The position numbers and the translations under genes were made by a program. The notes under the pieces were generated by a model that did not search any database, was not told the origin of the DNA, and saw only the letters and a list, made by a program, of their open reading frames with translations. Shown one piece after another: positions 1 to 64,000 of a DNA stretch of 64,000 nt. Every line of letters begins with the position of its first letter. Position 1 is the stretch's first letter. Source of the DNA: Burkholderia cepacia GG4 (lineage in GTDB: Bacteria; Pseudomonadota; Gammaproteobacteria; Burkholderiales; Burkholderiaceae); the NCBI RefSeq assembly GCF_000292915.1, contig NC_018514.1:186001-250000 (forward strand), in the 5' to 3' direction.

Positions 1-1089
1 TTCGCGGTCGTGCTGCTGGCCGCGCTCGTCTGGGGCGCGTTCTGGCTGCTGCGCGACCGCTATGATGAGGACACCGACGACGCGTACGTCGCGGGCAGCA
101 TCGTGCAGGTCGCAGCGCAGATCCCGGGCGCCGTGACCGACGTGCTGGTCGCCGACACGCAGGCCGTGCGCGCCGGGCAGACGCTCGTGCGGCTTGATGA
201 TACGGAAGCCTCCGTGGCGTTCGCGCAGGCGAAGGCGCAGCTCGTGCAGGCCGTGCGGCAGGTCGCGAACGCGAAGATCTCGAACACGATGTACGTCGAA
301 GCCGTGAACGCGCGCCAGGCCGACCTGTCGCTCGCGCAGCGTGCGCTTGCCGCGCGCTCGGGCGCATCGGTCGAGATCGTCGCGCCGGAGGAACTGGCGC
401 GCGCCCGCGCGGCGGTCGCCGGTGCCCAGGCGAACCTCGCGGCCGCGCAGGCGCAGCTCGAAGCGGCGCGCGCGCTCGGCAGCAAGCTGCCCGTCGACGA
501 GAGCCCGGCGGTCGTGCAGGCGGCTGCGCAGTTCAAGCTCGCATACCGGAACCTTAAGCGCACGACGATCGTCGCGCCGGTCGACGGTACGATCGGCCAG
601 CGTTCGGTGCAGGCCGGCCAGCAGGTCGGTCCGGGCGTGCCGCTGATGTCGATCGTGCAGCTGAACCGGCTGTGGATCGAGGCGAATTTCAAGGAAGGGC
701 AGATTCGCCACATGCGCGTCGGCCAGCCGGTCGACGTCGTGTCCGACCTGTACGGGTCGCGCGTCATCTATCGCGGCCGCGTGCAAGGTTTCTCCGCGGG
801 CACCGGCAGTGCGTTCTCGATGCTGCCGTCGCAGAACGCGGCCGGCAACTGGATCAAGGTGGTGCAGCGCGTGCCGGTCGTGATCGCGATCGATCCCCGC
901 GATCTGGCCGCGCATCCGCTGCGGGTCGGGTTGTCGATGCGCGCGACGGTCGACACGCACAACCGCGACGGCCACGCGCTCGACAGCGAGCCGCCGACCC
1001 CGGCCGTCAGCACGCGCATGCATGATGGCGTCGCGAGCGACGCCGAGGCTGCCGCCGCCGCGATTGTCCGCGAGAATCAGGGCGGGTAA
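1..1089 (+). CDS. HlyD/EmrA-family efflux membrane fusion protein (5' partial)
   Basis: Periplasmic adaptor of a drug or acid efflux pump, linking an inner-membrane MFS or RND pump to an outer-membrane channel. The frame is open at base 1, so the true start lies left of the window. The first visible residues are the end of a membrane anchor, followed by the D-T-D-D-A-Y-V segment typical of EmrA/AaeA proteins. An Ala/Gln-rich helical hairpin covers about residues 55-180, then a lipoyl/beta-barrel part carrying I-V-A-P-V-D-G-T-I-G. The C-terminal tail after about residue 320 is Ala-rich and probably disordered. The pump gene is not in the window, so the substrate is unknown. Confidence 0.88.
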   Translation, partial: FAVVLLAALVWGAFWLLRDRYDEDTDDAYVAGSIVQVAAQIPGAVTDVLVADTQAVRAGQTLVRLDDTEASVAFAQAKAQLVQAVRQVANAKISNTMYVEAVNARQADLSLAQRALAARSGASVEIVAPEELARARAAVAGAQANLAAAQAQLEAARALGSKLPVDESPAVVQAAAQFKLAYRNLKRTTIVAPVDGTIGQRSVQAGQQVGPGVPLMSIVQLNRLWIEANFKEGQIRHMRVGQPVDVVSDLYGSRVIYRGRVQGFSAGTGSAFSMLPSQNAAGNWIKVVQRVPVVIAIDPRDLAAHPLRVGLSMRATVDTHNRDGHALDSEPPTPAVSTRMHDGVASDAEAAAAAIVRENQGG

Positions 1090-1123
1090 CGGGGGGGCAA
1101 GCGGCCGGTCCAGGCGGCCGGAC

Positions 1124-1344
1124 CAAGCAGCGGGCTCAAGCAGCGGGCTCAAGCAGCGGGCTCAAGCAGCGGGCCCAAGCAGCGGGCCCAAGCAGCGGGC
1201 CCAAGCAGCGGGCCCAAGCAGCGGGCTCAAGCAGCAGGCCCAAGCAGCAAGCCCAAGCAGCGGGCCCAAGCAGCAGGCCCAAGCAGCAAGCCCAAGCAGC
1301 AGGCCCAAGCAGCAGGCCCAAGCAGCAGGCCCAAGCAGCGAGGC
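1124..1344. repeat. 13-bp tandem repeat, about 17 units
   Basis: Head-to-tail copies of the unit CAAGCAGCGGGCC (variants ...GGGCT, ...CAGGCC, ...CAAGCC) start at 1124 and recur every 13 bases to about 1344, the last copy degenerate. The array sits between the efflux adaptor stop and fdhA. Long open frames run through it on both strands, but the encoded proteins are only a repeated 13-residue pattern and the real fdhA start lies further right, so I treat it as non-coding. The near-perfect units suggest a variable-number repeat prone to slippage. Confidence 0.9.
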
Positions 1345-1445
1345 GGGCCGGTCGCGCCGATCGACCGTGCCCCGGGGCCGCGCGTCCCGCCTTCCATCTC
1401 GCGCGTATCGGCCGTCTACTGCCCCGACTTTCGTGTTTCCGCCAT

Positions 1446-1488
1446 CGATGTCGGCACCGATCAAACGCATGTCGGGTTTGCGACATCG
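1446..1488. promoter_or_regulatory. Candidate operator upstream of fdhA
   Basis: ATGTCGG occurs twice in the same orientation, at 1448-1454 and 1469-1475, exactly 21 bases (two helical turns) apart. The second copy is also the left arm of an inverted repeat, ATGTCG-N6-CGACAT at 1469-1486. Direct repeats at this spacing are typical of AraC-family activators, and a GbdR-like AraC protein is encoded in this window. The link to that protein is inference. Confidence 0.4.
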
Positions 1489-1588
1489 GCGCCCCCGCCT
1501 CCGGGACTACTCTCGAACAGCACGTTGCGAGTGCGCCGCATCCGCCGGCGCGCAGCGGCGCCATCCAACGAGACATGGAGACAATACG

Positions 1589-2785
1589 ATGAGCAGCAAT
1601 CGAGGTGTCGTCTATCTTGGGCCGGGCCAGGTCGAAGTCCAGAAGATCGATTATCCGAAGATGGTCGATCCGACCGGCCGCGCGATCGGCCACGGCGTGA
1701 TCCTGAAAGTGGTCAGCACGAACATCTGCGGTTCCGACCAGCACATGGTGCGCGGCCGCACGACTGCCCCCGTCGGCCTCGTGCTCGGTCACGAGATCAC
1801 GGGCGAAGTGGTCGAAGTGGGCCGCGACGTCGAGACGCTGAAGATCGGCGATCTCGTGTCGGTGCCGTTCAACGTCGCGTGCGGTCGTTGCGCGATGTGC
1901 AAGGACACCCATACGGGCGTGTGCCTGAACGTGAACCCGTCGCGTGCCGGCGGCGCATACGGCTACGTCGACATGGGCGGCTGGATCGGCGGCCAGGCCG
2001 AGTACGTGCTCGTGCCGTACGCCGACTTCAACCTGCTGAAATTCCCGGACCGCGACCAGGCGATGGCGAAGATCCGCGACCTGACCTGCCTGTCCGACAT
2101 TCTGCCGACCGGGTATCACGGCGCGGTGAGCGCGGGCGTGAAGCCGGGCTCGACGGTCTACATCGCGGGCGCGGGCCCGGTCGGGATGGCCGCGGCCGCA
2201 TCGGCGCGCCTGCTCGGCGCGGCGGTGACGATCGTCGGCGACATGAACGCGGAACGCCTCGCACACGCGCGGGCGATGGGCTTCGAGACGGTCGACCTGT
2301 CGAAGGACGCGTCGCTCGGCGAGCAGATCGAGCAGATCCTCGGCGTGCCGGAGATCGACTGCGCGGTCGACTGCGTCGGCTTCGAGGCGCACGGCCACGG
2401 ATCGTCGGGCCATTCCGAGGAAGCGCCCGCGACGGTGCTGAACTCGCTGATGGAAATCACGCGGCCGGCCGGCGCGATCGGCATCCCGGGCCTGTACGTG
2501 ACGGACGATCCGGGCGCGAAGGACAAGGCCGCGCAGCACGGCAGCCTGAGCATTCGCTTCGGCCTCGGCTGGGCGAAGTCGCATTCGTTCTTCACGGGTC
2601 AGACGCCGGTGCTGAAGTACAACCGCAACCTGATGCAGGCGATCCTGTTCGACCGTCTGCCGATCGCGAAGATCGTCAACGTCGAGGTGATCTCGCTCGA
2701 CCAGGCGCCGGAAGGCTACAAGAAGTTCGACGGCGGCGCGCCGCGCAAATTCGTGATCGATCCGCACGGTTTGCTGGCAGCCTGA
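1589..2785 (+). CDS. fdhA: Glutathione-independent formaldehyde dehydrogenase
   Basis: Zinc- and NAD-dependent medium-chain dehydrogenase of 398 residues, the usual length of Pseudomonas FdhA, oxidising formaldehyde to formate in the cytoplasm. Catalytic-zinc motif C-G-S-D-Q-H is followed by G-H-E; the structural-zinc lobe C-G-R-C-A-M-C...C comes next, and the NAD motif G-A-G-P-V-G-M lies mid-protein. The frame stays open upstream through the 13-bp repeat, but the ATG at 1589 gives the family N-terminus (MSSNRGVVYLGPGQVEV) and has GGAG a few bases upstream. Formaldehyde is released by the GbcAB and DgcAB demethylations encoded nearby, so it probably serves betaine catabolism. Confidence 0.95.
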   Translation: MSSNRGVVYLGPGQVEVQKIDYPKMVDPTGRAIGHGVILKVVSTNICGSDQHMVRGRTTAPVGLVLGHEITGEVVEVGRDVETLKIGDLVSVPFNVACGRCAMCKDTHTGVCLNVNPSRAGGAYGYVDMGGWIGGQAEYVLVPYADFNLLKFPDRDQAMAKIRDLTCLSDILPTGYHGAVSAGVKPGSTVYIAGAGPVGMAAAASARLLGAAVTIVGDMNAERLAHARAMGFETVDLSKDASLGEQIEQILGVPEIDCAVDCVGFEAHGHGSSGHSEEAPATVLNSLMEITRPAGAIGIPGLYVTDDPGAKDKAAQHGSLSIRFGLGWAKSHSFFTGQTPVLKYNRNLMQAILFDRLPIAKIVNVEVISLDQAPEGYKKFDGGAPRKFVIDPHGLLAA

Positions 2786-2807
2786 CGCACGAACCGCGGG
2801 CATGAGG

Positions 2808-2839
2808 CGGGCGGCACCGGAGACGGTGCCGCCCGTTTT
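2808..2839 (+). terminator. Rho-independent terminator after fdhA
   Basis: A 12-bp GC-rich stem (CGGGCGGCACCG at 2808-2819 pairing with 2824-2835) with a GAGA loop, followed by TTTT, 23 bases past the fdhA stop. Confidence 0.85.
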
Positions 2840-2968
2840 CGCTGTGGGCGGGACGCAGCGGCTTCGTCGCCGCCCACGCTGGCGAACCCCGATCGCTGCG
2901 GTGCGCAATTGCTGCGATAATCATCGCCCGTTCCCGACCCTCTATCGCCGTCCGGCGGCGACTCACGG

Positions 2969-3883
2969 ATGGCCAAGTCACTCCCCCTCGCCGCGCTGCA
3001 CACGTTCGTCGAAGTGGCGCGATGCGGCAGCATGAAGCAGGCTGCCGACCTGCTCTGCATTTCGCCGGGCGCCGTCAGCCAGCATGTCCGCAATCTCGAG
3101 GATCGCCTCGCCGTGCGCCTGTTCGAGCGTACCGGCCGCGAGCTCGAGCTGACCGGTACGGGCCGCGCGCTGTTCGACCAGCTTGCCGGCGGGTTCACCG
3201 AGATCGAAGCCGCATGGTCGAACGTGCACGGTGCGAACCGGCGCATCGTCCGCCTCGCGGTGACGACCACCGCGTCCTTCGCGAACACCTGGCTCGTGCA
3301 GCGCCTCGGTTCGTTCAGTGCCGAATACCCTGAAATCGAGATCACCGTCGAGACCCGTGCGCAACTGGTCGACTTGCGGCGCGACTACGTCGACGTCGCG
3401 ATCCGGCACGGCTTGGGCCATTACCCGGGGCACGCGTCGTTCCGCATCTGGACGCCCGAGCTGTGGCCGGTCTGCAGCCCGCGCCTGCTCGATCCGGCCC
3501 GTCCGGTCGCGACGCCGGCCGATTGCCTGTCGTATCCGCTGCTGCAGGACGCGGACCGCGCCGACTGGGTGCTGTGGCTGCGCGCGCAGGGGATCGAGGA
3601 TGCGCGTGCGCCGCGCGGCGCGAGCTTCAGCGAGGATGCGTTGCTGATCAAGGCCGCGGCGGCCGGGCAGGGCATCGCGCTGGTTCGCGACATCTACGCA
3701 CGCGACGAAGTCGCGGCCGGGCGGCTGGTGCGCGTGCTGGCGCACCCCTGGCCGACCGAGCTGTCCTATTACGTCGTGTGCAGCGAAACGCGCCGTGACG
3801 AGTGGAAGATCGCGGCGTTCCGTGACTGGCTCGCGCGCGAGATCGGCGGCGACGGCGACGACCCACGCGACCTATTGGCGTGA
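2969..3883 (+). CDS. LysR-family regulator, GcvA-like
   Basis: A 304-residue LysR-type transcriptional regulator. The N-terminal helix-turn-helix (about residues 5-65) reads ...G-S-M-K-Q-A-A-D-L-L...A-V-S-Q-H-V-R-N-L-E, then a periplasmic-binding-like effector domain. The L-P-L-A-A-L-H-T-F start and overall sequence resemble the GcvA/amino-acid branch. Its last 12 bases overlap the end of the convergent EamA permease gene at 3872. It may control that permease or fdhA on its left; the sequence does not decide. Confidence 0.88.
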   Translation: MAKSLPLAALHTFVEVARCGSMKQAADLLCISPGAVSQHVRNLEDRLAVRLFERTGRELELTGTGRALFDQLAGGFTEIEAAWSNVHGANRRIVRLAVTTTASFANTWLVQRLGSFSAEYPEIEITVETRAQLVDLRRDYVDVAIRHGLGHYPGHASFRIWTPELWPVCSPRLLDPARPVATPADCLSYPLLQDADRADWVLWLRAQGIEDARAPRGASFSEDALLIKAAAAGQGIALVRDIYARDEVAAGRLVRVLAHPWPTELSYYVVCSETRRDEWKIAAFRDWLAREIGGDGDDPRDLLA

Positions 3884-4759
3884 CCCGCGCACGGCACCGG
3901 TCGCGAATCCCTTGAGCTTGCCGGTCGCGAGCGCCGTGCCGAGCAGGATGATCGCGCACCCGGCGACCGTCTGCACGGTAATCGTTTCGTGCAGGAAGAT
4001 CGCGCCCCACACCACGCCGAAGATCGGAATCAGGAACGTGACCGACGCCGCGTATTGCGCGCCGGCGTTGCGGATCAGCCCGAAATACAGCAGGTACGCG
4101 ACGGCCGTGCAGATCGCGCCGAGCAGGATCACGGCGATCCACGCGGACGCGTGAACGGGGGTTTGCGGCCACATCGGCGCGGCCAGCGGGACAAGCACGA
4201 GTGCCGCGAACAACTGACTGCCGAACGCCGACACGAACGGCCGGACGTTCGCCAGCTTGCGCTTCGAATAGTGCGCGGCGAACCCGTACGACAGCGTCGC
4301 GAGCATCGCGGCGGCGATTGCGCGCGGTGCGCCCGGCGTGCCGGCGCCGATCGCCGAACCCGCGAGCACGACGACGCCGGCGAAGCCCACTGCCAGGCCG
4401 AGCGTTTGCGGCTTCGTCAGCGGCGTGCGCAGCCACAGGTAGGCGACGAGCGCGGTCCATAGCGGGGTCGTCGCGTTCAGGATCGAATCGGTGCCGGCCG
4501 ACACGAACAGCGCCGCATAGGTCAGCAGGCAAAACGGCAGGGCCGAGTTGAAGATGCCGACGACGAACAGCGGTACCGCATGCATGCGGAATTCGCGTCG
4601 CGCGTCCGCGCCGCGCAGCACCGGCAACAGCAGCACGGCCGCGATCGCGACGCGCAGCGCGATCAGCGGGATCGCGCCGAATTCCGGCGCGCCCATGCGC
4701 ATGAACAGAAAGGACGCGCCCCAAATTGCCGCGAGGGTCACGAGTTGCAGTGCATTCAT
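3872..4759 (-). CDS. EamA/DMT-superfamily permease
   Basis: A 295-residue inner-membrane protein of the drug/metabolite transporter superfamily with two tandem EamA domains and about ten hydrophobic segments. It begins M-N-A-L-Q-L-V-T-L-A-A-I-W-G-A-S-F-L-F, the usual N-terminal helix with the W-G-x-x-F motif. The second repeat carries W-x-A-I-F-L-H-E near residues 250-256. Such proteins export amino acids or metabolites, but the substrate cannot be read from sequence. The gene converges on the LysR gene with a 12-base overlap. Confidence 0.88.
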   Translation of the reverse strand: MNALQLVTLAAIWGASFLFMRMGAPEFGAIPLIALRVAIAAVLLLPVLRGADARREFRMHAVPLFVVGIFNSALPFCLLTYAALFVSAGTDSILNATTPLWTALVAYLWLRTPLTKPQTLGLAVGFAGVVVLAGSAIGAGTPGAPRAIAAAMLATLSYGFAAHYSKRKLANVRPFVSAFGSQLFAALVLVPLAAPMWPQTPVHASAWIAVILLGAICTAVAYLLYFGLIRNAGAQYAASVTFLIPIFGVVWGAIFLHETITVQTVAGCAIILLGTALATGKLKGFATGAVRGSRQ

Positions 4760-4872
4760 GGACGGACTCCGTTCCGTGGGTGGGGCAACCCATTGAACGT
4801 CATCCGCCCGCCGCGACGCAAACCCGATTTTGTGAGTGCCGGTTTAGAAAATTGAATCGTCGCGCCGCGCGC

Positions 4873-5664
4873 TCAGTGTCCGCGATAGAGCTCGGCCGTG
4901 TGAGCCCCGCTCGCCACGGCGCGGCGACCGTGACGCATGTGCACGCTCACGCGGCGGATCGCATGCGTGCGCCGGGCCGCGACACCGCCTTTCCAGTCGG
5001 CGACGCGAATGCCGCCGCGCGCGCTGCCCGGCTCGCGCAGCGGCGGTGCGTGGTGCGCGACCGTCGTGGCCGCTCGTCCGGTTCGTCCGGTTATATGTCG
5101 ACGTGTGTCCGCATCGCCTGATTGATCGGCGTCGCTCGGCCGGTCGGCGTTGGCGAGCCGCTCAGTGTCGACCGGCGCGTGATCGGCTGGATGAAACGCA
5201 TAGGCGGGCGCGGGCACGACCGGCAAGGTCGGCGTGTCGGCCGCCACCGGGGCTGGCGTACCCTGTCCGCGACAGACGGGATTCGCCTGGCACATCCGGT
5301 CGAACGTTACATAGCCGCCGACCAGCAACACGAGGGTCAGGATGCTCAGCAGGGGCGCGCTCGACGCGCTCGGCTGCCGGACCGCCGCGCTGCGCGCCGC
5401 GGCCGCGACGCGTGACGACCACGTGGGTTGCGCATCGTGCGGGGGCGTGGCCTGCGCGGCATGCGCATCGTCGCTCCGTTCACGCAGCGGCGCGAACGGC
5501 CAGTTCCCCAGTCCGCAGACGGGGCACTGCTCGCTGGCGCGGAATGCCATGAAGCCGCACTGCCGGCAGCACAGGCCGACGGCATCGCGTGGCTCGGCAC
5601 GCAGGTTCAGTGCGCCGCGCAGTGTGTCGCGCGCGCGGACTTTCCGGTTGGGCAGGACTTGCAT
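4873..5664 (-). CDS. Zinc-ribbon single-pass membrane protein, unknown function
   Basis: A 263-residue protein I do not recognise. A zinc ribbon lies near residues 32-48 (C-R-Q-C-G-F...C-P-V-C-G). A linker leads to one hydrophobic segment around residues 95-115 (LLSILTLVLLVGGYVTF), and the Ala/His/Asp-rich tail looks disordered. The start chosen is the ATG at 5664, because the longer open frame upstream is the shadow of the MocR gene. It begins 8 bases after the MocR stop, so the two are probably co-transcribed. Orientation is probably zinc ribbon inside, tail in the periplasm. Confidence 0.6.
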   Translation of the reverse strand: MQVLPNRKVRARDTLRGALNLRAEPRDAVGLCCRQCGFMAFRASEQCPVCGLGNWPFAPLRERSDDAHAAQATPPHDAQPTWSSRVAAAARSAAVRQPSASSAPLLSILTLVLLVGGYVTFDRMCQANPVCRGQGTPAPVAADTPTLPVVPAPAYAFHPADHAPVDTERLANADRPSDADQSGDADTRRHITGRTGRAATTVAHHAPPLREPGSARGGIRVADWKGGVAARRTHAIRRVSVHMRHGRRAVASGAHTAELYRGH

Positions 5665-5672
5665 GGTCGTTG

Positions 5673-7094
5673 CTACCTCGTCTGTCGTTGCCGCCCCGCG
5701 AGTTTCCCGATGGTCTGCATCGCGTCCTCGACGGCAGGGGTCCACGGCCGGCCATAGTTCAGTCGGACGTAGCGTTGAAAGGCGCCCGTCATGGAAAAGA
5801 TCGGTCCGGGCGCGAGGCTGACGCCGTTTTCCATCGCGTCGCCGAACAACTGCATCGCATCCACGTGCGGCGGCAATTCGATCCACAGGAAATACCCGCC
5901 GCGCGGGACAAACACCTCCGTGTCGGGCGGAAAGTATGCGCGGACGGCCGCCAGCATCTGCGCCTGGTGCGCGGCCAGGTTGCGCCGCAGCCTGCGCAGG
6001 AAGCGGTCGTATGCGCCGTTGCGCAGGTAGCTGGAGACGGCCATCTGCGCAGGCACGTCGGCCGCCGGCGCGCTCGCGTTTTTCGCCTGGCTGATCTGCT
6101 TCACATAGCGTCCGGCCGCGACCCAGCCGACCCGGAATCCGGGGGCGAGGCATTTGGAGAACGAACTGCAATGCAGCACGAGTCCGCTTTCGTCGTACAG
6201 CTTCGCGGGGCGCGTGGGCGTCGAGCCGAAATGCAGTTCGCCGAACACGTCGTCCTCGATCAGCGGCACGCGATGCGACGCGAGCAGGTCGATCAGCGCG
6301 CGCTTGCGCTCGTCCGGCAGCGTCGCGCCGGTCGGGTTGTGGAACGAGGTCATGAACCAGCACGCGCGCACCGGATGCGTGTCGAGCGCGTCGGCGAGCG
6401 CATCGAGATCGAGGCCGGTGCGCGGATCCACCGGAATTTCGATGGCCTTCAGATGCAGCCGCTGCACGGCCTCCAGCACCGCGTGGTAGGCCGGACGTTC
6501 GATCGCGACGATGTCGCCGGGGCGCGTGAGCGCCTGCAGGCTCAACGTCAGCGCTTCGGCCGCGCCGGTCGTGATGACGATCTCTTCCATCGGCAATGAC
6601 GCGCCCGCGTTCAGGTAGCGCAACGCAATCTGGCGGCGCAGCGCTTCGTGGCCGGGCGGCAGTCCGGCCAGCAGTTTCGCGCGGTCCATGTTGCGGGCCG
6701 CCGACGCCGCAGACCGCCACAGGCTGCTCATCGGAAACAGCGAATAGCTGGCGAACGCGGACCCCAGCGGCACGATGTCGTCGCACTTGAGCGAGTCGAG
6801 CAAGCGGAACAGCACATCATCGTCACCGGTATGCGACGCAGCGGGTTTGCGCGGTGTGTCGTGACCCGCGCGCACGCGCTTGTCATCGAGGTTCGAAACG
6901 AAATATCCGGAACGCGCACGCGCGGTGATCAGACCCTCGCTTTCAAGTGCGTAGTACGCACGAAACACGGTGGAAGGACTTACACGGTAAGCGCGGCACG
7001 CTGCGCGCACGGTCGGGATGCGCGCGCCGGCCCCGAGGTCGCCACGCCGGATCGCGTCGCCAATCGTCTGTGCGAGCGCCGCATATCGCTTCAT
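5673..7094 (-). CDS. MocR-family regulator (GntR HTH plus class I aminotransferase domain)
   Basis: A 473-residue fusion of an N-terminal winged helix (about residues 1-70, with V-S-P-S-T-V-F-R-A-Y-Y-A-L-E) and a PLP-dependent aminotransferase-like domain. The PLP lysine is in S-F-S-K-C-L-A-P-G-F-R-V-G-W, and N-P-T-G is present. MocR proteins sense PLP-linked metabolites and act as activators or repressors. The open frame extends 17 codons further upstream, but the ATG at 7094 starts at the usual MKRYAALAQTIGDAIRRG. Downstream partner is the zinc-ribbon gene; no vitamin B6 or GABA genes are adjacent. Confidence 0.9.
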   Translation of the reverse strand: MKRYAALAQTIGDAIRRGDLGAGARIPTVRAACRAYRVSPSTVFRAYYALESEGLITARARSGYFVSNLDDKRVRAGHDTPRKPAASHTGDDDVLFRLLDSLKCDDIVPLGSAFASYSLFPMSSLWRSAASAARNMDRAKLLAGLPPGHEALRRQIALRYLNAGASLPMEEIVITTGAAEALTLSLQALTRPGDIVAIERPAYHAVLEAVQRLHLKAIEIPVDPRTGLDLDALADALDTHPVRACWFMTSFHNPTGATLPDERKRALIDLLASHRVPLIEDDVFGELHFGSTPTRPAKLYDESGLVLHCSSFSKCLAPGFRVGWVAAGRYVKQISQAKNASAPAADVPAQMAVSSYLRNGAYDRFLRRLRRNLAAHQAQMLAAVRAYFPPDTEVFVPRGGYFLWIELPPHVDAMQLFGDAMENGVSLAPGPIFSMTGAFQRYVRLNYGRPWTPAVEDAMQTIGKLAGRQRQTR

Positions 7095-7346
7095 GCCTGC
7101 CCTCCGGCCGACCGCGGCCGTCGTGAAAAAAGAGTAGCACGACATCTGCCGCGTTCAATCCCGCCCTCAATCGCTGATCCGCATGTCGCTGATCCGCTTG
7201 TTTTCGAATCAGTTTGATCCTTTTCTTCAGACGAGCGAACGGGCATTCTTCGCAAGCTTTATTCCCGATGCCTGATCGATCCGGCGTTCACGCTGCCAGA
7301 TGGCGGCTACGTGCCCCCGTGCACCGAGCGCAGGACCTTGTCTGCA

Positions 7347-8789
7347 ATGTCCCTACCTAACCCGGAAGCAACCAGCGTGAAATCGAAGTTCCTCGTCGCC
7401 GGCCTCCTGGCCGGCATCGCCCTCGACCTGTTCAGCGGCGCCGCCGCAGCAGCCTGCATCAGCAATCCCCCGACGCAGTCCAACGCGTCGTTTCCCGCCG
7501 CACTGACCGGCAAGCTCGTCTACCACAGCTACGTCAATTACGGCGACGGCACGAGCCAGCTGTTCCTGTACGACTTTTCCGCCCATACGCTCACGCAACT
7601 GAGCAAGAGCAGCTGGGGCATCACCGATCCGATGAACGGCGTGTTCAGCCCGGACGGCAAGTGGCTCGCGTTCATGGGTATCAGCAACGGCGCCTGGAAC
7701 GTGTTCATGCTGCAACTCGGCGCCGGCACGCCGCCCGTCAACCTGACGAACAGCACCGGCGCGACGCGTAACGAGGATCCGAAATTCAGCGCGGACGGCA
7801 AGACGCTCGTGTTCAAGCAGAACGGTGACGTGAAGCAGGCCACGCTGTCGTACACGAGCGCAGGCCCGGTGTTCACGTCGGTCGTGAGCCTGACGAACGC
7901 ACCGGCCGGCGCCGAATACTCGATGCCGTTCCTCGCGCCGGACGCGAGCGCCGTGTACTACGCGACGGGCACCGGCGCGAACATGGGGCTGATGAAGCGC
8001 ACGATTGCGACCGGCGTGACCGCCACGTTCGATCATCCGGCCGGGCTGCAGACCTACTATCCGATCGTGCGCGGCGACGGCATGGTGTTCTACGCGCGCT
8101 GGAAGGACACCGGCGGCGCCGACCAGATCTACACGAAGACGGCGGACCCGGCATCGACGCCGAACGCGCTGCCGATCAACGACTGCGTGAGCAACAACTC
8201 GGACCCGGCGCCGGTGAGCGGCACGAACTACGTGTTCTTCTCGTCGACGACGGCGGGCGGCTACCAGCTCTACGTCGGCGACGTGACGACCGGCCAGCGC
8301 TGGAGCCTGTCGCAGTTCGGCGTGAATGCGGACACGACCAAGGCGAAGCTCGGCTCGAGCTACTACGGCGGCCCGGCCGCCGCGCAGCCGACGCTGCTGT
8401 CGCAGGGGCACCCGGCTGCTGCCTCGGCAAGCTACAACGCGTCGCTGACGCCGGACAAGGCGTTCGATGGCAACACGACGAGCACGCGCTGGGATTCTCC
8501 GGAAGGTGCCGGCGTCGATCCGCAATGGATCTCTGTCGATCTCGGCGCGGTGAAGAAGATCAGCAGCGTCGATCTCTACTGGGATGCGGGCGCGCTCGTC
8601 TACCAGATCCAGACGTCGAACGACAACGCGAACTGGACGACGGTCTACTCGACGAACAACGGCGTGTCGTATGGCCACGTGACGCTGCCAAACCTCAACG
8701 CGCAGGGTCGCTACGTGCGGATGCTCGGCACCAAGCGGGCGACGCAGTGGGGTTACTCGCTCGACGAAATGCAGGTGTGGGGATCGTAA
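7347..8789 (+). CDS. Secreted PD40/TolB-like beta-propeller protein with F5/8 type C domain
   Basis: A 480-residue exported protein. Residues about 12-36 form a signal peptide or anchor ending in A-A-A-A-A-C. Residues about 50-340 contain TolB/PD40-type propeller repeats (F-S-P-D-G-K-W-L-A-F, F-S-A-D-G-K-T-L-V-F, F-L-A-P-D-A-S-A-V-Y-Y). From about residue 355 there is a discoidin/CBM32 domain (A-F-D-G-N-T-T-S-T-R-W-D-S ... W-I-S-V-D-L-G), which commonly binds carbohydrate. Probably a surface or periplasmic glycan-binding protein. A GTG start at 7311 is possible, but the ATG at 7347 fits a signal peptide better. Confidence 0.82.
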   Translation: MSLPNPEATSVKSKFLVAGLLAGIALDLFSGAAAAACISNPPTQSNASFPAALTGKLVYHSYVNYGDGTSQLFLYDFSAHTLTQLSKSSWGITDPMNGVFSPDGKWLAFMGISNGAWNVFMLQLGAGTPPVNLTNSTGATRNEDPKFSADGKTLVFKQNGDVKQATLSYTSAGPVFTSVVSLTNAPAGAEYSMPFLAPDASAVYYATGTGANMGLMKRTIATGVTATFDHPAGLQTYYPIVRGDGMVFYARWKDTGGADQIYTKTADPASTPNALPINDCVSNNSDPAPVSGTNYVFFSSTTAGGYQLYVGDVTTGQRWSLSQFGVNADTTKAKLGSSYYGGPAAAQPTLLSQGHPAAASASYNASLTPDKAFDGNTTSTRWDSPEGAGVDPQWISVDLGAVKKISSVDLYWDAGALVYQIQTSNDNANWTTVYSTNNGVSYGHVTLPNLNAQGRYVRMLGTKRATQWGYSLDEMQVWGS

Positions 8790-8801
8790 GCGCAAACGAA
8801 A

Positions 8802-8826
8802 AGCGGCCTTGAAGGCCGCTTTTTTT
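8802..8826 (+). terminator. Rho-independent terminator
   Basis: Stem AGCGGCCT / AGGCCGCT followed by seven T, 12 bases after the propeller gene. An AAAA run on the left side means it could also serve the convergent AraC gene. Confidence 0.9.
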
Positions 8827-8843
8827 ATCGCACTGCGCGCGCG

Positions 8844-9869
8844 TCACGCATGAATCACATGCGTCGGAAAAGCCGGCCCGCCGACCGTCGCGCCCTGTGC
8901 GAGCGGGGCGACCTGCTTGCGGCGCTCGCGCGTCGGCGCGACGCCGAACGCGTCGCGATAGCTCTTGCTGAAGTGGCACGCCGACTGGAAGCCGCACGCC
9001 ATCGTGATGTGCATGATCGACATGTCGGTCTGCAGCAGCAGCTCGCGCGCGCGGCGCAGCCGCAGCGTCAGGTAATAGTGCGTCGGCGTCATCCCTAGAT
9101 GTTCGCGGAACAGGCGCTGCAGCTGGCGCTGCGACATGTTCGCGAGCCGCGCGAGCTCCTCGCGCGACAGCGGCTCCTCGATGTTGTTCTCCATCAGCGA
9201 GATCACTTCGAACAGCGACTTGTTCGCCGAGCCGAGCCGCGCGACCAGCGGCATCCGCTGTTGCGCGCTCGTGTCGCGCACGTGTTCGACGATGAATTGC
9301 TCGGCGATCTGCGTGACGCGCGCGGTGCCCACCCGCGCGGCGATCAGGTTCAGCATCATGTCGAGCGGTGCGACGCCGCCCGTGCACGTGATGCGGTCGC
9401 GGTCGACCACGAACAGTTCCTTCAGGAAGCGCGTGTCCGGAAACTCTTCCTTCAGCGCCGACATGTTTTCCCAGTGGATCGCGCACGCGTAGCCCGCGAG
9501 CAGGCCCGACTTCGCGAGTGCATAGGTGCCCGTGCACAGGCTGCCGAGCGGCAGCCCCATGCGCGCGAAGCGGCGCAGCGTCGACAGATGGTCAGGCGTC
9601 GTCGCGCGCTGCACTTCGACGCCGCCACACACGAATACGATATCCGGCTGGCCCACGCATTCGGCCGGGCCCGTGTCGACCGTGAGGCCGTTGCTCGCCG
9701 TGACCGGGCCGCCGTCCGGGCTGATCACCGACCAGCGGTAGAGCGGCTGTCCGCTCAGGTAGTTCGCCATCCGAAGCACCTCGATCGCATTGGTGAACGC
9801 GATCATCGTGAAATTCGGTAAGGGCATGAACGCGAAGTGGGACAGCGACGCTGTGCGGTCGGGCGACAT
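8844..9869 (-). CDS. gbdR: GbdR-like AraC-family activator of betaine catabolism
   Basis: A 341-residue regulator with an N-terminal DJ-1/PfpI (GATase1-like) sensor domain (about 10-185; C-T-G-T-Y-A-L-A marks the nucleophile-elbow region) and a C-terminal double AraC helix-turn-helix (about 225-325; ...C-G-F-Q-S-A-C-H-F-S-K-S-Y-R). This architecture is shared by GbdR, CdhR, SouR and ArgR. It is divergent from glyA and the dgc/gbc genes, which is why I prefer GbdR, the activator responding to glycine betaine and dimethylglycine. The frame is open further upstream, but the ATG at 9869 gives the normal N-terminus. Confidence 0.75.
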   Translation of the reverse strand: MSPDRTASLSHFAFMPLPNFTMIAFTNAIEVLRMANYLSGQPLYRWSVISPDGGPVTASNGLTVDTGPAECVGQPDIVFVCGGVEVQRATTPDHLSTLRRFARMGLPLGSLCTGTYALAKSGLLAGYACAIHWENMSALKEEFPDTRFLKELFVVDRDRITCTGGVAPLDMMLNLIAARVGTARVTQIAEQFIVEHVRDTSAQQRMPLVARLGSANKSLFEVISLMENNIEEPLSREELARLANMSQRQLQRLFREHLGMTPTHYYLTLRLRRARELLLQTDMSIMHITMACGFQSACHFSKSYRDAFGVAPTRERRKQVAPLAQGATVGGPAFPTHVIHA

Positions 9870-10315
9870 GGGGGGCGTTCCTTGAATCTCTAATAGCTTT
9901 TTGCCCGAGGCACGGATCGGGCTGCCGTATTGTGTGAGCGAGCGCAACAAGCGTGCCATACGGCTAAACCCTAGCTCCATACGTTGTATGGGTGAAAGGC
10001 GCATGCTGCGCTGCACCGTAAACGTGACGGACTGCACCTCGGCCGGGCGCCGGAGGCACCGGCGGAGTGCCTGTCCATAGGTGAACCGCGGCTGGCCGTT
10101 TGCTTGGTCATCCGAAAAAGCACGACCGGTCACTTGTACAAAACGGACGTGCATGGCGGAAAAGGCAAAGAACGCGTCTAAATTCATCAATCCGCCGAAA
10201 ATCCGAACGACAAGAATAGAGCCGTCGGCAGCCTTGCACTGGATGCGCTGGAAACCCAGGTACGGCGGGCCTCGCGCTTCGGTATCAGCCCTTTATTCTT
10301 CGTCACGGACGCACT
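9870..10315. promoter_or_regulatory. Divergent control region between gbdR and glyA
   Basis: 446 bases without a convincing gene. It must hold both divergent promoters. A small perfect inverted repeat, CCATAC-GTT-GTATGG, lies at 9977-9991, with another CCATACGG just left of it near 9956. No clear -35/-10 pair stands out. Confidence 0.45.
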
Positions 10316-11590
10316 ATGTCGAACACCCAGCCTTTCTTCTCGCAGCCCCTAGCCGAGCGCGACGCGCCGGTGCGCAGCGCCATCCTGAAGGAACTCGAGC
10401 GCCAGCAGTCGCAGGTCGAGCTGATCGCGTCGGAAAACATCGTGTCGCGCGCGGTGCTCGAGGCGCAGGGTTCGGTGCTGACCAACAAGTACGCGGAAGG
10501 CTATCCGGGCAAGCGCTATTACGGCGGCTGCGAATTCGCGGACGAAGTCGAGGCGCTGGCCATCGAGCGCGTGAAGCAGATCTTCAATGCCGGCTACGCG
10601 AACGTGCAGCCGCACTCGGGCGCGCAGGCGAACGGCTCGGTGATGCTCGCGCTGGCCAAGCCGGGCGACACGGTGCTCGGCATGTCGCTGGACGCGGGCG
10701 GCCACCTGACGCACGGCGCGAAGCCGGCGCTGTCGGGCAAGTGGTTCAACGCCGTCCAGTACGGCGTGAACCGCGACACGATGCGGATCGACTACGACCA
10801 GGTCGAGGAACTTGCGCACCAGCACAAGCCGAACCTGATCATCGCCGGTTTCTCGGCGTACCCGCGCGCACTGGACTTCGCACGTTTTCGCGCGATCGCC
10901 GACAGCGTCGGCGCGAAGCTGATGGTCGACATGGCGCACATCGCGGGCGTGATCGCCGCCGGCCGCCATGCGAACCCGGTCGAGCACGCGCACGTCGTCA
11001 CGTCGACTACCCACAAGACGCTGCGCGGCCCGCGCGGCGGCTTCGTGCTGACCAACGACGAAGAGATCGCGAAGAAGATCAACTCGGCCGTGTTCCCCGG
11101 CCTGCAGGGCGGCCCGCTGATGCACGTGATCGCCGGCAAGGCCGTCGCGTTCGGCGAAGTGCTGCACGCGGATTTCAAGACCTACATCGACAACGTGCTC
11201 GCGAACGCGCAGGCGCTCGGCGAAGTGCTGAAGGCCGGCGGCGTGGACCTCGTCACCGGCGGCACCGACAACCACCTGCTGCTGGTCGACCTGCGCCCGA
11301 AGGGCCTGAAGGGTGCGCCGGTCGAACAGGCGCTGGAGCGCGCCGGCATCACCTGCAACAAGAACGGCATTCCGTTCGACACGGAGAAGCCGACCGTCAC
11401 GTCGGGCATCCGTCTCGGCACGCCGGCCGGCACGACGCGCGGCTTCGGCGTCGCGGAGTTCCGCGAAGTCGGCCGCCTGATCCTCGAAGTGTTCGACGCG
11501 CTGCGCGCGAACCCGGAAGGCGACCACGCGACCGAACAGCGCGTGCGCCGCGAGATTTTCGCGCTCTGCGAGCGCTTCCCGATTTACTGA
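10316..11590 (+). CDS. glyA: Serine hydroxymethyltransferase
   Basis: A 424-residue PLP enzyme that interconverts glycine plus 5,10-methylene-tetrahydrofolate with serine. The PLP-binding lysine is K234 in [13 protein letters not shown]. The N-terminus has E-L-I-A-S-E-N, and [10 protein letters not shown] follows. Length is standard. It heads the betaine cluster, where it would turn the final product glycine into serine using a one-carbon unit. In Pseudomonas a dedicated glyA likewise lies with the gbc and sarcosine genes, so this is probably a pathway copy additional to the housekeeping one. Confidence 0.97.
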
Positions 11591-11633
11591 TCGACGACCC
11601 CCACAAAAGCAGAGACTGGAGCGAGAGGCAGAT

Positions 11634-12605
<972 letters not shown>

Positions 12606-12662
12606 GCGCCCGCCGAGTCGGACACAACCTCCAGCGATTCAACATTAGAACAATCGGGACGT

Positions 12663-12683
12663 GCCCGCGCAAGCTGCGCGGGC
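12663..12683 (+). other. Intercistronic hairpin between the dipeptidase-like and V4R genes
   Basis: GCCCGCGC-AAGCT-GCGCGGGC, a perfect 8-bp stem with no following T-run. More likely an mRNA processing or stability element, or a weak attenuator, than a terminator. Confidence 0.5.
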
Positions 12684-12746
12684 GCGCGGACGATGTCGCG
12701 CCTGCGCCTGAGCCGCGCGGCCAATTTTCCTCACGGAGTCACCACG

Positions 12747-13280
12747 ATGCAACCGCAACTGCCGATCAACGTCGATCCCGATACCGGCGTCTGGACCACC
12801 GACGCGCTGCCGATGCTGTACGTGCCGCGCCACTTCTTCACGAACAACCACGTCGCCGTCGAGGAAGCGCTCGGTGTCGAAGCGTATGCCGAGATCCTCT
12901 ACAAGGCCGGCTACAAGTCCGCATACCACTGGTGCGACAAGGAAGCGAAGCTGCACGGCCTGACCGGCATGGCGGTGTTCGAGCACTACCTGAAGCGCCT
13001 GTCGCAACGCGGCTGGGGCCTGTTCTCGATCATCGAGGCCGATCCGGCCAGCGCGCGCGCGAAGATCGAGCTGCGCCACTCGTCGTTCGTGCTCCAGCAG
13101 CCGGGCAAGGAAGGCAAGCTCTGCTACATGTTCGCGGGCTGGTTCGCCGGCGCGATGGACTGGGTCAACGACACGACGCCGGAAGGCAAGGGCGCGCCGC
13201 GCGCGCAATCGAAGGAAGTGCAGTGTGCGGCCGAGCACCACGACCACTGCGTCTTCGAAGTGTCGCCGATCGCGCACTGA
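12747..13280 (+). CDS. V4R-domain protein of the dimethylglycine cluster
   Basis: A 177-residue cytoplasmic protein corresponding by position to the uncharacterised gene just before dgcA in Pseudomonas aeruginosa. Its C-terminal half follows the V4R pattern seen in BchJ and XylR-type sensors: C126-Y-M-F-A-G-W-F-A-G, then V-Q-C160-A-A-E-H-H-D-H-C168-V-F-E-V. V4R domains bind small hydrophobic ligands or metals, so a ligand-sensing or assembly role for DgcAB is possible but unproven. The start is the ATG at 12747, after GGAG; an upstream in-frame ATG gives an unlikely Arg-rich extension. Confidence 0.75.
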   Translation: MQPQLPINVDPDTGVWTTDALPMLYVPRHFFTNNHVAVEEALGVEAYAEILYKAGYKSAYHWCDKEAKLHGLTGMAVFEHYLKRLSQRGWGLFSIIEADPASARAKIELRHSSFVLQQPGKEGKLCYMFAGWFAGAMDWVNDTTPEGKGAPRAQSKEVQCAAEHHDHCVFEVSPIAH

Positions 13281-13354
13281 TGCACTGACGATCCGACACC
13301 GCAACACAACAACACCCGCAACACGAGACATTCGAACGCCAGAGGTCGCCTGCG

Positions 13355-15418
13355 ATGCGTTATCCCCACCTGTTCAAACCCATGCAGCTGAACCAGCTGA
13401 CGCTGCGCAACCGGATCGTCAGCACCGCGCACGCGGAGGTGTATGCCGAGCCGGGCGGCCTGCCGGGCGACCGCTACATCCGCTATTACGAAGAAAAGGC
13501 GAAGGGTGGCGTCGGCCTCGCGATCTGCGGCGGGTCGAGCCCGGTTTCGATCGACAGCCCGCAGGGCTGGTGGAAGTCGGTGAACCTGTCGAACGACAAG
13601 ATCATCGACCCGCTCACGCGCCTGGCCGACACGATGCACAAGCACGGCGCGAAGATCATGATCCAGGCGACGCACATGGGCCGCCGCTCGTCGTTCCACG
13701 GCGAGCACTGGCCGCACCTGATGTCGCCGTCGGGCGTGCGCGAGCCGGTGCACCGCGGCAACGCGAAGATCATCGAGATCGAGGAAATCCGCCGCATCAT
13801 CAGCGACTTCGCGGCCGCCGCGAAGCGTGTGAAGGCGGCCGGCATGGACGGCATCGAAATCTCGGCCGCGCACCAGCACCTGATCGACCAGTTCTGGAGC
13901 CAGCGCTCGAACCATCGCACCGATGAATGGGGCGGCAGCCTCGAGAACCGTCTGCGCTTCGGCATCGAGGTGTTGACGGCCGTGCGCGAGGCGGTCGGCA
14001 AGGATTTCTGCGTCGGCCTGCGGATGTGCGGCGACGAATTCCACGAGGACGGCCTCGATCACGAAGCGCTGAAGGAAATCGCGCAGGCGATGTCGGAGAC
14101 GGGCCTGATCGACTACCTGAGCGTGGTCGGGTCGGGCGGCGATACGCACAACACGATCGCCAACTGCATGCCGCCGATGGCGCTGCCGCCGGAGCCGTTC
14201 GTGCACCTCGCGGCCGGCATCAAGTCGGTGGTGAAGATTCCGGTGATGCACGCGCAGAGCATCCGCGATGCGGGCCAGGCCGAGCGCCTGCTCGCGAACG
14301 GCATGATCGACCTGGTCGGCATGACGCGCGCGCAGATCGCCGATCCGCACATGGTGATCAAGATCCGCGATGGCCGCGAAGACGAAATCAAGCAGTGCGT
14401 CGGCGCGAACTACTGCATCGACCGCCAGTACAACGGCCTCGACGTGCTGTGCATCCAGAACGCCGCGACGTCGCGCGAAGCGACGATGCCGCACATCATC
14501 GAGAAGTCGCGTGGCCCGAAGCGCAAGGTGGTGGTGGTCGGCGCGGGCCCCGCTGGGCTCGAGGCCGCACGCGTCGCGAAGCTGCGCGGCCACGACGTGG
14601 TGCTGTTCGAGAAGAATACGGAAGTGGGCGGCCAGGTGATGATCGCCGCGAAGGCGCCGCAGCGCGAACAGATGTCGGGGATCATCCGCTGGTTCGACAT
14701 GGAAACCAAGCGCCTCGGCGTTGACCGCCGCCTCGGCGTCGCCGCCGACGAGAAGATGATCATGGCCGAGAAGCCGGACATCGTCGTGCTCGCGACCGGC
14801 GGTTCGAGCTTCACGTGGCAGGTGCCGGCCTGGGGCGTGGCCGACGGGCTCGCCGTCAGCTCGTGGGACATCCTGACCGGCAAGGTCGAGCCGAAGCAGA
14901 ACGTGCTGCTGTTCGACGGCGTGAGCACCCATGCGGGCGCCGGCGTCGCCGACTTCATGGCGAGTCGCGGCTCGAAGGTCGAGGTCGTCACGCCCGACGT
15001 GAAGGTGGCCGACGATTGCGGCGGCACGACGTTCCCGATCTTCTATCGCCGCTTGTACGCGCTTGGCGTGATCCCGACGCCGAACACCATGCTCGACCGC
15101 GTCTATGAAGAGGACGGCAAGGTGATCGCCGTGCTGCGCAACGAATACACGGAAGAACTGGAAGAGCGCGCGGTCGACCAGGTGGTGATCGAGAACGGTT
15201 CGTCGCCGAACGACGAGCTGTACTGGAAGCTCAAGCCGGAATCGGTGAACCGCGGCCAGATCGATCCGCACACGCTGTTCGCGGCCGAGCCGCAGCCGTG
15301 CCTGTCCGAAGAACTCGGCAACGGCCGCTTCCTGCTGTTCCGTGTCGGCGACTGCATCTCGATGCACAACGTCCACGGTGCGATCTACGACTCGCTGCGT
15401 CTCGTGAAGGATTTCTAA
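13355..15418 (+). CDS. dgcA: Dimethylglycine demethylase subunit A
   Basis: A 687-residue flavoprotein of the old-yellow-enzyme/2,4-dienoyl-CoA reductase type. An N-terminal FMN TIM barrel (about 1-350) is followed by an iron-sulfur Cys cluster (C-V-G-A-N-Y-C-I-D...C-I-Q-N) and a FAD/NAD domain starting V-V-V-V-G-A-G-P-A-G near residue 390. With DgcB it oxidatively removes a methyl group from dimethylglycine to give sarcosine and formaldehyde, passing electrons to the ETF. The dgcB start lies 2 bases after its stop, so the genes are tightly coupled. Confidence 0.93.
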   Translation: MRYPHLFKPMQLNQLTLRNRIVSTAHAEVYAEPGGLPGDRYIRYYEEKAKGGVGLAICGGSSPVSIDSPQGWWKSVNLSNDKIIDPLTRLADTMHKHGAKIMIQATHMGRRSSFHGEHWPHLMSPSGVREPVHRGNAKIIEIEEIRRIISDFAAAAKRVKAAGMDGIEISAAHQHLIDQFWSQRSNHRTDEWGGSLENRLRFGIEVLTAVREAVGKDFCVGLRMCGDEFHEDGLDHEALKEIAQAMSETGLIDYLSVVGSGGDTHNTIANCMPPMALPPEPFVHLAAGIKSVVKIPVMHAQSIRDAGQAERLLANGMIDLVGMTRAQIADPHMVIKIRDGREDEIKQCVGANYCIDRQYNGLDVLCIQNAATSREATMPHIIEKSRGPKRKVVVVGAGPAGLEAARVAKLRGHDVVLFEKNTEVGGQVMIAAKAPQREQMSGIIRWFDMETKRLGVDRRLGVAADEKMIMAEKPDIVVLATGGSSFTWQVPAWGVADGLAVSSWDILTGKVEPKQNVLLFDGVSTHAGAGVADFMASRGSKVEVVTPDVKVADDCGGTTFPIFYRRLYALGVIPTPNTMLDRVYEEDGKVIAVLRNEYTEELEERAVDQVVIENGSSPNDELYWKLKPESVNRGQIDPHTLFAAEPQPCLSEELGNGRFLLFRVGDCISMHNVHGAIYDSLRLVKDF

Positions 15419-15420
15419 AG

Positions 15421-17346
15421 ATGAATCCGGCTTTCCTCATTACCGCACTGCTGTGGCTGTCGGTGGCGGGGCTCGCGTTCGCGGTCGCGAAGCGCTCGTC
15501 CTACTGGCGTCTCGGGCGCGCCACTGCGCCCGGCTCGTTCGGCGTCGCGAACCTGTTCGCGATCCCGAAGCGCTACTTCGTCGACCTGCACCACGTGGTC
15601 GCCCGCGATCCGTACATCGCGAAGACTCACGTCGCGACCGCCGGCGGCGCGATTGCCGCGCTCGCGCTGGTGTTCGTCAACTACGGCCTGGCGATTTACT
15701 CGCCGTGGCTCGACAAGCTGATCTTCCTCGCGGCGCTCGCGATGCTCGTCGGCGTGGTGTTCGTCTGGCGCCGCCGCGCGGCGAAGGACGTGCCCGCCCG
15801 CCTGTCGCGCGGCCCGTGGAACGCGCTGCCCTGGCTGCTCGGCTCGTTCGCGCTCGGCCTCGTGCTGTTCATGGTGGTGCCGGCCGGCGCGATGTCGGGT
15901 GCGTTCGCGGTGCTCTGCGCGCTGCTGATCGGCGCCGGCGCTTTCACGATGACGGTCGGCGCCGCGAAGGGCGGCCCGATGAAGCATGCGATCGCCGGCT
16001 TGCTGCACCTCGCGTTCCACCCGCGCCAGGAGCGTTTCGCGGCCACCCGCGATTCGTTCACGGGCAACGGCACGGCCACGCCGCCGACCGCGCTGAAGCT
16101 GCCGGATATCGCGCATGAAGAGTATGGCGTCGCGAAGCCGGTCGAATTCCGCTGGAACCAGCTGCTGAGCTTCGACGCGTGCGTCCAGTGCGGCAAGTGC
16201 GAAGCCGCGTGCCCCGCGTTCGCATCCGGCCAGCCGCTGAACCCGAAGAAACTGATCCAGGATCTCGTCGTCGGGATGGCGGGCGGCACCGATGCCGCGT
16301 ACGCCGGCAGCCCGACGCCGGGCCTCGCGGTCGGCCAGCATCGCGGCGAGCCGAACGGCCCGATCGTGTCCGGCCTGATCGAGGAGCAGACGCTGTGGTC
16401 GTGCACCACCTGCCGCGCCTGCGTGCAGGAGTGCCCGATGCTGATCGAGCACGTCGACGCGATCGTCGACATGCGCCGCAACCGCACGCTGGTGCACGGC
16501 ACGGTGCCGGGCAAAGGCCAGGAAGTGCTCGCGAACCTGCGCGAGACCGGCACGATGGGCGGCTACGACACGGCTGCGCGCTACGACTGGTCGGTCGACC
16601 TGAACGCCCCGGTCGCGCAAGCCGGCAAGCCGGTCGACGTGCTGATCGTCGCGGGTGAAGGCGCGTTCGACATGCGTTACCAGCGCACGCTGCGGGCCTT
16701 CATCAAGGTACTGAACAAGGCTGGCGTCGACTATGCGGTGCTCGGCGGGACCGAGACCGACACCGGCGACGTCGCACGCCGCCTCGGCGACGAAGCGACC
16801 TTCCAGCAGATGGCGAAGCGCCTGATCGGCACGCTCGGCTCGCTGTCGTACCAGCAGATCGTGACGGCCGATCCGCACGTGATGCACAGCTTGCGCAACG
16901 AATACCGCGCGCTCGGGCTGCGCGTGACGGTCAAGCACCACACGACCTACCTCGCGGAGCTGGCCGACAGCGGCAAGATCGCACCGAAGGCCGTCGACGC
17001 GCTGCGCGAGAAGCGCACCACGTACCACGATCCGTGCTACCTCGGCCGCTACAACGGCGAGACGGAATCGCCGCGCAAGCTGCTGAAGACGATCGGCATC
17101 CAGGTCGTCGAGATGGAGCGCAACGGCATGCGCGGCCGCTGCTGCGGCGGTGGCGGCGGTGCGCCGCTGACCGATATCCCGGGCAAGCAGCGGATTCCCG
17201 ACATCCGCATCGCCGACGCGCGCGCCATCGGCGCGGACGTGGTCGCGGTCGGATGCCCGAACTGCACGGCGATGCTCGAAGGCGTCGTGGGCCCGCGCCC
17301 CGATGTGCTCGACGTGGCCGAACTCGTTGCCGCCTCGCTGGAGTGA
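15421..17346 (+). CDS. dgcB: Dimethylglycine demethylase subunit B (membrane iron-sulfur protein)
   Basis: A 641-residue protein with an N-terminal membrane part (several hydrophobic segments up to about residue 190), two ferredoxin-type 4Fe-4S motifs (C254/C257/C260/C264 and C328/C331/C334/C338), and heterodisulfide-reductase-like Cys-rich domains including R-C-C-G-G-G-G-G and C-P-N-C. It is the electron-transfer partner of DgcA. The chosen ATG at 15421 is 2 bases after the dgcA stop; a longer open frame overlapping dgcA is not needed. The ETF genes follow 4 bases later. Confidence 0.92.
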   Translation: MNPAFLITALLWLSVAGLAFAVAKRSSYWRLGRATAPGSFGVANLFAIPKRYFVDLHHVVARDPYIAKTHVATAGGAIAALALVFVNYGLAIYSPWLDKLIFLAALAMLVGVVFVWRRRAAKDVPARLSRGPWNALPWLLGSFALGLVLFMVVPAGAMSGAFAVLCALLIGAGAFTMTVGAAKGGPMKHAIAGLLHLAFHPRQERFAATRDSFTGNGTATPPTALKLPDIAHEEYGVAKPVEFRWNQLLSFDACVQCGKCEAACPAFASGQPLNPKKLIQDLVVGMAGGTDAAYAGSPTPGLAVGQHRGEPNGPIVSGLIEEQTLWSCTTCRACVQECPMLIEHVDAIVDMRRNRTLVHGTVPGKGQEVLANLRETGTMGGYDTAARYDWSVDLNAPVAQAGKPVDVLIVAGEGAFDMRYQRTLRAFIKVLNKAGVDYAVLGGTETDTGDVARRLGDEATFQQMAKRLIGTLGSLSYQQIVTADPHVMHSLRNEYRALGLRVTVKHHTTYLAELADSGKIAPKAVDALREKRTTYHDPCYLGRYNGETESPRKLLKTIGIQVVEMERNGMRGRCCGGGGGAPLTDIPGKQRIPDIRIADARAIGADVVAVGCPNCTAMLEGVVGPRPDVLDVAELVAASLE

Positions 17347-17350
17347 ATCG

Positions 17351-18520
17351 ATGAACACGATCAAACGAATCGATCCGCGCCGGCCGTTCATCATCACGGC
17401 CGCGGGCCTGAAGCGCATCACGCTCGGCGAGGAAGGCAGCGCCGACGCGAGCGCCGCGCAGTGGTCCGCGCACGGTCATGGTGGCGCGGCCGCGAAGCCG
17501 CGCCGCGCGGTACAGGACCCGAAGCACGTGATGCTGGTGGTGGCGCACGCCGAGCGCGGCGCGCTCGACGACCATGCGCGGCAGGCGATCGCCGCCGCCG
17601 CGGTGCTCGCCGACGCGCAGACGGAAGTCGCGCTGCTGGCGTTCGGCGAACTGAAGGATGACGTCGCGGAGCTCGGCGTCGACAAGCTGATCGAGCTGGC
17701 CGATTTCGACCGTCGCGCGTTTGCGCCCGAAAGCGAGTTGCAAGCCTTGCAGGCGTGTGCCGCGGCGCTCGCGCCGAAGCATGTGTTCGTGCCGGACAAC
17801 GCGACCGGCGACGGCGATCTCGGCCGGCGCTACGCGGCGGCCGCCGGCGCGAGCGTCGCGACCCACGTGGTCGAGCTCGACGCGAAGCATGTGGGCGCGT
17901 ATGCGCAGGCCGGGCGCGCGTTCGCGACGCGCGGGCTGCCCGACGTGATCCTGCTCGCGCAGAACGCGGTCGAAGCGAAGCTGCCGTTCGTCGGCGCAGG
18001 CGAACGCCTGGCTGCCGACTTCATCCGCCCGGCCGGCGACGCGGCGCAGCCGTACCGCGATCTCGGCCTCGAGGAAATCGACGCGGCGCAGGTCGCGCTG
18101 GAGGAAGCCGACTTCATCGTGTCGGCCGGCAACGGCGTGTCCGACATCGGCGCGTTCGAGCGACTGGCCGGCGCGTTCGGCGCGGCGATCGGCGCGAGCC
18201 GCGTCGCGGTCGACAACGGCCACTTCACGCGCGACAAGCAGGTGGGCGCGACCGGCAAGACGGTCGAGGCGAGCGTGTACATCGCGTTCGGCATCTCGGG
18301 CGCGGTGCAGCACCTGCAGGGGATCAAGGACTGCCGCCACGTGATCGCCGTGAACCTCGACGGCAGTGCGCCGATCGCGAAGCGCGCGAACCTGACGGTA
18401 GTCGGCGACGCGCAGGGGACGATCGCCGCGCTGATCGAACAGGTGCAGGCCGCGCGTGCCGCGCGCGGACAATCGCCGGCCGCGGTCGGCTCCCGTGAAA
18501 CGGAAGGAGTCGCAGCATGA
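17351..18520 (+). CDS. etfA: Electron transfer flavoprotein alpha subunit (FixB-like), dgc-linked
   Basis: A 389-residue ETF alpha subunit. The conserved FAD-binding C-terminal domain reads A-F-G-I-S-G-A-V-Q-H-L-Q-G-I-K (about residues 310-325). The N-terminus carries about 60 extra residues compared with typical ETF-alpha. It would accept electrons released by dimethylglycine demethylation and pass them to ETF-ubiquinone oxidoreductase. It starts 4 bases after dgcB and its stop overlaps the next start as ATGA. It is probably a pathway-specific paralogue, distinct from the housekeeping ETF. Confidence 0.9.
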   Translation: MNTIKRIDPRRPFIITAAGLKRITLGEEGSADASAAQWSAHGHGGAAAKPRRAVQDPKHVMLVVAHAERGALDDHARQAIAAAAVLADAQTEVALLAFGELKDDVAELGVDKLIELADFDRRAFAPESELQALQACAAALAPKHVFVPDNATGDGDLGRRYAAAAGASVATHVVELDAKHVGAYAQAGRAFATRGLPDVILLAQNAVEAKLPFVGAGERLAADFIRPAGDAAQPYRDLGLEEIDAAQVALEEADFIVSAGNGVSDIGAFERLAGAFGAAIGASRVAVDNGHFTRDKQVGATGKTVEASVYIAFGISGAVQHLQGIKDCRHVIAVNLDGSAPIAKRANLTVVGDAQGTIAALIEQVQAARAARGQSPAAVGSRETEGVAA

Positions 18521-19302
18521 ACGCCCCCCGCCAGTTGCAACGCATCGCGGTGCTCGTGTCCGTGGGCCGGCACCCGGTCAGCGGCACCGCGCGCTACAGC
18601 CGCAACGACGCGGCCGCGCTCGAAGTCGGCCGCCAGCTCGCGGAGAAGCATCGCGCGAAGCTCGACGTGATCCATGCAGGCGATCCGGCCAATGAAGCGC
18701 TCGCCGAATACCTCGCGCTCGGCGCGCAACAGGTCGAGGTGCTGGCCTGTCGCGACGGCGACGACGCCGCGCTGGCGCTCGCCGCGCGCGTCGAAGGCTA
18801 CGACCTCGTGCTGACCGGCACCCGCGCCGAGGGCGCGTACGACACCGGGATGCTGCCGTACCGCGTCGCCGCGGCGCTCGGCTATCCGCTCGTCGGCTCG
18901 GCCGTCGACGTGACGGTCGACGGCGGTCGAGCGGCGGTCCGGCAATTCTTGCCGAAAGGGCTGCGGCGGCGCGTCGACGCGGCGCTGCCGGCGGTCGTCG
19001 CGGTCCATCCGCTCGCCAACGCGCAGCCGCGCTATGCGTACGCGCGGCTGCGGGCCGGCGCGATCCGGCCGGCGCTTACGGCGACCCGTGCGGACGCCGA
19101 TGCGGCCGCCTGGAAGGTCGGCCCGATCGAGCGTAAACCCGTAAAACTGGTCGCCGCCGAGAAGCGCTCCGGGCATGCCCGGATGCTGTCCGCGACGACG
19201 ACCGAAAGCCGCGGCGGCAACGTCGTAAATGAAGGGAGTTCAGTCGAAAAAGCACAAGTGATCCTTGCGTATTTGCGCGAGCATCAGCTCATCGACTACT
19301 GA
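18517..19302 (+). CDS. etfB: Electron transfer flavoprotein beta subunit (FixA-like), dgc-linked
   Basis: A 261-residue ETF beta subunit forming the heterodimer with the preceding alpha subunit. It has the N-D-A-A-A-L-E and T-G-T-R-A-E-G-A-Y segments that form the AMP site in ETF-beta. The ATG overlaps the alpha stop (ATGA), indicating translational coupling. The order dgcA-dgcB-etfA-etfB matches that of Pseudomonas. Confidence 0.9.
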   Translation: MNAPRQLQRIAVLVSVGRHPVSGTARYSRNDAAALEVGRQLAEKHRAKLDVIHAGDPANEALAEYLALGAQQVEVLACRDGDDAALALAARVEGYDLVLTGTRAEGAYDTGMLPYRVAAALGYPLVGSAVDVTVDGGRAAVRQFLPKGLRRRVDAALPAVVAVHPLANAQPRYAYARLRAGAIRPALTATRADADAAAWKVGPIERKPVKLVAAEKRSGHARMLSATTTESRGGNVVNEGSSVEKAQVILAYLREHQLIDY

Positions 19303-19354
19303 TGTTGATGCCTGTCGGCAACCACACTGGGACGCAAGGAATCCGGAGCAAACG

Positions 19355-20596
19355 ATGAAAGTATCGGCAGACATTCGTGCATTGATCGAGCGACGCAAGG
19401 AAGGCTACAGCCTCGAGGCGCCGTTCTATACGAGCGAGGAAATCTTCGCCCTCGACATGGAGGCGATTTTCCGCCAGCACTGGATCCAGGTAGCGGTCGA
19501 ACCGGACATTCCGGAGCCGGGCGACTACGTGACCGTGGAACTGGGCAGCGACTCGATCCTGATCGTGCGCGACGACGACATGGAAATTCGTGCGTTCCAC
19601 AACGTGTGCCGTCACCGCGGCGCACGCCTGTGCAACGAAGACAAGGGCTCGGTCGGCAACATCGTGTGCCCGTACCACAGCTGGACCTACAACCTGACGG
19701 GTCAGCTGATGTTCGCCGAGCACATGGGCGAGAAGTTCGACCGTTGCAAGCACAGCCTGAAGTCGGTGCACGTGCAGAACCTCGCGGGCCTGATCTTCAT
19801 CTGCCTCGCCGAGGAGCCGCCGGTCGATTTCGCGAAGCTGCGCGCCGAGATGGAGCCGTATCTGCTGCCGCACGATCTGCCGAACACGAAGATCGCCGCG
19901 CAGATCGACATCATCGAGGAAGGCAACTGGAAGCTCACGATGGAGAACAACCGCGAGTGCTATCACTGCGTCGCGAACCATCCTGAACTGACGATCTCGC
20001 TGTACGAATACGGCTTCGGCTACCAGCGCTCCGACGCCAACGCCGAAGGCATGGACGCGTTCGCGGAAACGTGCGTGCGGCGCGGCAAGGAGTGGGCCGA
20101 GATGGGCCTGCCGTCCGCCGAAATCGAAAAGCTGCTCGACGTGACGGGCTTCCGCACGCAGCGCCTGCCGCTCGACCGCCACGGCGAATCGCAGACGCTC
20201 GACGCGAAGGTCGCCTCGAAGAAGCTGCTCGGCCAGTTCGACCAGGCCGATCTCGGCGGCCTGTCGTTCTGGACGCAACCGAACTCGTGGCACCACTTCA
20301 TGAGCGATCACATCGTGACGTTCTCGGTGATTCCGCTGTCGGCCGGCAAGACGCTGGTGCGCACCAAGTGGCTCGTGCACAAGGACGCGAAGGAAGGCAT
20401 CGACTACGACGTGAAGAACCTCACGGCCGTGTGGAACGCGACCAACGACCAGGATCGCGCGCTCGTCGAATTCTCGCAGCGCGGCGCGACCAGCAGCGCG
20501 TATGAGCCGGGCCCGTATTCGCCGTACACGGAAGGTCTCGTCGAAAAATTCTCGGCCTGGTACATCGGCCGGCTCGCCGAAAAGACCGGCGCGTAG
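19355..20596 (+). CDS. gbcA: Glycine betaine monooxygenase, Rieske oxygenase subunit
   Basis: A 413-residue Rieske non-haem iron oxygenase. The 2Fe-2S ligands are C85-x-H87 and C105-x2-H108 (C-R-H-R-G-A-R-L-C ... C-P-Y-H-S-W-T-Y). The mononuclear iron site lies in E-N-N-R-E-C-Y-H-C-V-A-N-H. It hydroxylates a methyl group of glycine betaine, giving dimethylglycine and formaldehyde, and needs reductase GbcB. The chosen ATG at 19355 follows CCGGAGCAAACG; a longer open frame to the left overlaps etfB. It lies 52 bases past the ETF pair, so it may share or follow their transcript. Confidence 0.95.
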   Translation: MKVSADIRALIERRKEGYSLEAPFYTSEEIFALDMEAIFRQHWIQVAVEPDIPEPGDYVTVELGSDSILIVRDDDMEIRAFHNVCRHRGARLCNEDKGSVGNIVCPYHSWTYNLTGQLMFAEHMGEKFDRCKHSLKSVHVQNLAGLIFICLAEEPPVDFAKLRAEMEPYLLPHDLPNTKIAAQIDIIEEGNWKLTMENNRECYHCVANHPELTISLYEYGFGYQRSDANAEGMDAFAETCVRRGKEWAEMGLPSAEIEKLLDVTGFRTQRLPLDRHGESQTLDAKVASKKLLGQFDQADLGGLSFWTQPNSWHHFMSDHIVTFSVIPLSAGKTLVRTKWLVHKDAKEGIDYDVKNLTAVWNATNDQDRALVEFSQRGATSSAYEPGPYSPYTEGLVEKFSAWYIGRLAEKTGA

Positions 20597-20622
20597 TAGC
20601 ACCCAGTACTGAAGCGGAGTCA

Positions 20623-20712
20623 ATGATGAAACAACCCCCACGCTCACTTCGTTCGCTGCCCCCCGTGGGGGCGGCCAGCCTCCTTGGGGCGGCCCTGCGG
20701 AGGCTGGCATGA
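20623..20712 (+). CDS. Putative leader peptide ORF ending in a stop/start overlap with gbcB
   Basis: An open frame of 29 codons (28 if the second of two adjacent ATGs at 20626 is used) follows GGAG at 20616-20619, 6 bases from the second ATG. It begins MMKQPPRSLRSLPPV and ends in TGA at 20710-20712, overlapping the gbcB ATG at 20709. The DNA can form two hairpins: CCCCCACG/CGTGGGGG (20635-20671) and CCAGCCTCC/GGAGGCTGG (20675-20707). The gbcB ribosome-binding site GGAGG (20699-20703) lies inside the second stem, so leader translation could open it. The sequence also resembles a dispersed GC-rich repeat common in Burkholderiales, so it may be a mobile repeat that happens to be in frame. Confidence 0.5.
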   Translation: MMKQPPRSLRSLPPVGAASLLGAALRRLA

Positions 20713-21857
20713 TGCGAGATGCGGCCACTTTCGAGCCGGCGGACAGCCGGGTCACACACCCGGCGTTCTGGAACGCGCTGCCCGAGCGCTGGACGAGCGA
20801 CGTCGAGGAAACGCTGGTGTGCTGCCACGTGCGGCAGGAAACCCACGACGTGAAGAGCTTCTTCTTCCGTTCGCCGCAAGGCCGTGCGTTTTCCTTCGAG
20901 CCCGGGCAGTTCATCACGCTCGAGCTCGACATCGAAGGCGAGACGATCAACCGGTGCTACACGATCTCGTCGTCGCCCGCGCGGCCGCACACGATCTCGA
21001 TCACGGTCAAGCGCGTGCCGGGCGGCAAGGTGTCGAACTGGCTGCACGACAACCTGCAGCCGGGCGCGTCGGTTCGCGTGCTCGGCCCGGCCGGCGAATT
21101 CACGTGCGCGCGGCATCCGGCGCGCAAGTACCTGTTCCTGTCGGCCGGTTCGGGCGTGACGCCGCTGATGTCGATGAGCCGCGCACATCATGATCTCGCC
21201 GAGGATCGCGACATCCTGTTCGTGCACAGCGCACGCACGCCGGACGACATCATCTTCGCACGCGAGCTCGACCTGATCGCGTCGAACCATACGAACTTCC
21301 GCACGTCGTTCGTCGTCGAGCGCGTCGGTGCCCGCACCAACTGGCCGGGCGTCACGGGCTTCCTGACGCTGCCGCTGCTGAAGCTGATCGCACCGGACTT
21401 CATGGAGCGCGAGATCTTCACATGCGGCCCCGCGCCGTACATGAAGGCCGTGCGCGACCTGCTCGACGAAGCCGGCTTCGATCGCAAGCAGTATCACGAG
21501 GAAAGCTTCTCGTTCGAAACGCTCGCGCAGACCGCGAGCGACGACGTGCTCGCCGAACTCGTGCCGGCGGCCGACGGCGGCGACCTTGCGACGAAGCAGT
21601 ACACGGTCAGCTTCGCGAAGAGCAATCGCGAAATTGCGTGCGGCTCGGAGCAGCACGTGCTCGACGCGGCGCGCCAGTCCGGCGTGCGGCTTCCCGCCTC
21701 GTGCACGCAGGGCATGTGCGGCACCTGCAAGGTGAAGCTCGTGTCGGGGCAGGTCGAGATGAAGCACAACGGCGGCATCCGCCAGCGCGAGATCGACCAG
21801 GGGATGGTGCTGCTGTGCTGCAGCAAGCCGCTGTCGGACCTCGTGATCGACAAGTAG
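20709..21857 (+). CDS. gbcB: Glycine betaine monooxygenase, reductase subunit
   Basis: A 382-residue flavin reductase with an FAD-binding barrel (R-C-Y-T-I-S-S-S-P near residue 82), an NAD-binding domain (S-A-G-S-G-V-T-P-L-M-S-M), and a C-terminal plant-type 2Fe-2S ferredoxin domain with C-T-Q-G-M-C-G-T-C and a later C-C. It passes electrons from NAD(P)H to GbcA. Two ATGs (20709 and 20712) are adjacent; the first overlaps the stop of the leader ORF, and its GGAGG is in the 3' arm of a hairpin. Confidence 0.94.
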   Translation: MMRDAATFEPADSRVTHPAFWNALPERWTSDVEETLVCCHVRQETHDVKSFFFRSPQGRAFSFEPGQFITLELDIEGETINRCYTISSSPARPHTISITVKRVPGGKVSNWLHDNLQPGASVRVLGPAGEFTCARHPARKYLFLSAGSGVTPLMSMSRAHHDLAEDRDILFVHSARTPDDIIFARELDLIASNHTNFRTSFVVERVGARTNWPGVTGFLTLPLLKLIAPDFMEREIFTCGPAPYMKAVRDLLDEAGFDRKQYHEESFSFETLAQTASDDVLAELVPAADGGDLATKQYTVSFAKSNREIACGSEQHVLDAARQSGVRLPASCTQGMCGTCKVKLVSGQVEMKHNGGIRQREIDQGMVLLCCSKPLSDLVIDK

Positions 21858-21876
21858 TCGAAACAAGCCACCGGCT

Positions 21877-21900
21877 GTCCGGGCGCGTCGCGCCCGGACA
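21877..21900 (+). terminator. Hairpin after gbcB, possible weak terminator
   Basis: TGTCCGGGCGC-GTC-CGCCCGGACA-type stem of about 10 bp, 20 bases past the gbcB stop. No T-run follows, so it could equally be an mRNA-stabilising structure before the binding-protein gene. Confidence 0.45.
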
Positions 21901-21991
21901 AGCATCCGTCGGAAAACAACGATACCGCGGATTTGTGGTTGAAGAACCTAGAGAGACACCGCGCGGTGAGCGCATATCAAGGAGATCGACC

Positions 21992-22855
21992 ATGAAACTG
22001 TTCGGAAAACTGTTGTGGACCGGCGCACTGTCGGCGATGGTGGCACTGAGCGCGTCGGCGCTCGCCGATGCGAAGCCGACGCTGAAGATCGGCTACGTCG
22101 AAGGCTGGGACGACAGCGTCGCGACGTCCAACGTCGCGGCTCGCGTGATCGAGAAGAAGCTCGGTTACCAGGTCCAGCTCGTGCCGGTGGCGGCCGGGAT
22201 CATGTGGCAGGGCGTGGCACGCGGCGATCTCGACGCGACGCTGTCGGCCTGGCTGCCGGTCACGCACGGTTCCTACTGGGGCGAATACAAGACCAAGGTC
22301 GTCGATCTTGGCGCGAACTTTCCCGACGCGAAGATCGGCCTGATCGTGCCCGACTACGTGAAGGCGAAGAGCATCGACGATCTGAACGCGGAGAAGAGTG
22401 ACTTCGGTGGCCGCATCGTCGGCATCGATGCGGGCGCGGGCGTGATGCGCAAGACCGATGAAGCGATCAAGAGCTACGCCCTGAACTACACGCTGATGCC
22501 GAGTTCGGGCGGCGCGATGACGGCCGAACTGTCGCGCTCCGTCGGTGCGAACAAGCCGGTGATCGTGACCGGCTGGGCGCCGCACTGGATGTTCGCGAAG
22601 TGGAAGCTGCGCTTCCTCGAGGATCCGAAGAAGGTGTTCGGCGGCGCGGAGCACGTCGACAACGTCGTGAATCCGCAGCTCGAAACGAAGGCCAAGCCGG
22701 TCGTCGCGTTCCTGAAGAAATTCCAGTGGAAGCCGGGCGAAATCGACAGCGTGATGCTCGCGATCCAGAACGGTTCGAAGCCGGAGGCGGCCGCCGACGC
22801 GTGGATTGCGGCGCATGCGGACCGCGTGAATTCGTGGACTGAAGGCGTCCAGTAA
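21992..22855 (+). CDS. Glycine betaine-type ABC transporter substrate-binding protein (OpuAC/ProX family)
   Basis: A 287-residue periplasmic binding protein with a signal peptide (about 1-26, ...A-L-S-A-S-A-L-A-D-A). Mature sequence starts K-P-T-L-K-I-G-Y-V-E-G-W-D-D, and W-A-P-H-W-M lies in the C-terminal lobe; Trp residues of this kind form the aromatic cage for quaternary ammonium. RBS AAGGAG precedes the ATG by 7 bases. No ABC permease or ATPase is adjacent, so it probably feeds a transporter encoded elsewhere, as in Pseudomonas where several binding proteins share CbcWV. Ligand by context is glycine betaine. Confidence 0.85.
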   Translation: MKLFGKLLWTGALSAMVALSASALADAKPTLKIGYVEGWDDSVATSNVAARVIEKKLGYQVQLVPVAAGIMWQGVARGDLDATLSAWLPVTHGSYWGEYKTKVVDLGANFPDAKIGLIVPDYVKAKSIDDLNAEKSDFGGRIVGIDAGAGVMRKTDEAIKSYALNYTLMPSSGGAMTAELSRSVGANKPVIVTGWAPHWMFAKWKLRFLEDPKKVFGGAEHVDNVVNPQLETKAKPVVAFLKKFQWKPGEIDSVMLAIQNGSKPEAAADAWIAAHADRVNSWTEGVQ

Positions 22856-22907
22856 GGCAGCGACGATTCGTCGCACGAAACATCATAACAATATGCCGGG
22901 GATGGAA

Positions 22908-22973
22908 TGCAGGAATCCGAAATAATTATGGATTCATGCGGCCATATCCCGGAATTATTTTTCTGATTCTGCA
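22908..22973 (+). other. Imperfect inverted repeat, possible terminator
   Basis: An AT-rich stretch beginning TGCAGGAATCCGAAATAATT and ending GGAATTATTTTTCTGATTCTGC can fold into a long imperfect stem, followed by AAAAAAGC. It lies between the binding-protein and permease genes and may separate the two transcripts. Confidence 0.35.
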
Positions 22974-23033
22974 AAAAAGCGCGTAAGTTGTTACACTACG
23001 GCCCTTGTGCGGAGTCATCACAGGAGGAATTGG

Positions 23034-24689
23034 ATGAGTCAGGCAGGACTGCGTGCGAACCGCACCAGTGATGTTGAGGCAACCATCTCACATGATTCGA
23101 CGGGCCACACGCTGCATCGTGGCCTGACTTGGAAAGACGCATTCTGGGTAACGAGCGGCGTGCCGGCAGGCGTGCTGTTCACGATCGGCGGCGTATGCGC
23201 GACGATCGGCCAGCCCGCGTGGGCGATCTGGATCGCCGCGATCACGATGGGGCTGATTCAAAGCGCGACTTATGCGGAAATATCGGGGCTATTTCCCCAT
23301 AAATCGGGCGGCGCGTCGGTGTATGGCGCGATCGGCTGGGTCCGTTACAGCAAGCTGATTGCCCCGGTTTCCGTGTGGTGCAACTGGCTCGCGTGGTCGC
23401 CGATGCTCGCGCTCGGCTGCGGTCTCGCGGCGAGCTATGCGCTCACGAGTCTCTTTCCCGCCGATGCGGCGGTGCTGCACTGGCAGCTCAAGGTTGCGGA
23501 TCTCGGTTTCATCAAGCCGGGTCTGTCTCTGCGAATCAACGCGACGTTCATCATCGCGACGATTCTGCTTCTCATCACGTTCAAGCTTCAGCACAGCGGT
23601 GCATCGAAGGCTGCGCGCACGCAGCGCATTCTCGGCATCGCATCGCTCACGCCGTTGCTGATCGTCGGCATCGTTCCGTTCATCACCGGCGACGTGCCGA
23701 TGTCGAACCTGCTCCCGCTGCTGCCGCTCGGTCACGACGCGCACGGCAATGTCACGGCCGCGACGTTCGGCTCGTGGAACGGGCAGGGTGTCACGATGGC
23801 GCTCGGCGCGATGTTCATGGCCGGCTGGGCGTCGTATGGCTTCGAGACGGCCGTCTGCTACACGCGCGAATTCCGCGATCCGCGCCGCGACACCGCGAAG
23901 GCGATCTTCTGGTCGGGTGCGCTGTGTCTCGTCGTGATGACGCTCGTGCCGCTGGCGTTCCAGGGCGCGCTCGGCACCCAGGCGATGCTCGATCCGGCGA
24001 TCGGCGACGGTACCGGCGTCGCGGCCGCAATGGCGAAGATCGTCGGCGGCGGCGCATGGGTCGCGAATGCGGTCGTCGTGATGCTGATGCTGTCGATCCT
24101 GCTGATCGTGATGACGTCGATGATGGGCTCGTCGCGCACGCTGTACCAGGCATCGGTCGACGGCTGGCTGCCCAAGTACCTGTCGCACGTGAACGAGCAC
24201 GGCTCGCCCACGCGCGCGATGTGGACCGATCTCGGCTTCAACCTCGTGTTGCTGATGATGTCGGACTACATGACGGTGCTGTCGATCTCGAACGTCTGCT
24301 ACATGCTGTTCGTATTCCTGAATCTTCAGTCGGGCTGGATCCACCGGATGGATCGCGGCAACTGGGATCGGCCGTTCCGCTGCCCGACCTGGCTGCTCGT
24401 CGCCGGTTCGATCTGCGGCTACGCGAACCTCGTCTATGTCGGCGCGGGTGCGAACCTGCAGGGCGAGGGCACGCTGCGCAACGGGCTGATCGCGATGCTG
24501 CTGATCGTGCCGGTGTTCCTGTTCCGCCACTACTGGCAGGATCGCGGCCGTTTCCCCGCGCAGATGCAGCGCGACATGGAACTCGAAGTGCCGAAGCGCG
24601 CGATGTGGCTGAGCCTGATGCCGTATGCGGCGCTGGTCGGCGCAGGGCTGACGATCTGGCTGTCGTACTACTTCGCGTGGGTGAAGTAA
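23034..24689 (+). CDS. APC-superfamily amino-acid permease
   Basis: A 551-residue inner-membrane transporter with about 12 hydrophobic segments. The N-terminal helix contains the A-F-W-V-T-S-G-V-P-A-G-V motif of APC permeases, and Y-A-E-I-S-G-L-F-P lies in the second helix region. Strong RBS AGGAGGAA ends 5 bases before the ATG at 23034; an upstream in-frame start is less likely. In this setting it may import a betaine intermediate such as sarcosine or dimethylglycine, or an amino acid. It converges on purU across a shared terminator. Confidence 0.82.
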   Translation: MSQAGLRANRTSDVEATISHDSTGHTLHRGLTWKDAFWVTSGVPAGVLFTIGGVCATIGQPAWAIWIAAITMGLIQSATYAEISGLFPHKSGGASVYGAIGWVRYSKLIAPVSVWCNWLAWSPMLALGCGLAASYALTSLFPADAAVLHWQLKVADLGFIKPGLSLRINATFIIATILLLITFKLQHSGASKAARTQRILGIASLTPLLIVGIVPFITGDVPMSNLLPLLPLGHDAHGNVTAATFGSWNGQGVTMALGAMFMAGWASYGFETAVCYTREFRDPRRDTAKAIFWSGALCLVVMTLVPLAFQGALGTQAMLDPAIGDGTGVAAAMAKIVGGGAWVANAVVVMLMLSILLIVMTSMMGSSRTLYQASVDGWLPKYLSHVNEHGSPTRAMWTDLGFNLVLLMMSDYMTVLSISNVCYMLFVFLNLQSGWIHRMDRGNWDRPFRCPTWLLVAGSICGYANLVYVGAGANLQGEGTLRNGLIAMLLIVPVFLFRHYWQDRGRFPAQMQRDMELEVPKRAMWLSLMPYAALVGAGLTIWLSYYFAWVK

Positions 24690-24774
24690 GCGCCTGACGC
24701 CGGCACGCGCGGCGCGCGACGAATCCGGACACCGCACCCGGGGCCGTCGCGCGAAGCGTCGAATGGCAAGCGAT

Positions 24775-24811
24775 AAAAAACCGACCGGCATGTTTGCCGG
24801 TCGGTTTTTTT
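24775..24811. terminator. Bidirectional Rho-independent terminator
   Basis: AAAAAACCGACCGGCA-TGTT-TGCCGGTCGGTTTTTTT, a long perfect stem with A-run and T-run, between the convergent permease and purU genes. Confidence 0.95.
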
Positions 24812-24848
24812 GTTTGCTGCCTGTCGAAGGAGCGAAAGCGCGACGCGC

Positions 24849-25733
24849 TTACGAAAACACCACCGTCCGATCCCCGTTCAAGAACACCCGCCGCTCGATG
24901 AACGCCTTCACCGCGCGCGCGAGCGTGATGCATTCGACGTCACGGCCCACCGCGAGCAGTTGCTCGGGACGCAGCGCATGATCGACGCGTTCGACCACCT
25001 GCTCGATGATCGGGCCTTCGTCGAGATCGTCGGTCACGAAGTGCGCGGTCGCACCGATCAGCTTCACGCCGCGCGCATGCGCCTGGTGATACGGCTTCGC
25101 ACCCTTGAAGCCGGGCAGGAACGAGTGATGGATGTTGATCGCGCGGTTCGCGAGCTTCGCGCTCGTTTCCTGCGACAGCACCTGCATGTAGCGCGCGAGG
25201 ATCACGAGTTCGGCGCCGCTCGACTCGAAGTAATCGAGCCATTGCGCTTCCTGCTGCGCCTTAGTGTCGGCCGTGATCGGGAAGTGGCGGAACGGCAGCC
25301 CGTGCTGCGCGGCGAGCGGCTCGAAGTCGGGATGGTTCGACACGATGCCGACGATGTCCATCTTCAGCTCGCCCATCCGCCAGCGGAACAGCAGGTCCGC
25401 GAGGCAGTGCTCGAGCTTCGACACCATGATCAGCACCTTCGGCCGCGCGTTCACGTCGTGGATCGCCCATTGCGTGTTGCCGTCGTGGCCGCCGAGCTCG
25501 GCCGCGATCGGCCCGAACTCGTGGCGCAGCGCGTCGATCTGCAGCGTCTCGTCCGTCGGATGAAACACGCAGCGCACGAAGAAGTGGTTGCTGAGATCGT
25601 CGTCGAACACGTTCAGCGCATCGACATAGCAGCGATGGCGCTCGAGAAAGCCGACGACGGCGGCGACCTGGCCGGCCGCGCTCGGGCACGACAGCGTCAG
25701 GACGAATTGATCGGGGCGTGAGTCGGCGGTCAT
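24849..25733 (-). CDS. purU: Formyltetrahydrofolate deformylase
   Basis: A 294-residue enzyme with an N-terminal ACT domain (about 8-85) and a formyltransferase-fold hydrolase domain carrying I-N-I-H-H-S-F-L-P-G-F-K-G-A and the catalytic D-E-G-P-I-I. It releases formate from 10-formyl-tetrahydrofolate and so recycles folate when one-carbon units are in excess. A second purU lies with the sarcosine/betaine genes in Pseudomonas, and this one fits that role: demethylation loads the folate pool and GlyA draws on it. Confidence 0.94.
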   Translation of the reverse strand: MTADSRPDQFVLTLSCPSAAGQVAAVVGFLERHRCYVDALNVFDDDLSNHFFVRCVFHPTDETLQIDALRHEFGPIAAELGGHDGNTQWAIHDVNARPKVLIMVSKLEHCLADLLFRWRMGELKMDIVGIVSNHPDFEPLAAQHGLPFRHFPITADTKAQQEAQWLDYFESSGAELVILARYMQVLSQETSAKLANRAINIHHSFLPGFKGAKPYHQAHARGVKLIGATAHFVTDDLDEGPIIEQVVERVDHALRPEQLLAVGRDVECITLARAVKAFIERRVFLNGDRTVVFS

Positions 25734-25961
25734 GAGATTCCTCGGATGTCATGGGGCGCGAACCCGCGCGGCGGCGCACCGGGGCGCCAGGCTACGCGGG
25801 TAGCGGGAGACTCAAGTAAATCAGGACGATTTTGGCGCGGATAGAACCAACCCGCCGTGTGGCTGGTATCGGCACGCCAGCGCGGCCGGGCGGGTGCGGG
25901 CGGTCCGGCGGGAAGTCCGGCGGGCGTCAGGCTGGTGTCCGGTGGCCGGACGGACGGCCGT

Positions 25962-26867
25962 TCAGGCCGGCGCGCACGCGTCGAGCAGCCAGCGCCGGAA
26001 CACGTGGGTCGCGTCCGGCTCGGGTCGTTGCGGCGGCCGCACCAGGAAGTAGCCGCGCGACGTGACGACGGGCGCGTCGACGAGCTTCACGAGCTGCCCG
26101 GACGCGACGAGCTCGTCGACGAGCGGCGACCAGCCGAGCGCGACGCCCTCGCCGAGCAGCGCCGCATGGATCACCAGCGCATAGCTGTTGAAGGTCACGC
26201 CGCGCGCGGCGGCCGGTGCGTCGAGGCCGTGCGCGTCGAACCAGCCAGCCCACGACAGCCAGCGCTCGGGGCGCGTTGGCTGCACGTGCAACAGCGGCAG
26301 CGCGTGCAGATGGTCGGGCCGCGCGACGTCCGGGTGCGCGGCGCGGAACGCGGGCGAGCAGACGGGCGTGACGGATTCCGGAAACAGGCGTGCTGCCGTG
26401 CACGACGGCCAGTGACCGTCGCCGAACAGGATCGCGATATCGGCGTGGTCGCGCTGCGCGTCGTAGTCCTGTGACGTCACGACCCGCACGTCGACGTCCG
26501 GCATCACGCGCTTGAGGCCCGCGAGGCGCGGCATCAGCCAGTACGTGGCAAACCCGAAATCCGTGACGATCGTGAGCGCGCCGTGCTCGCGGCGCGCACG
26601 CAGCGTCGCGGTGGCGCCGCGCAGCGTGTCGAGGCTCACCCGCACGGCTTCGTACAGGCACTGGCCGTCGCTCGTCAGCGTGACGCCGCGCGGGCTGCGC
26701 TCGAACAGCGGCACGCCCAGTTCCGCTTCCAGCTGGAACACCTGCTGGCTCACGGCCGGCTGCGTCGAGCCGAGCTCGCGCGCGGCGGCGGTGAAGCTCT
26801 GGAGACGGGCGGCCGATTCGAACGCGCGCAGCGCCTGCATCGACGGTAACGCTTCGGATTTCGACAT
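25962..26867 (-). CDS. LysR-family regulator of choline sulfate utilisation
   Basis: A 301-residue LysR regulator divergent from betC across about 220 bases. The helix-turn-helix is near residues 8-65 (S-F-T-A-A-A-R-E-L-G-S-T-Q-P-A-V-S-Q-Q-V). This LysR-betC-binding protein arrangement is the standard choline sulfate cassette, so it probably activates betC and choX in response to choline sulfate or choline. The ATG at 26867 is chosen; the upstream extension with an internal A-L-M-G-P-L looks non-coding. Confidence 0.88.
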   Translation of the reverse strand: MSKSEALPSMQALRAFESAARLQSFTAAARELGSTQPAVSQQVFQLEAELGVPLFERSPRGVTLTSDGQCLYEAVRVSLDTLRGATATLRARREHGALTIVTDFGFATYWLMPRLAGLKRVMPDVDVRVVTSQDYDAQRDHADIAILFGDGHWPSCTAARLFPESVTPVCSPAFRAAHPDVARPDHLHALPLLHVQPTRPERWLSWAGWFDAHGLDAPAAARGVTFNSYALVIHAALLGEGVALGWSPLVDELVASGQLVKLVDAPVVTSRGYFLVRPPQRPEPDATHVFRRWLLDACAPA

Positions 26868-27089
26868 AAGTCTCTCTAATGGCCCCATAAGGGCCGGACG
26901 CCTTCCCGTGCGAATTCGGGCGGGGGATAGTGCTTCGGACGGCACGGCGCCGCGCCAGGCCTTCCGCGATTCTAGCCAGTCGCAGCCGGTGCGCGCGGCA
27001 CTTTCTGCAGGCCGCGTCCGTCATGCCGGCTGCGTCGCTGCACGAGCGTCGCGCCGTTCCGCTCGAACACCGATTTCCCCACGACCGCG

Positions 27090-28625
27090 ATGACGAACCC
27101 GACTCCCAACATTTTGATCCTGATGGCCGACCAGCTGACGCCGTTCGCGTTACCGGCCTACGGCAACCGCGTCGCGCGCACGCCGACGCTCGACCGCCTC
27201 GCCGCGCAAGGCGTGGTGTTCGACGCCGCGTACTGCGCGAGCCCGCTGTGCGCGCCGTCGCGCTTTTCGCTGCTGACCGGCAAGCTGCCGTCGGGTATCG
27301 GCGCCTACGATAACGCCGCCGAATTGCCGGCGCAAACGCTGACGTTCGCGCACTACCTGCGCGCCGGCGGGTACCGGACGATGCTGTCGGGCAAGATGCA
27401 TTTCTGTGGGCCCGACCAGCTGCACGGCTTCGAGGAGCGGCTCACGACCGACATCTATCCGGCCGATTTCGGCTGGGTGCCCGACTGGGACAGCCCGGCC
27501 GAGCGGCCGAGCTGGTACCACAACATGAGCTCGGTGCTCGAGGCCGGCCCGTGCGTACGTACGAACCAGCTCGACTTCGACGACGAGGTCACGTTCGCGG
27601 CGAAGCAGAAGCTGTACGACGTCGCCCGCGAGCGCGCGGCCGGCCACGACGCGCGGCCGTTCTGCATGGTCGTGTCGCTGACCCATCCGCACGATCCGTA
27701 TGCGATCACGCGCGAATACTGGGATCTGTACGGCGACGACGAGATCGACATGCCGGCCGTGCGGCTCGACGCGGCGGACAGCGACCCGCATTCGCAGCGT
27801 CTGCGCTTCGTCTGCGAAACCGACCGCACGCCGCCGACCGAGGCGCAGATCCGCGCCGCGCGCCGCGCGTACTACGGCGCGACGTCCTACGTCGACACCC
27901 AGTTCGGCAGCGTGCTGGCCGCGCTCGAGCAATGCGGGTTCGCCGACGACACGATCGTGATCGTCACCTCCGATCACGGCGACATGCTCGGCGAGCGCGG
28001 CCTCTGGTACAAGATGACGTTCTTCGAGGGCGGCTGCCGGGTGCCGCTGATCGTCCACGCGCCGGGCCGTTTCGACGCCGCGCGCGTGCGCGGGCCGGTG
28101 TCGCACGTCGACCTGCTGCCGACGCTCGTCGACCTGGCCGGCGCCGCACCCACCGGCGGCTGGCCCGATCCGGTCGACGGCGCGAGCCTCGTGCCGCATC
28201 TGCAGGGCGCGCCCTCACACGACGTCGCGCTGGGCGAGTATCTCGCGGAAGGGGCGGTCGCACCGATCGTGATGATCCGCCGCGGCGACTGGAAATACGT
28301 GCATTGCCCGGCCGACCCGGACCAGCTCTACAACCTGGCCGACGACCCGCGCGAGCGCACGAACCTGGCCGGCTTGCCCGAAGCGGCTGACCTGCTTGCC
28401 GCGTTCCGCGCGGAAGCCGCGCGGCGCTGGAACCTGCCGGAGCTCGATGCTCAGGTGCGCGCGAGCCAGCGGCGGCGCCGCTTCCATTACGCGGCGACGA
28501 CACAGGGCCGCATCCAGGCATGGGACTGGCAACCGTTCACCGACGCGAGCCAGCGCTACATGCGCAATCACATCGAACTCGACACGCTCGAAGCGATGGC
28601 GCGCTTTCCGCGCGTCGGGCGCTGA
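27090..28625 (+). CDS. betC: Choline-sulfatase
   Basis: A 511-residue alkaline-phosphatase-fold sulfatase that hydrolyses choline-O-sulfate to choline and sulfate. The formylglycine-forming cysteine is C54 in C-A-P-S-R, followed by T-G-K-L. Calcium ligands appear in M-A-D-Q at the N-terminus and S-D-H-G-D-M-L-G-E. No signal peptide is visible, in agreement with the cytoplasmic enzyme of Sinorhizobium. The C-terminal tail (H-Y-A-A-T-T...W-D-W-Q-P) is typical of the choline-sulfatase subfamily. choX follows after 45 bases. Confidence 0.95.
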   Translation: MTNPTPNILILMADQLTPFALPAYGNRVARTPTLDRLAAQGVVFDAAYCASPLCAPSRFSLLTGKLPSGIGAYDNAAELPAQTLTFAHYLRAGGYRTMLSGKMHFCGPDQLHGFEERLTTDIYPADFGWVPDWDSPAERPSWYHNMSSVLEAGPCVRTNQLDFDDEVTFAAKQKLYDVARERAAGHDARPFCMVVSLTHPHDPYAITREYWDLYGDDEIDMPAVRLDAADSDPHSQRLRFVCETDRTPPTEAQIRAARRAYYGATSYVDTQFGSVLAALEQCGFADDTIVIVTSDHGDMLGERGLWYKMTFFEGGCRVPLIVHAPGRFDAARVRGPVSHVDLLPTLVDLAGAAPTGGWPDPVDGASLVPHLQGAPSHDVALGEYLAEGAVAPIVMIRRGDWKYVHCPADPDQLYNLADDPRERTNLAGLPEAADLLAAFRAEAARRWNLPELDAQVRASQRRRRFHYAATTQGRIQAWDWQPFTDASQRYMRNHIELDTLEAMARFPRVGR

Positions 28626-28670
28626 CCATACCGCATCGCGGACATTGACGAACGACGGAGGAAGCAAGCC

Positions 28671-29642
28671 ATGAAACGGCAATCCCAAGCAGCAATCCGA
28701 AGGCTCGGCACGGCGCTTGCCGCGGCCGCGTGCTTGGTGGCGATGCAGCAGCCCGCACACGCCGCCGACCCGCAGACGTGTCGCGACGTGAAGATGGCGG
28801 CGCCCGGCTGGACCGACATCGACGCGACGAACGCGATGGCCGGCGTCGTACTGAAGGCGCTCGGTTATCGGCAGGACGTGGCGAACCTGTCGGTGCCGAT
28901 CACGTACCAGGGCTTGAAGAAAGGGCAGGTCGACGTGTTCCTCGGCAACTGGATGCCCGCGCAGGCGCCGCTCGTGAAGCCGTTCGTCGACGAGAAATCG
29001 ATCGACGTGCTGCACGCGAACCTGAGCGGCGCGAAGTTCACGCTCGCCGTGCCCGACTACGTCGCGGCCGCCGGCGTGCACACGTTCGCCGATCTCGCAC
29101 GTTATGCAGACCGCTTCGACGGCAAGATCTACGGGATCGAACCCGGCGCACCCGCGAACCAGAACATCAAGCGGATGCTGTCCGACCATGCGCTCGGCCC
29201 GGCGAACTGGTCGCTGGTCGAATCGAGCGAGACGGGGATGCTGACGCAGGTCGAGCGCGCGGTGCGCGACAAGCGCTGGATCGTGTTCCTTGGATGGGAG
29301 CCGCACCTGATGAACACCAAGTTCCATCTGACCTACCTGTCGGGCGGCGACGCGTATTTCGGCCCGAACTACGGCGGCGCTACGGTCAACACGGTGACGC
29401 GCCCGGGCTTCGCCGGCCAGTGCGCGAACCTGGCACGCCTGTTCCGGCAGATGACGTTCTCCGTCGACGTCGAGAACCGGATGATCGCCGACATGCTCGA
29501 CAACAAGACGATCCCATCGCTGGCGGCGCAGCACGCGCTGAAGGCCGAGCCCGCGCTCGTCGCAGGCTGGCTCGACGGCGTGACCACGGCGGCCGGCGCA
29601 CCCGCGCTGCCGGCCGTGCGCGCGGTGCTCGACGGCCGTTGA
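28671..29642 (+). CDS. choX: Choline ABC transporter substrate-binding protein
   Basis: A 323-residue periplasmic binding protein, with signal peptide about 1-31 (...Q-P-A-H-A-A-D). The mature start T-C-R-D-V-K...P-G-W-T-D-I and the segments G-N-W-M-P and F-L-G-W-E-P-H supply the Trp/Tyr cage known from ChoX. It follows betC closely with RBS GGAGG, so the two probably form an operon. Permease and ATPase genes are absent here. It is clearly paralogous to the protein at 53657-54610. Confidence 0.88.
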   Translation: MKRQSQAAIRRLGTALAAAACLVAMQQPAHAADPQTCRDVKMAAPGWTDIDATNAMAGVVLKALGYRQDVANLSVPITYQGLKKGQVDVFLGNWMPAQAPLVKPFVDEKSIDVLHANLSGAKFTLAVPDYVAAAGVHTFADLARYADRFDGKIYGIEPGAPANQNIKRMLSDHALGPANWSLVESSETGMLTQVERAVRDKRWIVFLGWEPHLMNTKFHLTYLSGGDAYFGPNYGGATVNTVTRPGFAGQCANLARLFRQMTFSVDVENRMIADMLDNKTIPSLAAQHALKAEPALVAGWLDGVTTAAGAPALPAVRAVLDGR

Positions 29643-29898
29643 CCTGCCTCCGGGCGGCCGGTTTTTGCCGTGCCGCTCGTCTCCGTGTTTTCCCGACCCG
29701 TCGCATCAAGACCATTTAGTGTCGCCTTCAGACGGGTGACATGAAATATGGGTTTGTATTTTTCGCCAATGGCTGCGTTATTGCGGAAAGCGAAATGCCG
29801 AAGCCAGCGGACGTAACGAATTCGAATCAGCCGGCGCATTGCGGCGCGCGCCAGGTCACGGTTCTTTCCATCGAACGGTTCAGGGAGGGTGGTCGACA

Positions 29899-31038
29899 AT
29901 GAAGCAAAAGAAAGTTGCCGTAGCCGCCGCGCTTGCATGCGCGGCCTGTATTCCCGCCATCGGCCACGCGCAGAGCAGCGTGACGCTGTACGGGATTCTC
30001 GACGCAGGCATCACGTACGTGAACAACACGGGCGGTTCGCACGTGGTCAAGTTCGACGACGGCGTCGCCTACGGGAACCGCTTCGGCCTGAAGGGCACGG
30101 AAGACCTCGGCGGCGGCCTGAAGGCGGTGTTCACGCTTGAGAGCGGCTTCCACCTCGGCAACGGGCAGCTCGGCTTCGGCGGGTCGGAGTTCGGCCGCCA
30201 GGCTTACGTCGGTCTGCAGAACGATTGGGGCACGCTGTCGTTCGGCAACCAACTGGACATCACCAACGAGCTCGTATCGATCTACAACATCTCGGCGTGG
30301 GGCAGCGGCTATGCGATCCACCAGGGCGACTTCGACCGCTTCAACGGCGACCGCCTGCCGAACTCGGTGAAATTCCTGTCGAACGACCTGAGCGGCTTCA
30401 AGTTCGGCGCGATGTATTCGTTCGGCAACGTCGCCGGCAACTTCCATCGCAACAGCGCATGGAGCGCGGGCGCAAGCTACACGAAGGGCGACTTCTCGAT
30501 CGGCGCCGCTTACACGCGCCTGAACAACCCGAACGGCATCTATGCGTTCGACCCGTACGCGATGATCGGCACGCATACGTTCCTCGGCCAGCAGACCGTC
30601 ACCGTCGATCCGGCGACCGGCGCGCGCACCGACCTGTTCGCGAATACCGCGATGGACGTCGACAGCCAGGGCACGTTCGGTATCGGCACGAGCTACACGA
30701 TCGGCAAGCTGTCGCTCGACGCGAACTTCTCGTACACGACGATCAAGGGCTTCGGCCAGTCGTCGCACATGCAGGTGTATGAAGGCGGCGGCCTGTACCA
30801 GTTCACGCCGGCGCTGAGCCTCATCGCGGGCTATCAGCACACGCGCTTCGAGGGCCACCACTGGAACCAGGGCACGGCCGGCCTGCACTACATGCTGTCG
30901 AAGCGCACGGACGTGTATATCTCCGGCGATTACCTGCGCGCGTCGCAAGGTGTCGATGCGGTGATCGGCTACAGCTTCACGCCGTCGACGACGCAAACGC
31001 AGGCCGACGTGCGGATCGGGATGCGGCATTCTTTCTGA
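29899..31038 (+). CDS. Gram-negative (Burkholderia-type) trimeric porin
   Basis: A 379-residue outer-membrane porin. The signal peptide is about residues 1-22 (ends G-H-A-Q-S). Mature protein starts S-S-V-T-L-Y-G-I-L-D-A-G-I, contains G-R-Q-A-Y-V-G-L and ends in Phe (I-G-M-R-H-S-F), the outer-membrane insertion signal. The sequence is of the OmpC-like porin 4 family abundant in Burkholderia. The ATG at 29899 gives a proper signal peptide; the longer frame does not. It sits downstream of choX and may help solute entry, with a separate promoter in the 256-base gap. Confidence 0.93.
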   Translation: MKQKKVAVAAALACAACIPAIGHAQSSVTLYGILDAGITYVNNTGGSHVVKFDDGVAYGNRFGLKGTEDLGGGLKAVFTLESGFHLGNGQLGFGGSEFGRQAYVGLQNDWGTLSFGNQLDITNELVSIYNISAWGSGYAIHQGDFDRFNGDRLPNSVKFLSNDLSGFKFGAMYSFGNVAGNFHRNSAWSAGASYTKGDFSIGAAYTRLNNPNGIYAFDPYAMIGTHTFLGQQTVTVDPATGARTDLFANTAMDVDSQGTFGIGTSYTIGKLSLDANFSYTTIKGFGQSSHMQVYEGGGLYQFTPALSLIAGYQHTRFEGHHWNQGTAGLHYMLSKRTDVYISGDYLRASQGVDAVIGYSFTPSTTQTQADVRIGMRHSF

Positions 31039-31085
31039 GTGGGGTGAGCGAGTCCTTTCGATGTTCTCAGCGAGGTCTCTCTTTG

Positions 31086-31113
31086 GCGCGAACTGCGGTT
31101 CGCGCTTTTTTTT
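31086..31113 (+). terminator. Rho-independent terminator after the porin
   Basis: GCGCGAAC-TGCG-GTTCGCGC followed by eight T, 48 bases past the porin stop. Confidence 0.93.
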
Positions 31114-31272
31114 ATGTGAAGCGATGCGGTCGGCCGCATGCAGTGCGGCGCGCGCTGGCGTCGCGCGCGGCGGGCGAGCGTCCGGCAGGGTTTCGGCGGT
31201 TGGCGATATCATCGCGGTTTGGCCGCGCCGCGTATCGCCGCTCGCCAACCTCCCTCCGATGACGTCTCTCCG

Positions 31273-32523
31273 ATGACCGCCCCGTTACCCGAATCCAGTT
31301 CGCCGTCGCCGTTACCCGCCAACCTGTTCCGCCACGCACCGTTCCAGCGCTTCTGGGGCACGCGCGTGATGTCGTCGCTGGCGTTCCAGATCCTGTCGGT
31401 CGCGATCGGCTGGTACGTCTACACGCTCACGCACAGCGCATTCGCGCTCGGTCTCGTCGGCCTCGCGCAGTTCGTGCCGATGTTCGCGCTGACGCTCGTC
31501 GTCGGGCAGGTGGCCGACCGCTACGACCGGCGGCGTATCGCAACGATCTGCCAGAGCGTCGAGGCGCTGGCCGCCGGCGTGTTCCTGTTCGGCGCGGCGC
31601 AAGGGGGGCTCACCGCGCCGGGCGTGTATGCGCTCGCGGCGGTCGTCGGTACCGCGCGCGCATTCGAATCGCCGTCGGTGTCGTCGCTGCTGCCGGCCGT
31701 CGTGCTGCGCAGCGACCTGCCGCGCGCGACCGCGCTGTCGACGTCCGCGAACCAGGCCGCACAGATTCTCGGGCCGGCGTTCGGCGGGTTGCTGTATGGC
31801 CTCGGTGCGCCCGTCGCGTTCGGCACGAGTGTCGTCGCGTTCGCGATCGCGGCACTGCTGAGCGGTACGATTCCGCTGCGCAGCGCGCCACCGGCGCGCG
31901 AGCCCGTCACGCTGCGTTCGGTGTTTTCGGGGATCGCGTTCATCCGGCGTGAACCGGCGATTCTCGGCGCGCTGTCGCTCGACCTGTTCGCGGTGCTGTT
32001 CGGCGGCGCGACCGCGCTGTTGCCGATCTATGCGCGCGACATCCTGCAGGTCGGGCCGTGGGGGCTCGGCGCATTGCGCGCGGCGCCCGCGGTCGGCGCG
32101 CTCGCCGGCACGCTGTGGCTCACGCGCTTTCCGCTCAAGGGGCGGCCGGGCCGCGCGATGTTCGGTGGCGTGATCGCGTTCGGCATCGCGACGATCGTGT
32201 TCGGGTTGTCGAGCCATTTCGCGGTGTCGCTCGTCGCGCTGGCGGCGCTCGGCGCATCGGACGTGGTCAGCGTCGTCGTGCGCCTGTCGCTCGTGCAATT
32301 GCGCACGCCCGACGACATGCTCGGGCGCGTGAGCGCGGTCAACTCGCTGTTCATCGGCACGTCGAACCAGCTCGGCGAATTCGAATCGGGCGTGACGGCC
32401 GCTTGGTGGGGGGCGCCGACGGCGATCGTCGTCGGCGGTGCTGCGACGATCGCCGTCGCGCTCACGTGGATGAAGCTGTTTCCGCAGCTGACCAACATGA
32501 AGTCGCTCGAACGCGACGCGTGA
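31273..32523 (+). CDS. MFS transporter (MFS_3/EntS-like exporter)
   Basis: A 416-residue inner-membrane major facilitator with about 12 transmembrane segments. The loop 2-3 motif reads G-Q-V-A-D-R-Y-D-R-R-R, and the N-terminal F-R-H-A-P-F-Q-R-F-W-G-T-R is typical of the enterobactin-exporter-like branch. The ATG at 31273 is chosen. It overlaps the stop of a five-codon ORF that starts at an upstream ATG (31259), which may be a rejected alternative start. It is convergent with ybjQ, 6 bases apart. The substrate is unknown. Confidence 0.85.
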   Translation: MTAPLPESSSPSPLPANLFRHAPFQRFWGTRVMSSLAFQILSVAIGWYVYTLTHSAFALGLVGLAQFVPMFALTLVVGQVADRYDRRRIATICQSVEALAAGVFLFGAAQGGLTAPGVYALAAVVGTARAFESPSVSSLLPAVVLRSDLPRATALSTSANQAAQILGPAFGGLLYGLGAPVAFGTSVVAFAIAALLSGTIPLRSAPPAREPVTLRSVFSGIAFIRREPAILGALSLDLFAVLFGGATALLPIYARDILQVGPWGLGALRAAPAVGALAGTLWLTRFPLKGRPGRAMFGGVIAFGIATIVFGLSSHFAVSLVALAALGASDVVSVVVRLSLVQLRTPDDMLGRVSAVNSLFIGTSNQLGEFESGVTAAWWGAPTAIVVGGAATIAVALTWMKLFPQLTNMKSLERDA

Positions 32524-32529
32524 CGGGCG

Positions 32530-32892
32530 TCAGGCGTTCGGCGTCACGCGCACGGCCGTGCCGTAACAGATGACTTCCGTGATGCCCGAGCCGATCTCGG
32601 TCGAGTCGTAGTGCATCGCGACGATCGCATTCGCGCCGAGCTTGCGCGCATCGGCGAGCATCTTGTCGAACGCCTGCTGGCGCGCCTTCTCGCACAGCGA
32701 CGTATAGAGCGTGATGTTGCCGCCGAAGATGGTCTGCAGCGACGCGCCGAACGAGCCGACGATCGAGCGCGAACGCACGACGATGCCCTGCGCGACGCCG
32801 AGCGAGCGGACGGTCGTATGGCCGGGCAGGTCGAAGGCGGTCGTGACGCGCTCGGGCGAGAGCGCGTCGACGGAGCGGGAGAAATCGGTCAT
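32530..32892 (-). CDS. YbjQ-family (UPF0145) protein
   Basis: A 120-residue cytoplasmic protein with the compact YbjQ fold: [12 protein letters not shown] near residue 35, G-G-N-I-T-L-Y-T near 58, and [11 protein letters not shown] near 86. These proteins form pentamers and have been described as putative heavy-metal-binding domains. Function unknown. It ends 6 bases from the MFS stop and is preceded by a small possible gene on the same strand. Confidence 0.88.
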
Positions 32893-32982
32893 GGCGGTGC
32901 ACCGTGGTGCGGAAGTGATCGAGTGACGATTCTATCCGGAACGGGAAACGCACCGGTTCCGGCCCGCCGCGCCGAGGCCCGG

Positions 32983-33072
32983 TCAGTGCTTGACGGCCGC
33001 GCTGCCGCCGACGATGCCGAAACCGAGCGCGAGACCCAGTGCGAGCGGCAATGCTTTGCGTGATGTCTGCAT
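32983..33072 (-). CDS. Possible 29-residue hydrophobic small protein
   Basis: An open frame starting MQTSRKALPLALGLALG and ending ...G-G-S-A-A-V-K-H. It has a basic N-terminus and one hydrophobic stretch of about 18 residues, like a small membrane protein or bare signal peptide. GAGG lies about 7 bases before the ATG. It precedes ybjQ on the same strand with a 90-base gap. No homologue is known to me, and a chance ORF in GC-rich DNA is possible. Confidence 0.4.
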   Translation of the reverse strand: MQTSRKALPLALGLALGFGIVGGSAAVKH

Positions 33073-33550
33073 ACGTGATCCTCATCTCAACGGTTTGACA
33101 TGCCCGCGCGCTTGTGGCGAGCAGGCACGACACGGCCCGCGCGCCGGCTCGATGGGGCCGGTGCGACGAAGCGGTTCTAGGAGCGTCGACTGCCTAAGGA
33201 TGGCTAAGCGTCAGGTCGAAACGAATCGGGAGGGAACGGCGGCGGGGAAGCGAACGGCAGGCAGGTGCGGCGACGGCGAAGCGAGCATCGTGATGTCATA
33301 CCCATCGGATCGGCATTGATATCGGTTCGGCAGCCTGCGTGGCGCGACCTGCGTCGCACCCGGGATCTCATCTCATTAGGGCTGCGTATCTAATCGCGAG
33401 GTATGTTACAAAACATTTTCAGCGACTATGCAAATTATTTTCGAACGCGGCTTCGGTCCGCCGATCAATCGTCGGCATTGTTCAGCGAATGGCGGGAAAC
33501 GCTGCCGGAGCACGCAATAGCGCGCCGGATTGTGCGCAAACCCGCGCCGC
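33073..33550. other. Intergenic region without recognisable gene
   Basis: About 480 bases. The part at about 33300-33480 is noticeably AT-richer than its surroundings (for example TATGTTACAAAACATTTTC near 33401). It may hold the promoter of the small minus-strand ORF. No repeat, RNA or coding signal was seen. Confidence 0.5.
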
Positions 33551-34495
33551 TCAGCGCGTCGCGCGGCGGTCGCTGCGCGGGCTCATGCCGAAACGCGAGC
33601 GATACGTGCGCGAGAAATGCGACGGCGATTCGAAGCCGCATGCGACGCACACCGACGTGATGCTCATGTCGGTCTGCTGCAGCAACTCGCGCGCGCGATC
33701 GAGGCGCAGGTTCAGGTAGAAGCGCGTCGGCGTGTCGTTCAGCGTCGCGCTGAACAGCCGTTCGAGCTGGCGTCGCGTGATCGACACGTCCTGCGCGAGC
33801 GCGTCGGAGCCGAGCGGGTTCTCCATGTGCCGCTGCATCGTGTCGATCACCTGGATCAGCTTGCGGTTGTGCACGCCATAGCGCGCGGCGATCTCGAGCC
33901 GCTGGCTGTCCGAGCGCTGCCGGATGCGGCTGACGACGAACTGCTCGGAGATCGCGGCCGCGAGCTCGGCGCCGTGCCGCCGGCCGATCAGGTCGAGCAT
34001 CATGTCGATCGACGCGGTGCCGCCCGCGCAGGTGATGCGCCGGTCGTCGATCTCGAACAGTTCCTGCGTCGCATTCAGGCCCGGGTAGCGTTCGCGGAAC
34101 GCGGCGAGCGCCTCCCAGTGCAACGTGAGCGTTTGCGACGCGTCGAACAGCCCGGCTTCCGCGAGCACGAAGCTGCCGGTGTCGATGCCGCCGAGCGTCG
34201 CGCCATGCCGGTTCTGGCGGCGCAGCCAGTCGCCGAGCGCGCGGTCGTAGCACACGAGCGGATCGAAGCCCGCGACGACGAACACGGTATCGACCTGCGC
34301 GACGTCCGCGCAGGCGGCTTCGGCCGCGACCGGGATGCCGTTGCTCGCGGCGACGGGGGCGCCGTCCGCGCTGATCACGTGCCAGCGGTACAGCTCGGTG
34401 CGGAACCGGTTCGCGACGCGCAACGGCTCGACCGCGGACATGAAGCCGAGCGCGGAGAAGCCGGGCAGCAACAGGAAGTGGAAATCCTCTGGCAT
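33551..34495 (-). CDS. GlxA-type AraC regulator (DJ-1/PfpI sensor domain)
   Basis: A 314-residue regulator with the same layout as the gene at 8844: an N-terminal GATase1-like domain (F-L-L-L-P-G-F-S-A-L-G-F, with G-G-I-D-T-G-S-F at the nucleophile-elbow position) and a C-terminal AraC domain (...C-G-F-E-S-P-S-H-F-S-R-T-Y-R). Members include GbdR, CdhR (carnitine) and ArgR. No CdhR-like gene lies beside the carnitine genes at 53657-59360, so this could be that regulator, or it could serve the amine dehydrogenase operon nearby. The ATG at 34495 matches the family N-terminus. Confidence 0.85.
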   Translation of the reverse strand: MPEDFHFLLLPGFSALGFMSAVEPLRVANRFRTELYRWHVISADGAPVAASNGIPVAAEAACADVAQVDTVFVVAGFDPLVCYDRALGDWLRRQNRHGATLGGIDTGSFVLAEAGLFDASQTLTLHWEALAAFRERYPGLNATQELFEIDDRRITCAGGTASIDMMLDLIGRRHGAELAAAISEQFVVSRIRQRSDSQRLEIAARYGVHNRKLIQVIDTMQRHMENPLGSDALAQDVSITRRQLERLFSATLNDTPTRFYLNLRLDRARELLQQTDMSITSVCVACGFESPSHFSRTYRSRFGMSPRSDRRATR

Positions 34496-34618
34496 CGGGG
34501 CGTGGGGTGGAAGCAGGTGGTCGGCGCGCACGCCGCGGGGCGGCGGACGGGCGGGCACCGGGGCCGGCTCGTTGGAGCCGGACCTGAAACACAGGATTAT
34601 CGCGGGTTTTGCGCGCGC

Positions 34619-35581
34619 TCAGCGCGTTTTTGCGCTGCGCACCGTCCGGCGCGCGGTCGTCGAAGGCAGTTCGCCGAACTGGGCCTTGTACGCGTTCGCG
34701 AAATGGCCGAGATGGATGAAGCCCCAGCGCGCGGCCGCTTCGCTGATCGGCAGGTCGGATTGCCGGGTGTCGAGCAGCAGGCGTCGCACCTGCGCGAGGC
34801 GCAGCGAGCGCGTGTAGTTCAGCGGGCTGGTCTGCGCGACCGACTGGAAGCTGTTCTGCATCGTGCGACGGCTCACGCGCAGCTGCGTGCACAGGCTCAG
34901 GATGTCGACCGGCGCTTCCGGGTGCTCGATCACGTAGTCGTGCACGCGGCGCACGATGTCGGCGTGGCAGGCATGCGTGAGGCGGTTCGACGGCTCGGGC
35001 ATCCGGTACGTGAGGAGATCGACGAGCACGTTCGCGACCTCGCCGCGCAGTTCGGACTGCGCACGCGCCGCGTCGAACGTAGCGGGGGCCGACAGCACGC
35101 GTTCGAGCAGCGTCGCGAGCTGCACGCTCGCGCGTTCGCGCGCGGCGACCGGCACATCGACGACGCCGCGCCGCAGGGTGCGTTCGTCCAGCCGGACGTC
35201 GGCGGCATCCTCGATCTGCTGCATCAGCTCGGGATCGACGACCACGCCGATCAGCGACATGTCGTCGGGTGAATGGAGTTCGAAAGGTGAGCCACCGCGG
35301 GCCAACACGATCGTGCCGGGTTCGATGCGCGCGTCGCCGAAGGCGAAGGTGCCCGAGCCGGTGAGCGGCATCCCGAACACCGTATGGCCGGGCGGCAAGC
35401 GTCCGCGCTGGATGATGCGTACGTTCGCCGCTTCCTGGAACAGCTGCACGTCGTCGAGCACCGCGTGCTTGACCGCGCTGCGATACGAGCCCGAGCCGAT
35501 CTGGTCGTAACGCTGATCCCAGCCGCGCAGCGCCTCGGCATGCCGGTCTGCGTCGTCGAACATCTGGTGAAACACGAGCAT
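34619..35581 (-). CDS. AraC-family regulator (EutR-like), divergent from the aau operon
   Basis: A 320-residue AraC activator. The N-terminal sensor has the F-E-L-H-S-P-D-D-M and G-T-I-V-L-A-R-G-G features of the EutR-like AraC branch. The C-terminal helix-turn-helix pair (about 220-305) includes S-R-R-T-M-Q-N-S-F and G-F-I-H-L-G-H-F-A-N-A-Y-K. It is divergent from aauB across 242 bases, so it is the best candidate for an amine-responsive activator of that operon. Confidence 0.85.
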   Translation of the reverse strand: MLVFHQMFDDADRHAEALRGWDQRYDQIGSGSYRSAVKHAVLDDVQLFQEAANVRIIQRGRLPPGHTVFGMPLTGSGTFAFGDARIEPGTIVLARGGSPFELHSPDDMSLIGVVVDPELMQQIEDAADVRLDERTLRRGVVDVPVAARERASVQLATLLERVLSAPATFDAARAQSELRGEVANVLVDLLTYRMPEPSNRLTHACHADIVRRVHDYVIEHPEAPVDILSLCTQLRVSRRTMQNSFQSVAQTSPLNYTRSLRLAQVRRLLLDTRQSDLPISEAAARWGFIHLGHFANAYKAQFGELPSTTARRTVRSAKTR

Positions 35582-35823
35582 GGCGCCTCCGGCGGTCGTT
35601 CGGACGGCGCAAGATTAAACCGACCGCGCGGTCGGCGCAATACGGGCGAGCGCTATTCCAGCGGGGGTTTTTGAGGGGGTCGGAAGGGGGCGGCAGCAGG
35701 TGCCTTTCAGGTGGTTTTCCAATATCCCGAATCGGCACGCACGCGTTGCCGGTCCTGGTGCTGAGCGGATTTATTGTCGAACTAAAGTCGCCCCACACAA
35801 CGTGAATCGCAACTGGAGGCGAC

Positions 35824-36981
35824 ATGAGTACAAGGCGACGAACCGCAGCTTTCGCGGCGACGCTGGCGTTCGCGGCGGCGTGGGCCGGCAGCGCAGACGC
35901 GACGGAAAAGCCCGAGGAACTGGTCGTGCAAAAGATGCCGCCGTGGCATCCGCACGAGGTGTACGTCGTCGATATCGCGATGCCGACGATGACCGACGGG
36001 CGCATCTTCGTCTACGACGCCGACGCGAAGAAGCTGCTCGGCCAGATCGACGGCGGCTTTGCGCCCGGCCTCGCGATCTCGCCGGACCACAAGGCGAGCT
36101 TCGTCGCGACGACCTATTTCTCGCGCGGCTCGCACGGCACGCGCACCGACGTCGTCGAGATGACCGACAACACGACGCTCGATCACACGGGCGAGATCGT
36201 GATTCCGGCGAAGCACGGTCAGCACGTGCCGTCGCCGTACAACACCGCGTTCAGCGCCGACGGCAAGCGGTTGTACGTCGCGAACATCACGCCGGCCGCG
36301 TCGGTGACGGTGATCGACGCGGTGTCGAAGAAGGTGTTGTCGGAGATCGACGCCGCCGCGTGCGTGCTCGCCTATCCGTCGGGGAACGACCGTTTCACCG
36401 CGCTGTGCGAAAGCGGCAAGGCGCTGACCGTCACGCTCGACGCGAACGGCAAGGAGGTGAAGCGCACCATGTCGGATGCGTTCATCGACGTCGACCAGGA
36501 TCCGGCCTTCATCAACGCGTCGCGCTACCACGGCAGCTATCTGTTCACGACCTACCACGGCAATGTGCGCAGTGCGGATTTCAGCGGCGACAAGCCGGCG
36601 TTCGGCAAATCGTGGTCATTGCTGACCGAGGCCGAGCGCGTCGAAGGCTGGCGCCCGGGCGGCATGCAGCAGACGGCCGTGCAGGTGAAGCAGAACCGCT
36701 ACTACGTGCTGATGCACAAGGGCGGCGACGGCACGCACAAGGATCCCGGCACGCAGGTGTGGGTCTACGACCTGAAGACGAAGCAGCGCGTCGCGCGCTG
36801 GGATCTCGCGCAGCAGAAGGTCGATCCGCTCGTGTCGATCCAGGTGAGCGAGGACGACAAACCGCTGTTCTACGGGCTGACGGGCACGTCCGATCTCGTC
36901 GTGATGGACGCGCACACCGGCAAGCTGCAGCACGTCGAGAAGCAGATCGGCAGTACGCCGACGCTGCTCGTGAACCCGTGA
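35824..36981 (+). CDS. aauB: Aromatic amine dehydrogenase, large (alpha) subunit
   Basis: A 385-residue periplasmic beta-propeller subunit of a tryptophan tryptophylquinone amine dehydrogenase. A signal peptide covers about residues 1-26 (T-R-R-R...G-S-A-D-A-T). Family segments include A-F-S-A-D-G-K-R-L-Y, Y-H-G-N-V-R-S-A-D-F-S-G-D, W-S-L-L-T and G-T-H-K-D-P-G-T-Q-V-W-V-Y-D. The methylamine dehydrogenase heavy chain is a homologue, but the light chain in this operon points to aromatic or aralkyl amines. First gene of aauBEDA plus two cytochromes; RBS GGAGG precedes the ATG. Confidence 0.88.
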   Translation: MSTRRRTAAFAATLAFAAAWAGSADATEKPEELVVQKMPPWHPHEVYVVDIAMPTMTDGRIFVYDADAKKLLGQIDGGFAPGLAISPDHKASFVATTYFSRGSHGTRTDVVEMTDNTTLDHTGEIVIPAKHGQHVPSPYNTAFSADGKRLYVANITPAASVTVIDAVSKKVLSEIDAAACVLAYPSGNDRFTALCESGKALTVTLDANGKEVKRTMSDAFIDVDQDPAFINASRYHGSYLFTTYHGNVRSADFSGDKPAFGKSWSLLTEAERVEGWRPGGMQQTAVQVKQNRYYVLMHKGGDGTHKDPGTQVWVYDLKTKQRVARWDLAQQKVDPLVSIQVSEDDKPLFYGLTGTSDLVVMDAHTGKLQHVEKQIGSTPTLLVNP

Positions 36982-36988
36982 GGCCGCG

Positions 36989-37543
36989 ATGACGCTCGAT
37001 CCCGTACTCGCCACCAGCGCGCAAGCCGGCGCGGCCGTCGTCGTGCTGCTCGGCGCTTTCGCGAAGATGCGCCGGCCCGCCGCGTTCCGGCAGGCGCTCG
37101 CCGGCTATCGCCTGTTGCCCGATGCGCTGGCCGTGCCCACTGCGTTTGCGATTCCGCTCGTGGAAGCCGCCTGCGCCGCGGCGCTGCTGTTTCCCGATAC
37201 GCGCACGGCCGGCGCGCTCGGCCTGATCGCGTTGCTGCTCGTGTTTGCGGCAGGGATGACGATCAACATCCTGCGCGGCCACACCGACATCGACTGCGGC
37301 TGTTCCGGCTTTGCCGCCGCGCGCGCGGATGCGCCGCGCGGCATCGGCTGGCTGCATGTCGCCCGCGTGCTGCTGCTCGTCGCGCTGGCCGCGACCGCGC
37401 TCGTCGAGCCGGGCAGCCGCGCGGTCGTGTGGTTCGACTACCTGACGCTGTTCTCTTCCGTGCTGCTGATCGTCTGTGCGCTGCTCACCGTCGACGTGCT
37501 GCTCGCCAACGTACCGCGCCTTTCTCACCTGAGGAATTCATGA
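36989..37543 (+). CDS. aauE: AauE/MauE-like membrane protein for small-subunit maturation
   Basis: A 184-residue inner-membrane protein with about four hydrophobic segments and the D-I-D-C-G-C-S-G motif typical of MauE. MauE acts with MauD in transport and folding of the disulfide-rich light chain in the periplasm. It begins 7 bases after aauB, and its TGA overlaps the aauD ATG. Confidence 0.88.
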   Translation: MTLDPVLATSAQAGAAVVVLLGAFAKMRRPAAFRQALAGYRLLPDALAVPTAFAIPLVEAACAAALLFPDTRTAGALGLIALLLVFAAGMTINILRGHTDIDCGCSGFAAARADAPRGIGWLHVARVLLLVALAATALVEPGSRAVVWFDYLTLFSSVLLIVCALLTVDVLLANVPRLSHLRNS

Positions 37544-38175
37544 TGCAAACCGCTCTCACCGTTTCCACCGCCTTGCTGTGGGTCGCCGTTCTCGCGCTCG
37601 GCGCGATCTGCCTCGCGCTCGTGCGCCAGATCGGCATCCTGTACGAACGCATCATGCCGGCCGGCGCACTGATGATCGACAAGGGGCCGGCGGTCGGCGC
37701 GATCGCGCCGACGTTCGAGCTCACCGACATTCGCGGCTCGCAGGTGAAGGTTGGCGGCATCGATGCGTCGGGCAAGGCGACGCTGCTGTTCTTCCTGTCG
37801 CCGACGTGCCCGGTCTGCAAGAAGCTGCTGCCGCTGTTGCCGTCGCTGCAGGCGAGCGAATCGACGCCGGTGAACATCGTGCTCGCGAGCGACGGCGATC
37901 TCGACGAACACACGCGCTTCGCGCAGAAGCACAACCTCGCGCGTTTCCCGTACGTGCTGTCGCAGGAGCTGGGCCTCGCGTATCAGATCGGCAAGCTGCC
38001 GTACGCCGTGCTGCTCGACGATACCGGCACCGTGCGCGCGAAGGGGCTCGTCAACACGCGCGAGCATCTCGAAAGCCTGTTCGAAGCGAAGGAGCGTGGC
38101 GTCGCATCGCTGCAGCAGTTCGTGCATGGCGATCATGACCATGGCGGTCACGAGAAGCACGCGCAGCACGCGTGA
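37540..38175 (+). CDS. aauD: AauD/MauD-like thioredoxin-fold protein
   Basis: A 211-residue membrane-anchored thioredoxin-like protein. One N-terminal hydrophobic helix (about 8-30) is followed by a TlpA-like domain with the active site C-P-V-C in F-F-L-S-P-T-C-P-V-C-K-K. It is thought to form or shuffle the six disulfides of the light chain. Two ATGs lie at 37540 and 37543; the first overlaps the aauE stop. The tail is His-rich (H-G-D-H-D-H-G-G-H), which could bind metal. Confidence 0.88.
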   Translation: MMQTALTVSTALLWVAVLALGAICLALVRQIGILYERIMPAGALMIDKGPAVGAIAPTFELTDIRGSQVKVGGIDASGKATLLFFLSPTCPVCKKLLPLLPSLQASESTPVNIVLASDGDLDEHTRFAQKHNLARFPYVLSQELGLAYQIGKLPYAVLLDDTGTVRAKGLVNTREHLESLFEAKERGVASLQQFVHGDHDHGGHEKHAQHA

Positions 38176-38213
38176 TCGGCCGACCCTCTTTCAACGTCAA
38201 CGGAGAACAACGA

Positions 38214-38741
38214 ATGGGCCTGTTTGATTCATGGTTCGAGCGGTCGGCGCGCGGCGTCGCGCAGCATAGTTCGCGGCGCAGCGCGATGGCGAAGCTCGGC
38301 AAGGTGCTGGTGGGGTCGGCGCTGCTGCCGCTCTTGCCGGTCGATCGCACCGCGTATGCGGCCGACACGGCGTCGGGCGCTGCTGCATCCGGCGCGAGCG
38401 ACGATCCGCTGAGCTGCGATTACTGGAAATACTGCGCAATCGACGGCTGGCTGTGCAGCTGCTGCGGCGGCACGTCGAGCAGCTGCCCGCCGGGCACGAC
38501 GCCTTCGCCGATCACGTGGATCGGCACCTGCCGAAATCCGCACGACGGGTCGGACTACATCGTGTCGTACAACGACTGCTGCGGCAAGACGTCATGCGGC
38601 AAGTGCTTCTGCAATCGCAACGAACGCGAGAAGCCGCTGTACAAGCTGTCGCTGAACAACGACATCAACTGGTGTATGGCGAACGGCAATTCGAATTACC
38701 ACTGTTCGGTTTCGGTCTTGTTGGGGGCGGCAAAGCAATGA
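38214..38741 (+). CDS. aauA: Aromatic amine dehydrogenase, small (beta) subunit, TTQ-bearing
   Basis: A 175-residue light chain with a twin-Arg (R-R-S-A-M-A) signal region of about 50 residues. The mature part is very Cys-rich (C-D-Y-W-K-Y-C...C-S-C-C-G-G-T-S-S-S-C-P-P-G-T, D-C-C-G-K-T-S-C-G-K-C-F-C). The two Trp that form tryptophan tryptophylquinone are W102 (T-W-I-G-T-C) and W153 (I-N-W-C). C-S-C-C-G-G-T and P-S-P-I-T-W-I-G-T-C-x-N-P-H-D-G match the Alcaligenes faecalis aromatic enzyme rather than methylamine dehydrogenase. Its TGA overlaps the next ATG. Confidence 0.92.
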   Translation: MGLFDSWFERSARGVAQHSSRRSAMAKLGKVLVGSALLPLLPVDRTAYAADTASGAAASGASDDPLSCDYWKYCAIDGWLCSCCGGTSSSCPPGTTPSPITWIGTCRNPHDGSDYIVSYNDCCGKTSCGKCFCNRNEREKPLYKLSLNNDINWCMANGNSNYHCSVSVLLGAAKQ

Positions 38742-39238
38742 AAGTGAAGCAAGCTGGAACGATCGTAGTCGCGTGCGTGGCGGCTGTTGCCGGTTTCGCG
38801 TTGCCGGGTTTTGCCGGTGCGCAGCAGGCCGTGCACTACCCGGCGGGCAAGAGCGTGTTCGACGCGCAGTGCGCGGTGTGCCACCAGGCGGGCGGCAAGG
38901 GGCAGGACGGTCTTGCGCCGCCGCTGACCGAGTATCCGGGCAAGTACGCGACGGCCGAGCCCGGGCGCGCGCAGCTCGTCGCGACGCTGTTGCACGGGAT
39001 GTTCGGCGAGATCAAGGTGTACGACAAGCGCTACAACTTCAAGATGCCGTCGTTCGCAAGCGCGAGCGACGACGATATCGCGAACGTGCTCAACTATGTC
39101 GTGTTCGATCTGAACGACAAGCACGGCGGCGCGAAGCCGTTCACGGCAGCGGACATTCGCGCGGCGCGTGCGAAGGAGATGGACGGTACGGCCGTCCACG
39201 CGCAACGTGCGGTCGTGACGAAGGGGCTGGGGCTGTGA
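38738..39238 (+). CDS. Small periplasmic monohaem cytochrome c of the aau operon
   Basis: A 166-residue protein with a signal peptide (about 1-28, ending F-A-G-A-Q) and one haem motif, C45-A-V-C-H49. A likely axial Met lies in F-K-M-P-S-F. It corresponds by position to the monohaem cytochrome gene downstream of aauA in Alcaligenes faecalis. It may accept electrons from the dehydrogenase or help form the TTQ cofactor. Overlap ATGA with aauA shows coupling. Confidence 0.88.
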   Translation: MKVKQAGTIVVACVAAVAGFALPGFAGAQQAVHYPAGKSVFDAQCAVCHQAGGKGQDGLAPPLTEYPGKYATAEPGRAQLVATLLHGMFGEIKVYDKRYNFKMPSFASASDDDIANVLNYVVFDLNDKHGGAKPFTAADIRAARAKEMDGTAVHAQRAVVTKGLGL

Positions 39239-39249
39239 GTGCCGCGTGC

Positions 39250-39783
39250 ATGCGGCGCCGCGATGCGTTCGTGCGACGCATCCGGCGTGCGGCGGCTGCG
39301 CGGCTCGGTTCGGTCATGCCGCGTCGTCTGTCGTCGCTGCTGGCAGTGGTCGCCGCCGTCGCATGTGCGATTGCCGTCCCCGCACGTGCCGACGGCGTGA
39401 CCGACGCCACGCTCGCGCGACAGCACTGGGTGCTCAACTGCATGGGCTGCCACACGGCGACGGGCGGCGGCATTCCGGGCAAGGTGCCGCCGCTCGCGAA
39501 CTCGCTCGGCTATTTCACGCATCTGCCGGCGGGGCGCGAGTACGTGATGCGCGTGCCCGGCGCGTCGAACTCGGCGCTGTCGGACCAGGATCTCGCCGAT
39601 GTGCTCAACTGGGTGCTCACGACGATGAACCGCGATGCGCTGCCGCGCGATTTCAAGCCTTATACGGCCGCCGAAGTCGCCGCGCATCGTCGGCCGGCGT
39701 TTTCGGACGTCGCGACGGTGCGTACCGGGCTGGTCCGCGCGTTGCACGCGCGCGGGATCGATGGTGTTTCGGAACGGTACTGA
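39250..39783 (+). CDS. Second monohaem cytochrome c of the aau operon
   Basis: An exported cytochrome with one haem motif, C-M-G-C-H, and a likely Met ligand further on. Start is uncertain: ATG at 39250 (177 residues) is used here; GTG at 39235 overlaps the previous stop (GTGA); ATG at 39316 leaves a clean signal peptide M-P-R-R-L-S-S-L-L-A-V-V...A-R-A-D. Probably relays electrons from amine oxidation to the respiratory chain. Last gene of the operon before a hairpin. Confidence 0.8.
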   Translation: MRRRDAFVRRIRRAAAARLGSVMPRRLSSLLAVVAAVACAIAVPARADGVTDATLARQHWVLNCMGCHTATGGGIPGKVPPLANSLGYFTHLPAGREYVMRVPGASNSALSDQDLADVLNWVLTTMNRDALPRDFKPYTAAEVAAHRRPAFSDVATVRTGLVRALHARGIDGVSERY

Positions 39784-39835
39784 TCGACTCTTGCGACGAA
39801 GCGTCGGCAGCGGGAACGGCTGATTCCCGGTGCTC

Positions 39836-39864
39836 GTGACGGCGCGGTGTCCCCGCGCCGTCAC
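39836..39864 (+). terminator. Strong hairpin after the aau operon, probable terminator
   Basis: GTGACGGCGCGG at 39836-39847 pairs with CCGCGCCGTCAC at 39853-39864 (12 bp). No T-run follows. It ends the aau operon 53 bases past its last stop. Confidence 0.6.
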
Positions 39865-40210
39865 GCACGGACGAACTCGACGCCGAGGGTCAGGCCGGCC
39901 GCGCCGGCGATGCGAATCACGCTTACCGGATGCTGCGGCGCGATGCCGGGGGCGATTCGTGGAGATGTCGGCGGAGCGGTTGTGCGTTGCAGTGGAGGTC
40001 GGTCATCCGCCGGCGGGGCAAAAACGTACGATGATTGCGCGGCTGCGGCGGGAGCCGTTCCCGCCGTTCGGCGGTTGGTCCTGATCCTGTCCGTGCTCGC
40101 GGCGGCACGGGGCTGATTGCTGCGAACACCGAATTGGCAGCGCGGCTGTTCCGCGCTACGCTCGTTGTCATTGGCCGATGCAGGCGCCGGACGGATCGAA
40201 GGAGGCTCAA
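39865..40210. other. Region between the aau hairpin and ridA
   Basis: About 350 bases without an ATG-started gene I can support. On the minus strand, bases 39861-39960 translate to a fluent fragment ending I-R-I-A-G-A-A-G-L-T-L-G-V-E-F before a stop, with coding-like GC3, but no start or homologue is evident. Near the right end, GGAGG is the ridA ribosome-binding site. Confidence 0.35.
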
Positions 40211-40588
40211 ATGTCGATCGAGTACTTTGCAGAGCGCAACCCCGTCACTCGAAACCTGCCGCGATCGTTGGCGACCAAGGCCGGCGAGCTGGTGTTCGTA
40301 TCCGGTCAGGTGGCGAGAAACGAAGACGGGAGCATCGTCGCCGGCGGGATCGAAGCGCAGACACGCCAGACGTTGAAGAACGTCGCCACCGTACTCGCCC
40401 TGGCCGGATGCACGCTCGCCGACATCGTGAAAACCACCGTCTGGCTCGAGGACGCGCGCGACTTCGCGGAATTCAATCGGGTCTATGCGGAGTTCTTCCC
40501 CGAGAACAAACCGTCACGATCGACCTTGCAGGCGACGAACATGGTCGGGACCAAGATCGAGATCGAGGCGATTGCCTGCAGACCCTGA
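40211..40588 (+). CDS. RidA/YjgF-family protein
   Basis: A 125-residue trimeric imine/enamine deaminase-type protein. The G-E-L-V-F-V-S-G-Q-V-A and V-K-T-T-V-W-L-E-D-A-R-D-F segments and a C-terminal I-E-I-E-A-I-A are typical; the key Arg of RidA would fall near R104 (K-P-S-R-S-T). The RBS GGAGG is 5 bases before the ATG. RidA enzymes clear reactive imines made by PLP or amine-oxidising enzymes, so a link to the aau operon on the left is possible but unproven. Confidence 0.88.
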   Translation: MSIEYFAERNPVTRNLPRSLATKAGELVFVSGQVARNEDGSIVAGGIEAQTRQTLKNVATVLALAGCTLADIVKTTVWLEDARDFAEFNRVYAEFFPENKPSRSTLQATNMVGTKIEIEAIACRP

Positions 40589-40902
40589 GCGCCGAACGCG
40601 GTGCGCCGGGTATCCGGGTAGCACCTTGCGGGTTGCGCCGTGCTGGTGCCCGAGCATGGGCACGCACCATCAATTGGACGAACGAGGGTCGCTCATGCGG
40701 AGCGGCCAGTCGCGCTGACGCGGTCGACAGGCCAACCGGCCCGGTACGTCGACGGCGGATCGCTCGCATCACGCCAACGCCGCTGCGGATGGTTGCGTCG
40801 GAAAGCATGCATGCATCACCAGATGTCTCGAGACCATGGAGCCGCCACCGCAGGCTGCTCAAGCGACCGCTGAAAATGCGGCAAAGACTCGCCGGTTTCC
40901 CT

Positions 40903-41125
40903 TGGCCTTCAACGCCCAACCTCGCGAGTGCGTTCTTCGAACTTGCCGCCAAATCCGTCAGGCAAGGCCTGATCGGCGTCAACGTCAACTACCGGCCAGC
41001 AGCATCGTTGCCCGACGTACGTCCGCTTCACGGGACATAACCATTTTTCCGAAGTCTATTCGATCAACAGTACTGACGATGAGGTGAGCGCGGCCATCCT
41101 CGGCTTCATTCGAGGCATACGGTGA
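40903..41125 (+). pseudogene. Remnant of an alpha/beta hydrolase (esterase), internally deleted and frameshifted
   Basis: One frame encodes a piece like the start of an esterase core (F-F-E-L-A-A-K-S-V-R-Q-G-L-I-G-V-N-V-N-Y-R-P, up to about 41000). In another frame from 41018 the genuine C-terminus follows: Y-V-R-F-T-G-H-N-H-F-S-E-V-Y, then A-A-I-L-G-F-I-R-G before TGA at 41123. G-H-N-H-F-S carries the catalytic His of this family. The nucleophile region is missing between them, so this is an internally deleted remnant. The left boundary is approximate, and 40589-40900 and 41126-41263 hold nothing else recognisable. Confidence 0.6.
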
Positions 41126-41263
41126 CCGGCCGAATGCCGACGCTCGTTGGTCACCTGGCGTCAGCCCGGTCGACGTCAACCGCGACGTCGGATCGCTGCC
41201 CGGGTCAGTGAGAATGGATGGCGGCAAGCCCGAAACGCTTCGGCGTATCGCGCTGGTCGCGCG

Positions 41264-42028
41264 TTATCGCGTTGGCGGCTCAAAGCCCTTTTTGCGCAGG
41301 ACGGCCATCGCTTCGGCCGACGTCAGCACGCGGATCAGCGCCTGCGCAGCAGCGAGATCCTTCGTATCGCGGCCGATGCCGGCGGTGTAGACCGTGTCGT
41401 GCTGGAGTTCGCGCGGCAGCAGTCCTACCAGCCGGACGCCCGGGACATCGACGATATTCGGCACCGTGATGACGGTTGCATCTGCCGTGCCATCCGCGAC
41501 GGCCGCGATGACGTCGCCGCCCCGTACGGGTACGAGATGCGGCCTGACCATGTCCGAGATACCGAGGCGGTCGAGTAGTCCGACGAGCCAGGCGCCGCTC
41601 GCGCTGTCCGGCGACCACGACAGCGAGCGTGAGTCGATCAGTGCCTGTCTGAACGCGTCGACCGTCGCGATAGCCGGCACCGGTACATCCACGCGCGCTG
41701 CCATGCCGACCGAAGCTTTGGCGACGTCGGTACGCGTGCTCGATACGATTTTGTCTGCTTTGACCAGCGCGTCGATCTGGCCGGGCAGCAGGATCGCGAC
41801 GTCGAATGTTTCCCCGGCTTCGATCCGCTGCTCCAGCGCCTTGGCGTTGTCGAACGTCGTCACGAGTCGTTGGCCGGTCGTCGACTCGAACGCGGGCGCG
41901 AGCTCGGCGAGGGTCGATTTCAGCGTCGGGGTGCTGAACACCTTGAGGCCGTCCGCGCAGGCCAAGCCGATGCTGGTGAGCACCAGCCACGCAACCAAAC
42001 ACCCCTTCAACAGCATCCTGATGCTCAT
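41264..42028 (-). CDS. ModA-like extracellular solute-binding protein
   Basis: A 254-residue periplasmic binding protein of the molybdate-binding-like (PBP type 2) family. The signal peptide is about residues 1-26 (I-G-L-A-C-A-D-G). It starts L-K-V-F-S-T-P-T-L-K-S-T-L-A-E-L-A-P-A-F-E and has V-A-I-L-L-P near residue 80. GGAG precedes the ATG at 42028. There is no modBC beside it; such orphan ModA-like proteins often bind organic acids rather than molybdate. It is divergent from a LysR gene that may control it. Confidence 0.8.
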   Translation of the reverse strand: MSIRMLLKGCLVAWLVLTSIGLACADGLKVFSTPTLKSTLAELAPAFESTTGQRLVTTFDNAKALEQRIEAGETFDVAILLPGQIDALVKADKIVSSTRTDVAKASVGMAARVDVPVPAIATVDAFRQALIDSRSLSWSPDSASGAWLVGLLDRLGISDMVRPHLVPVRGGDVIAAVADGTADATVITVPNIVDVPGVRLVGLLPRELQHDTVYTAGIGRDTKDLAAAQALIRVLTSAEAMAVLRKKGFEPPTR

Positions 42029-42119
42029 CGCCGTCTCCTGTCCGACCCGCCCGTCGGCCCTGGCATGCGGGTGCGCAAGACCGTCCCGGTTCCCATCATA
42101 GGCTGGCGCCTGATCTAGA

Positions 42120-42125
42120 TATAAT
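42120..42125 (+). promoter_or_regulatory. Possible -10 element in the ModA-like/LysR divergent region
   Basis: TATAAT in an AT-rich patch (CTAGATATAATTTCAAAT) unusual for this GC-rich DNA, 46 bases before the LysR start. No good -35 is seen at 17 bases, so a LysR-controlled promoter is more likely than a constitutive one. Confidence 0.35.
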
Positions 42126-42170
42126 TTCAAATCGGCATGGCGTGATCACGAAATCGAATAGGCGTGGGCT

Positions 42171-43112
42171 ATGGACGGTGACCGAATCCGACGACGACTG
42201 AAGTTGCGCGATCTCGACACGCTGATGACGGTCGTCAGCGCCGGCGGCATGCGGAAGGCGGCCCAACAGTTGCACATGTCCCAGCCGGCTGTCTCCAAGG
42301 CGATCGCGGATCTGGAAAGCGTGCTCGGCGTACGGCTCGTCGACCGCAGCAACCACGGCGTCGTACCCACCGTGTTTGGGCAGGCGCTGCTCAAGCGCGG
42401 CGCGGCGATCTTCGACGAACTGACGCGTGGCGCCGTCGAGATGGCGTTTCTCGCGGACCCCGACGCGGGCGAACTCAGCATCGGATGCGTGGAAACGATC
42501 ACGGCCGGGCTGGCCGCGGCCATCATCGAGGAGATGTCGCGTCGACATCCGCGCCTGGTTTTCTCGGTCGCGTCGGGTGATGCGCCGGTGCTGCAGACCC
42601 ACTTCCTGCGCGAGCGAATCTGCGAACTGGTCATCGCGAGACCATTCACTGCCGTGCCCGACCCGGACATGAACGGCGAGCCGCTGTTTCACGAGCGACT
42701 GCGGATCGTCGTGGCGAATGACAGCGCATGGGGGGTAAAGCGGCGCCGGCTTGCGCTCGCCGATCTCGTGGAGGCGCCGTGGATCCTGTCGCCGAACGAA
42801 GTCGCGCCGCATTCGCCGATCGTTGAAGCGTTTCGCGCGATCGGGGCGGAACCGCCGTCCGCCCGGATGCTGACCGGTTCGCTGAATCTGCGCCGGACGC
42901 TGCTGCGCACCGGGCGTTTCGTCACCGTGATGCCGCACTCGCTGCTGCACTTCGGCCCCGATCAGGAATGGATCAAGGTGTTGCCGATCGATCTGCCGAC
43001 CTGGACCGTACCGACGATGTTGATCACGCTGAGGAACCGCACATTGAGCCCGGCTGCCGAGCGGTTCGCCGAACACGCGCGCAGGCTGGCCAGGTCGCTC
43101 GCCGAAAGCTGA
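42171..43112 (+). CDS. LysR-family regulator
   Basis: A 313-residue LysR regulator. Helix-turn-helix near residues 12-70 (G-G-M-R-K-A-A-Q-Q-L-H-M-S-Q-P-A-V-S-K-A-I). The effector domain resembles the CbbR/GbpR-like branch (...I-G-C-V-E-T-I-T-A-G-L, and L-R-R-T-L-L-R-T-G-R-F-V-T-V-M-P near the end). It is divergent from the ModA-like gene by 142 bases and upstream of the aminotransferase, either of which could be its target. Confidence 0.88.
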   Translation: MDGDRIRRRLKLRDLDTLMTVVSAGGMRKAAQQLHMSQPAVSKAIADLESVLGVRLVDRSNHGVVPTVFGQALLKRGAAIFDELTRGAVEMAFLADPDAGELSIGCVETITAGLAAAIIEEMSRRHPRLVFSVASGDAPVLQTHFLRERICELVIARPFTAVPDPDMNGEPLFHERLRIVVANDSAWGVKRRRLALADLVEAPWILSPNEVAPHSPIVEAFRAIGAEPPSARMLTGSLNLRRTLLRTGRFVTVMPHSLLHFGPDQEWIKVLPIDLPTWTVPTMLITLRNRTLSPAAERFAEHARRLARSLAES

Positions 43113-43459
43113 GCGCTGCCGTCAGCGGGAGCCGCTGACGCGATTCGCAAGAGGTCGCGAGTCCGGTCGATGCACGAAGGACGCGTGCGTTTCCGGGTTC
43201 GCCGACACAAACGTCGTCCAGATAGCGACGCGCCTGCATGTTTCGCCCGGCCGATGGCCGCCGGCGTTCCACGTCGTTCGCCGGCCGCACGGCTTCATGT
43301 GCGCACTGCACAAAAACCCGAAATCCCCAAGTTGCAGTTGGCTTTCGTTAGAATCGATCGTCATCGAGGCAAAAAAGCAGATTTGCATTGATGCGGCGGG
43401 TTCGATTCACGAATACCGCTCGCCCTTATCCCATGGTTCATCCTTTATTGGAGGCGAAC
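43113..43459. other. Intergenic region upstream of the class V aminotransferase
   Basis: About 350 bases. In-frame start codons exist at 43388-43391 and 43433, but the strong ribosome-binding site GGAGG (43450-43454) sits before the GTG at 43460. Nothing else is recognised. Confidence 0.5.
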
Positions 43460-44587
43460 GTGCCAGGATTACTTCCCGATGTCGACCGCGACGGGCTCCT
43501 CGAATATTCGGTGGTGTACACCGACCGGTCGATCAATCACATGTCGCAGCGCTTCCAGGGCGTCATGCGCGATATTTCCGCCGCGCTGAAGAAGGTCTAC
43601 AACGCGAAGGCGGTTGCAATCGTCCCGGGTAGCGGGACGTTCGGCATGGAAGCCGTCGCCCGTCAGTTCGCGACCAACAAGAAGTGTCTGGTCATCCGCA
43701 ACGGCTGGTTCAGTTTCCGCTGGTCGCAGATTTTCGACATGGGCAGCATTCCGTCCGAGTCGATCGTGCTGAAGGCGCGTCCGGTCGAAGCGGGACGGCA
43801 GGCCGCGTTTGCGCCGGCCCCGATCGACGAAGTCGTCGCTGCGATCCGCGAACACAAGCCGGATCTGGTGTTTGCGCCGCACGTCGAAACCGCATCGGGG
43901 ATGATGCTGCCCGATGGCTATTTGCGCGCGGTGGCCGACGCCGTGCATGCGGTCGGCGGCATGTTCGTGCTGGATTGCATCGCGTCCGGCACGATCTGGG
44001 TCGACATGGAGGCAAGCGGCGTCGATGTGCTGATCAGCGCGCCGCAAAAGGGCTGGAGCGCATCGCCCGGTTGTGCGCTCGTGATGCTCAGCCCGCTCGC
44101 CCGCGAGCGAATCGATGCGACGACCAGCACCAGCTTCGCCTGCGATCTGCGTAAGTGGCTGCAGATCATGGAAGCGTACGAGAACGGCGGCTTCGCGTAT
44201 CACGCGACGATGCCCACGGACAGCCTCGCAACGCTGCGCGACGTCATCAAGGAAACGGAAGCGTACGGCTTCGACAAGGTGAGAGCGGAGCAGCTGGAAC
44301 TCGGCACGCGCGTTCGTGCGCTGCTGGCCGAGAAAGGCTTCAGGAGCGTTGCGGCAGAAGGCTTTGAGGCACCGGGCGTCGTGGTCAGTTACACCGATGA
44401 CGACGACATCCGGTCCGGCAAGAAATTCGCCGATGTCGGCATGCAGATCGCGGCCGGGGTGCCGCTGCAATGCGACGAGCCGGCGGACTTCAAGACCTTC
44501 CGCATCGGCTTGTTCGGTCTCGACAAACTGCATGATGTCGATGCCGCGGTTGCGAGGTTTGCGAACGCGCTGGCGCGGGTTCTGTAG
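43460..44587 (+). CDS. Class V PLP aminotransferase (alanine-glyoxylate/serine-pyruvate type)
   Basis: A 375-residue cytoplasmic PLP enzyme. It carries V-P-G-S-G-T-F-G-M-E near residue 55, the D-x-I-A-S region (L-D-C-I-A-S-G-T) and the PLP lysine in S-A-P-Q-K-G-W-S. GTG at 43460 is preferred because GGAGG lies 6 bases upstream and it yields MPGLLPDVDRDGLLEYSVVY, the normal N-terminus. Starts at 43391 or 43433 lack a ribosome-binding site. It probably transfers an amino group between glyoxylate or pyruvate and alanine, serine or a related acid; exact substrate unknown. Confidence 0.85.
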   Translation: MPGLLPDVDRDGLLEYSVVYTDRSINHMSQRFQGVMRDISAALKKVYNAKAVAIVPGSGTFGMEAVARQFATNKKCLVIRNGWFSFRWSQIFDMGSIPSESIVLKARPVEAGRQAAFAPAPIDEVVAAIREHKPDLVFAPHVETASGMMLPDGYLRAVADAVHAVGGMFVLDCIASGTIWVDMEASGVDVLISAPQKGWSASPGCALVMLSPLARERIDATTSTSFACDLRKWLQIMEAYENGGFAYHATMPTDSLATLRDVIKETEAYGFDKVRAEQLELGTRVRALLAEKGFRSVAAEGFEAPGVVVSYTDDDDIRSGKKFADVGMQIAAGVPLQCDEPADFKTFRIGLFGLDKLHDVDAAVARFANALARVL

Positions 44588-45065
44588 CGCTCTTTTGTCG
44601 GTGCAAGGGTGTGGCGGCGCGAGAAGTGGTGAGGTTGTTTTTGATCGAAGCCACTCGGTGGACCGCCCGCCCATTCGGTGTTGGGCGATTGCCGTCATGC
44701 GGGAGCACCGTGATCGACCCAACTCGGTTATCCAAAGTCAGCACCTGTCGTGGCTGGAACTACACAGCGGTGATCATCTCAAGAAAATAGCGTAAGTTTT
44801 TTTTGTCATGTCATGTCGTCCGCATAGAGGCGGCTGCACGAAAAAGGAAGCGCTGGAAAACAAGCGAGGTAAGACCTTGGCGCCTGGTAATCACGAACGG
44901 AACGGGCCAAATCAGAAGTCATGGATCGCAGTCGTCTCTTTCTGCCCGTCTCAGCGCAGTCGTCAATTGGCAATCGCCCGGGGATCGCTTTTCAGCGGGC
45001 CACCGCCCGCTGATCGATGGAGTCGGCCGTAGCCGACCCACATCAAGCGATTACGTCAACCGCAC
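44588..45065. other. Intergenic region between the aminotransferase and maeB
   Basis: About 480 bases with lower GC than average. Contains one perfect 8-bp hairpin (CAGCGGGC-CACC-GCCCGCTG, 44993-45012) without T-run, which may act as a weak terminator for the convergent genes. No gene was seen. Confidence 0.45.
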
Positions 45066-47366
<2,301 letters not shown>

Positions 47367-47501
47367 TTTTTGGGTCCGGGCGTGCGCGCCAGGCCAGTCC
47401 CGACGCGATCCATGGAGGTGATTCTAGGGATCGGCCATAAGGAGATGATTCTGTTTTAATATTGGTCCATCACTTTTTCATGATGGGTGCGTGGCCAGGC
47501 A

Positions 47502-48473
47502 ATGACATTCGACGCGAACGACGTGGTCAGGCGGCTTGGCGCGCGCCTGAAGATGCGGCACCTGATGCTGTTGCTGCAGATCCAGCAGCACGGGTCGCTG
47601 ACGCGCGTCGCGGAGCACATGGCCAGCAGCCAGCCCGCCGTGACCAACGCGCTGTCCGAGCTGGAAAGCATGTTCGGCACGCCGCTGTTCGAGCGCTCGT
47701 CGCGCGGGATGCGGCCGACCGCGCTTGGGGCCGTCGTGCTCGAGCGGGCCAAGGCGATGCTGAAGGATCTCGACCATCTCGCCCGCGAGATGGAGGCGGT
47801 CGCGGCCGGCCATGCGGCCCACCTGCATATCGGCGTGATTCCGTTTATTTCGGGCCAGATGCTGTCGGCGGCGCTCAAGCGCCTGCAGTCACGGATGGAA
47901 CGGCGCCTGACCGTGACGATCCACGAAGGCACCAGCGACCAGTTGCTGCTGCAGCTCAAGGACCACAGCGTCGACCTCGTGATCGGGCGGGCGTCGTCGG
48001 CGGTCGATCTGGGGCAGGTTTCCTTCGAGGTGCTGTACCAGCAGCAGCCCCGGATGATCGCGAGCCGGCGCCTGGCCGCGAAACTGGCCCGCACGAAGCT
48101 CGACTGGGAGAAGCTGCACGCGCTGGACTGGATTCTCGGCGCGCCGCATACGCCGATGCGCGAGCAGGTGACCGACCTGTTCCTGTCGGCGGGCATCCCG
48201 CCGCCCGTGCCGATCGTCGAAAGCTACTCGTCGAAGCTGATCGGCGAAATGATCGCGTCGAGCGACGACGCAGTGTCGATCGTGCCGGCCGATATCGCGG
48301 AAGAAATGGTGCGCATCGCCGGCGTGGCGATCGTGCCGTATTCGCTGGTCTGGACGCTGCCGCCCATCGCGCTGTTTACCCGAGCCGCCGATGCGCATGC
48401 GCCGACGCGGGATGTGCTCGTCCAGGCGCTGCGCGAGATCTGCAGGGAAACCTACGTCGAAGTACCGCGATAA
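47502..48473 (+). CDS. LysR-family regulator
   Basis: A 323-residue LysR protein with helix-turn-helix near residues 15-75 (Q-Q-H-G-S-L-T-R-V-A-E-H-M-A-S-S-Q-P-A-V-T-N-A-L) and a GbpR/CbbR-like effector domain. It is divergent from maeB by 135 bases. ATG at 47502 is used, with GTG at 47487 possible. Control of maeB is plausible but not shown. Confidence 0.86.
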   Translation: MTFDANDVVRRLGARLKMRHLMLLLQIQQHGSLTRVAEHMASSQPAVTNALSELESMFGTPLFERSSRGMRPTALGAVVLERAKAMLKDLDHLAREMEAVAAGHAAHLHIGVIPFISGQMLSAALKRLQSRMERRLTVTIHEGTSDQLLLQLKDHSVDLVIGRASSAVDLGQVSFEVLYQQQPRMIASRRLAAKLARTKLDWEKLHALDWILGAPHTPMREQVTDLFLSAGIPPPVPIVESYSSKLIGEMIASSDDAVSIVPADIAEEMVRIAGVAIVPYSLVWTLPPIALFTRAADAHAPTRDVLVQALREICRETYVEVPR

Positions 48474-48652
48474 GGCCTCGGTTGCCGGCCGGTACGCGCG
48501 CGGCCGGAAACCGCATCATCCGCGCCTTTCGTCTGCCCGCCGCCATCCAATGATATGGCGTGCTCCGGCAGGTGCATCGCCACTGCTGGCGTTCCCGTTC
48601 ACGGGAGGATCGTCACGGACACCATTCGATTCCTTCGCATCGATCAGACAAC

Positions 48653-48678
48653 AAAGCCTCGGCTAGCCGAGGCTTTTT
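48653..48678. terminator. Bidirectional terminator downstream of pqqA
   Basis: AAAGCCTCGGCT followed directly by AGCCGAGGCTTT plus TT, a perfect 24-base palindrome with A-run and T-run. It lies 22 bases past the pqqA stop on the minus strand and 180 bases past the LysR gene on the plus strand. Confidence 0.88.
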
Positions 48679-48699
48679 GCCTGATGAAGCAGGCTCGAA

Positions 48700-48771
48700 T
48701 CAACGATTCGAAACATACATGGTGATTTCGAAGCCGAGGCGCAGGTCGGTATAGGCAGGTTTGGTCCACAT
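48700..48771 (-). CDS. pqqA: Coenzyme PQQ precursor peptide PqqA
   Basis: A 23-residue peptide starting [19 protein letters not shown] and ending V-S-N-R. Glu15 and Tyr19 are in the exact E-x3-Y arrangement that is cross-linked and excised to make pyrroloquinoline quinone. The RBS AAAGGAG is 8 bases before the ATG, and a terminator follows. Known PqqA peptides are 22-29 residues with K-P-x-x-x-D-L-R-x-G-x-E-I-T-x-Y, so recognition is secure. pqqB, C, D and E are not adjacent, so this copy stands alone. A quinoprotein dehydrogenase lies 2 kb to the right. Confidence 0.93.
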
Positions 48772-49419
48772 GATGCAAGCTCCTTTGCAAGGTTGATAGG
48801 GGGTGAATCACTCGTACACACCGCTCTCGCGCAACTGCATGCAATGCCATCGTCAGTTGCGTTGTCTACTATCACAGAATTGTCACGACGCACGGCCAGC
48901 AACAGAGGTGGCAAGCCTGATGCTTGCATGAGCCGATGCCGTCATCAAGAAAAAAATGGCATCGGTGCATTTCCAAATTATTGTTGTTGATTGCGTCGTG
49001 CTTGTCCTAACCTCTTATTCGGTCCACAACGAAAAAAGCGGGTTCTCGGCGGCTCGCGCGTTTCATGTGACGGGCGGACTTCGGCAGGGTCGGCGGCCAG
49101 CTGCGTGCCTTGTCGATTCCATCGACTTATCGCTTCTCCGTCTCCGTTCGGCGGGGCATCACGTCATACGAGTGCGCACCGATTCGTATGTAGTGCGTTG
49201 CACCATCGCTTCCGTGATGGCATGCGTGGTCGGTCGTCGATAGTGGGTCAGCGTGGGCAGTCTGATCGACAGGCTGCAGTTTGCAAGAAGGGTATCGGGA
49301 TTTCGGGCGACCTGCTTGCGCCTGACGCGGCGGGGCCCGGGGGTTGTTCGATCGATTTCGGATAGGACGTGCGCGCTCACGAGGCGTGCATCCTACGGTC
49401 GAGACGCGGAGGGGTGGGC
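48772..49419. promoter_or_regulatory. Divergent region between pqqA and the porin
   Basis: About 650 bases, AT-richer than average, with no supported gene. It must carry the pqqA promoter (minus strand) and the porin promoter. An inverted repeat CCGATGCC...GGCATCGG encloses an A-run at 48932-48965. No clear sigma-70 boxes were identified. Confidence 0.4.
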
Positions 49420-50535
49420 ATGGTGTTGCGATTCAAACTCAAACGTTTCGCATGGCTGATCGTGGCCGCCGCACCGGCGGCCGCGTTCGCACAGACGAGC
49501 GTGTCGCTGTACGGCCGGATCGACGGCGGCGTCGAATACCTGAACCACATCGCGACGCCGAACGGCAGTTCGACGCGCTGGAGCGCGGAAGGCGGCGACT
49601 GGGGCACCAGCATGTTCGGCCTGAAGGGCTTCGAGGATCTCGGCGGCGGGATGTCGACGGTCTTCAACCTGGAAACCGCGTTCCAGGTGATGAACGGCAC
49701 GACGGGCGGCGGACGCTTGTGGTCGCGCCGCGCGTATGTCGGGCTGAAGAGCAACACGTGGGGCCAGCTGCAGGCCGGCCGCAACCTGTTCATCGACAGC
49801 GACGGCGTGTGGGAATTCGATCCGTTCGTCCAGCAGGCGTTTTCGTCCGCATCGCTCGTGCGCGGCCGCAACTGGCAGCAGAGCAGCAACAACATCGAAT
49901 ATCACAGCCCGGTGATCGCCGGCTTCGACGTGCAGGCGCAATATGCGTTCGGCAACCAGTCGCGCGGCTTCAACTACGGTGCGGCCGACGACTTCGGCCG
50001 CTCGGACGGGATCATGCTGTCGTACCACTCGGCGCTCTTCGACGTGCGCGGCCTCTACGACGAGCTGCGCGACAACAACGGCAAGTTCAGCAATATCTTC
50101 ACCGCGTCGCGCGAATATTTCGTCGGCGCGAACGTGAAGGTGTCGAAGTTCAAGATCCAGGGTGCCTATACGCACTACCAGGCGCCGGACAGCCCGGCCG
50201 GCGTCGCCGATCGCGCCGATCACTACTGGCTCGGCGTGACTTACGCGGCCAATCCGGAGTGGGCCGTGACGGGCGGCGGCTATTACGTGAAGGTCGGCGA
50301 CGGCGGCGGCGATGCGTCGCACGATCCGTCGGGCCACGCGATGATGTACGTGCTCGGCACCACGTACAACCTGTCGAAGCGCACGTTCCTGTACGGGACG
50401 GTCGCGTATGTGCGCAACGGCGGGAATTCGAACTTCTCGCTGCTCGCGTCGCCGCGCGACGCGACGTCGGGCACGAGCCCGATGACGGGCGAGTCGCAGA
50501 CGGGCGCGTATATGGGGATGATGCATACGTTCTGA
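49420..50535 (+). CDS. Gram-negative (Burkholderia-type) trimeric porin
   Basis: A 371-residue outer-membrane porin with signal peptide about 1-21 (A-A-A-F-A-Q-T), mature start T-S-V-S-L-Y-G-R-I-D-G-G-V, a G-L-K-G-F-E-D-L-G-G-G motif, and terminal Phe (Y-M-G-M-M-H-T-F). RBS GGAGGGG precedes the ATG at 49420. It is related to, but distinct from, the porin at 29899. Placement between pqqA and a quinoprotein dehydrogenase suggests it may admit that enzyme's substrate. Confidence 0.92.
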   Translation: MVLRFKLKRFAWLIVAAAPAAAFAQTSVSLYGRIDGGVEYLNHIATPNGSSTRWSAEGGDWGTSMFGLKGFEDLGGGMSTVFNLETAFQVMNGTTGGGRLWSRRAYVGLKSNTWGQLQAGRNLFIDSDGVWEFDPFVQQAFSSASLVRGRNWQQSSNNIEYHSPVIAGFDVQAQYAFGNQSRGFNYGAADDFGRSDGIMLSYHSALFDVRGLYDELRDNNGKFSNIFTASREYFVGANVKVSKFKIQGAYTHYQAPDSPAGVADRADHYWLGVTYAANPEWAVTGGGYYVKVGDGGGDASHDPSGHAMMYVLGTTYNLSKRTFLYGTVAYVRNGGNSNFSLLASPRDATSGTSPMTGESQTGAYMGMMHTF

Positions 50536-50885
50536 GTGACGGAACTGCCGGTGCATCGGCGTCAGGGTTCGCTCGTCGTCATGCGATGTTGCCATGGGCA
50601 CGCATGTGTCGTCGGTGCAGATGCGTGATGCCGACGCGGTGGTGTCATGCAGTGGTCCGATGATTCACGCTTCGCAACTGAACTTTTGGTATTGATACTC
50701 ACGCTGCGTCAGATGGTCCATCCCGTCCATGTCGATCTTCTCCCGGCTTTTGAAAGCACGTGCAGGTTTTGTATCGCCAGGCGTCTCGGGCGCTTCCTGT
50801 CGCCTCGGTTCGCCAGGGGTTTTTTCATCGCGGTCGTTCCCGTTCGGCCGGTCTCAAGTCACACTTTTCTCGGTAAGGTGATGTC
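50536..50885. other. Intergenic region upstream of the quinoprotein gene
   Basis: About 350 bases without recognised gene or repeat. It probably holds the promoter of the dehydrogenase. Confidence 0.45.
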
Positions 50886-52451
50886 ATGAAAACATCCAAC
50901 AAGCAGATCGTCGAACTTGCCTCATGGCGCCGGCGTACGCCTGCCATGATCGGAACGCTTGCACTGTTCGGCATGATCGCGAGCGGCCCGAGTGCGGCGG
51001 CAGATTGGGTCTTTGCCGGCCAGGGTGTCGACAACACGCGCACCGCGCCGGACGAACACGTCATCGGTGTCGATAACGTCTCGCAGCTTGCGCCGCGCTG
51101 GACGCTGGATACCGACGGCAACGTGGCGGCCACGCCGACCGTCGCCAACGGCACCGTGTATGTGCCGGACTTCGGCGGCTCGCTATGGGCGGTCGATGCT
51201 GCCAGCGGCAAGGTGAAGTGGAAAAAGAAGATCACCGAATACAGTGGTGTCGACAACGATGCGTCGCGCACCAGCCCGGCATATTGGGAAGGCATGCTGA
51301 TCTTTGGTCAGGGCACCCAGATTGCGAACAACCCGACCGGCGCGTTCATCATGGCTGCGAAGGCCGAGGATGGCGCGCCAGTGTGGCGGACCAAGGTGGA
51401 TTCGGATCCGACCGCGATCATCACCCAATCGCCGATTGTCGATCGCGGGGTGGTCTATGTCGGCCTGTCGTCGCGTGCCGAGGCGCTCAAGGACAAGCCG
51501 ACCTATCGCGGCGCGGTGGTCGCCCTCGACGGCAAGACCGGCAAGATGCTGTGGAAGACCTACATGGTGCCGAAGGGGTACACCGGCGGTTCGGTGTGGG
51601 GCAACACGGCGGCGGTCGATCATGACACCGGCCTGCTCTACGTGACCACGGGCAACAACTTCTCGGTCCCGCCGGGGCACTGTCGTTTTCCGACCCAGAA
51701 GAACTGCCAACCCGATACGCCGACCAACATGATCGACAGCTTTGTCGCGCTCGATCTCAAAACCGGCAAGGTCGTCTGGCATAGCCGCACGTTGGCGGCT
51801 GACATGTCGACCAACTACGACCACGACGATGGCCCGGACTACGATTTCGGCTCGGGGCCAAACCTGTTCAAGGCGACCATCAACGGCAAGCAGAAGACGC
51901 TGGTAGGAGCGGGCGCGAAGAGCGGCGTGTATTGGGCGCTCGATCCCAAGACCGGCAAGGTGATCTGGCATACGCAGGTCGGCCCGGGCAGCCTGCTGGG
52001 CGGCATGCTCTGGGGGACGGCTGCTGACGGCAAGCGGATCTACGTTTCGATCGGCAACCTGGACGGGAAGTCGATCGACGTCGACAACGGTCCGAACGGC
52101 GAGAAGACGACCAAGGGCGGCATCTGGGCGGCAGTCGACGCCGCCACGGGCAAGGTGCTGTGGCGCACGGCCGACCCGCAGGGCAAGATGGACACGGTGG
52201 CGATGTCGGCTGCAAACGGTGTCGTCTACGCCGGCTCGTTGGCCGGCACGGGCGCGAGCATGTATGCGCTCGATGCGGCGACGGGCGCGATCAAGTGGAG
52301 TTACGAGAATAACGGCGCGGTGGTGTCGGGCGCTGCCATCGTTGACGGCACTGTGTACTGGGGGGCCGGTTACCACACCAAGGTGCTCGGTCTGCCGTAC
52401 GACGGCACGAGTCACAAACTCTACGCGTTTGGTCTCGCCGCCAAACAATAA
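50886..52451 (+). CDS. PQQ-dependent quinoprotein dehydrogenase-like beta-propeller protein
   Basis: A 521-residue periplasmic protein with signal peptide (about 1-39, ends S-A-A-A-D-W). Multiple PQQ-type propeller repeats occur, each with A-x-D-x-x-T-G-K-x-x-W (A-V-D-A-A-S-G-K-V-K-W; A-L-D-G-K-T-G-K-M-L-W; A-L-D-L-K-T-G-K-V-V-W; A-V-D-A-A-T-G-K-V-L-W). Resembles polyvinyl-alcohol dehydrogenase and related alcohol quinoproteins. No C-x-x-C-H haem domain is present, so it needs a separate cytochrome. The nearby pqqA would supply the cofactor precursor. Substrate unknown. Confidence 0.85.
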   Translation: MKTSNKQIVELASWRRRTPAMIGTLALFGMIASGPSAAADWVFAGQGVDNTRTAPDEHVIGVDNVSQLAPRWTLDTDGNVAATPTVANGTVYVPDFGGSLWAVDAASGKVKWKKKITEYSGVDNDASRTSPAYWEGMLIFGQGTQIANNPTGAFIMAAKAEDGAPVWRTKVDSDPTAIITQSPIVDRGVVYVGLSSRAEALKDKPTYRGAVVALDGKTGKMLWKTYMVPKGYTGGSVWGNTAAVDHDTGLLYVTTGNNFSVPPGHCRFPTQKNCQPDTPTNMIDSFVALDLKTGKVVWHSRTLAADMSTNYDHDDGPDYDFGSGPNLFKATINGKQKTLVGAGAKSGVYWALDPKTGKVIWHTQVGPGSLLGGMLWGTAADGKRIYVSIGNLDGKSIDVDNGPNGEKTTKGGIWAAVDAATGKVLWRTADPQGKMDTVAMSAANGVVYAGSLAGTGASMYALDAATGAIKWSYENNGAVVSGAAIVDGTVYWGAGYHTKVLGLPYDGTSHKLYAFGLAAKQ

Positions 52452-52460
52452 GCGCAAGGC

Positions 52461-52484
52461 AACCGGCCACGCACGTGGCCGGTT
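52461..52484 (+). terminator. Hairpin terminator after the quinoprotein gene
   Basis: AACCGGCCACG / CGTGGCCGGTT stem of about 11 bp followed by GTGTTC, 10 bases past the stop. The T-run is weak. Confidence 0.7.
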
Positions 52485-52816
52485 GTGTTCGATCGCCGGG
52501 CTCCCACCTTCAACACGAGATCGTCGTCACGCTCCGCGATTGGAGCGAGGCTGTGGACGTGCGTCGCGCCGAACGTATGGCGATGCGTGAGCGTCAATGC
52601 GTACCGGATGCAGCAGCGACCCATGCAATGCCGGTGAAACGCGGTCGAGGCCGCGCCCGTCCGCGGCGGCGACGTGATCCGGCCGGCGGGCGGACACCAC
52701 GCGGGCCGCGTCCGCGTCGAATTGCAGCATGGATGGCAGGTAATCGAAGGATCATCGAGATCGATGCGTGTTGCGACGCAGGCGATACCGCGTAACTGCG
52801 GAGCGGATAATGGCAA
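52485..52816. other. Intergenic region upstream of the tandem DUF3331 gene
   Basis: About 330 bases with no supported gene, RNA or repeat. Confidence 0.45.
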
Positions 52817-53317
52817 ATGAACGGATTGGTGCAGATACTGAAGTACGCGGATAACGTGTTGCTCGTGCGCTGGCGCAAGACCGGGCAGACGGATGAAGAG
52901 GAGCAACGCTGGATACCGGGGCGCGCGCTGCGCTCCGGACAATGTTCGTTTTCCGGAGCAAAGGTCGTGTGCGGCGATCCGGTGTTCAGTCCGAAAGGCC
53001 AATCGGCGCAAGCGAGAATGATTCTGGTCTCCGCCCTTGACTCGGCCTATCGTGCGACGACACGTCCGAAAATAGAGATCCTGGAACATTCGGCAGACAT
53101 GCTGCTGGTGCGATGGGTGGAGCCGGGACGCGCTCACTACGGCGAGCAGACCTGGCGGCTGGCACGCGCATCACGGCCGGGAATGTGTGCGCTCTCCGGG
53201 GCGCAGATCGTTCCGGGTTACGCGGTATTCAGGCCAAGCGGACGTCCGGTGCCGTCAAATGCGCGGGCCATGATTTTGGCTGCGGTGCTGGGGAAGATTT
53301 CCATGCAGCCAGGCTGA
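52817..53317 (+). CDS. Tandem DUF3331 protein
   Basis: A 166-residue protein made of two copies of one domain. Residues 5-73 (V-Q-I-L...V-L-L-V-R-W-R...G-Q-C-S-F-S-G-A-K-V...F-S-P-K...A-R-M-I-L) align with residues 86-157 (I-E-I-L...M-L-L-V-R-W-V-E-P-G-R...G-M-C-A-L-S-G-A-Q-I-V...F-R-P...A-R-A-M-I-L). DUF3331 is a Burkholderia-enriched family of unknown function, normally one copy; a single-domain relative is at 61227 in this window. The C-terminal copy is closer to that relative than the N-terminal copy is. Confidence 0.78.
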   Translation: MNGLVQILKYADNVLLVRWRKTGQTDEEEQRWIPGRALRSGQCSFSGAKVVCGDPVFSPKGQSAQARMILVSALDSAYRATTRPKIEILEHSADMLLVRWVEPGRAHYGEQTWRLARASRPGMCALSGAQIVPGYAVFRPSGRPVPSNARAMILAAVLGKISMQPG

Positions 53318-53656
53318 CCACGCACTGACCCTGTTGCCGGCATCCGCGAGCGCCCCGGAGCAAATGCATGACGGCGCGAGTATTCGCTTGCGCATGAGTC
53401 TGGTCCCGAGGGCGTGACCAGTAGCCTGGACACGCCGCATCCGGACAAACCCCGCCTCATCAAAATCCGCCCCAAACCCCCGCCGTACAAGCCACAGCCC
53501 GCATCTAGTGGTTTCCACCCATAGTCGCAAATAATCAAGAACAGGTCGCCGGCGGTCGTCTTGCGGTGAATATGGCTCGTTACTTTTACTCCCACGATGC
53601 AGGCCGGGACGCACTCCGCGAACCCGTCGGACATCGGTCCAACCGGGAGAGAAACC
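53318..53656 (+). promoter_or_regulatory. Control region upstream of caiX
   Basis: About 340 bases before the carnitine operon. Contains an inverted repeat CTGGTC-N10-GACCAG at 53400-53421 and a shorter GTCGGACATCGG near 53626. One or both could be sites for a carnitine-responsive AraC activator, but this is unproven. Confidence 0.35.
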
Positions 53657-54610
53657 ATGAAGTCGACAAAGATCGCCGCGTTCGTCGCGGCCGTGCTGGC
53701 GACCGGCTCGTTCGCGACCGCGGCGCAGGCCGAAACGGATGCCGCGACCTGCCGCAACGTACGCTTCGCGGATATCGGCTGGACCGACATTACGTCCACC
53801 ACGGCGCTCGCCTCGACGGTATTCGAAGGGCTCGGCTACAAGCCGACGACGACGATCGCGTCGGTGCCGATCTCGTTCGCCGGCCTGAAGAGCAAGCAGC
53901 TCGACGTCTCCCTCGGCTACTGGTGGCCGGTGCAGCAAAAGCAGCTCCAGCCGTTCCTCGACAGCAAGTCGATCAACGTCGTCGAACCGCCGAACCTGTC
54001 GGGCGCGAAGGCGACGCTCGCGGTGCCGAGCTACGAATACCAGGCCGGCCTGAAGACCTTCGAGGACATCGCGAAACACCGTGCGGAGCTCGACGGCAAG
54101 ATCTACGGGATCGAGCCGGGCAGCAGCGCGAACGCGACGATCCAGAAGATGATCGACACGAACCAGTACGGGCTCGGCGGCTTCAAGCTGGTCGAATCGA
54201 GCGAGGCGGGGATGCTCGTCACGGTCGAGCGCGCGATTCGCGACAAGAAGTGGGTCGTGTTCCTCGGCTGGGAACCGCATCCGATGAACATCCAGATCAG
54301 CATGAACTACCTGTCCGGCGGCGATGCGTCGTTCGGCCCGAACTACGGCGAAGCGCGCGTGTACACGCTGACGGCGCCCGACTTCATCGCGCGCTGCCCG
54401 AACGCGGGCAAGCTCGTCGAGAACCTGCGCTTCACGACTCAGCTCGAGAACCAGCTGATGCAGTCGGTGATGAACAAGACGAAGCCGGCCGACGCCGCGA
54501 AGGCGTACCTGAAGAAGAATCCGCAGGTGCTGGACGCGTGGCTGGCCGGCGTCAAGACGTTCGACGGCAAGGACGGCCTGCCCGCCGTGAAGGCGTATCT
54601 CGGCCTGTAA
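53657..54610 (+). CDS. caiX: Carnitine/choline-type ABC transporter substrate-binding protein
   Basis: A 317-residue periplasmic binding protein with signal peptide about 1-25 (A-A-Q-A-E). [15 protein letters not shown] at the start, Y-W-W-P and F-L-G-W-E-P-H-P parallel ChoX at 28671 and would form the aromatic cage. It heads the carnitine operon in the caiX-cdhC-cdhA-cdhB order of Pseudomonas aeruginosa, hence the name. Permease and ATPase are elsewhere. Confidence 0.88.
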
Positions 54611-54677
54611 GGGCCCGCGCGCAGCGCGTCGATTTACCCGCATTACGACACAAACCGAGTCAAGCGAGGCACACAGC

Positions 54678-55607
54678 ATGAACCATGACGTCATCATCAC
54701 CTGCGCGGTCACCGGCGCGGGCGATACGGTCGGCAAGCATCCGGCGATTCCGGTCACGCCGAAGGAAATCGCGGCCGCCGCGATCGAAGCCGCGAAGGCC
54801 GGCGCGACCGTTGCACACTGCCATGTCCGCGATCCGCAGACGGGGCGCGGCAGCCGCGACCCGAACCTGTACCGCGAAGTGGTCGACCGGATCCGCTCGG
54901 CCGACGTCGACGTGATCATCAACCTGACGGCCGGCATGGGCGGCGATCTGGAAATCGGCCCCGGCGAGGACCCGATGCGCTTCGGCAAGGGCACCGATCT
55001 CGTCGGCGGCCTCACGCGCCTCGCGCACGTCGAGGAGCTGCTGCCGGAAATCTGCACGCTCGACTGCGGCACGCTGAATTTCGGTGATGGCGACTACATC
55101 TACGTGTCGACGCCCGCGCAACTGCGCGCCGGCGCCAAGCGCATCCAGGAGCTCGGCGTGAAGCCGGAGCTGGAGATTTTCGACACGGGGCATCTGTGGT
55201 TCGCGAAGCAGCTGCTGAAGGAAGGACTGCTTGACGATCCGCCGCTGTTCCAGCTGTGCCTCGGCATTCCGTGGGGTGCGCCGGCCGACACGGGCACGAT
55301 GAAGGCGATGGTCGACAACCTGCCGCCGGGCGCGCACTGGGCCGGCTTCGGGATCGGCCGGATGCAGATGCCGATGGTCGCGCAGGCGATGCTGCTCGGC
55401 GGCCATGTGCGCGTCGGCCTCGAAGACAACATCTGGCTCGATCGCGGCGTGCACGCCACCAATGGCACGCTCGTCGAGCGCGCGCGGGAAATCATCGAAC
55501 GCCTCGGCGGCCGCGTGCTGACGCCGGCTGAAGGGCGTCGCAAGCTTGGCCTGCCGGCACGCGGCGAACGTCTGCTCGAACGCCGCGCGGCGACCGAATT
55601 CGCGTGA
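54678..55607 (+). CDS. cdhC: 3-dehydrocarnitine cleavage enzyme (BKACE family)
   Basis: A 309-residue beta-keto-acid cleavage enzyme (DUF849). The zinc-binding His pair is in H-C-H-V-R-D-P, and T-A-G-M-G-G-D follows. With acetyl-CoA it converts 3-dehydrocarnitine to acetoacetate and betainyl-CoA. Second gene of the carnitine operon, directly before the dehydrogenase that makes its substrate. Confidence 0.92.
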
Positions 55608-55694
55608 GTCTTTGCGGCTGATTCCGATTCATTGCGGTGGCGCGCACGAGCGCGGCCGCCGTCCGATTTTCCTCGATTTGAAGGATGCGTTGAC

Positions 55695-56660
55695 ATGGCT
55701 GTGAAGACCGACATCAAGACGTTCGCCGCGATCGGCACCGGCGTGATCGGCAGCGGGTGGATTTGCCGTGCGCTCGCGCACGGTCTCGACGTGGTCGTGT
55801 GGGACCCCGCGCCGGGCGCGGAAGAGCGGCTGCGCGCGAACGTCGCGAATGCATGGCCCGCGCTCGAACGCGTCGGCCTCGCGCCGGGCGCCGATCCCGC
55901 GCGGCTGCGCTTCGAATCGACGATCGAGGCCTGCGTCGCCGACGCGGACTTCGTCCAGGAAAGCGCCCCCGAGCGCGAGGCGCTGAAGCTCGAACTGCAC
56001 GAGCAGATCAGCCGCGCGGCGAAGCCCGACGCGATCATCGCGTCGTCGACGTCGGGGCTGCTGCCGACCGACTTCTACGCGCGTGCGACGCATCCGGAGC
56101 GCTGCGTGGTCGGCCACCCGTTCAACCCGGTCTACCTGCTGCCGCTCGTCGAAGTGCTCGGCGGCGCGCGCACGTCGCCGGAAGCGGTCGAGGCGGCGAT
56201 GGAGATCTATCGCAAGCTCGGCATGCGGCCGCTGCACGTGCGCAAGGAAGTGCCGGGCTTCATCGCGGACCGGCTGCTCGAAGCGCTGTGGCGCGAGGCG
56301 CTGCATCTCGTCAACGAAGGCGTCGCGACGACCGGCGAGATCGATGACGCGATCCGCTTCGGCGCGGGCATCCGCTGGTCGTTCATGGGCACGTTCCTGA
56401 CCTATACGCTGGCCGGCGGCGACGCGGGCATGCGACACTTCATGCAGCAGTTCGGCCCCGCGCTCGAACTGCCATGGACGAAGCTGGTCGCACCGAAGTT
56501 GACCGACGAACTGATCGACAGCGTCGTCGAAGGCACGAGCGAGCAGCAGGGCACGCGCAGCATCAAGGAACTCGAACGCTATCGCGACGAGTGCATTACC
56601 GAGGTGCTGAAGGCAATCGCCGCGGTGAAGGCGCGGCACGGGATGCGATTCGAGGACTGA
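55695..56660 (+). CDS. cdhA: L-carnitine 3-dehydrogenase
   Basis: A 321-residue NAD-dependent enzyme of the 3-hydroxyacyl-CoA dehydrogenase family. The NAD fold starts [10 protein letters not shown] near residue 12; the substrate domain has [14 protein letters not shown] with the catalytic His. It oxidises carnitine to 3-dehydrocarnitine. The ATG at 55695 is chosen as it gives the family N-terminus. The next gene begins after a 2-base gap. Confidence 0.93.
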
Positions 56661-56662
56661 AC

Positions 56663-57151
56663 ATGACGGGCGATACCCCGCTGACGATATACCGCGACGT
56701 CGTGCGGCCCGAGTGGGTCGACTACAACGGCCATTTGCGCGACGCGTTCTATCTGCTGATCTTCAGCTTCGCGACCGATGCGCTGCTGGACCGCATCGGT
56801 CTCGACGACGCCGCGCGTCGCGAGCGGGGCCGCTCGGTCTACACGCTCGAAGCGCACGTGAACTATCTGCAGGAGATCAAGGAAGGCACGCGCGTGCGCG
56901 TCGATGCGCGGGTGTTCGCGCACGACGCGAAGCGGCTGCACCTGTATCTCGAACTGTTCGCGGACGGGCACGACGGTGCCGTGTCGGCGAGCGAGCAGAT
57001 GCTGCTGCACGTCGACACGCGCGACGGCGCGAAATCGGCGCCGTTCGACGACGACGTCGCCGCGCGCGTGGCCGAGCTGCACGTGTTGCAGCGCGACTGC
57101 GCGGCGCCCGCGTATGCGGGGCGCGTGATCGGCCTGCCGCCGCGCCGCTAG
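56663..57151 (+). CDS. cdhB: Betainyl-CoA thioesterase (hotdog fold)
   Basis: A 162-residue 4-hydroxybenzoyl-CoA-thioesterase-type protein with W-V-D-Y-N-G-H-L-R-D-A-F-Y at residues about 17-30, where the hotdog active-site Asp/His lie. It would release glycine betaine from betainyl-CoA. Translated just after cdhA (2-base gap). Confidence 0.88.
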   Translation: MTGDTPLTIYRDVVRPEWVDYNGHLRDAFYLLIFSFATDALLDRIGLDDAARRERGRSVYTLEAHVNYLQEIKEGTRVRVDARVFAHDAKRLHLYLELFADGHDGAVSASEQMLLHVDTRDGAKSAPFDDDVAARVAELHVLQRDCAAPAYAGRVIGLPPRR

Positions 57152-57187
57152 CGTCGACGTTCAACCTTGGACCGCGGAGCGCACACG

Positions 57188-58141
57188 ATGCTCGAGCCGG
57201 AAATCGCGGCGTTCGTCGCGGCTGTCGACGCAGCGTATCCGGCCGACTCGGCGGCGTGCTCGCCCGCCGAACAGCGCCGTCTCTACGATCGCTTCGCTGC
57301 CGCATGGACGCCCGCCGAACTGCCGGCCGGCATCGTGCAGCACGATGCGGTGTGGCACGCACCGGACGGACACGCGATCGCGCTGCGGCGCTACGCACCG
57401 GCACACGGTGCGCCGCGCGGCACCGTGCTGTTCTTTCATGGGGGCGGCTTCGTCGTCGGCTCGCTCGACAGTCACACGCTGATCACCGCGCAACTGGCGG
57501 CTGACACGGGGCTCGCCGTGATCGCGGTCGACTACCGGCTCGCGCCCGAGCATCGCGCACCGGCCGCACTCGAGGATTGCCTGGCCGTCACGCGGGCCGC
57601 GCGCGATGGACGCTGGCCGTTCGGCTCATGCGCACGGTCGCTGACGCTCGCGGGCGACAGCGCGGGCGGCAATCTCGCGGCGGCCGTCGCGACTGCGCTG
57701 CGCGATGCAGGCGAAGGCGGCCTCGACGGCATCGCGCTCGTCTATCCGATGCTCGGGTTCGAACCGCAATCGCCTGCGCGCGAAACGGAAGCGCACGCGC
57801 CGATGCTGACGCTCGACGACGTTCATCGCTATCGCGCGCTCTACTGGAATGTCGAGGATGAAGCCGCGTTGAACGACGATCCGTTGCTGCGCGCATCGGT
57901 GCCGCTTGCCGCATCGCGTTTCGACGGGCTGCCGCCGGTGCTCGCGATCGGCGCGGAGCACGATCCGCTGCGCGACGACGCGCGCGTCTATGTCGAACGG
58001 ATTCTCGCGGCCGGCGGCACCGCGCGTTACTGGAGGGGAGAGGGGCTGGTGCACGGCTGCTGGCGCGCGCTCGGAACGAGCCCGCACGCGGCGCGGATGC
58101 ACCGGATGATCGGCGGGTTTCTGCTCGCACCACACGCGTAG
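57188..58141 (+). CDS. Alpha/beta hydrolase of the hormone-sensitive lipase family
   Basis: A 317-residue esterase. H-G-G-G-F oxyanion motif, nucleophile in G-D-S-A-G-G, acid in E-H-D-P-L-R-D-D, and His in L-V-H-G-C-W. A comparable lipolytic gene is found next to the carnitine genes in Pseudomonas aeruginosa. It may hydrolyse acylcarnitines or carnitine esters before oxidation; that is inference. Confidence 0.88.
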   Translation: MLEPEIAAFVAAVDAAYPADSAACSPAEQRRLYDRFAAAWTPAELPAGIVQHDAVWHAPDGHAIALRRYAPAHGAPRGTVLFFHGGGFVVGSLDSHTLITAQLAADTGLAVIAVDYRLAPEHRAPAALEDCLAVTRAARDGRWPFGSCARSLTLAGDSAGGNLAAAVATALRDAGEGGLDGIALVYPMLGFEPQSPARETEAHAPMLTLDDVHRYRALYWNVEDEAALNDDPLLRASVPLAASRFDGLPPVLAIGAEHDPLRDDARVYVERILAAGGTARYWRGEGLVHGCWRALGTSPHAARMHRMIGGFLLAPHA

Positions 58142-58163
58142 CGGGCGTTTCCAGGAGGCAACG

Positions 58164-59360
58164 ATGCAGGCAGCGCAACACCGTATCGAGGATTGGCGGA
58201 CCTTTTCCGCCGACGCGGCCATTGCGGCGGCGACGATCGGCGACGGAGCGGTGGACGTCGAGTGGAGCGACACGCGACGATCGCCGTTTCACTTCGACTG
58301 GCTGCGCGACAACTGCGCGTGTTCCGCGTGCGTGCATGCGGTCACGCGCGAGCAGGTATTCGAGATTGCCGATGCGCGCGAGGATCTGTCGGCGCTCACC
58401 GTGCAGGTCGAAACCGACGGCGCGCTGCATATCGAGTGGAACGACGGGCATCGCAGCACCTGGTCGCCGGGGTGGTTGCGCGCGCATGCATACGACGATG
58501 CGTCGCGCGCGGAGCGCCAGGCCGCGCACGGGCGGCACGTATGGGTCGGCGCCGATGCGACGGCGATCGGCGTGTTCGCGTGGCGCGACGTGATGGAGGA
58601 CGACGGCGCGTTGCTCGCATGGCTCGCCGCGTTGCAGCGCACCGGGCTGACGCTGGTCGAGGGGGTGCCGGCCGAGCGCGGCCGGGTCGACGAGATCGCG
58701 CGCCGCATCGGCCTGATCCGCGAAAGCAATTTCGGCATGCTGTTCGACGTCGAATCGAAGCCGCGCCCGGACAGCAATGCCTATACGTCGCTCAACCTGC
58801 CGCCGCACACCGATCTGCCGACGCGCGAATTGCAGCCGGGCGTGCAGTTCCTGCATTGCCTCGCGAACGATGCAACGGGCGGAGACAGCATCTTCCTCGA
58901 CGGCTTCGCGCTCGCGGATGCGCTGCGGCGCGAATATCCGGCCGATTTTGCGCAACTTGCGTCGACGCCGTTCGAGTTCTGGAACAAGAGTGCGAACAGC
59001 GACTACCGCTGTTCGGCGCCCGTGATCGGGCTCGATGCGCGCGGCAACGTCACCGAGGTGCGCGTCGCGAACTTCCTGCGCGGGCCGCTCGATGCGCCGG
59101 CCGGCTCGGTCGCGGCCGTCTATCGCGCGTACCGGCGGTTTCTCGCGCTCGCGCGCGAGCCGCGTTTCCGCGTGCTGCGCCGGCTGCGGGCGGGCGATAT
59201 GTGGGCGTTCGACAACCGGCGCGTGCTGCATGCGCGCACCGAGTTCGATCCATCGACGGGTCGCCGGCATCTGCAGGGCTGCTACGTCGATCGCGACGAA
59301 CTGCTGTCGCGGTGGCGCGTGCTGTCGCGTTCGGTGCCTGCCGCAGTCGCGGGGCGCTGA
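58164..59360 (+). CDS. Gamma-butyrobetaine dioxygenase
   Basis: A 398-residue iron(II)/2-oxoglutarate-dependent oxygenase that hydroxylates gamma-butyrobetaine to L-carnitine. The iron triad is H215-T-D217 (P-P-H-T-D-L-P-T-R) and H356 (R-V-L-H-A-R). The N-terminal zinc site has C51-A-C53-S-A-C56 with H96 in N-D-G-H-R-S. Length is close to the Pseudomonas AK1 enzyme. Last gene of the carnitine operon; product feeds CdhA. Confidence 0.92.
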   Translation: MQAAQHRIEDWRTFSADAAIAAATIGDGAVDVEWSDTRRSPFHFDWLRDNCACSACVHAVTREQVFEIADAREDLSALTVQVETDGALHIEWNDGHRSTWSPGWLRAHAYDDASRAERQAAHGRHVWVGADATAIGVFAWRDVMEDDGALLAWLAALQRTGLTLVEGVPAERGRVDEIARRIGLIRESNFGMLFDVESKPRPDSNAYTSLNLPPHTDLPTRELQPGVQFLHCLANDATGGDSIFLDGFALADALRREYPADFAQLASTPFEFWNKSANSDYRCSAPVIGLDARGNVTEVRVANFLRGPLDAPAGSVAAVYRAYRRFLALAREPRFRVLRRLRAGDMWAFDNRRVLHARTEFDPSTGRRHLQGCYVDRDELLSRWRVLSRSVPAAVAGR

Positions 59361-59406
59361 TCGGCGCACACGGCTGCGTCACGCATACCTCACCAGGGGA
59401 AAAAGC

Positions 59407-59433
59407 GCCCGGACGCACTGCGCCCGGGCGAAG
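59407..59433 (+). terminator. Possible terminator hairpin after the carnitine operon
   Basis: CGCCCG...CGGGCG GC-rich stem 46 bases past the dioxygenase stop, without a T-run. Confidence 0.4.
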
Positions 59434-59468
59434 CCACCCGTTACCGGGTAGCGGAGGTATGCGTTTCA

Positions 59469-59501
59469 CAAAAAAAGACGAGCCCGCATGACGGGCTCGT
59501 C
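59469..59501 (-). terminator. Rho-independent terminator for the DUF4148 gene
   Basis: GACGAGCCCG (59477-59486) pairs with CGGGCTCGTC (59492-59501); on the minus strand the stem is followed by eight T (59476-59469). Confidence 0.92.
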
Positions 59502-59554
59502 CGGATACAGCTTGGTCGCGCGATGCGCGGTGCGCCCGCCGGGGGCGCGTCGGC

Positions 59555-59857
59555 TTACTGGCCGAAGAAGATCGAGTCGCGAGCGTTCGACGACGCTGCG
59601 GCAGCCGGGGCGCCAGCGTGGACGACCGGAGCCGGTTGCGCGCCGTAACCGCTGGCGTCGGCACCATGAACACGCGCTTCCGCCGACTGGATGTCGTTCG
59701 GGTAGTACGGGCTCGACACGCCCGGCTTGTAGCCGGCTTGTTCGAGCTGGACCAGTTCGTTGCGGACTTGTGCGCGGGTGACGGTGCTTTGTGCGAAAGC
59801 GCCGAACGAAGCGGACAAGGCGACAGCGGCAACAACTGCGGAAACGAGCGATTTCAT
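59555..59857 (-). CDS. DUF4148 small exported protein
   Basis: A 100-residue protein with a clean signal peptide (about 1-22, ends A-F-A-Q-S) and the DUF4148 core V-T-R-A-Q-V-R-N-E-L-V-Q-L-E-Q-A-G-Y-K-P, then Y-Y-P-N-D-I-Q-S-A-E-A-R-V. Such proteins are very numerous in Burkholderia and function is unknown. An own terminator follows and GGAGG lies about 8 bases before the ATG. Confidence 0.88.
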   Translation of the reverse strand: MKSLVSAVVAAVALSASFGAFAQSTVTRAQVRNELVQLEQAGYKPGVSSPYYPNDIQSAEARVHGADASGYGAQPAPVVHAGAPAAAASSNARDSIFFGQ

Positions 59858-60070
59858 GATGACCTCCGGTGTTTTATTGAGTTCGCTCTCGACACCTTGT
59901 CTTAAGCGATTGACTAAATCTTAGTCACCGGACGGTTCAGGGTAAACGCTGAATTTGACGATAGATTGTTTCCTGCGCGGTAACAGTGGCGGGTCGAATC
60001 AGGCTTTCAGCGCCCTTTCGTTTCCGTAAGTGTAATAAGTATGAAGAATTGTGGGGCGGCGGCGCGCTGT

Positions 60071-61057
60071 TCAGCGCACCTCGGCCGCCGTGTCGAACGG
60101 GTTGGCCGGCAGCCGGCCGGCGGGCACGCCGGTGCTGAGGAAACGCACGCCCGTCGCTGCTTCGGAGGCCTCCCACAGCAGCGTCGCCGCGGCCACGTCG
60201 CGCGCCGAGCGCGGCACGTTCGCGGGGGCCGGCAGCCCGCGCGACTCGAACCAGCCGGACGGCCCGATGTACGAACCGCCGGTGAGGTCGGGCGAGGTCG
60301 CCGCATGGATCGCCGGTAGCGCGCCCTGGTCGGCCGGTTGCGCGAGATAACGGTTCGCGGCGCGCATCAGCATGGCGCGCGTGGGCGAGCTGTCCATCGC
60401 GGGGCCCGCGAACTGCAGGTTGGTCGCCGCGTAGCCCGGATGCGCGGCGACGCTGATTCCCGCGAACGCCGCGCGCTGGAAGCGGCGCTGCAGTTCGAGC
60501 GCGAACACGAGGTTCGCGAGCTTGCTGTCGCAGTAGGCGAGATAACGGTTGTAGCGGTGCTCGGCGCGCAGGTCGTCGACGCGGATCCGGCCGCCGCGGT
60601 TGAAGCCGCTCGACATCGTCACGACCCGCGCCCGCCGCGCGGCGCGCAGTGCGGGCAGCAGCTGGCCGGTCAGCGCGAAATGGCCGAGGTGGTTGGTGCC
60701 GAACTGCATCTCGAAGCCGTCGCGCGTGTGGCGCAGCGGCAGGAACATCACGCCGGCATTGTTGCAGAGGATGTCGACGCGGCCGTGGCGCTCGGAGACG
60801 TCGGCGGCGAAGCGCTGGATCGAGGCGAGATCGGCGAGGTCGAGCGGATCGACTTCGACCCGTGCGGCGGGATGGAACCGGCGGATCGCAGCGGCCGCCT
60901 GCGCACCGCGCGCGGCGTCGCGGCAACCCATCACGACGGTCGCGCCCTTGGCGGCCAGCGTTTCCGCGATCTGCCAGCCGAGGCCGCTGTTGGCGCCGGT
61001 CACGACCGCGACCTTGCCGCCTTGCGCCGGGACGTGGCGCGCACTCCATGCATGCAT
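60071..61057 (-). CDS. Short-chain dehydrogenase/reductase (retinol-dehydrogenase-like)
   Basis: A 328-residue SDR. NAD(P) motif T-G-A-N-S-G-L-G near residue 18, C-N-N-A-G-V mid-domain, and the catalytic Y-C-D-S-K (Y-x3-K). Extended C-terminus typical of the WWOX/retinol-dehydrogenase-like SDR group. The start at 61057 (MHAWSARHVP) is preferred to longer frames that run over the promoter palindrome. Confidence 0.87.
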   Translation of the reverse strand: MHAWSARHVPAQGGKVAVVTGANSGLGWQIAETLAAKGATVVMGCRDAARGAQAAAAIRRFHPAARVEVDPLDLADLASIQRFAADVSERHGRVDILCNNAGVMFLPLRHTRDGFEMQFGTNHLGHFALTGQLLPALRAARRARVVTMSSGFNRGGRIRVDDLRAEHRYNRYLAYCDSKLANLVFALELQRRFQRAAFAGISVAAHPGYAATNLQFAGPAMDSSPTRAMLMRAANRYLAQPADQGALPAIHAATSPDLTGGSYIGPSGWFESRGLPAPANVPRSARDVAAATLLWEASEAATGVRFLSTGVPAGRLPANPFDTAAEVR

Positions 61058-61098
61058 GTCTGCCTCCAGCGGTGTGGCCGGTGCGCCACGACGCGTAA

Positions 61099-61122
61099 TC
61101 GTTACATTGAGTGGTGTAACGA
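61099..61122. promoter_or_regulatory. Palindromic operator candidate upstream of the SDR gene
   Basis: TCGTTACA-N8-TGTAACGA, perfect 8-base arms, 42 bases before the SDR start at 61057. Typical of an operator bound by a dimeric repressor of the TetR or MerR type. No regulator gene is adjacent. Confidence 0.55.
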
Positions 61123-61226
61123 TAGTCCGCGCAGGCGGGACAGACAAGCAGGGGAATTAGACCGACGGTTCTAGGGCGGGCGCGCGCAACCGCACGCAGC
61201 CGGCCCCGGCACGCGGCGGGCGGGCG

Positions 61227-61517
61227 TTATCGACCGCCGGCCAGGCCGAGCACTTCGGCGGCGGAGATCATCGCGGCCGCATTCGCGGGCGCCGGGCGTT
61301 CGGCCGGGCGGAACACTTCGTCGCCGCGCTGGATGACCTGGCGCGACAGCGCGCAGGTGCCGGTGCGCTGCGCGAAGCGGCGCCGCCAGCGCTGTTCGCC
61401 GTAATGACAGCGGCCGGGTTCGACCCAGCGGACGACGAGCAGCGTATCGGAACGTTCGAGAATTTCGACGTGGACGTCGGCGGGATCGAGCGCAGGCAGG
61501 GATTTGGAGGCCTTCAT
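61227..61517 (-). CDS. Single-domain DUF3331 protein
   Basis: A 96-residue protein. V-H-V-E-I-L-E-R-S-D-T-L-L-V-V-R-W-V-E-P-G-R-C-H-Y-G-E-Q-R-W matches the C-terminal repeat of the protein at 52817. ATG at 61517 has AGGAAACGG upstream; a longer start at 61568 is possible. Function unknown. Confidence 0.75.
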   Translation of the reverse strand: MKASKSLPALDPADVHVEILERSDTLLVVRWVEPGRCHYGEQRWRRRFAQRTGTCALSRQVIQRGDEVFRPAERPAPANAAAMISAAEVLGLAGGR

Positions 61518-61568
61518 TTTGCCGTTTCCTAAAGCTCGTGCGGTTTCGGCCATGGCAGTGGATGTCAC

Positions 61569-62195
61569 TACCCAAGGACGAATCCGTAGCGGTTTCCATG
61601 AGTGGTGCGCTAAATGTAAGCGTCTGTGACCGGAAAAAACATCCTGTCTGGCTCAAATTACCTTTTGCCGATTTAGAAACAATCGCCGCGCATTTCCTTA
61701 AGAAACCAACGACAAAAGCGCCCCGGACGCGAACGTCCGGGGCGAAAAATCGGCCCGCGCCACCGTGTCTGCTCGCTCAGTCACGTGACACACCGCGGGG
61801 GACGGAGGGGCCCGCCAGGGATCGGCGACGGGCGGGGGCGGCGTGCCGGAAAGCGCGGTCCGGCACGGTCATGATCGCGCGCGCCCCCCGTTGAGACCCT
61901 GACGTGAACATGACTTTTTTGTCAGTTTCGCCGCGCCGGCACGTGGGCTCAGGCGCTCGGGGCCGGCGCAAACGCCCGCCGATACTGGCTTTGCGCGACA
62001 GGCGGCCGATCGGTGGAACCTGAAATAGACAGTCATCGAAGCCCGCGGCACCGCCTTTCCGCCCGATTCTCCCGCTCGGGAAAATACTGAATCGCGCGAT
62101 CGTGACAAATCCGGATTCTGTTCCTATGATTGGTTGGACCTTTAGTCCTTTGTGCCAATCGGCCGGCTCGGCCGACTTCGACAGGAGTGGTGCTC
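61569..62195. other. Intergenic region upstream of the L-fucose-type operon
   Basis: About 630 bases with no supported gene. Contains a perfect 10-bp hairpin GCCCCGGACG-CGAA-CGTCCGGGGC at 61720-61743, followed on the minus strand by GCTTTT, so it looks like a terminator without an obvious upstream gene on that strand. AGGAG at 62182-62186 is the ribosome-binding site of the next gene. Confidence 0.5.
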
Positions 62196-62960
62196 ATGAG
62201 ATTGCAGGGCAAGCGCGCGCTGGTGACGGCGGCCGGGCAGGGTATCGGCCGCGCGACCGCGCTGCGGTTCGCGAGCGAGGGCGCCGACGTGCTGGCGACC
62301 GACATCAACGAAGCCGCGCTCGGTCGGCTCGCGGCCGATGCCGAACGCGCGGGCGGCCGGCTGGCGACGCGCCGGCTCGACGTGACCGATGCGCACGACG
62401 TCGCGGCACTCGCGGCGCAGGAGCGCGCATTCGACGTGCTGTTCAACTGCGCCGGCTACGTGCACCACGGCTCGATCCTCGAGTGCGACGACGACGCGTG
62501 GGCGTTCTCGCTGAACCTCAACGTCACGTCGATGTACCGGCTAATCCGCGCGCTGCTGCCGGCGATGCTGGACGCGGGCGGCGCGTCGATCATCAATATG
62601 GCGTCGGCCGCGTCGAGCGTGAAGGGTGTGCCGAACCGCTTCGTCTACGGCACGACGAAGGCGGCCGTGATCGGCCTGACCAAGGCGGTCGCCGCCGATT
62701 TCGTCGAGCAGCGCATCCGCTGCAACGCGATCTGCCCGGGCACGATCGAATCGCCGTCGCTGGAGCAGCGGATCGCCGAGCAGGCGCGCACGCGCCAGGT
62801 GTCGGCCGACACCGTGCGCCAGGCGTTCGTCGCGCGCCAGCCGATGGGGCGCATCGGCACGGCGGACGAAGTGGCCGCGCTCGCGCTGTACCTCGCGTCG
62901 GACGAAGCGTCGTTCACCACCGGCGCGATTCACCTGATCGATGGCGGCTGGTCGAACTGA
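62196..62960 (+). CDS. SDR, probable 2-keto-3-deoxy-L-fuconate dehydrogenase
   Basis: A 254-residue classical SDR: T-A-A-G-Q-G-I-G near residue 12, N-C-A-G mid-domain, catalytic Ser in N-M-A-S-A-A-S-S and Y-G-T-T-K (Y-x3-K). It ends G-G-W-S-N. The two following genes encode a fumarylacetoacetase-type hydrolase and L-fuconate dehydratase, so it probably oxidises 2-keto-3-deoxy-L-fuconate. Start ATG at 62196 after AGGAG. Confidence 0.85.
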   Translation: MRLQGKRALVTAAGQGIGRATALRFASEGADVLATDINEAALGRLAADAERAGGRLATRRLDVTDAHDVAALAAQERAFDVLFNCAGYVHHGSILECDDDAWAFSLNLNVTSMYRLIRALLPAMLDAGGASIINMASAASSVKGVPNRFVYGTTKAAVIGLTKAVAADFVEQRIRCNAICPGTIESPSLEQRIAEQARTRQVSADTVRQAFVARQPMGRIGTADEVAALALYLASDEASFTTGAIHLIDGGWSN

Positions 62961-63042
62961 CCGCGTCTAGCAGACCGCGTCTGGCCGACCGCGTCGAACC
63001 AACCGCGCCTTTCCATTCACTTTCCGTTTCCGCTTGGACGAC

Positions 63043-63885
63043 ATGAAACTGCTGAGATTTGGCGAAAAACACCATGAAAAACCCGGCCTGCTCGATGCGC
63101 AGGGAAAGATCCGCGACCTGTCGGGCGTGATCGACGACGTCGCCGGCGCTGCGCTGACGCCCGCATCGCTCGCGCGGCTGCGCGACATCGAGCCGTCGTC
63201 GCTGCCGCTCGTCGACGGCGCGCCGCGGCTCGGCGCGTGCGTCGGCCGCGTCGGCAAGTTCATCTGCATCGGGCTCAACTATTCCGACCACGCGGCCGAG
63301 TCGGGCATGGAAGTCCCGAAGGAGCCGGTGGTGTTCGGCAAATGGACGAGCGCGATCTCGGGGCCGAACGACGACGTCGAGATTCCGCGCGGCTCGGAGA
63401 AAACCGACTGGGAAGTCGAGCTCGGCGTGGTGATCGGCCGGGGCGGCCGCTATATCGACGAAGCCGACGCGCTGTCGCATGTCGCGGGCTACTGCGTCGT
63501 CAACGACGTGTCGGAGCGCGAATACCAGCTCGAACGCGGCGGCACGTGGGACAAGGGCAAGGGCAACGACACGTTCGGGCCGCTCGGCCCGTGGCTCGTG
63601 ACGGCCGACGAGGTGCCCGATCCGCACGCGCTGCGGCTGTGGCTGGACGTCGACGACCACCGCTACCAGAACGGCACGACCGCGACGATGGTGTTCCGCG
63701 TGCCGCACCTGATCAGCTACCTGAGCTGCTTCATGAGCCTGCAGCCGGGCGACGTGATCTCGACCGGCACGCCGCCGGGCGTCGGCCTCGGGCAGAAGCC
63801 GCCCGTTTATCTGCGCGCCGGGCAGGTGATCACGCTCGGCATCGACGGGCTCGGCGAGCAGCGTCAGCGCACCGTGCAGGCCTGA
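63043..63885 (+). CDS. Fumarylacetoacetase-family hydrolase, probable 2,4-diketo-3-deoxy-L-fuconate hydrolase
   Basis: A 280-residue FAH-superfamily enzyme. It has the core I-C-I-G-L-N-Y, D-W-E-V-E-L-G-V-V-I-G and S-T-G-T-P-P-G-V-G-L-G. The N-terminus MKLLRFGEKHHEKPGLL is typical of the sugar-acid branch. In this operon it would cleave 2,4-diketo-3-deoxy-L-fuconate. ATG at 63043 used; a TTG 9 bases upstream is less likely. Confidence 0.87.
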   Translation: MKLLRFGEKHHEKPGLLDAQGKIRDLSGVIDDVAGAALTPASLARLRDIEPSSLPLVDGAPRLGACVGRVGKFICIGLNYSDHAAESGMEVPKEPVVFGKWTSAISGPNDDVEIPRGSEKTDWEVELGVVIGRGGRYIDEADALSHVAGYCVVNDVSEREYQLERGGTWDKGKGNDTFGPLGPWLVTADEVPDPHALRLWLDVDDHRYQNGTTATMVFRVPHLISYLSCFMSLQPGDVISTGTPPGVGLGQKPPVYLRAGQVITLGIDGLGEQRQRTVQA

Positions 63886-63908
63886 CACCCTTTAATGGAC
63901 GGTTTGCC

Positions 63909-64000
63909 ATGGCTATCATTCGATCGATGCGCGTCCTCGACGTGCGCTTCCCGACCTCGCGCGAGCTCGACGGCTCCGATGCGATGAATCCGGATCCCGA
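63909..64000 (+). CDS. L-fuconate dehydratase (3' partial)
   Basis: The first 30 codons only, starting MAIIRSMRVLDVRFPTSREL and continuing D-G-S-D-A-M-N-P-D-P. This matches the N-terminus of enolase-superfamily L-fuconate dehydratases. The rest lies outside the window. It confirms an oxidative L-fucose pathway with the two genes to its left. Confidence 0.82.
   Translation, partial: MAIIRSMRVLDVRFPTSRELDGSDAMNPDP

Follow-up and report, generated by a model that had tools for sequence, protein, structure and literature searches.

The gap between gbcA and gbcB in the 64,000-nucleotide stretch of Burkholderia cepacia GG4 analysed here (the window) is one copy of an 83-bp dispersed mobile element and not an operon-specific control point. 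With a probability of roughly three in four, the element is a small mobile unit of about 83 bp placed at sense stop/start junctions of co-directional genes, whose leader ORF hands ribosomes on, by way of a hairpin, to the gene that follows.

The features of the site are collected in Table 1. By NCBIfam the neighbourhood comprises etfA-like, etfB-like, gbcA, gbcB, and a choline-binding transport protein, every match lying under the curated cut-off. The leader starts at the ATG at 20623 or at 20626 (ATGATG) and translates as MMKQPPRSLRSLPPVGAASLLGAALRRLA; its TGA (20710-20712) overlaps the gbcB ATG at 20709, giving a -4 spacing. A preliminary description of this DNA had reported the ORF of 28 or 29 codons with a GGAG upstream and a TGA overlapping the gbcB ATG, and two hairpins with the gbcB GGAGG inside a 9-bp stem; the coordinates were re-read and are correct on all these points. 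Taken on its own, the anatomy in the window could be chance, fold energy and open-frame rate being too weak as evidence: the folding energy of 20580-20740 has z = -1.28, and 22 of 200 shuffles are at least equal. What raises it above chance is that it recurs, with 113 full-length copies counted over the same-genus loci fetched, and that the stems covary.

Table 1 Parts of the gbcA-gbcB junction, in positions of the window.
Feature	Position	Strand	Remarks
gbcA, glycine betaine monooxygenase oxygenase subunit	19355..20596	+	Upstream gene; NCBIfam NF058607, E 4.4e-141, under curated cut-off
GGAG	20616..20619	+	Precedes leader ORF; native gbcB Shine-Dalgarno by comparison with element-free near relatives
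Leader ORF	20623..20712	+	29 codons plus TGA (28 from 20626)
83-bp dispersed unit	20626..20708	+	Start codon to base preceding next start codon; basis, nhmmer unit and tandem period 83
Hairpin 1	20656..20674	+	20656-20663 with 20667-20674; little covariation (2 double-sided cells)
Hairpin 2	20675..20707	+	Outer 9-bp stem 20675-20683 with 20699-20707; inner GGG/CCC about 20686-20688 with 20693-20695
Conserved core CTTGGGGCGGCCCNGCGG	20683..20700	+	Exact matches in other genomes of order and family
GGAGG, element-supplied gbcB Shine-Dalgarno	20699..20703	+	In 3' arm of hairpin 2 stem
gbcB, glycine betaine monooxygenase reductase subunit	20709..21857	+	Downstream gene; NCBIfam NF058606, E 1e-123, under curated cut-off

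The element is dispersed within and beyond the genome. With the 93-bp stretch as blastn query, nine places were found in the own genome at E <= 1; three besides the window span nearly the full query at 93, 92, and 78%, and the weakest, of 18 nt, is probably chance. At E <= 1e-6 a match is present in 39 of 41 same-genus genomes (own included), with up to 15 per genome. The 80 further stretches fetched are a subset, namely the better and mostly near-full-length ones among the matches listed. Iterated nhmmer on 118 loci yielded 137 matches, of which 113 are full length, and defined a unit of 83 bp that runs from an ATG to the base before the next ATG; of the 136 units with an assigned length, 96 measure 83 nt, several other lengths being artefacts of the start rule, and 25 further units carry none. 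Among 120 genomes of the order, 6 contain an exact match to the 18-nt core, under five family codes; among 120 of the family, 14 do, in 3 of the 25 genera, own genome included in each count; a reversed-core control pattern gave 0 matches in the same two genome sets. Fourteen plasmid or megaplasmid records carry the core (Burkholderia, Paraburkholderia, Variovorax, Acidovorax, and Azoarcus).

The same element precedes many unrelated genes. In Burkholderia 25 downstream genes were listed, or 22 once three near-duplicate pairs were merged by eye. Going by N-terminal sequences, we take the genes that the element precedes to include hslR, murC, ddl, gmk, dcd, and xdhC. Between annotated co-directional coding sequences it is found in an Azoarcus record (kinase and cheB) and a Variovorax record (gnd and zwf); in a Paraburkholderia record it lies between sdhB and sdhE, the leader being annotated as the start of SdhE. 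Three more records bear no annotation at the element; among them, one from Burkholderia stagnalis adds another filled site at gbcB. Copies read as part of a protein were also seen: in the own genome (L006 1501-1569) a related copy between an ABC ATPase and its permease forms, by an in-frame reading, the N-terminus of the latter, and in the Acidovorax temperans plasmid pEP1 (L323 1398-2660) a copy lies within the annotated phosphoglycerate kinase (pgk) coding sequence, apparently as an in-frame internal insertion. Arrays of two or three leaders in tandem were seen at L021, L027, L029, L125, and L141, most new leaders beginning at the stop of the preceding one. Tandem periods are 83 (four times), 82, 84, and 78 in Burkholderia (seven pairs); 83 (twice) and 82 in g89; 81 (twice), 80, and 82 in G089; and 108 (four times), 111 (four times), 117, and 116 in G123. 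At L094, L194, L229, L232, L235, L244, and L245 a nested hairpin module of about 48 bp (e.g. GACCGGAGTT...ACTCCGGTC) lies within the repeat, giving 131-nt units in which the frame is kept.

Filled and empty versions of one junction were compared for two gene pairs. For gbcA-gbcB, 80 of 322 confirmed loci were kept; with L105, a stretch without gbcA, dropped, 79 relatives were counted beside the window. The preliminary description had proposed looking for retention of the element across this gap; it is present in the window and 9 of the 79 relatives and absent from 70. One of the 70 empty loci, L093 (Paraburkholderia silviterrae), has a gap of 318 nt that holds another insert, with ends that by eye look inverted; the junction therefore accepts more than one kind of insert. 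Near relatives with an empty site read GCGGAG, about 6 nt, ATG; of the 10 filled loci, window included, 9 retain, as seen by eye, the GCGGAG ahead of the leader ATG, the Trinickia locus L094 being without it. This places the insertion point precisely between the native Shine-Dalgarno and the ATG. On a quick tree of the 80 gbcAB loci, presence and absence require 10 changes, no fewer than with shuffled labels, and at least seven gains or losses are forced by well-supported branches. For hemH-hslR, 41 matches gave 30 loci, of which 28 were read by eye (L307 and L313 left out; L305 and L312 classed as empty by eye); 16 are filled and 12 empty, with the same kind of insertion as at gbcB. Ten of the 12 empty sites have 2 or 5 nt separating the TGA from the ATG, and the typical filled layout is TGA-N-ATG, unit, TGA-N-ATG; shortened or rebuilt copies of 59 to 134 nt retain a coupled junction at their end (frames by eye). 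No consistent target-site duplication was seen in a non-systematic inspection by eye.

The leader ends at a coupled junction in most copies. By script, the leader stop of the 113 full-length copies is at -4 in 78, one base ahead of the ATG in 4, and 16 nt within the gene in 7; the other 24, without a coupled stop by script, include in-frame fusions, copies with the ATG missing at one end, and type-2 variants read one base off. Read by eye, the type-2 copies L175, L188, and L191 also end at -4, and type-2 copies combine a 1-nt loss with a compensating 1-nt gain, so that the frame is regained. As a raw count, 22 of the 25 listed downstream genes begin with ATGA. At the other end, 63 of 89 distinct flanks have an upstream stop no more than 5 nt from the leader ATG, and a loose purine-rich site before that ATG is present in 46 and absent in 43 of the 89. 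Variant leaders of 59 to 137 nt mostly keep an open frame through to the junction. Across its three frames the junction GGAGGCTGACATGA gives a stop that overlaps the start, a stop before the start, or an in-frame fusion. Length changes among the units are not all multiples of 3, and length modulo 3, considered as proof of coding, is only suggestive, since all three frames yield a workable junction. Dispersed repeats that happened to land in frame had been offered as an alternative in the preliminary description; this had the nature of the element right and understated it, as a coupled start is, in most copies, built into the junction that comes with the repeat.

The peptide itself is not conserved and is under no visible selection. 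Interior stops in the leader frame occur in 2 of 97 distinct units versus 11.8% of dinucleotide-shuffled units, a modest deficit; about 88% of the shuffled units are stop-free in this frame, and an open frame this long is common in such GC-rich DNA. Distinct changes in three parts of 75 distinct units give pN/pS of 1.25, 0.97, and 1.07. An amino-acid-sensing leader peptide was rejected on this basis (no conserved peptide; pN/pS 0.97-1.25), and operon-specific attenuation was rejected on presence and absence, tree, and pN/pS. Translational control specific to gbcB by a regulatory leader, the operon control point of the preliminary description, has the anatomy of the gbcA-gbcB site in its favour, and we give it hardly any credence: most relatives are without the element, its occurrence is scattered on the tree, the same element stands ahead of many unrelated genes, and its peptide is unconserved.

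The sense-orientation rule is firm in Burkholderia, weaker in other groups, and reversed in G123. By a codon-score gene caller, 74 of the 77 distinct core-bearing Burkholderia copies lie in sense between co-directional genes, 3 inside a sense ORF, and 0 antisense. A strict flank test in Burkholderia gave 14 distinct sites, all sense, a strict lower count since tandem copies can merge sites. A site-level sign test for orientation was discarded as circular, the sites having been picked by their downstream ORF, and the orientation claim rests on the 77-copy gene-caller count. Outside Burkholderia, where tandem copies were counted singly, the layouts are: g89, +E+ in 29 of 38 copies (4 -E-, 1 -E+, 4 inside ORFs); g101, +E+ in 5 of 5; G158, +E+ in 4 of 6 (1 -E+, 1 +E-); G133 and G060 jointly, 4 +E+ and 2 -E- of 6; G089, 11 +E+, 10 +E-, and 6 inside, of 27 copies; G123, 13 -E-, 5 -E., 1 +E+, and 3 inside, of 22 copies. 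On the opposite strand of G123, 8 of the 12 loci listed (L202, L215, L226, L228, L283, L285, L286, and L287) have an ATGA or GTGA overlapping the upstream stop; six of these (not L202 and L287) show, by eye, an open frame of 38 to 113 codons across one to three tandem copies, which passes the G-rich site and ends at a stop overlapping the next ATGA or GTGA. The remaining loci L207, L211, L284, and L288 do not fit the coupled layout. In G089 (L269-L282 and other loci) the repeat was seen after gene ends, often ahead of a convergent gene, and may have another role there; as the next gene is convergent in 10 of the 27 copies, coupling to a downstream gene is impossible as the role of the repeat at these places.

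The hairpins covary, and the ribosome site lies in the hairpin with nearly all of the signal. In 32 aligned non-redundant units with 20 named pairs, 93.4% of cells are paired; 30 double-sided changes were counted versus 6.4 in shuffles (0 of 500 shuffles as high; slid controls 4-8), 28 of them in hairpin 2, which holds the GGAGG, and 2 in hairpin 1. Of 97 distinct units, 91 carry a GGAGG no more than 13 nt ahead of the next ATG, 2 have a GGAG instead, and 4 have neither. The predicted opening of the gbcB Shine-Dalgarno is 0.24 in the 10 filled loci versus 0.51 in the 70 empty ones. In a crude opening model, in which the RNA upstream of -13 was removed as a stand-in for a ribosome at the leader stop, predicted opening rose by >0.1 in 4 of the 10 filled loci (the window, from 0.17 to 0.65; L056, L061, and L094), was about unchanged in 3 (L050, L051, and L053), and was lowered in 3 (L052, L059, and L071), where we take gbcB bases to be able to pair with the Shine-Dalgarno instead. 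The predictions argue for burial of the Shine-Dalgarno and, in part only, for its opening by a leader ribosome. Covarying hairpins on the sense strand, and G089 copies that follow gene ends, would also suit an element of RNA stability, processing, or attenuation between cistrons, whose hairpins would set mRNA ends or differential decay, the ORF being incidental. We consider this improbable: such a role needs neither a built-in ribosome site nor a stop/start overlap, no terminator-like site lies on the + strand at 20400-20900, and a search of 20000-21500 against Rfam 15 gave 6 matches at E up to 10, the best at 24.7 bits versus 62 needed, and none at gathering score.

Translational coupling is the best reading of the element, since melting of the stem by a ribosome on the leader would agree with the anatomy, which is found again ahead of many unrelated genes. 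As proposed, the old ribosome-binding site, or a ribosome finishing the preceding gene, would now start the short leader ORF; the ribosome translating it would melt hairpin 2, which would otherwise hide the element's own GGAGG, and would terminate at the stop overlapping or touching the next start codon; the next gene would still be translated, by re-initiation or by a new ribosome. The element can probably insert without silencing the next gene. The melting of the stem and exposure of the gbcB site, which the preliminary description had put forward, accord with the anatomy and with its recurrence; the outcome of the opening model is mixed (4 of 10 loci). Judged from the arrangement of the parts, the leader is likely to be translated, and gbcB may depend on it. 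Survival of harmless insertions, and not regulation, would then lie behind the pattern; selection for harmless insertion would account for both the turnover of the element and its neutral peptide.

A selfish palindromic repeat with no translational role, moving as a DNA hairpin, could leave much the same picture, the sense junctions being survivors and the frame open from GC-richness. That 77 Burkholderia copies are sense without exception, that a GGAGG stands ahead of the ATG in nearly all units, that the reverse-strand copies of G123 share the coupled layout, and that frames are restored in type-2 copies makes this unlikely, even with the high open-frame rate of the shuffles, the pN/pS of about 1, the rapid gain and loss on the tree, the G089 copies outside junctions, and the mixed opening model on its side. 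The coupling reading can be carried further, tentatively and at somewhat less than even odds, to a natural mobile bicistronic-design cassette: a self-contained ribosome-passing module with a three-frame junction, used on either strand according to lineage, and for that self-containment able to spread through operons of several families of one order.

Among known systems the element appears to work like the mycobacterial MIRU, a comparison drawn from published description. In a 2025 review MIRUs are short and apparently mobile repeats whose sites of insertion are start codons and whose own ORF becomes coupled, at -4 nt, to the gene targeted, the expression of which is probably little affected; the review also sets out RNA-unfolding and ribosome-scanning models of coupling [PMC12548453]. 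Mobile insertion at start codons is seen here in the filled and empty gbcB and hslR sites and the scattered gbcAB tree, and the internal ORF at -4 spacing in 78 of 113 full-length copies, coupling being the likely consequence. Tandem copies are a feature of MIRUs; they occur here too, with the Burkholderia periods given above. The element differs from MIRUs in its phylum, in its presence in several families of one order, with the opposite strand used in one genome, and perhaps in its two hairpins, one of them containing the Shine-Dalgarno. In bicistronic design (BCD) a single promoter serves two cistrons, and the Shine-Dalgarno of the second is placed within the 3' end of the first, which is short [PMC5995908]; the 3' end of the leader here likewise carries the Shine-Dalgarno of the next gene, whereas BCD is man-made and the element is a natural repeat with a conserved hairpin.

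Other repeats are less alike. REP/RAYT systems have a linked tyrosine transposase. The GTAG- and CGTC-tagged REP are, from what was available of their description, dispersed palindromes near genes, some supplying the stop codon of flanking ORFs [PMC3733652]; the consensus unit here is without GTAG or CGTC (by eye) and is directional, with a start codon and a ribosome site. The words Burkholderia, Ralstonia, Cupriavidus, and Betaproteobacteria are absent from the main text of that paper. Enterobacterial RU are small mobile repeats that can form fusions between their reading frames and other ORFs [PMC2759123]; the main text of that paper makes no use of the terms Shine-Dalgarno, ribosome binding, and start codon. 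Among the papers listed by the literature searches no description of the repeat in Burkholderiales was found, a search with letters of the element listing two unrelated papers, and PMC2755013 and PMC2864759, as far as their text was available, are not relevant to it.

If the coupling reading is true, the MIRU trick, in which coupling conceals a mobile repeat placed at a start codon, would exist outside mycobacteria, with a structured ribosome site added, and a recurrent GC-rich repeat of Burkholderia operons would be explained. It would also call for caution where leaders of this kind are taken for regulators of a single gene or are annotated as extensions of an N-terminus, the latter seen in Paraburkholderia sdhE, and the many natural pairs of filled and empty sites would be available for measuring the effect of coupling on expression.
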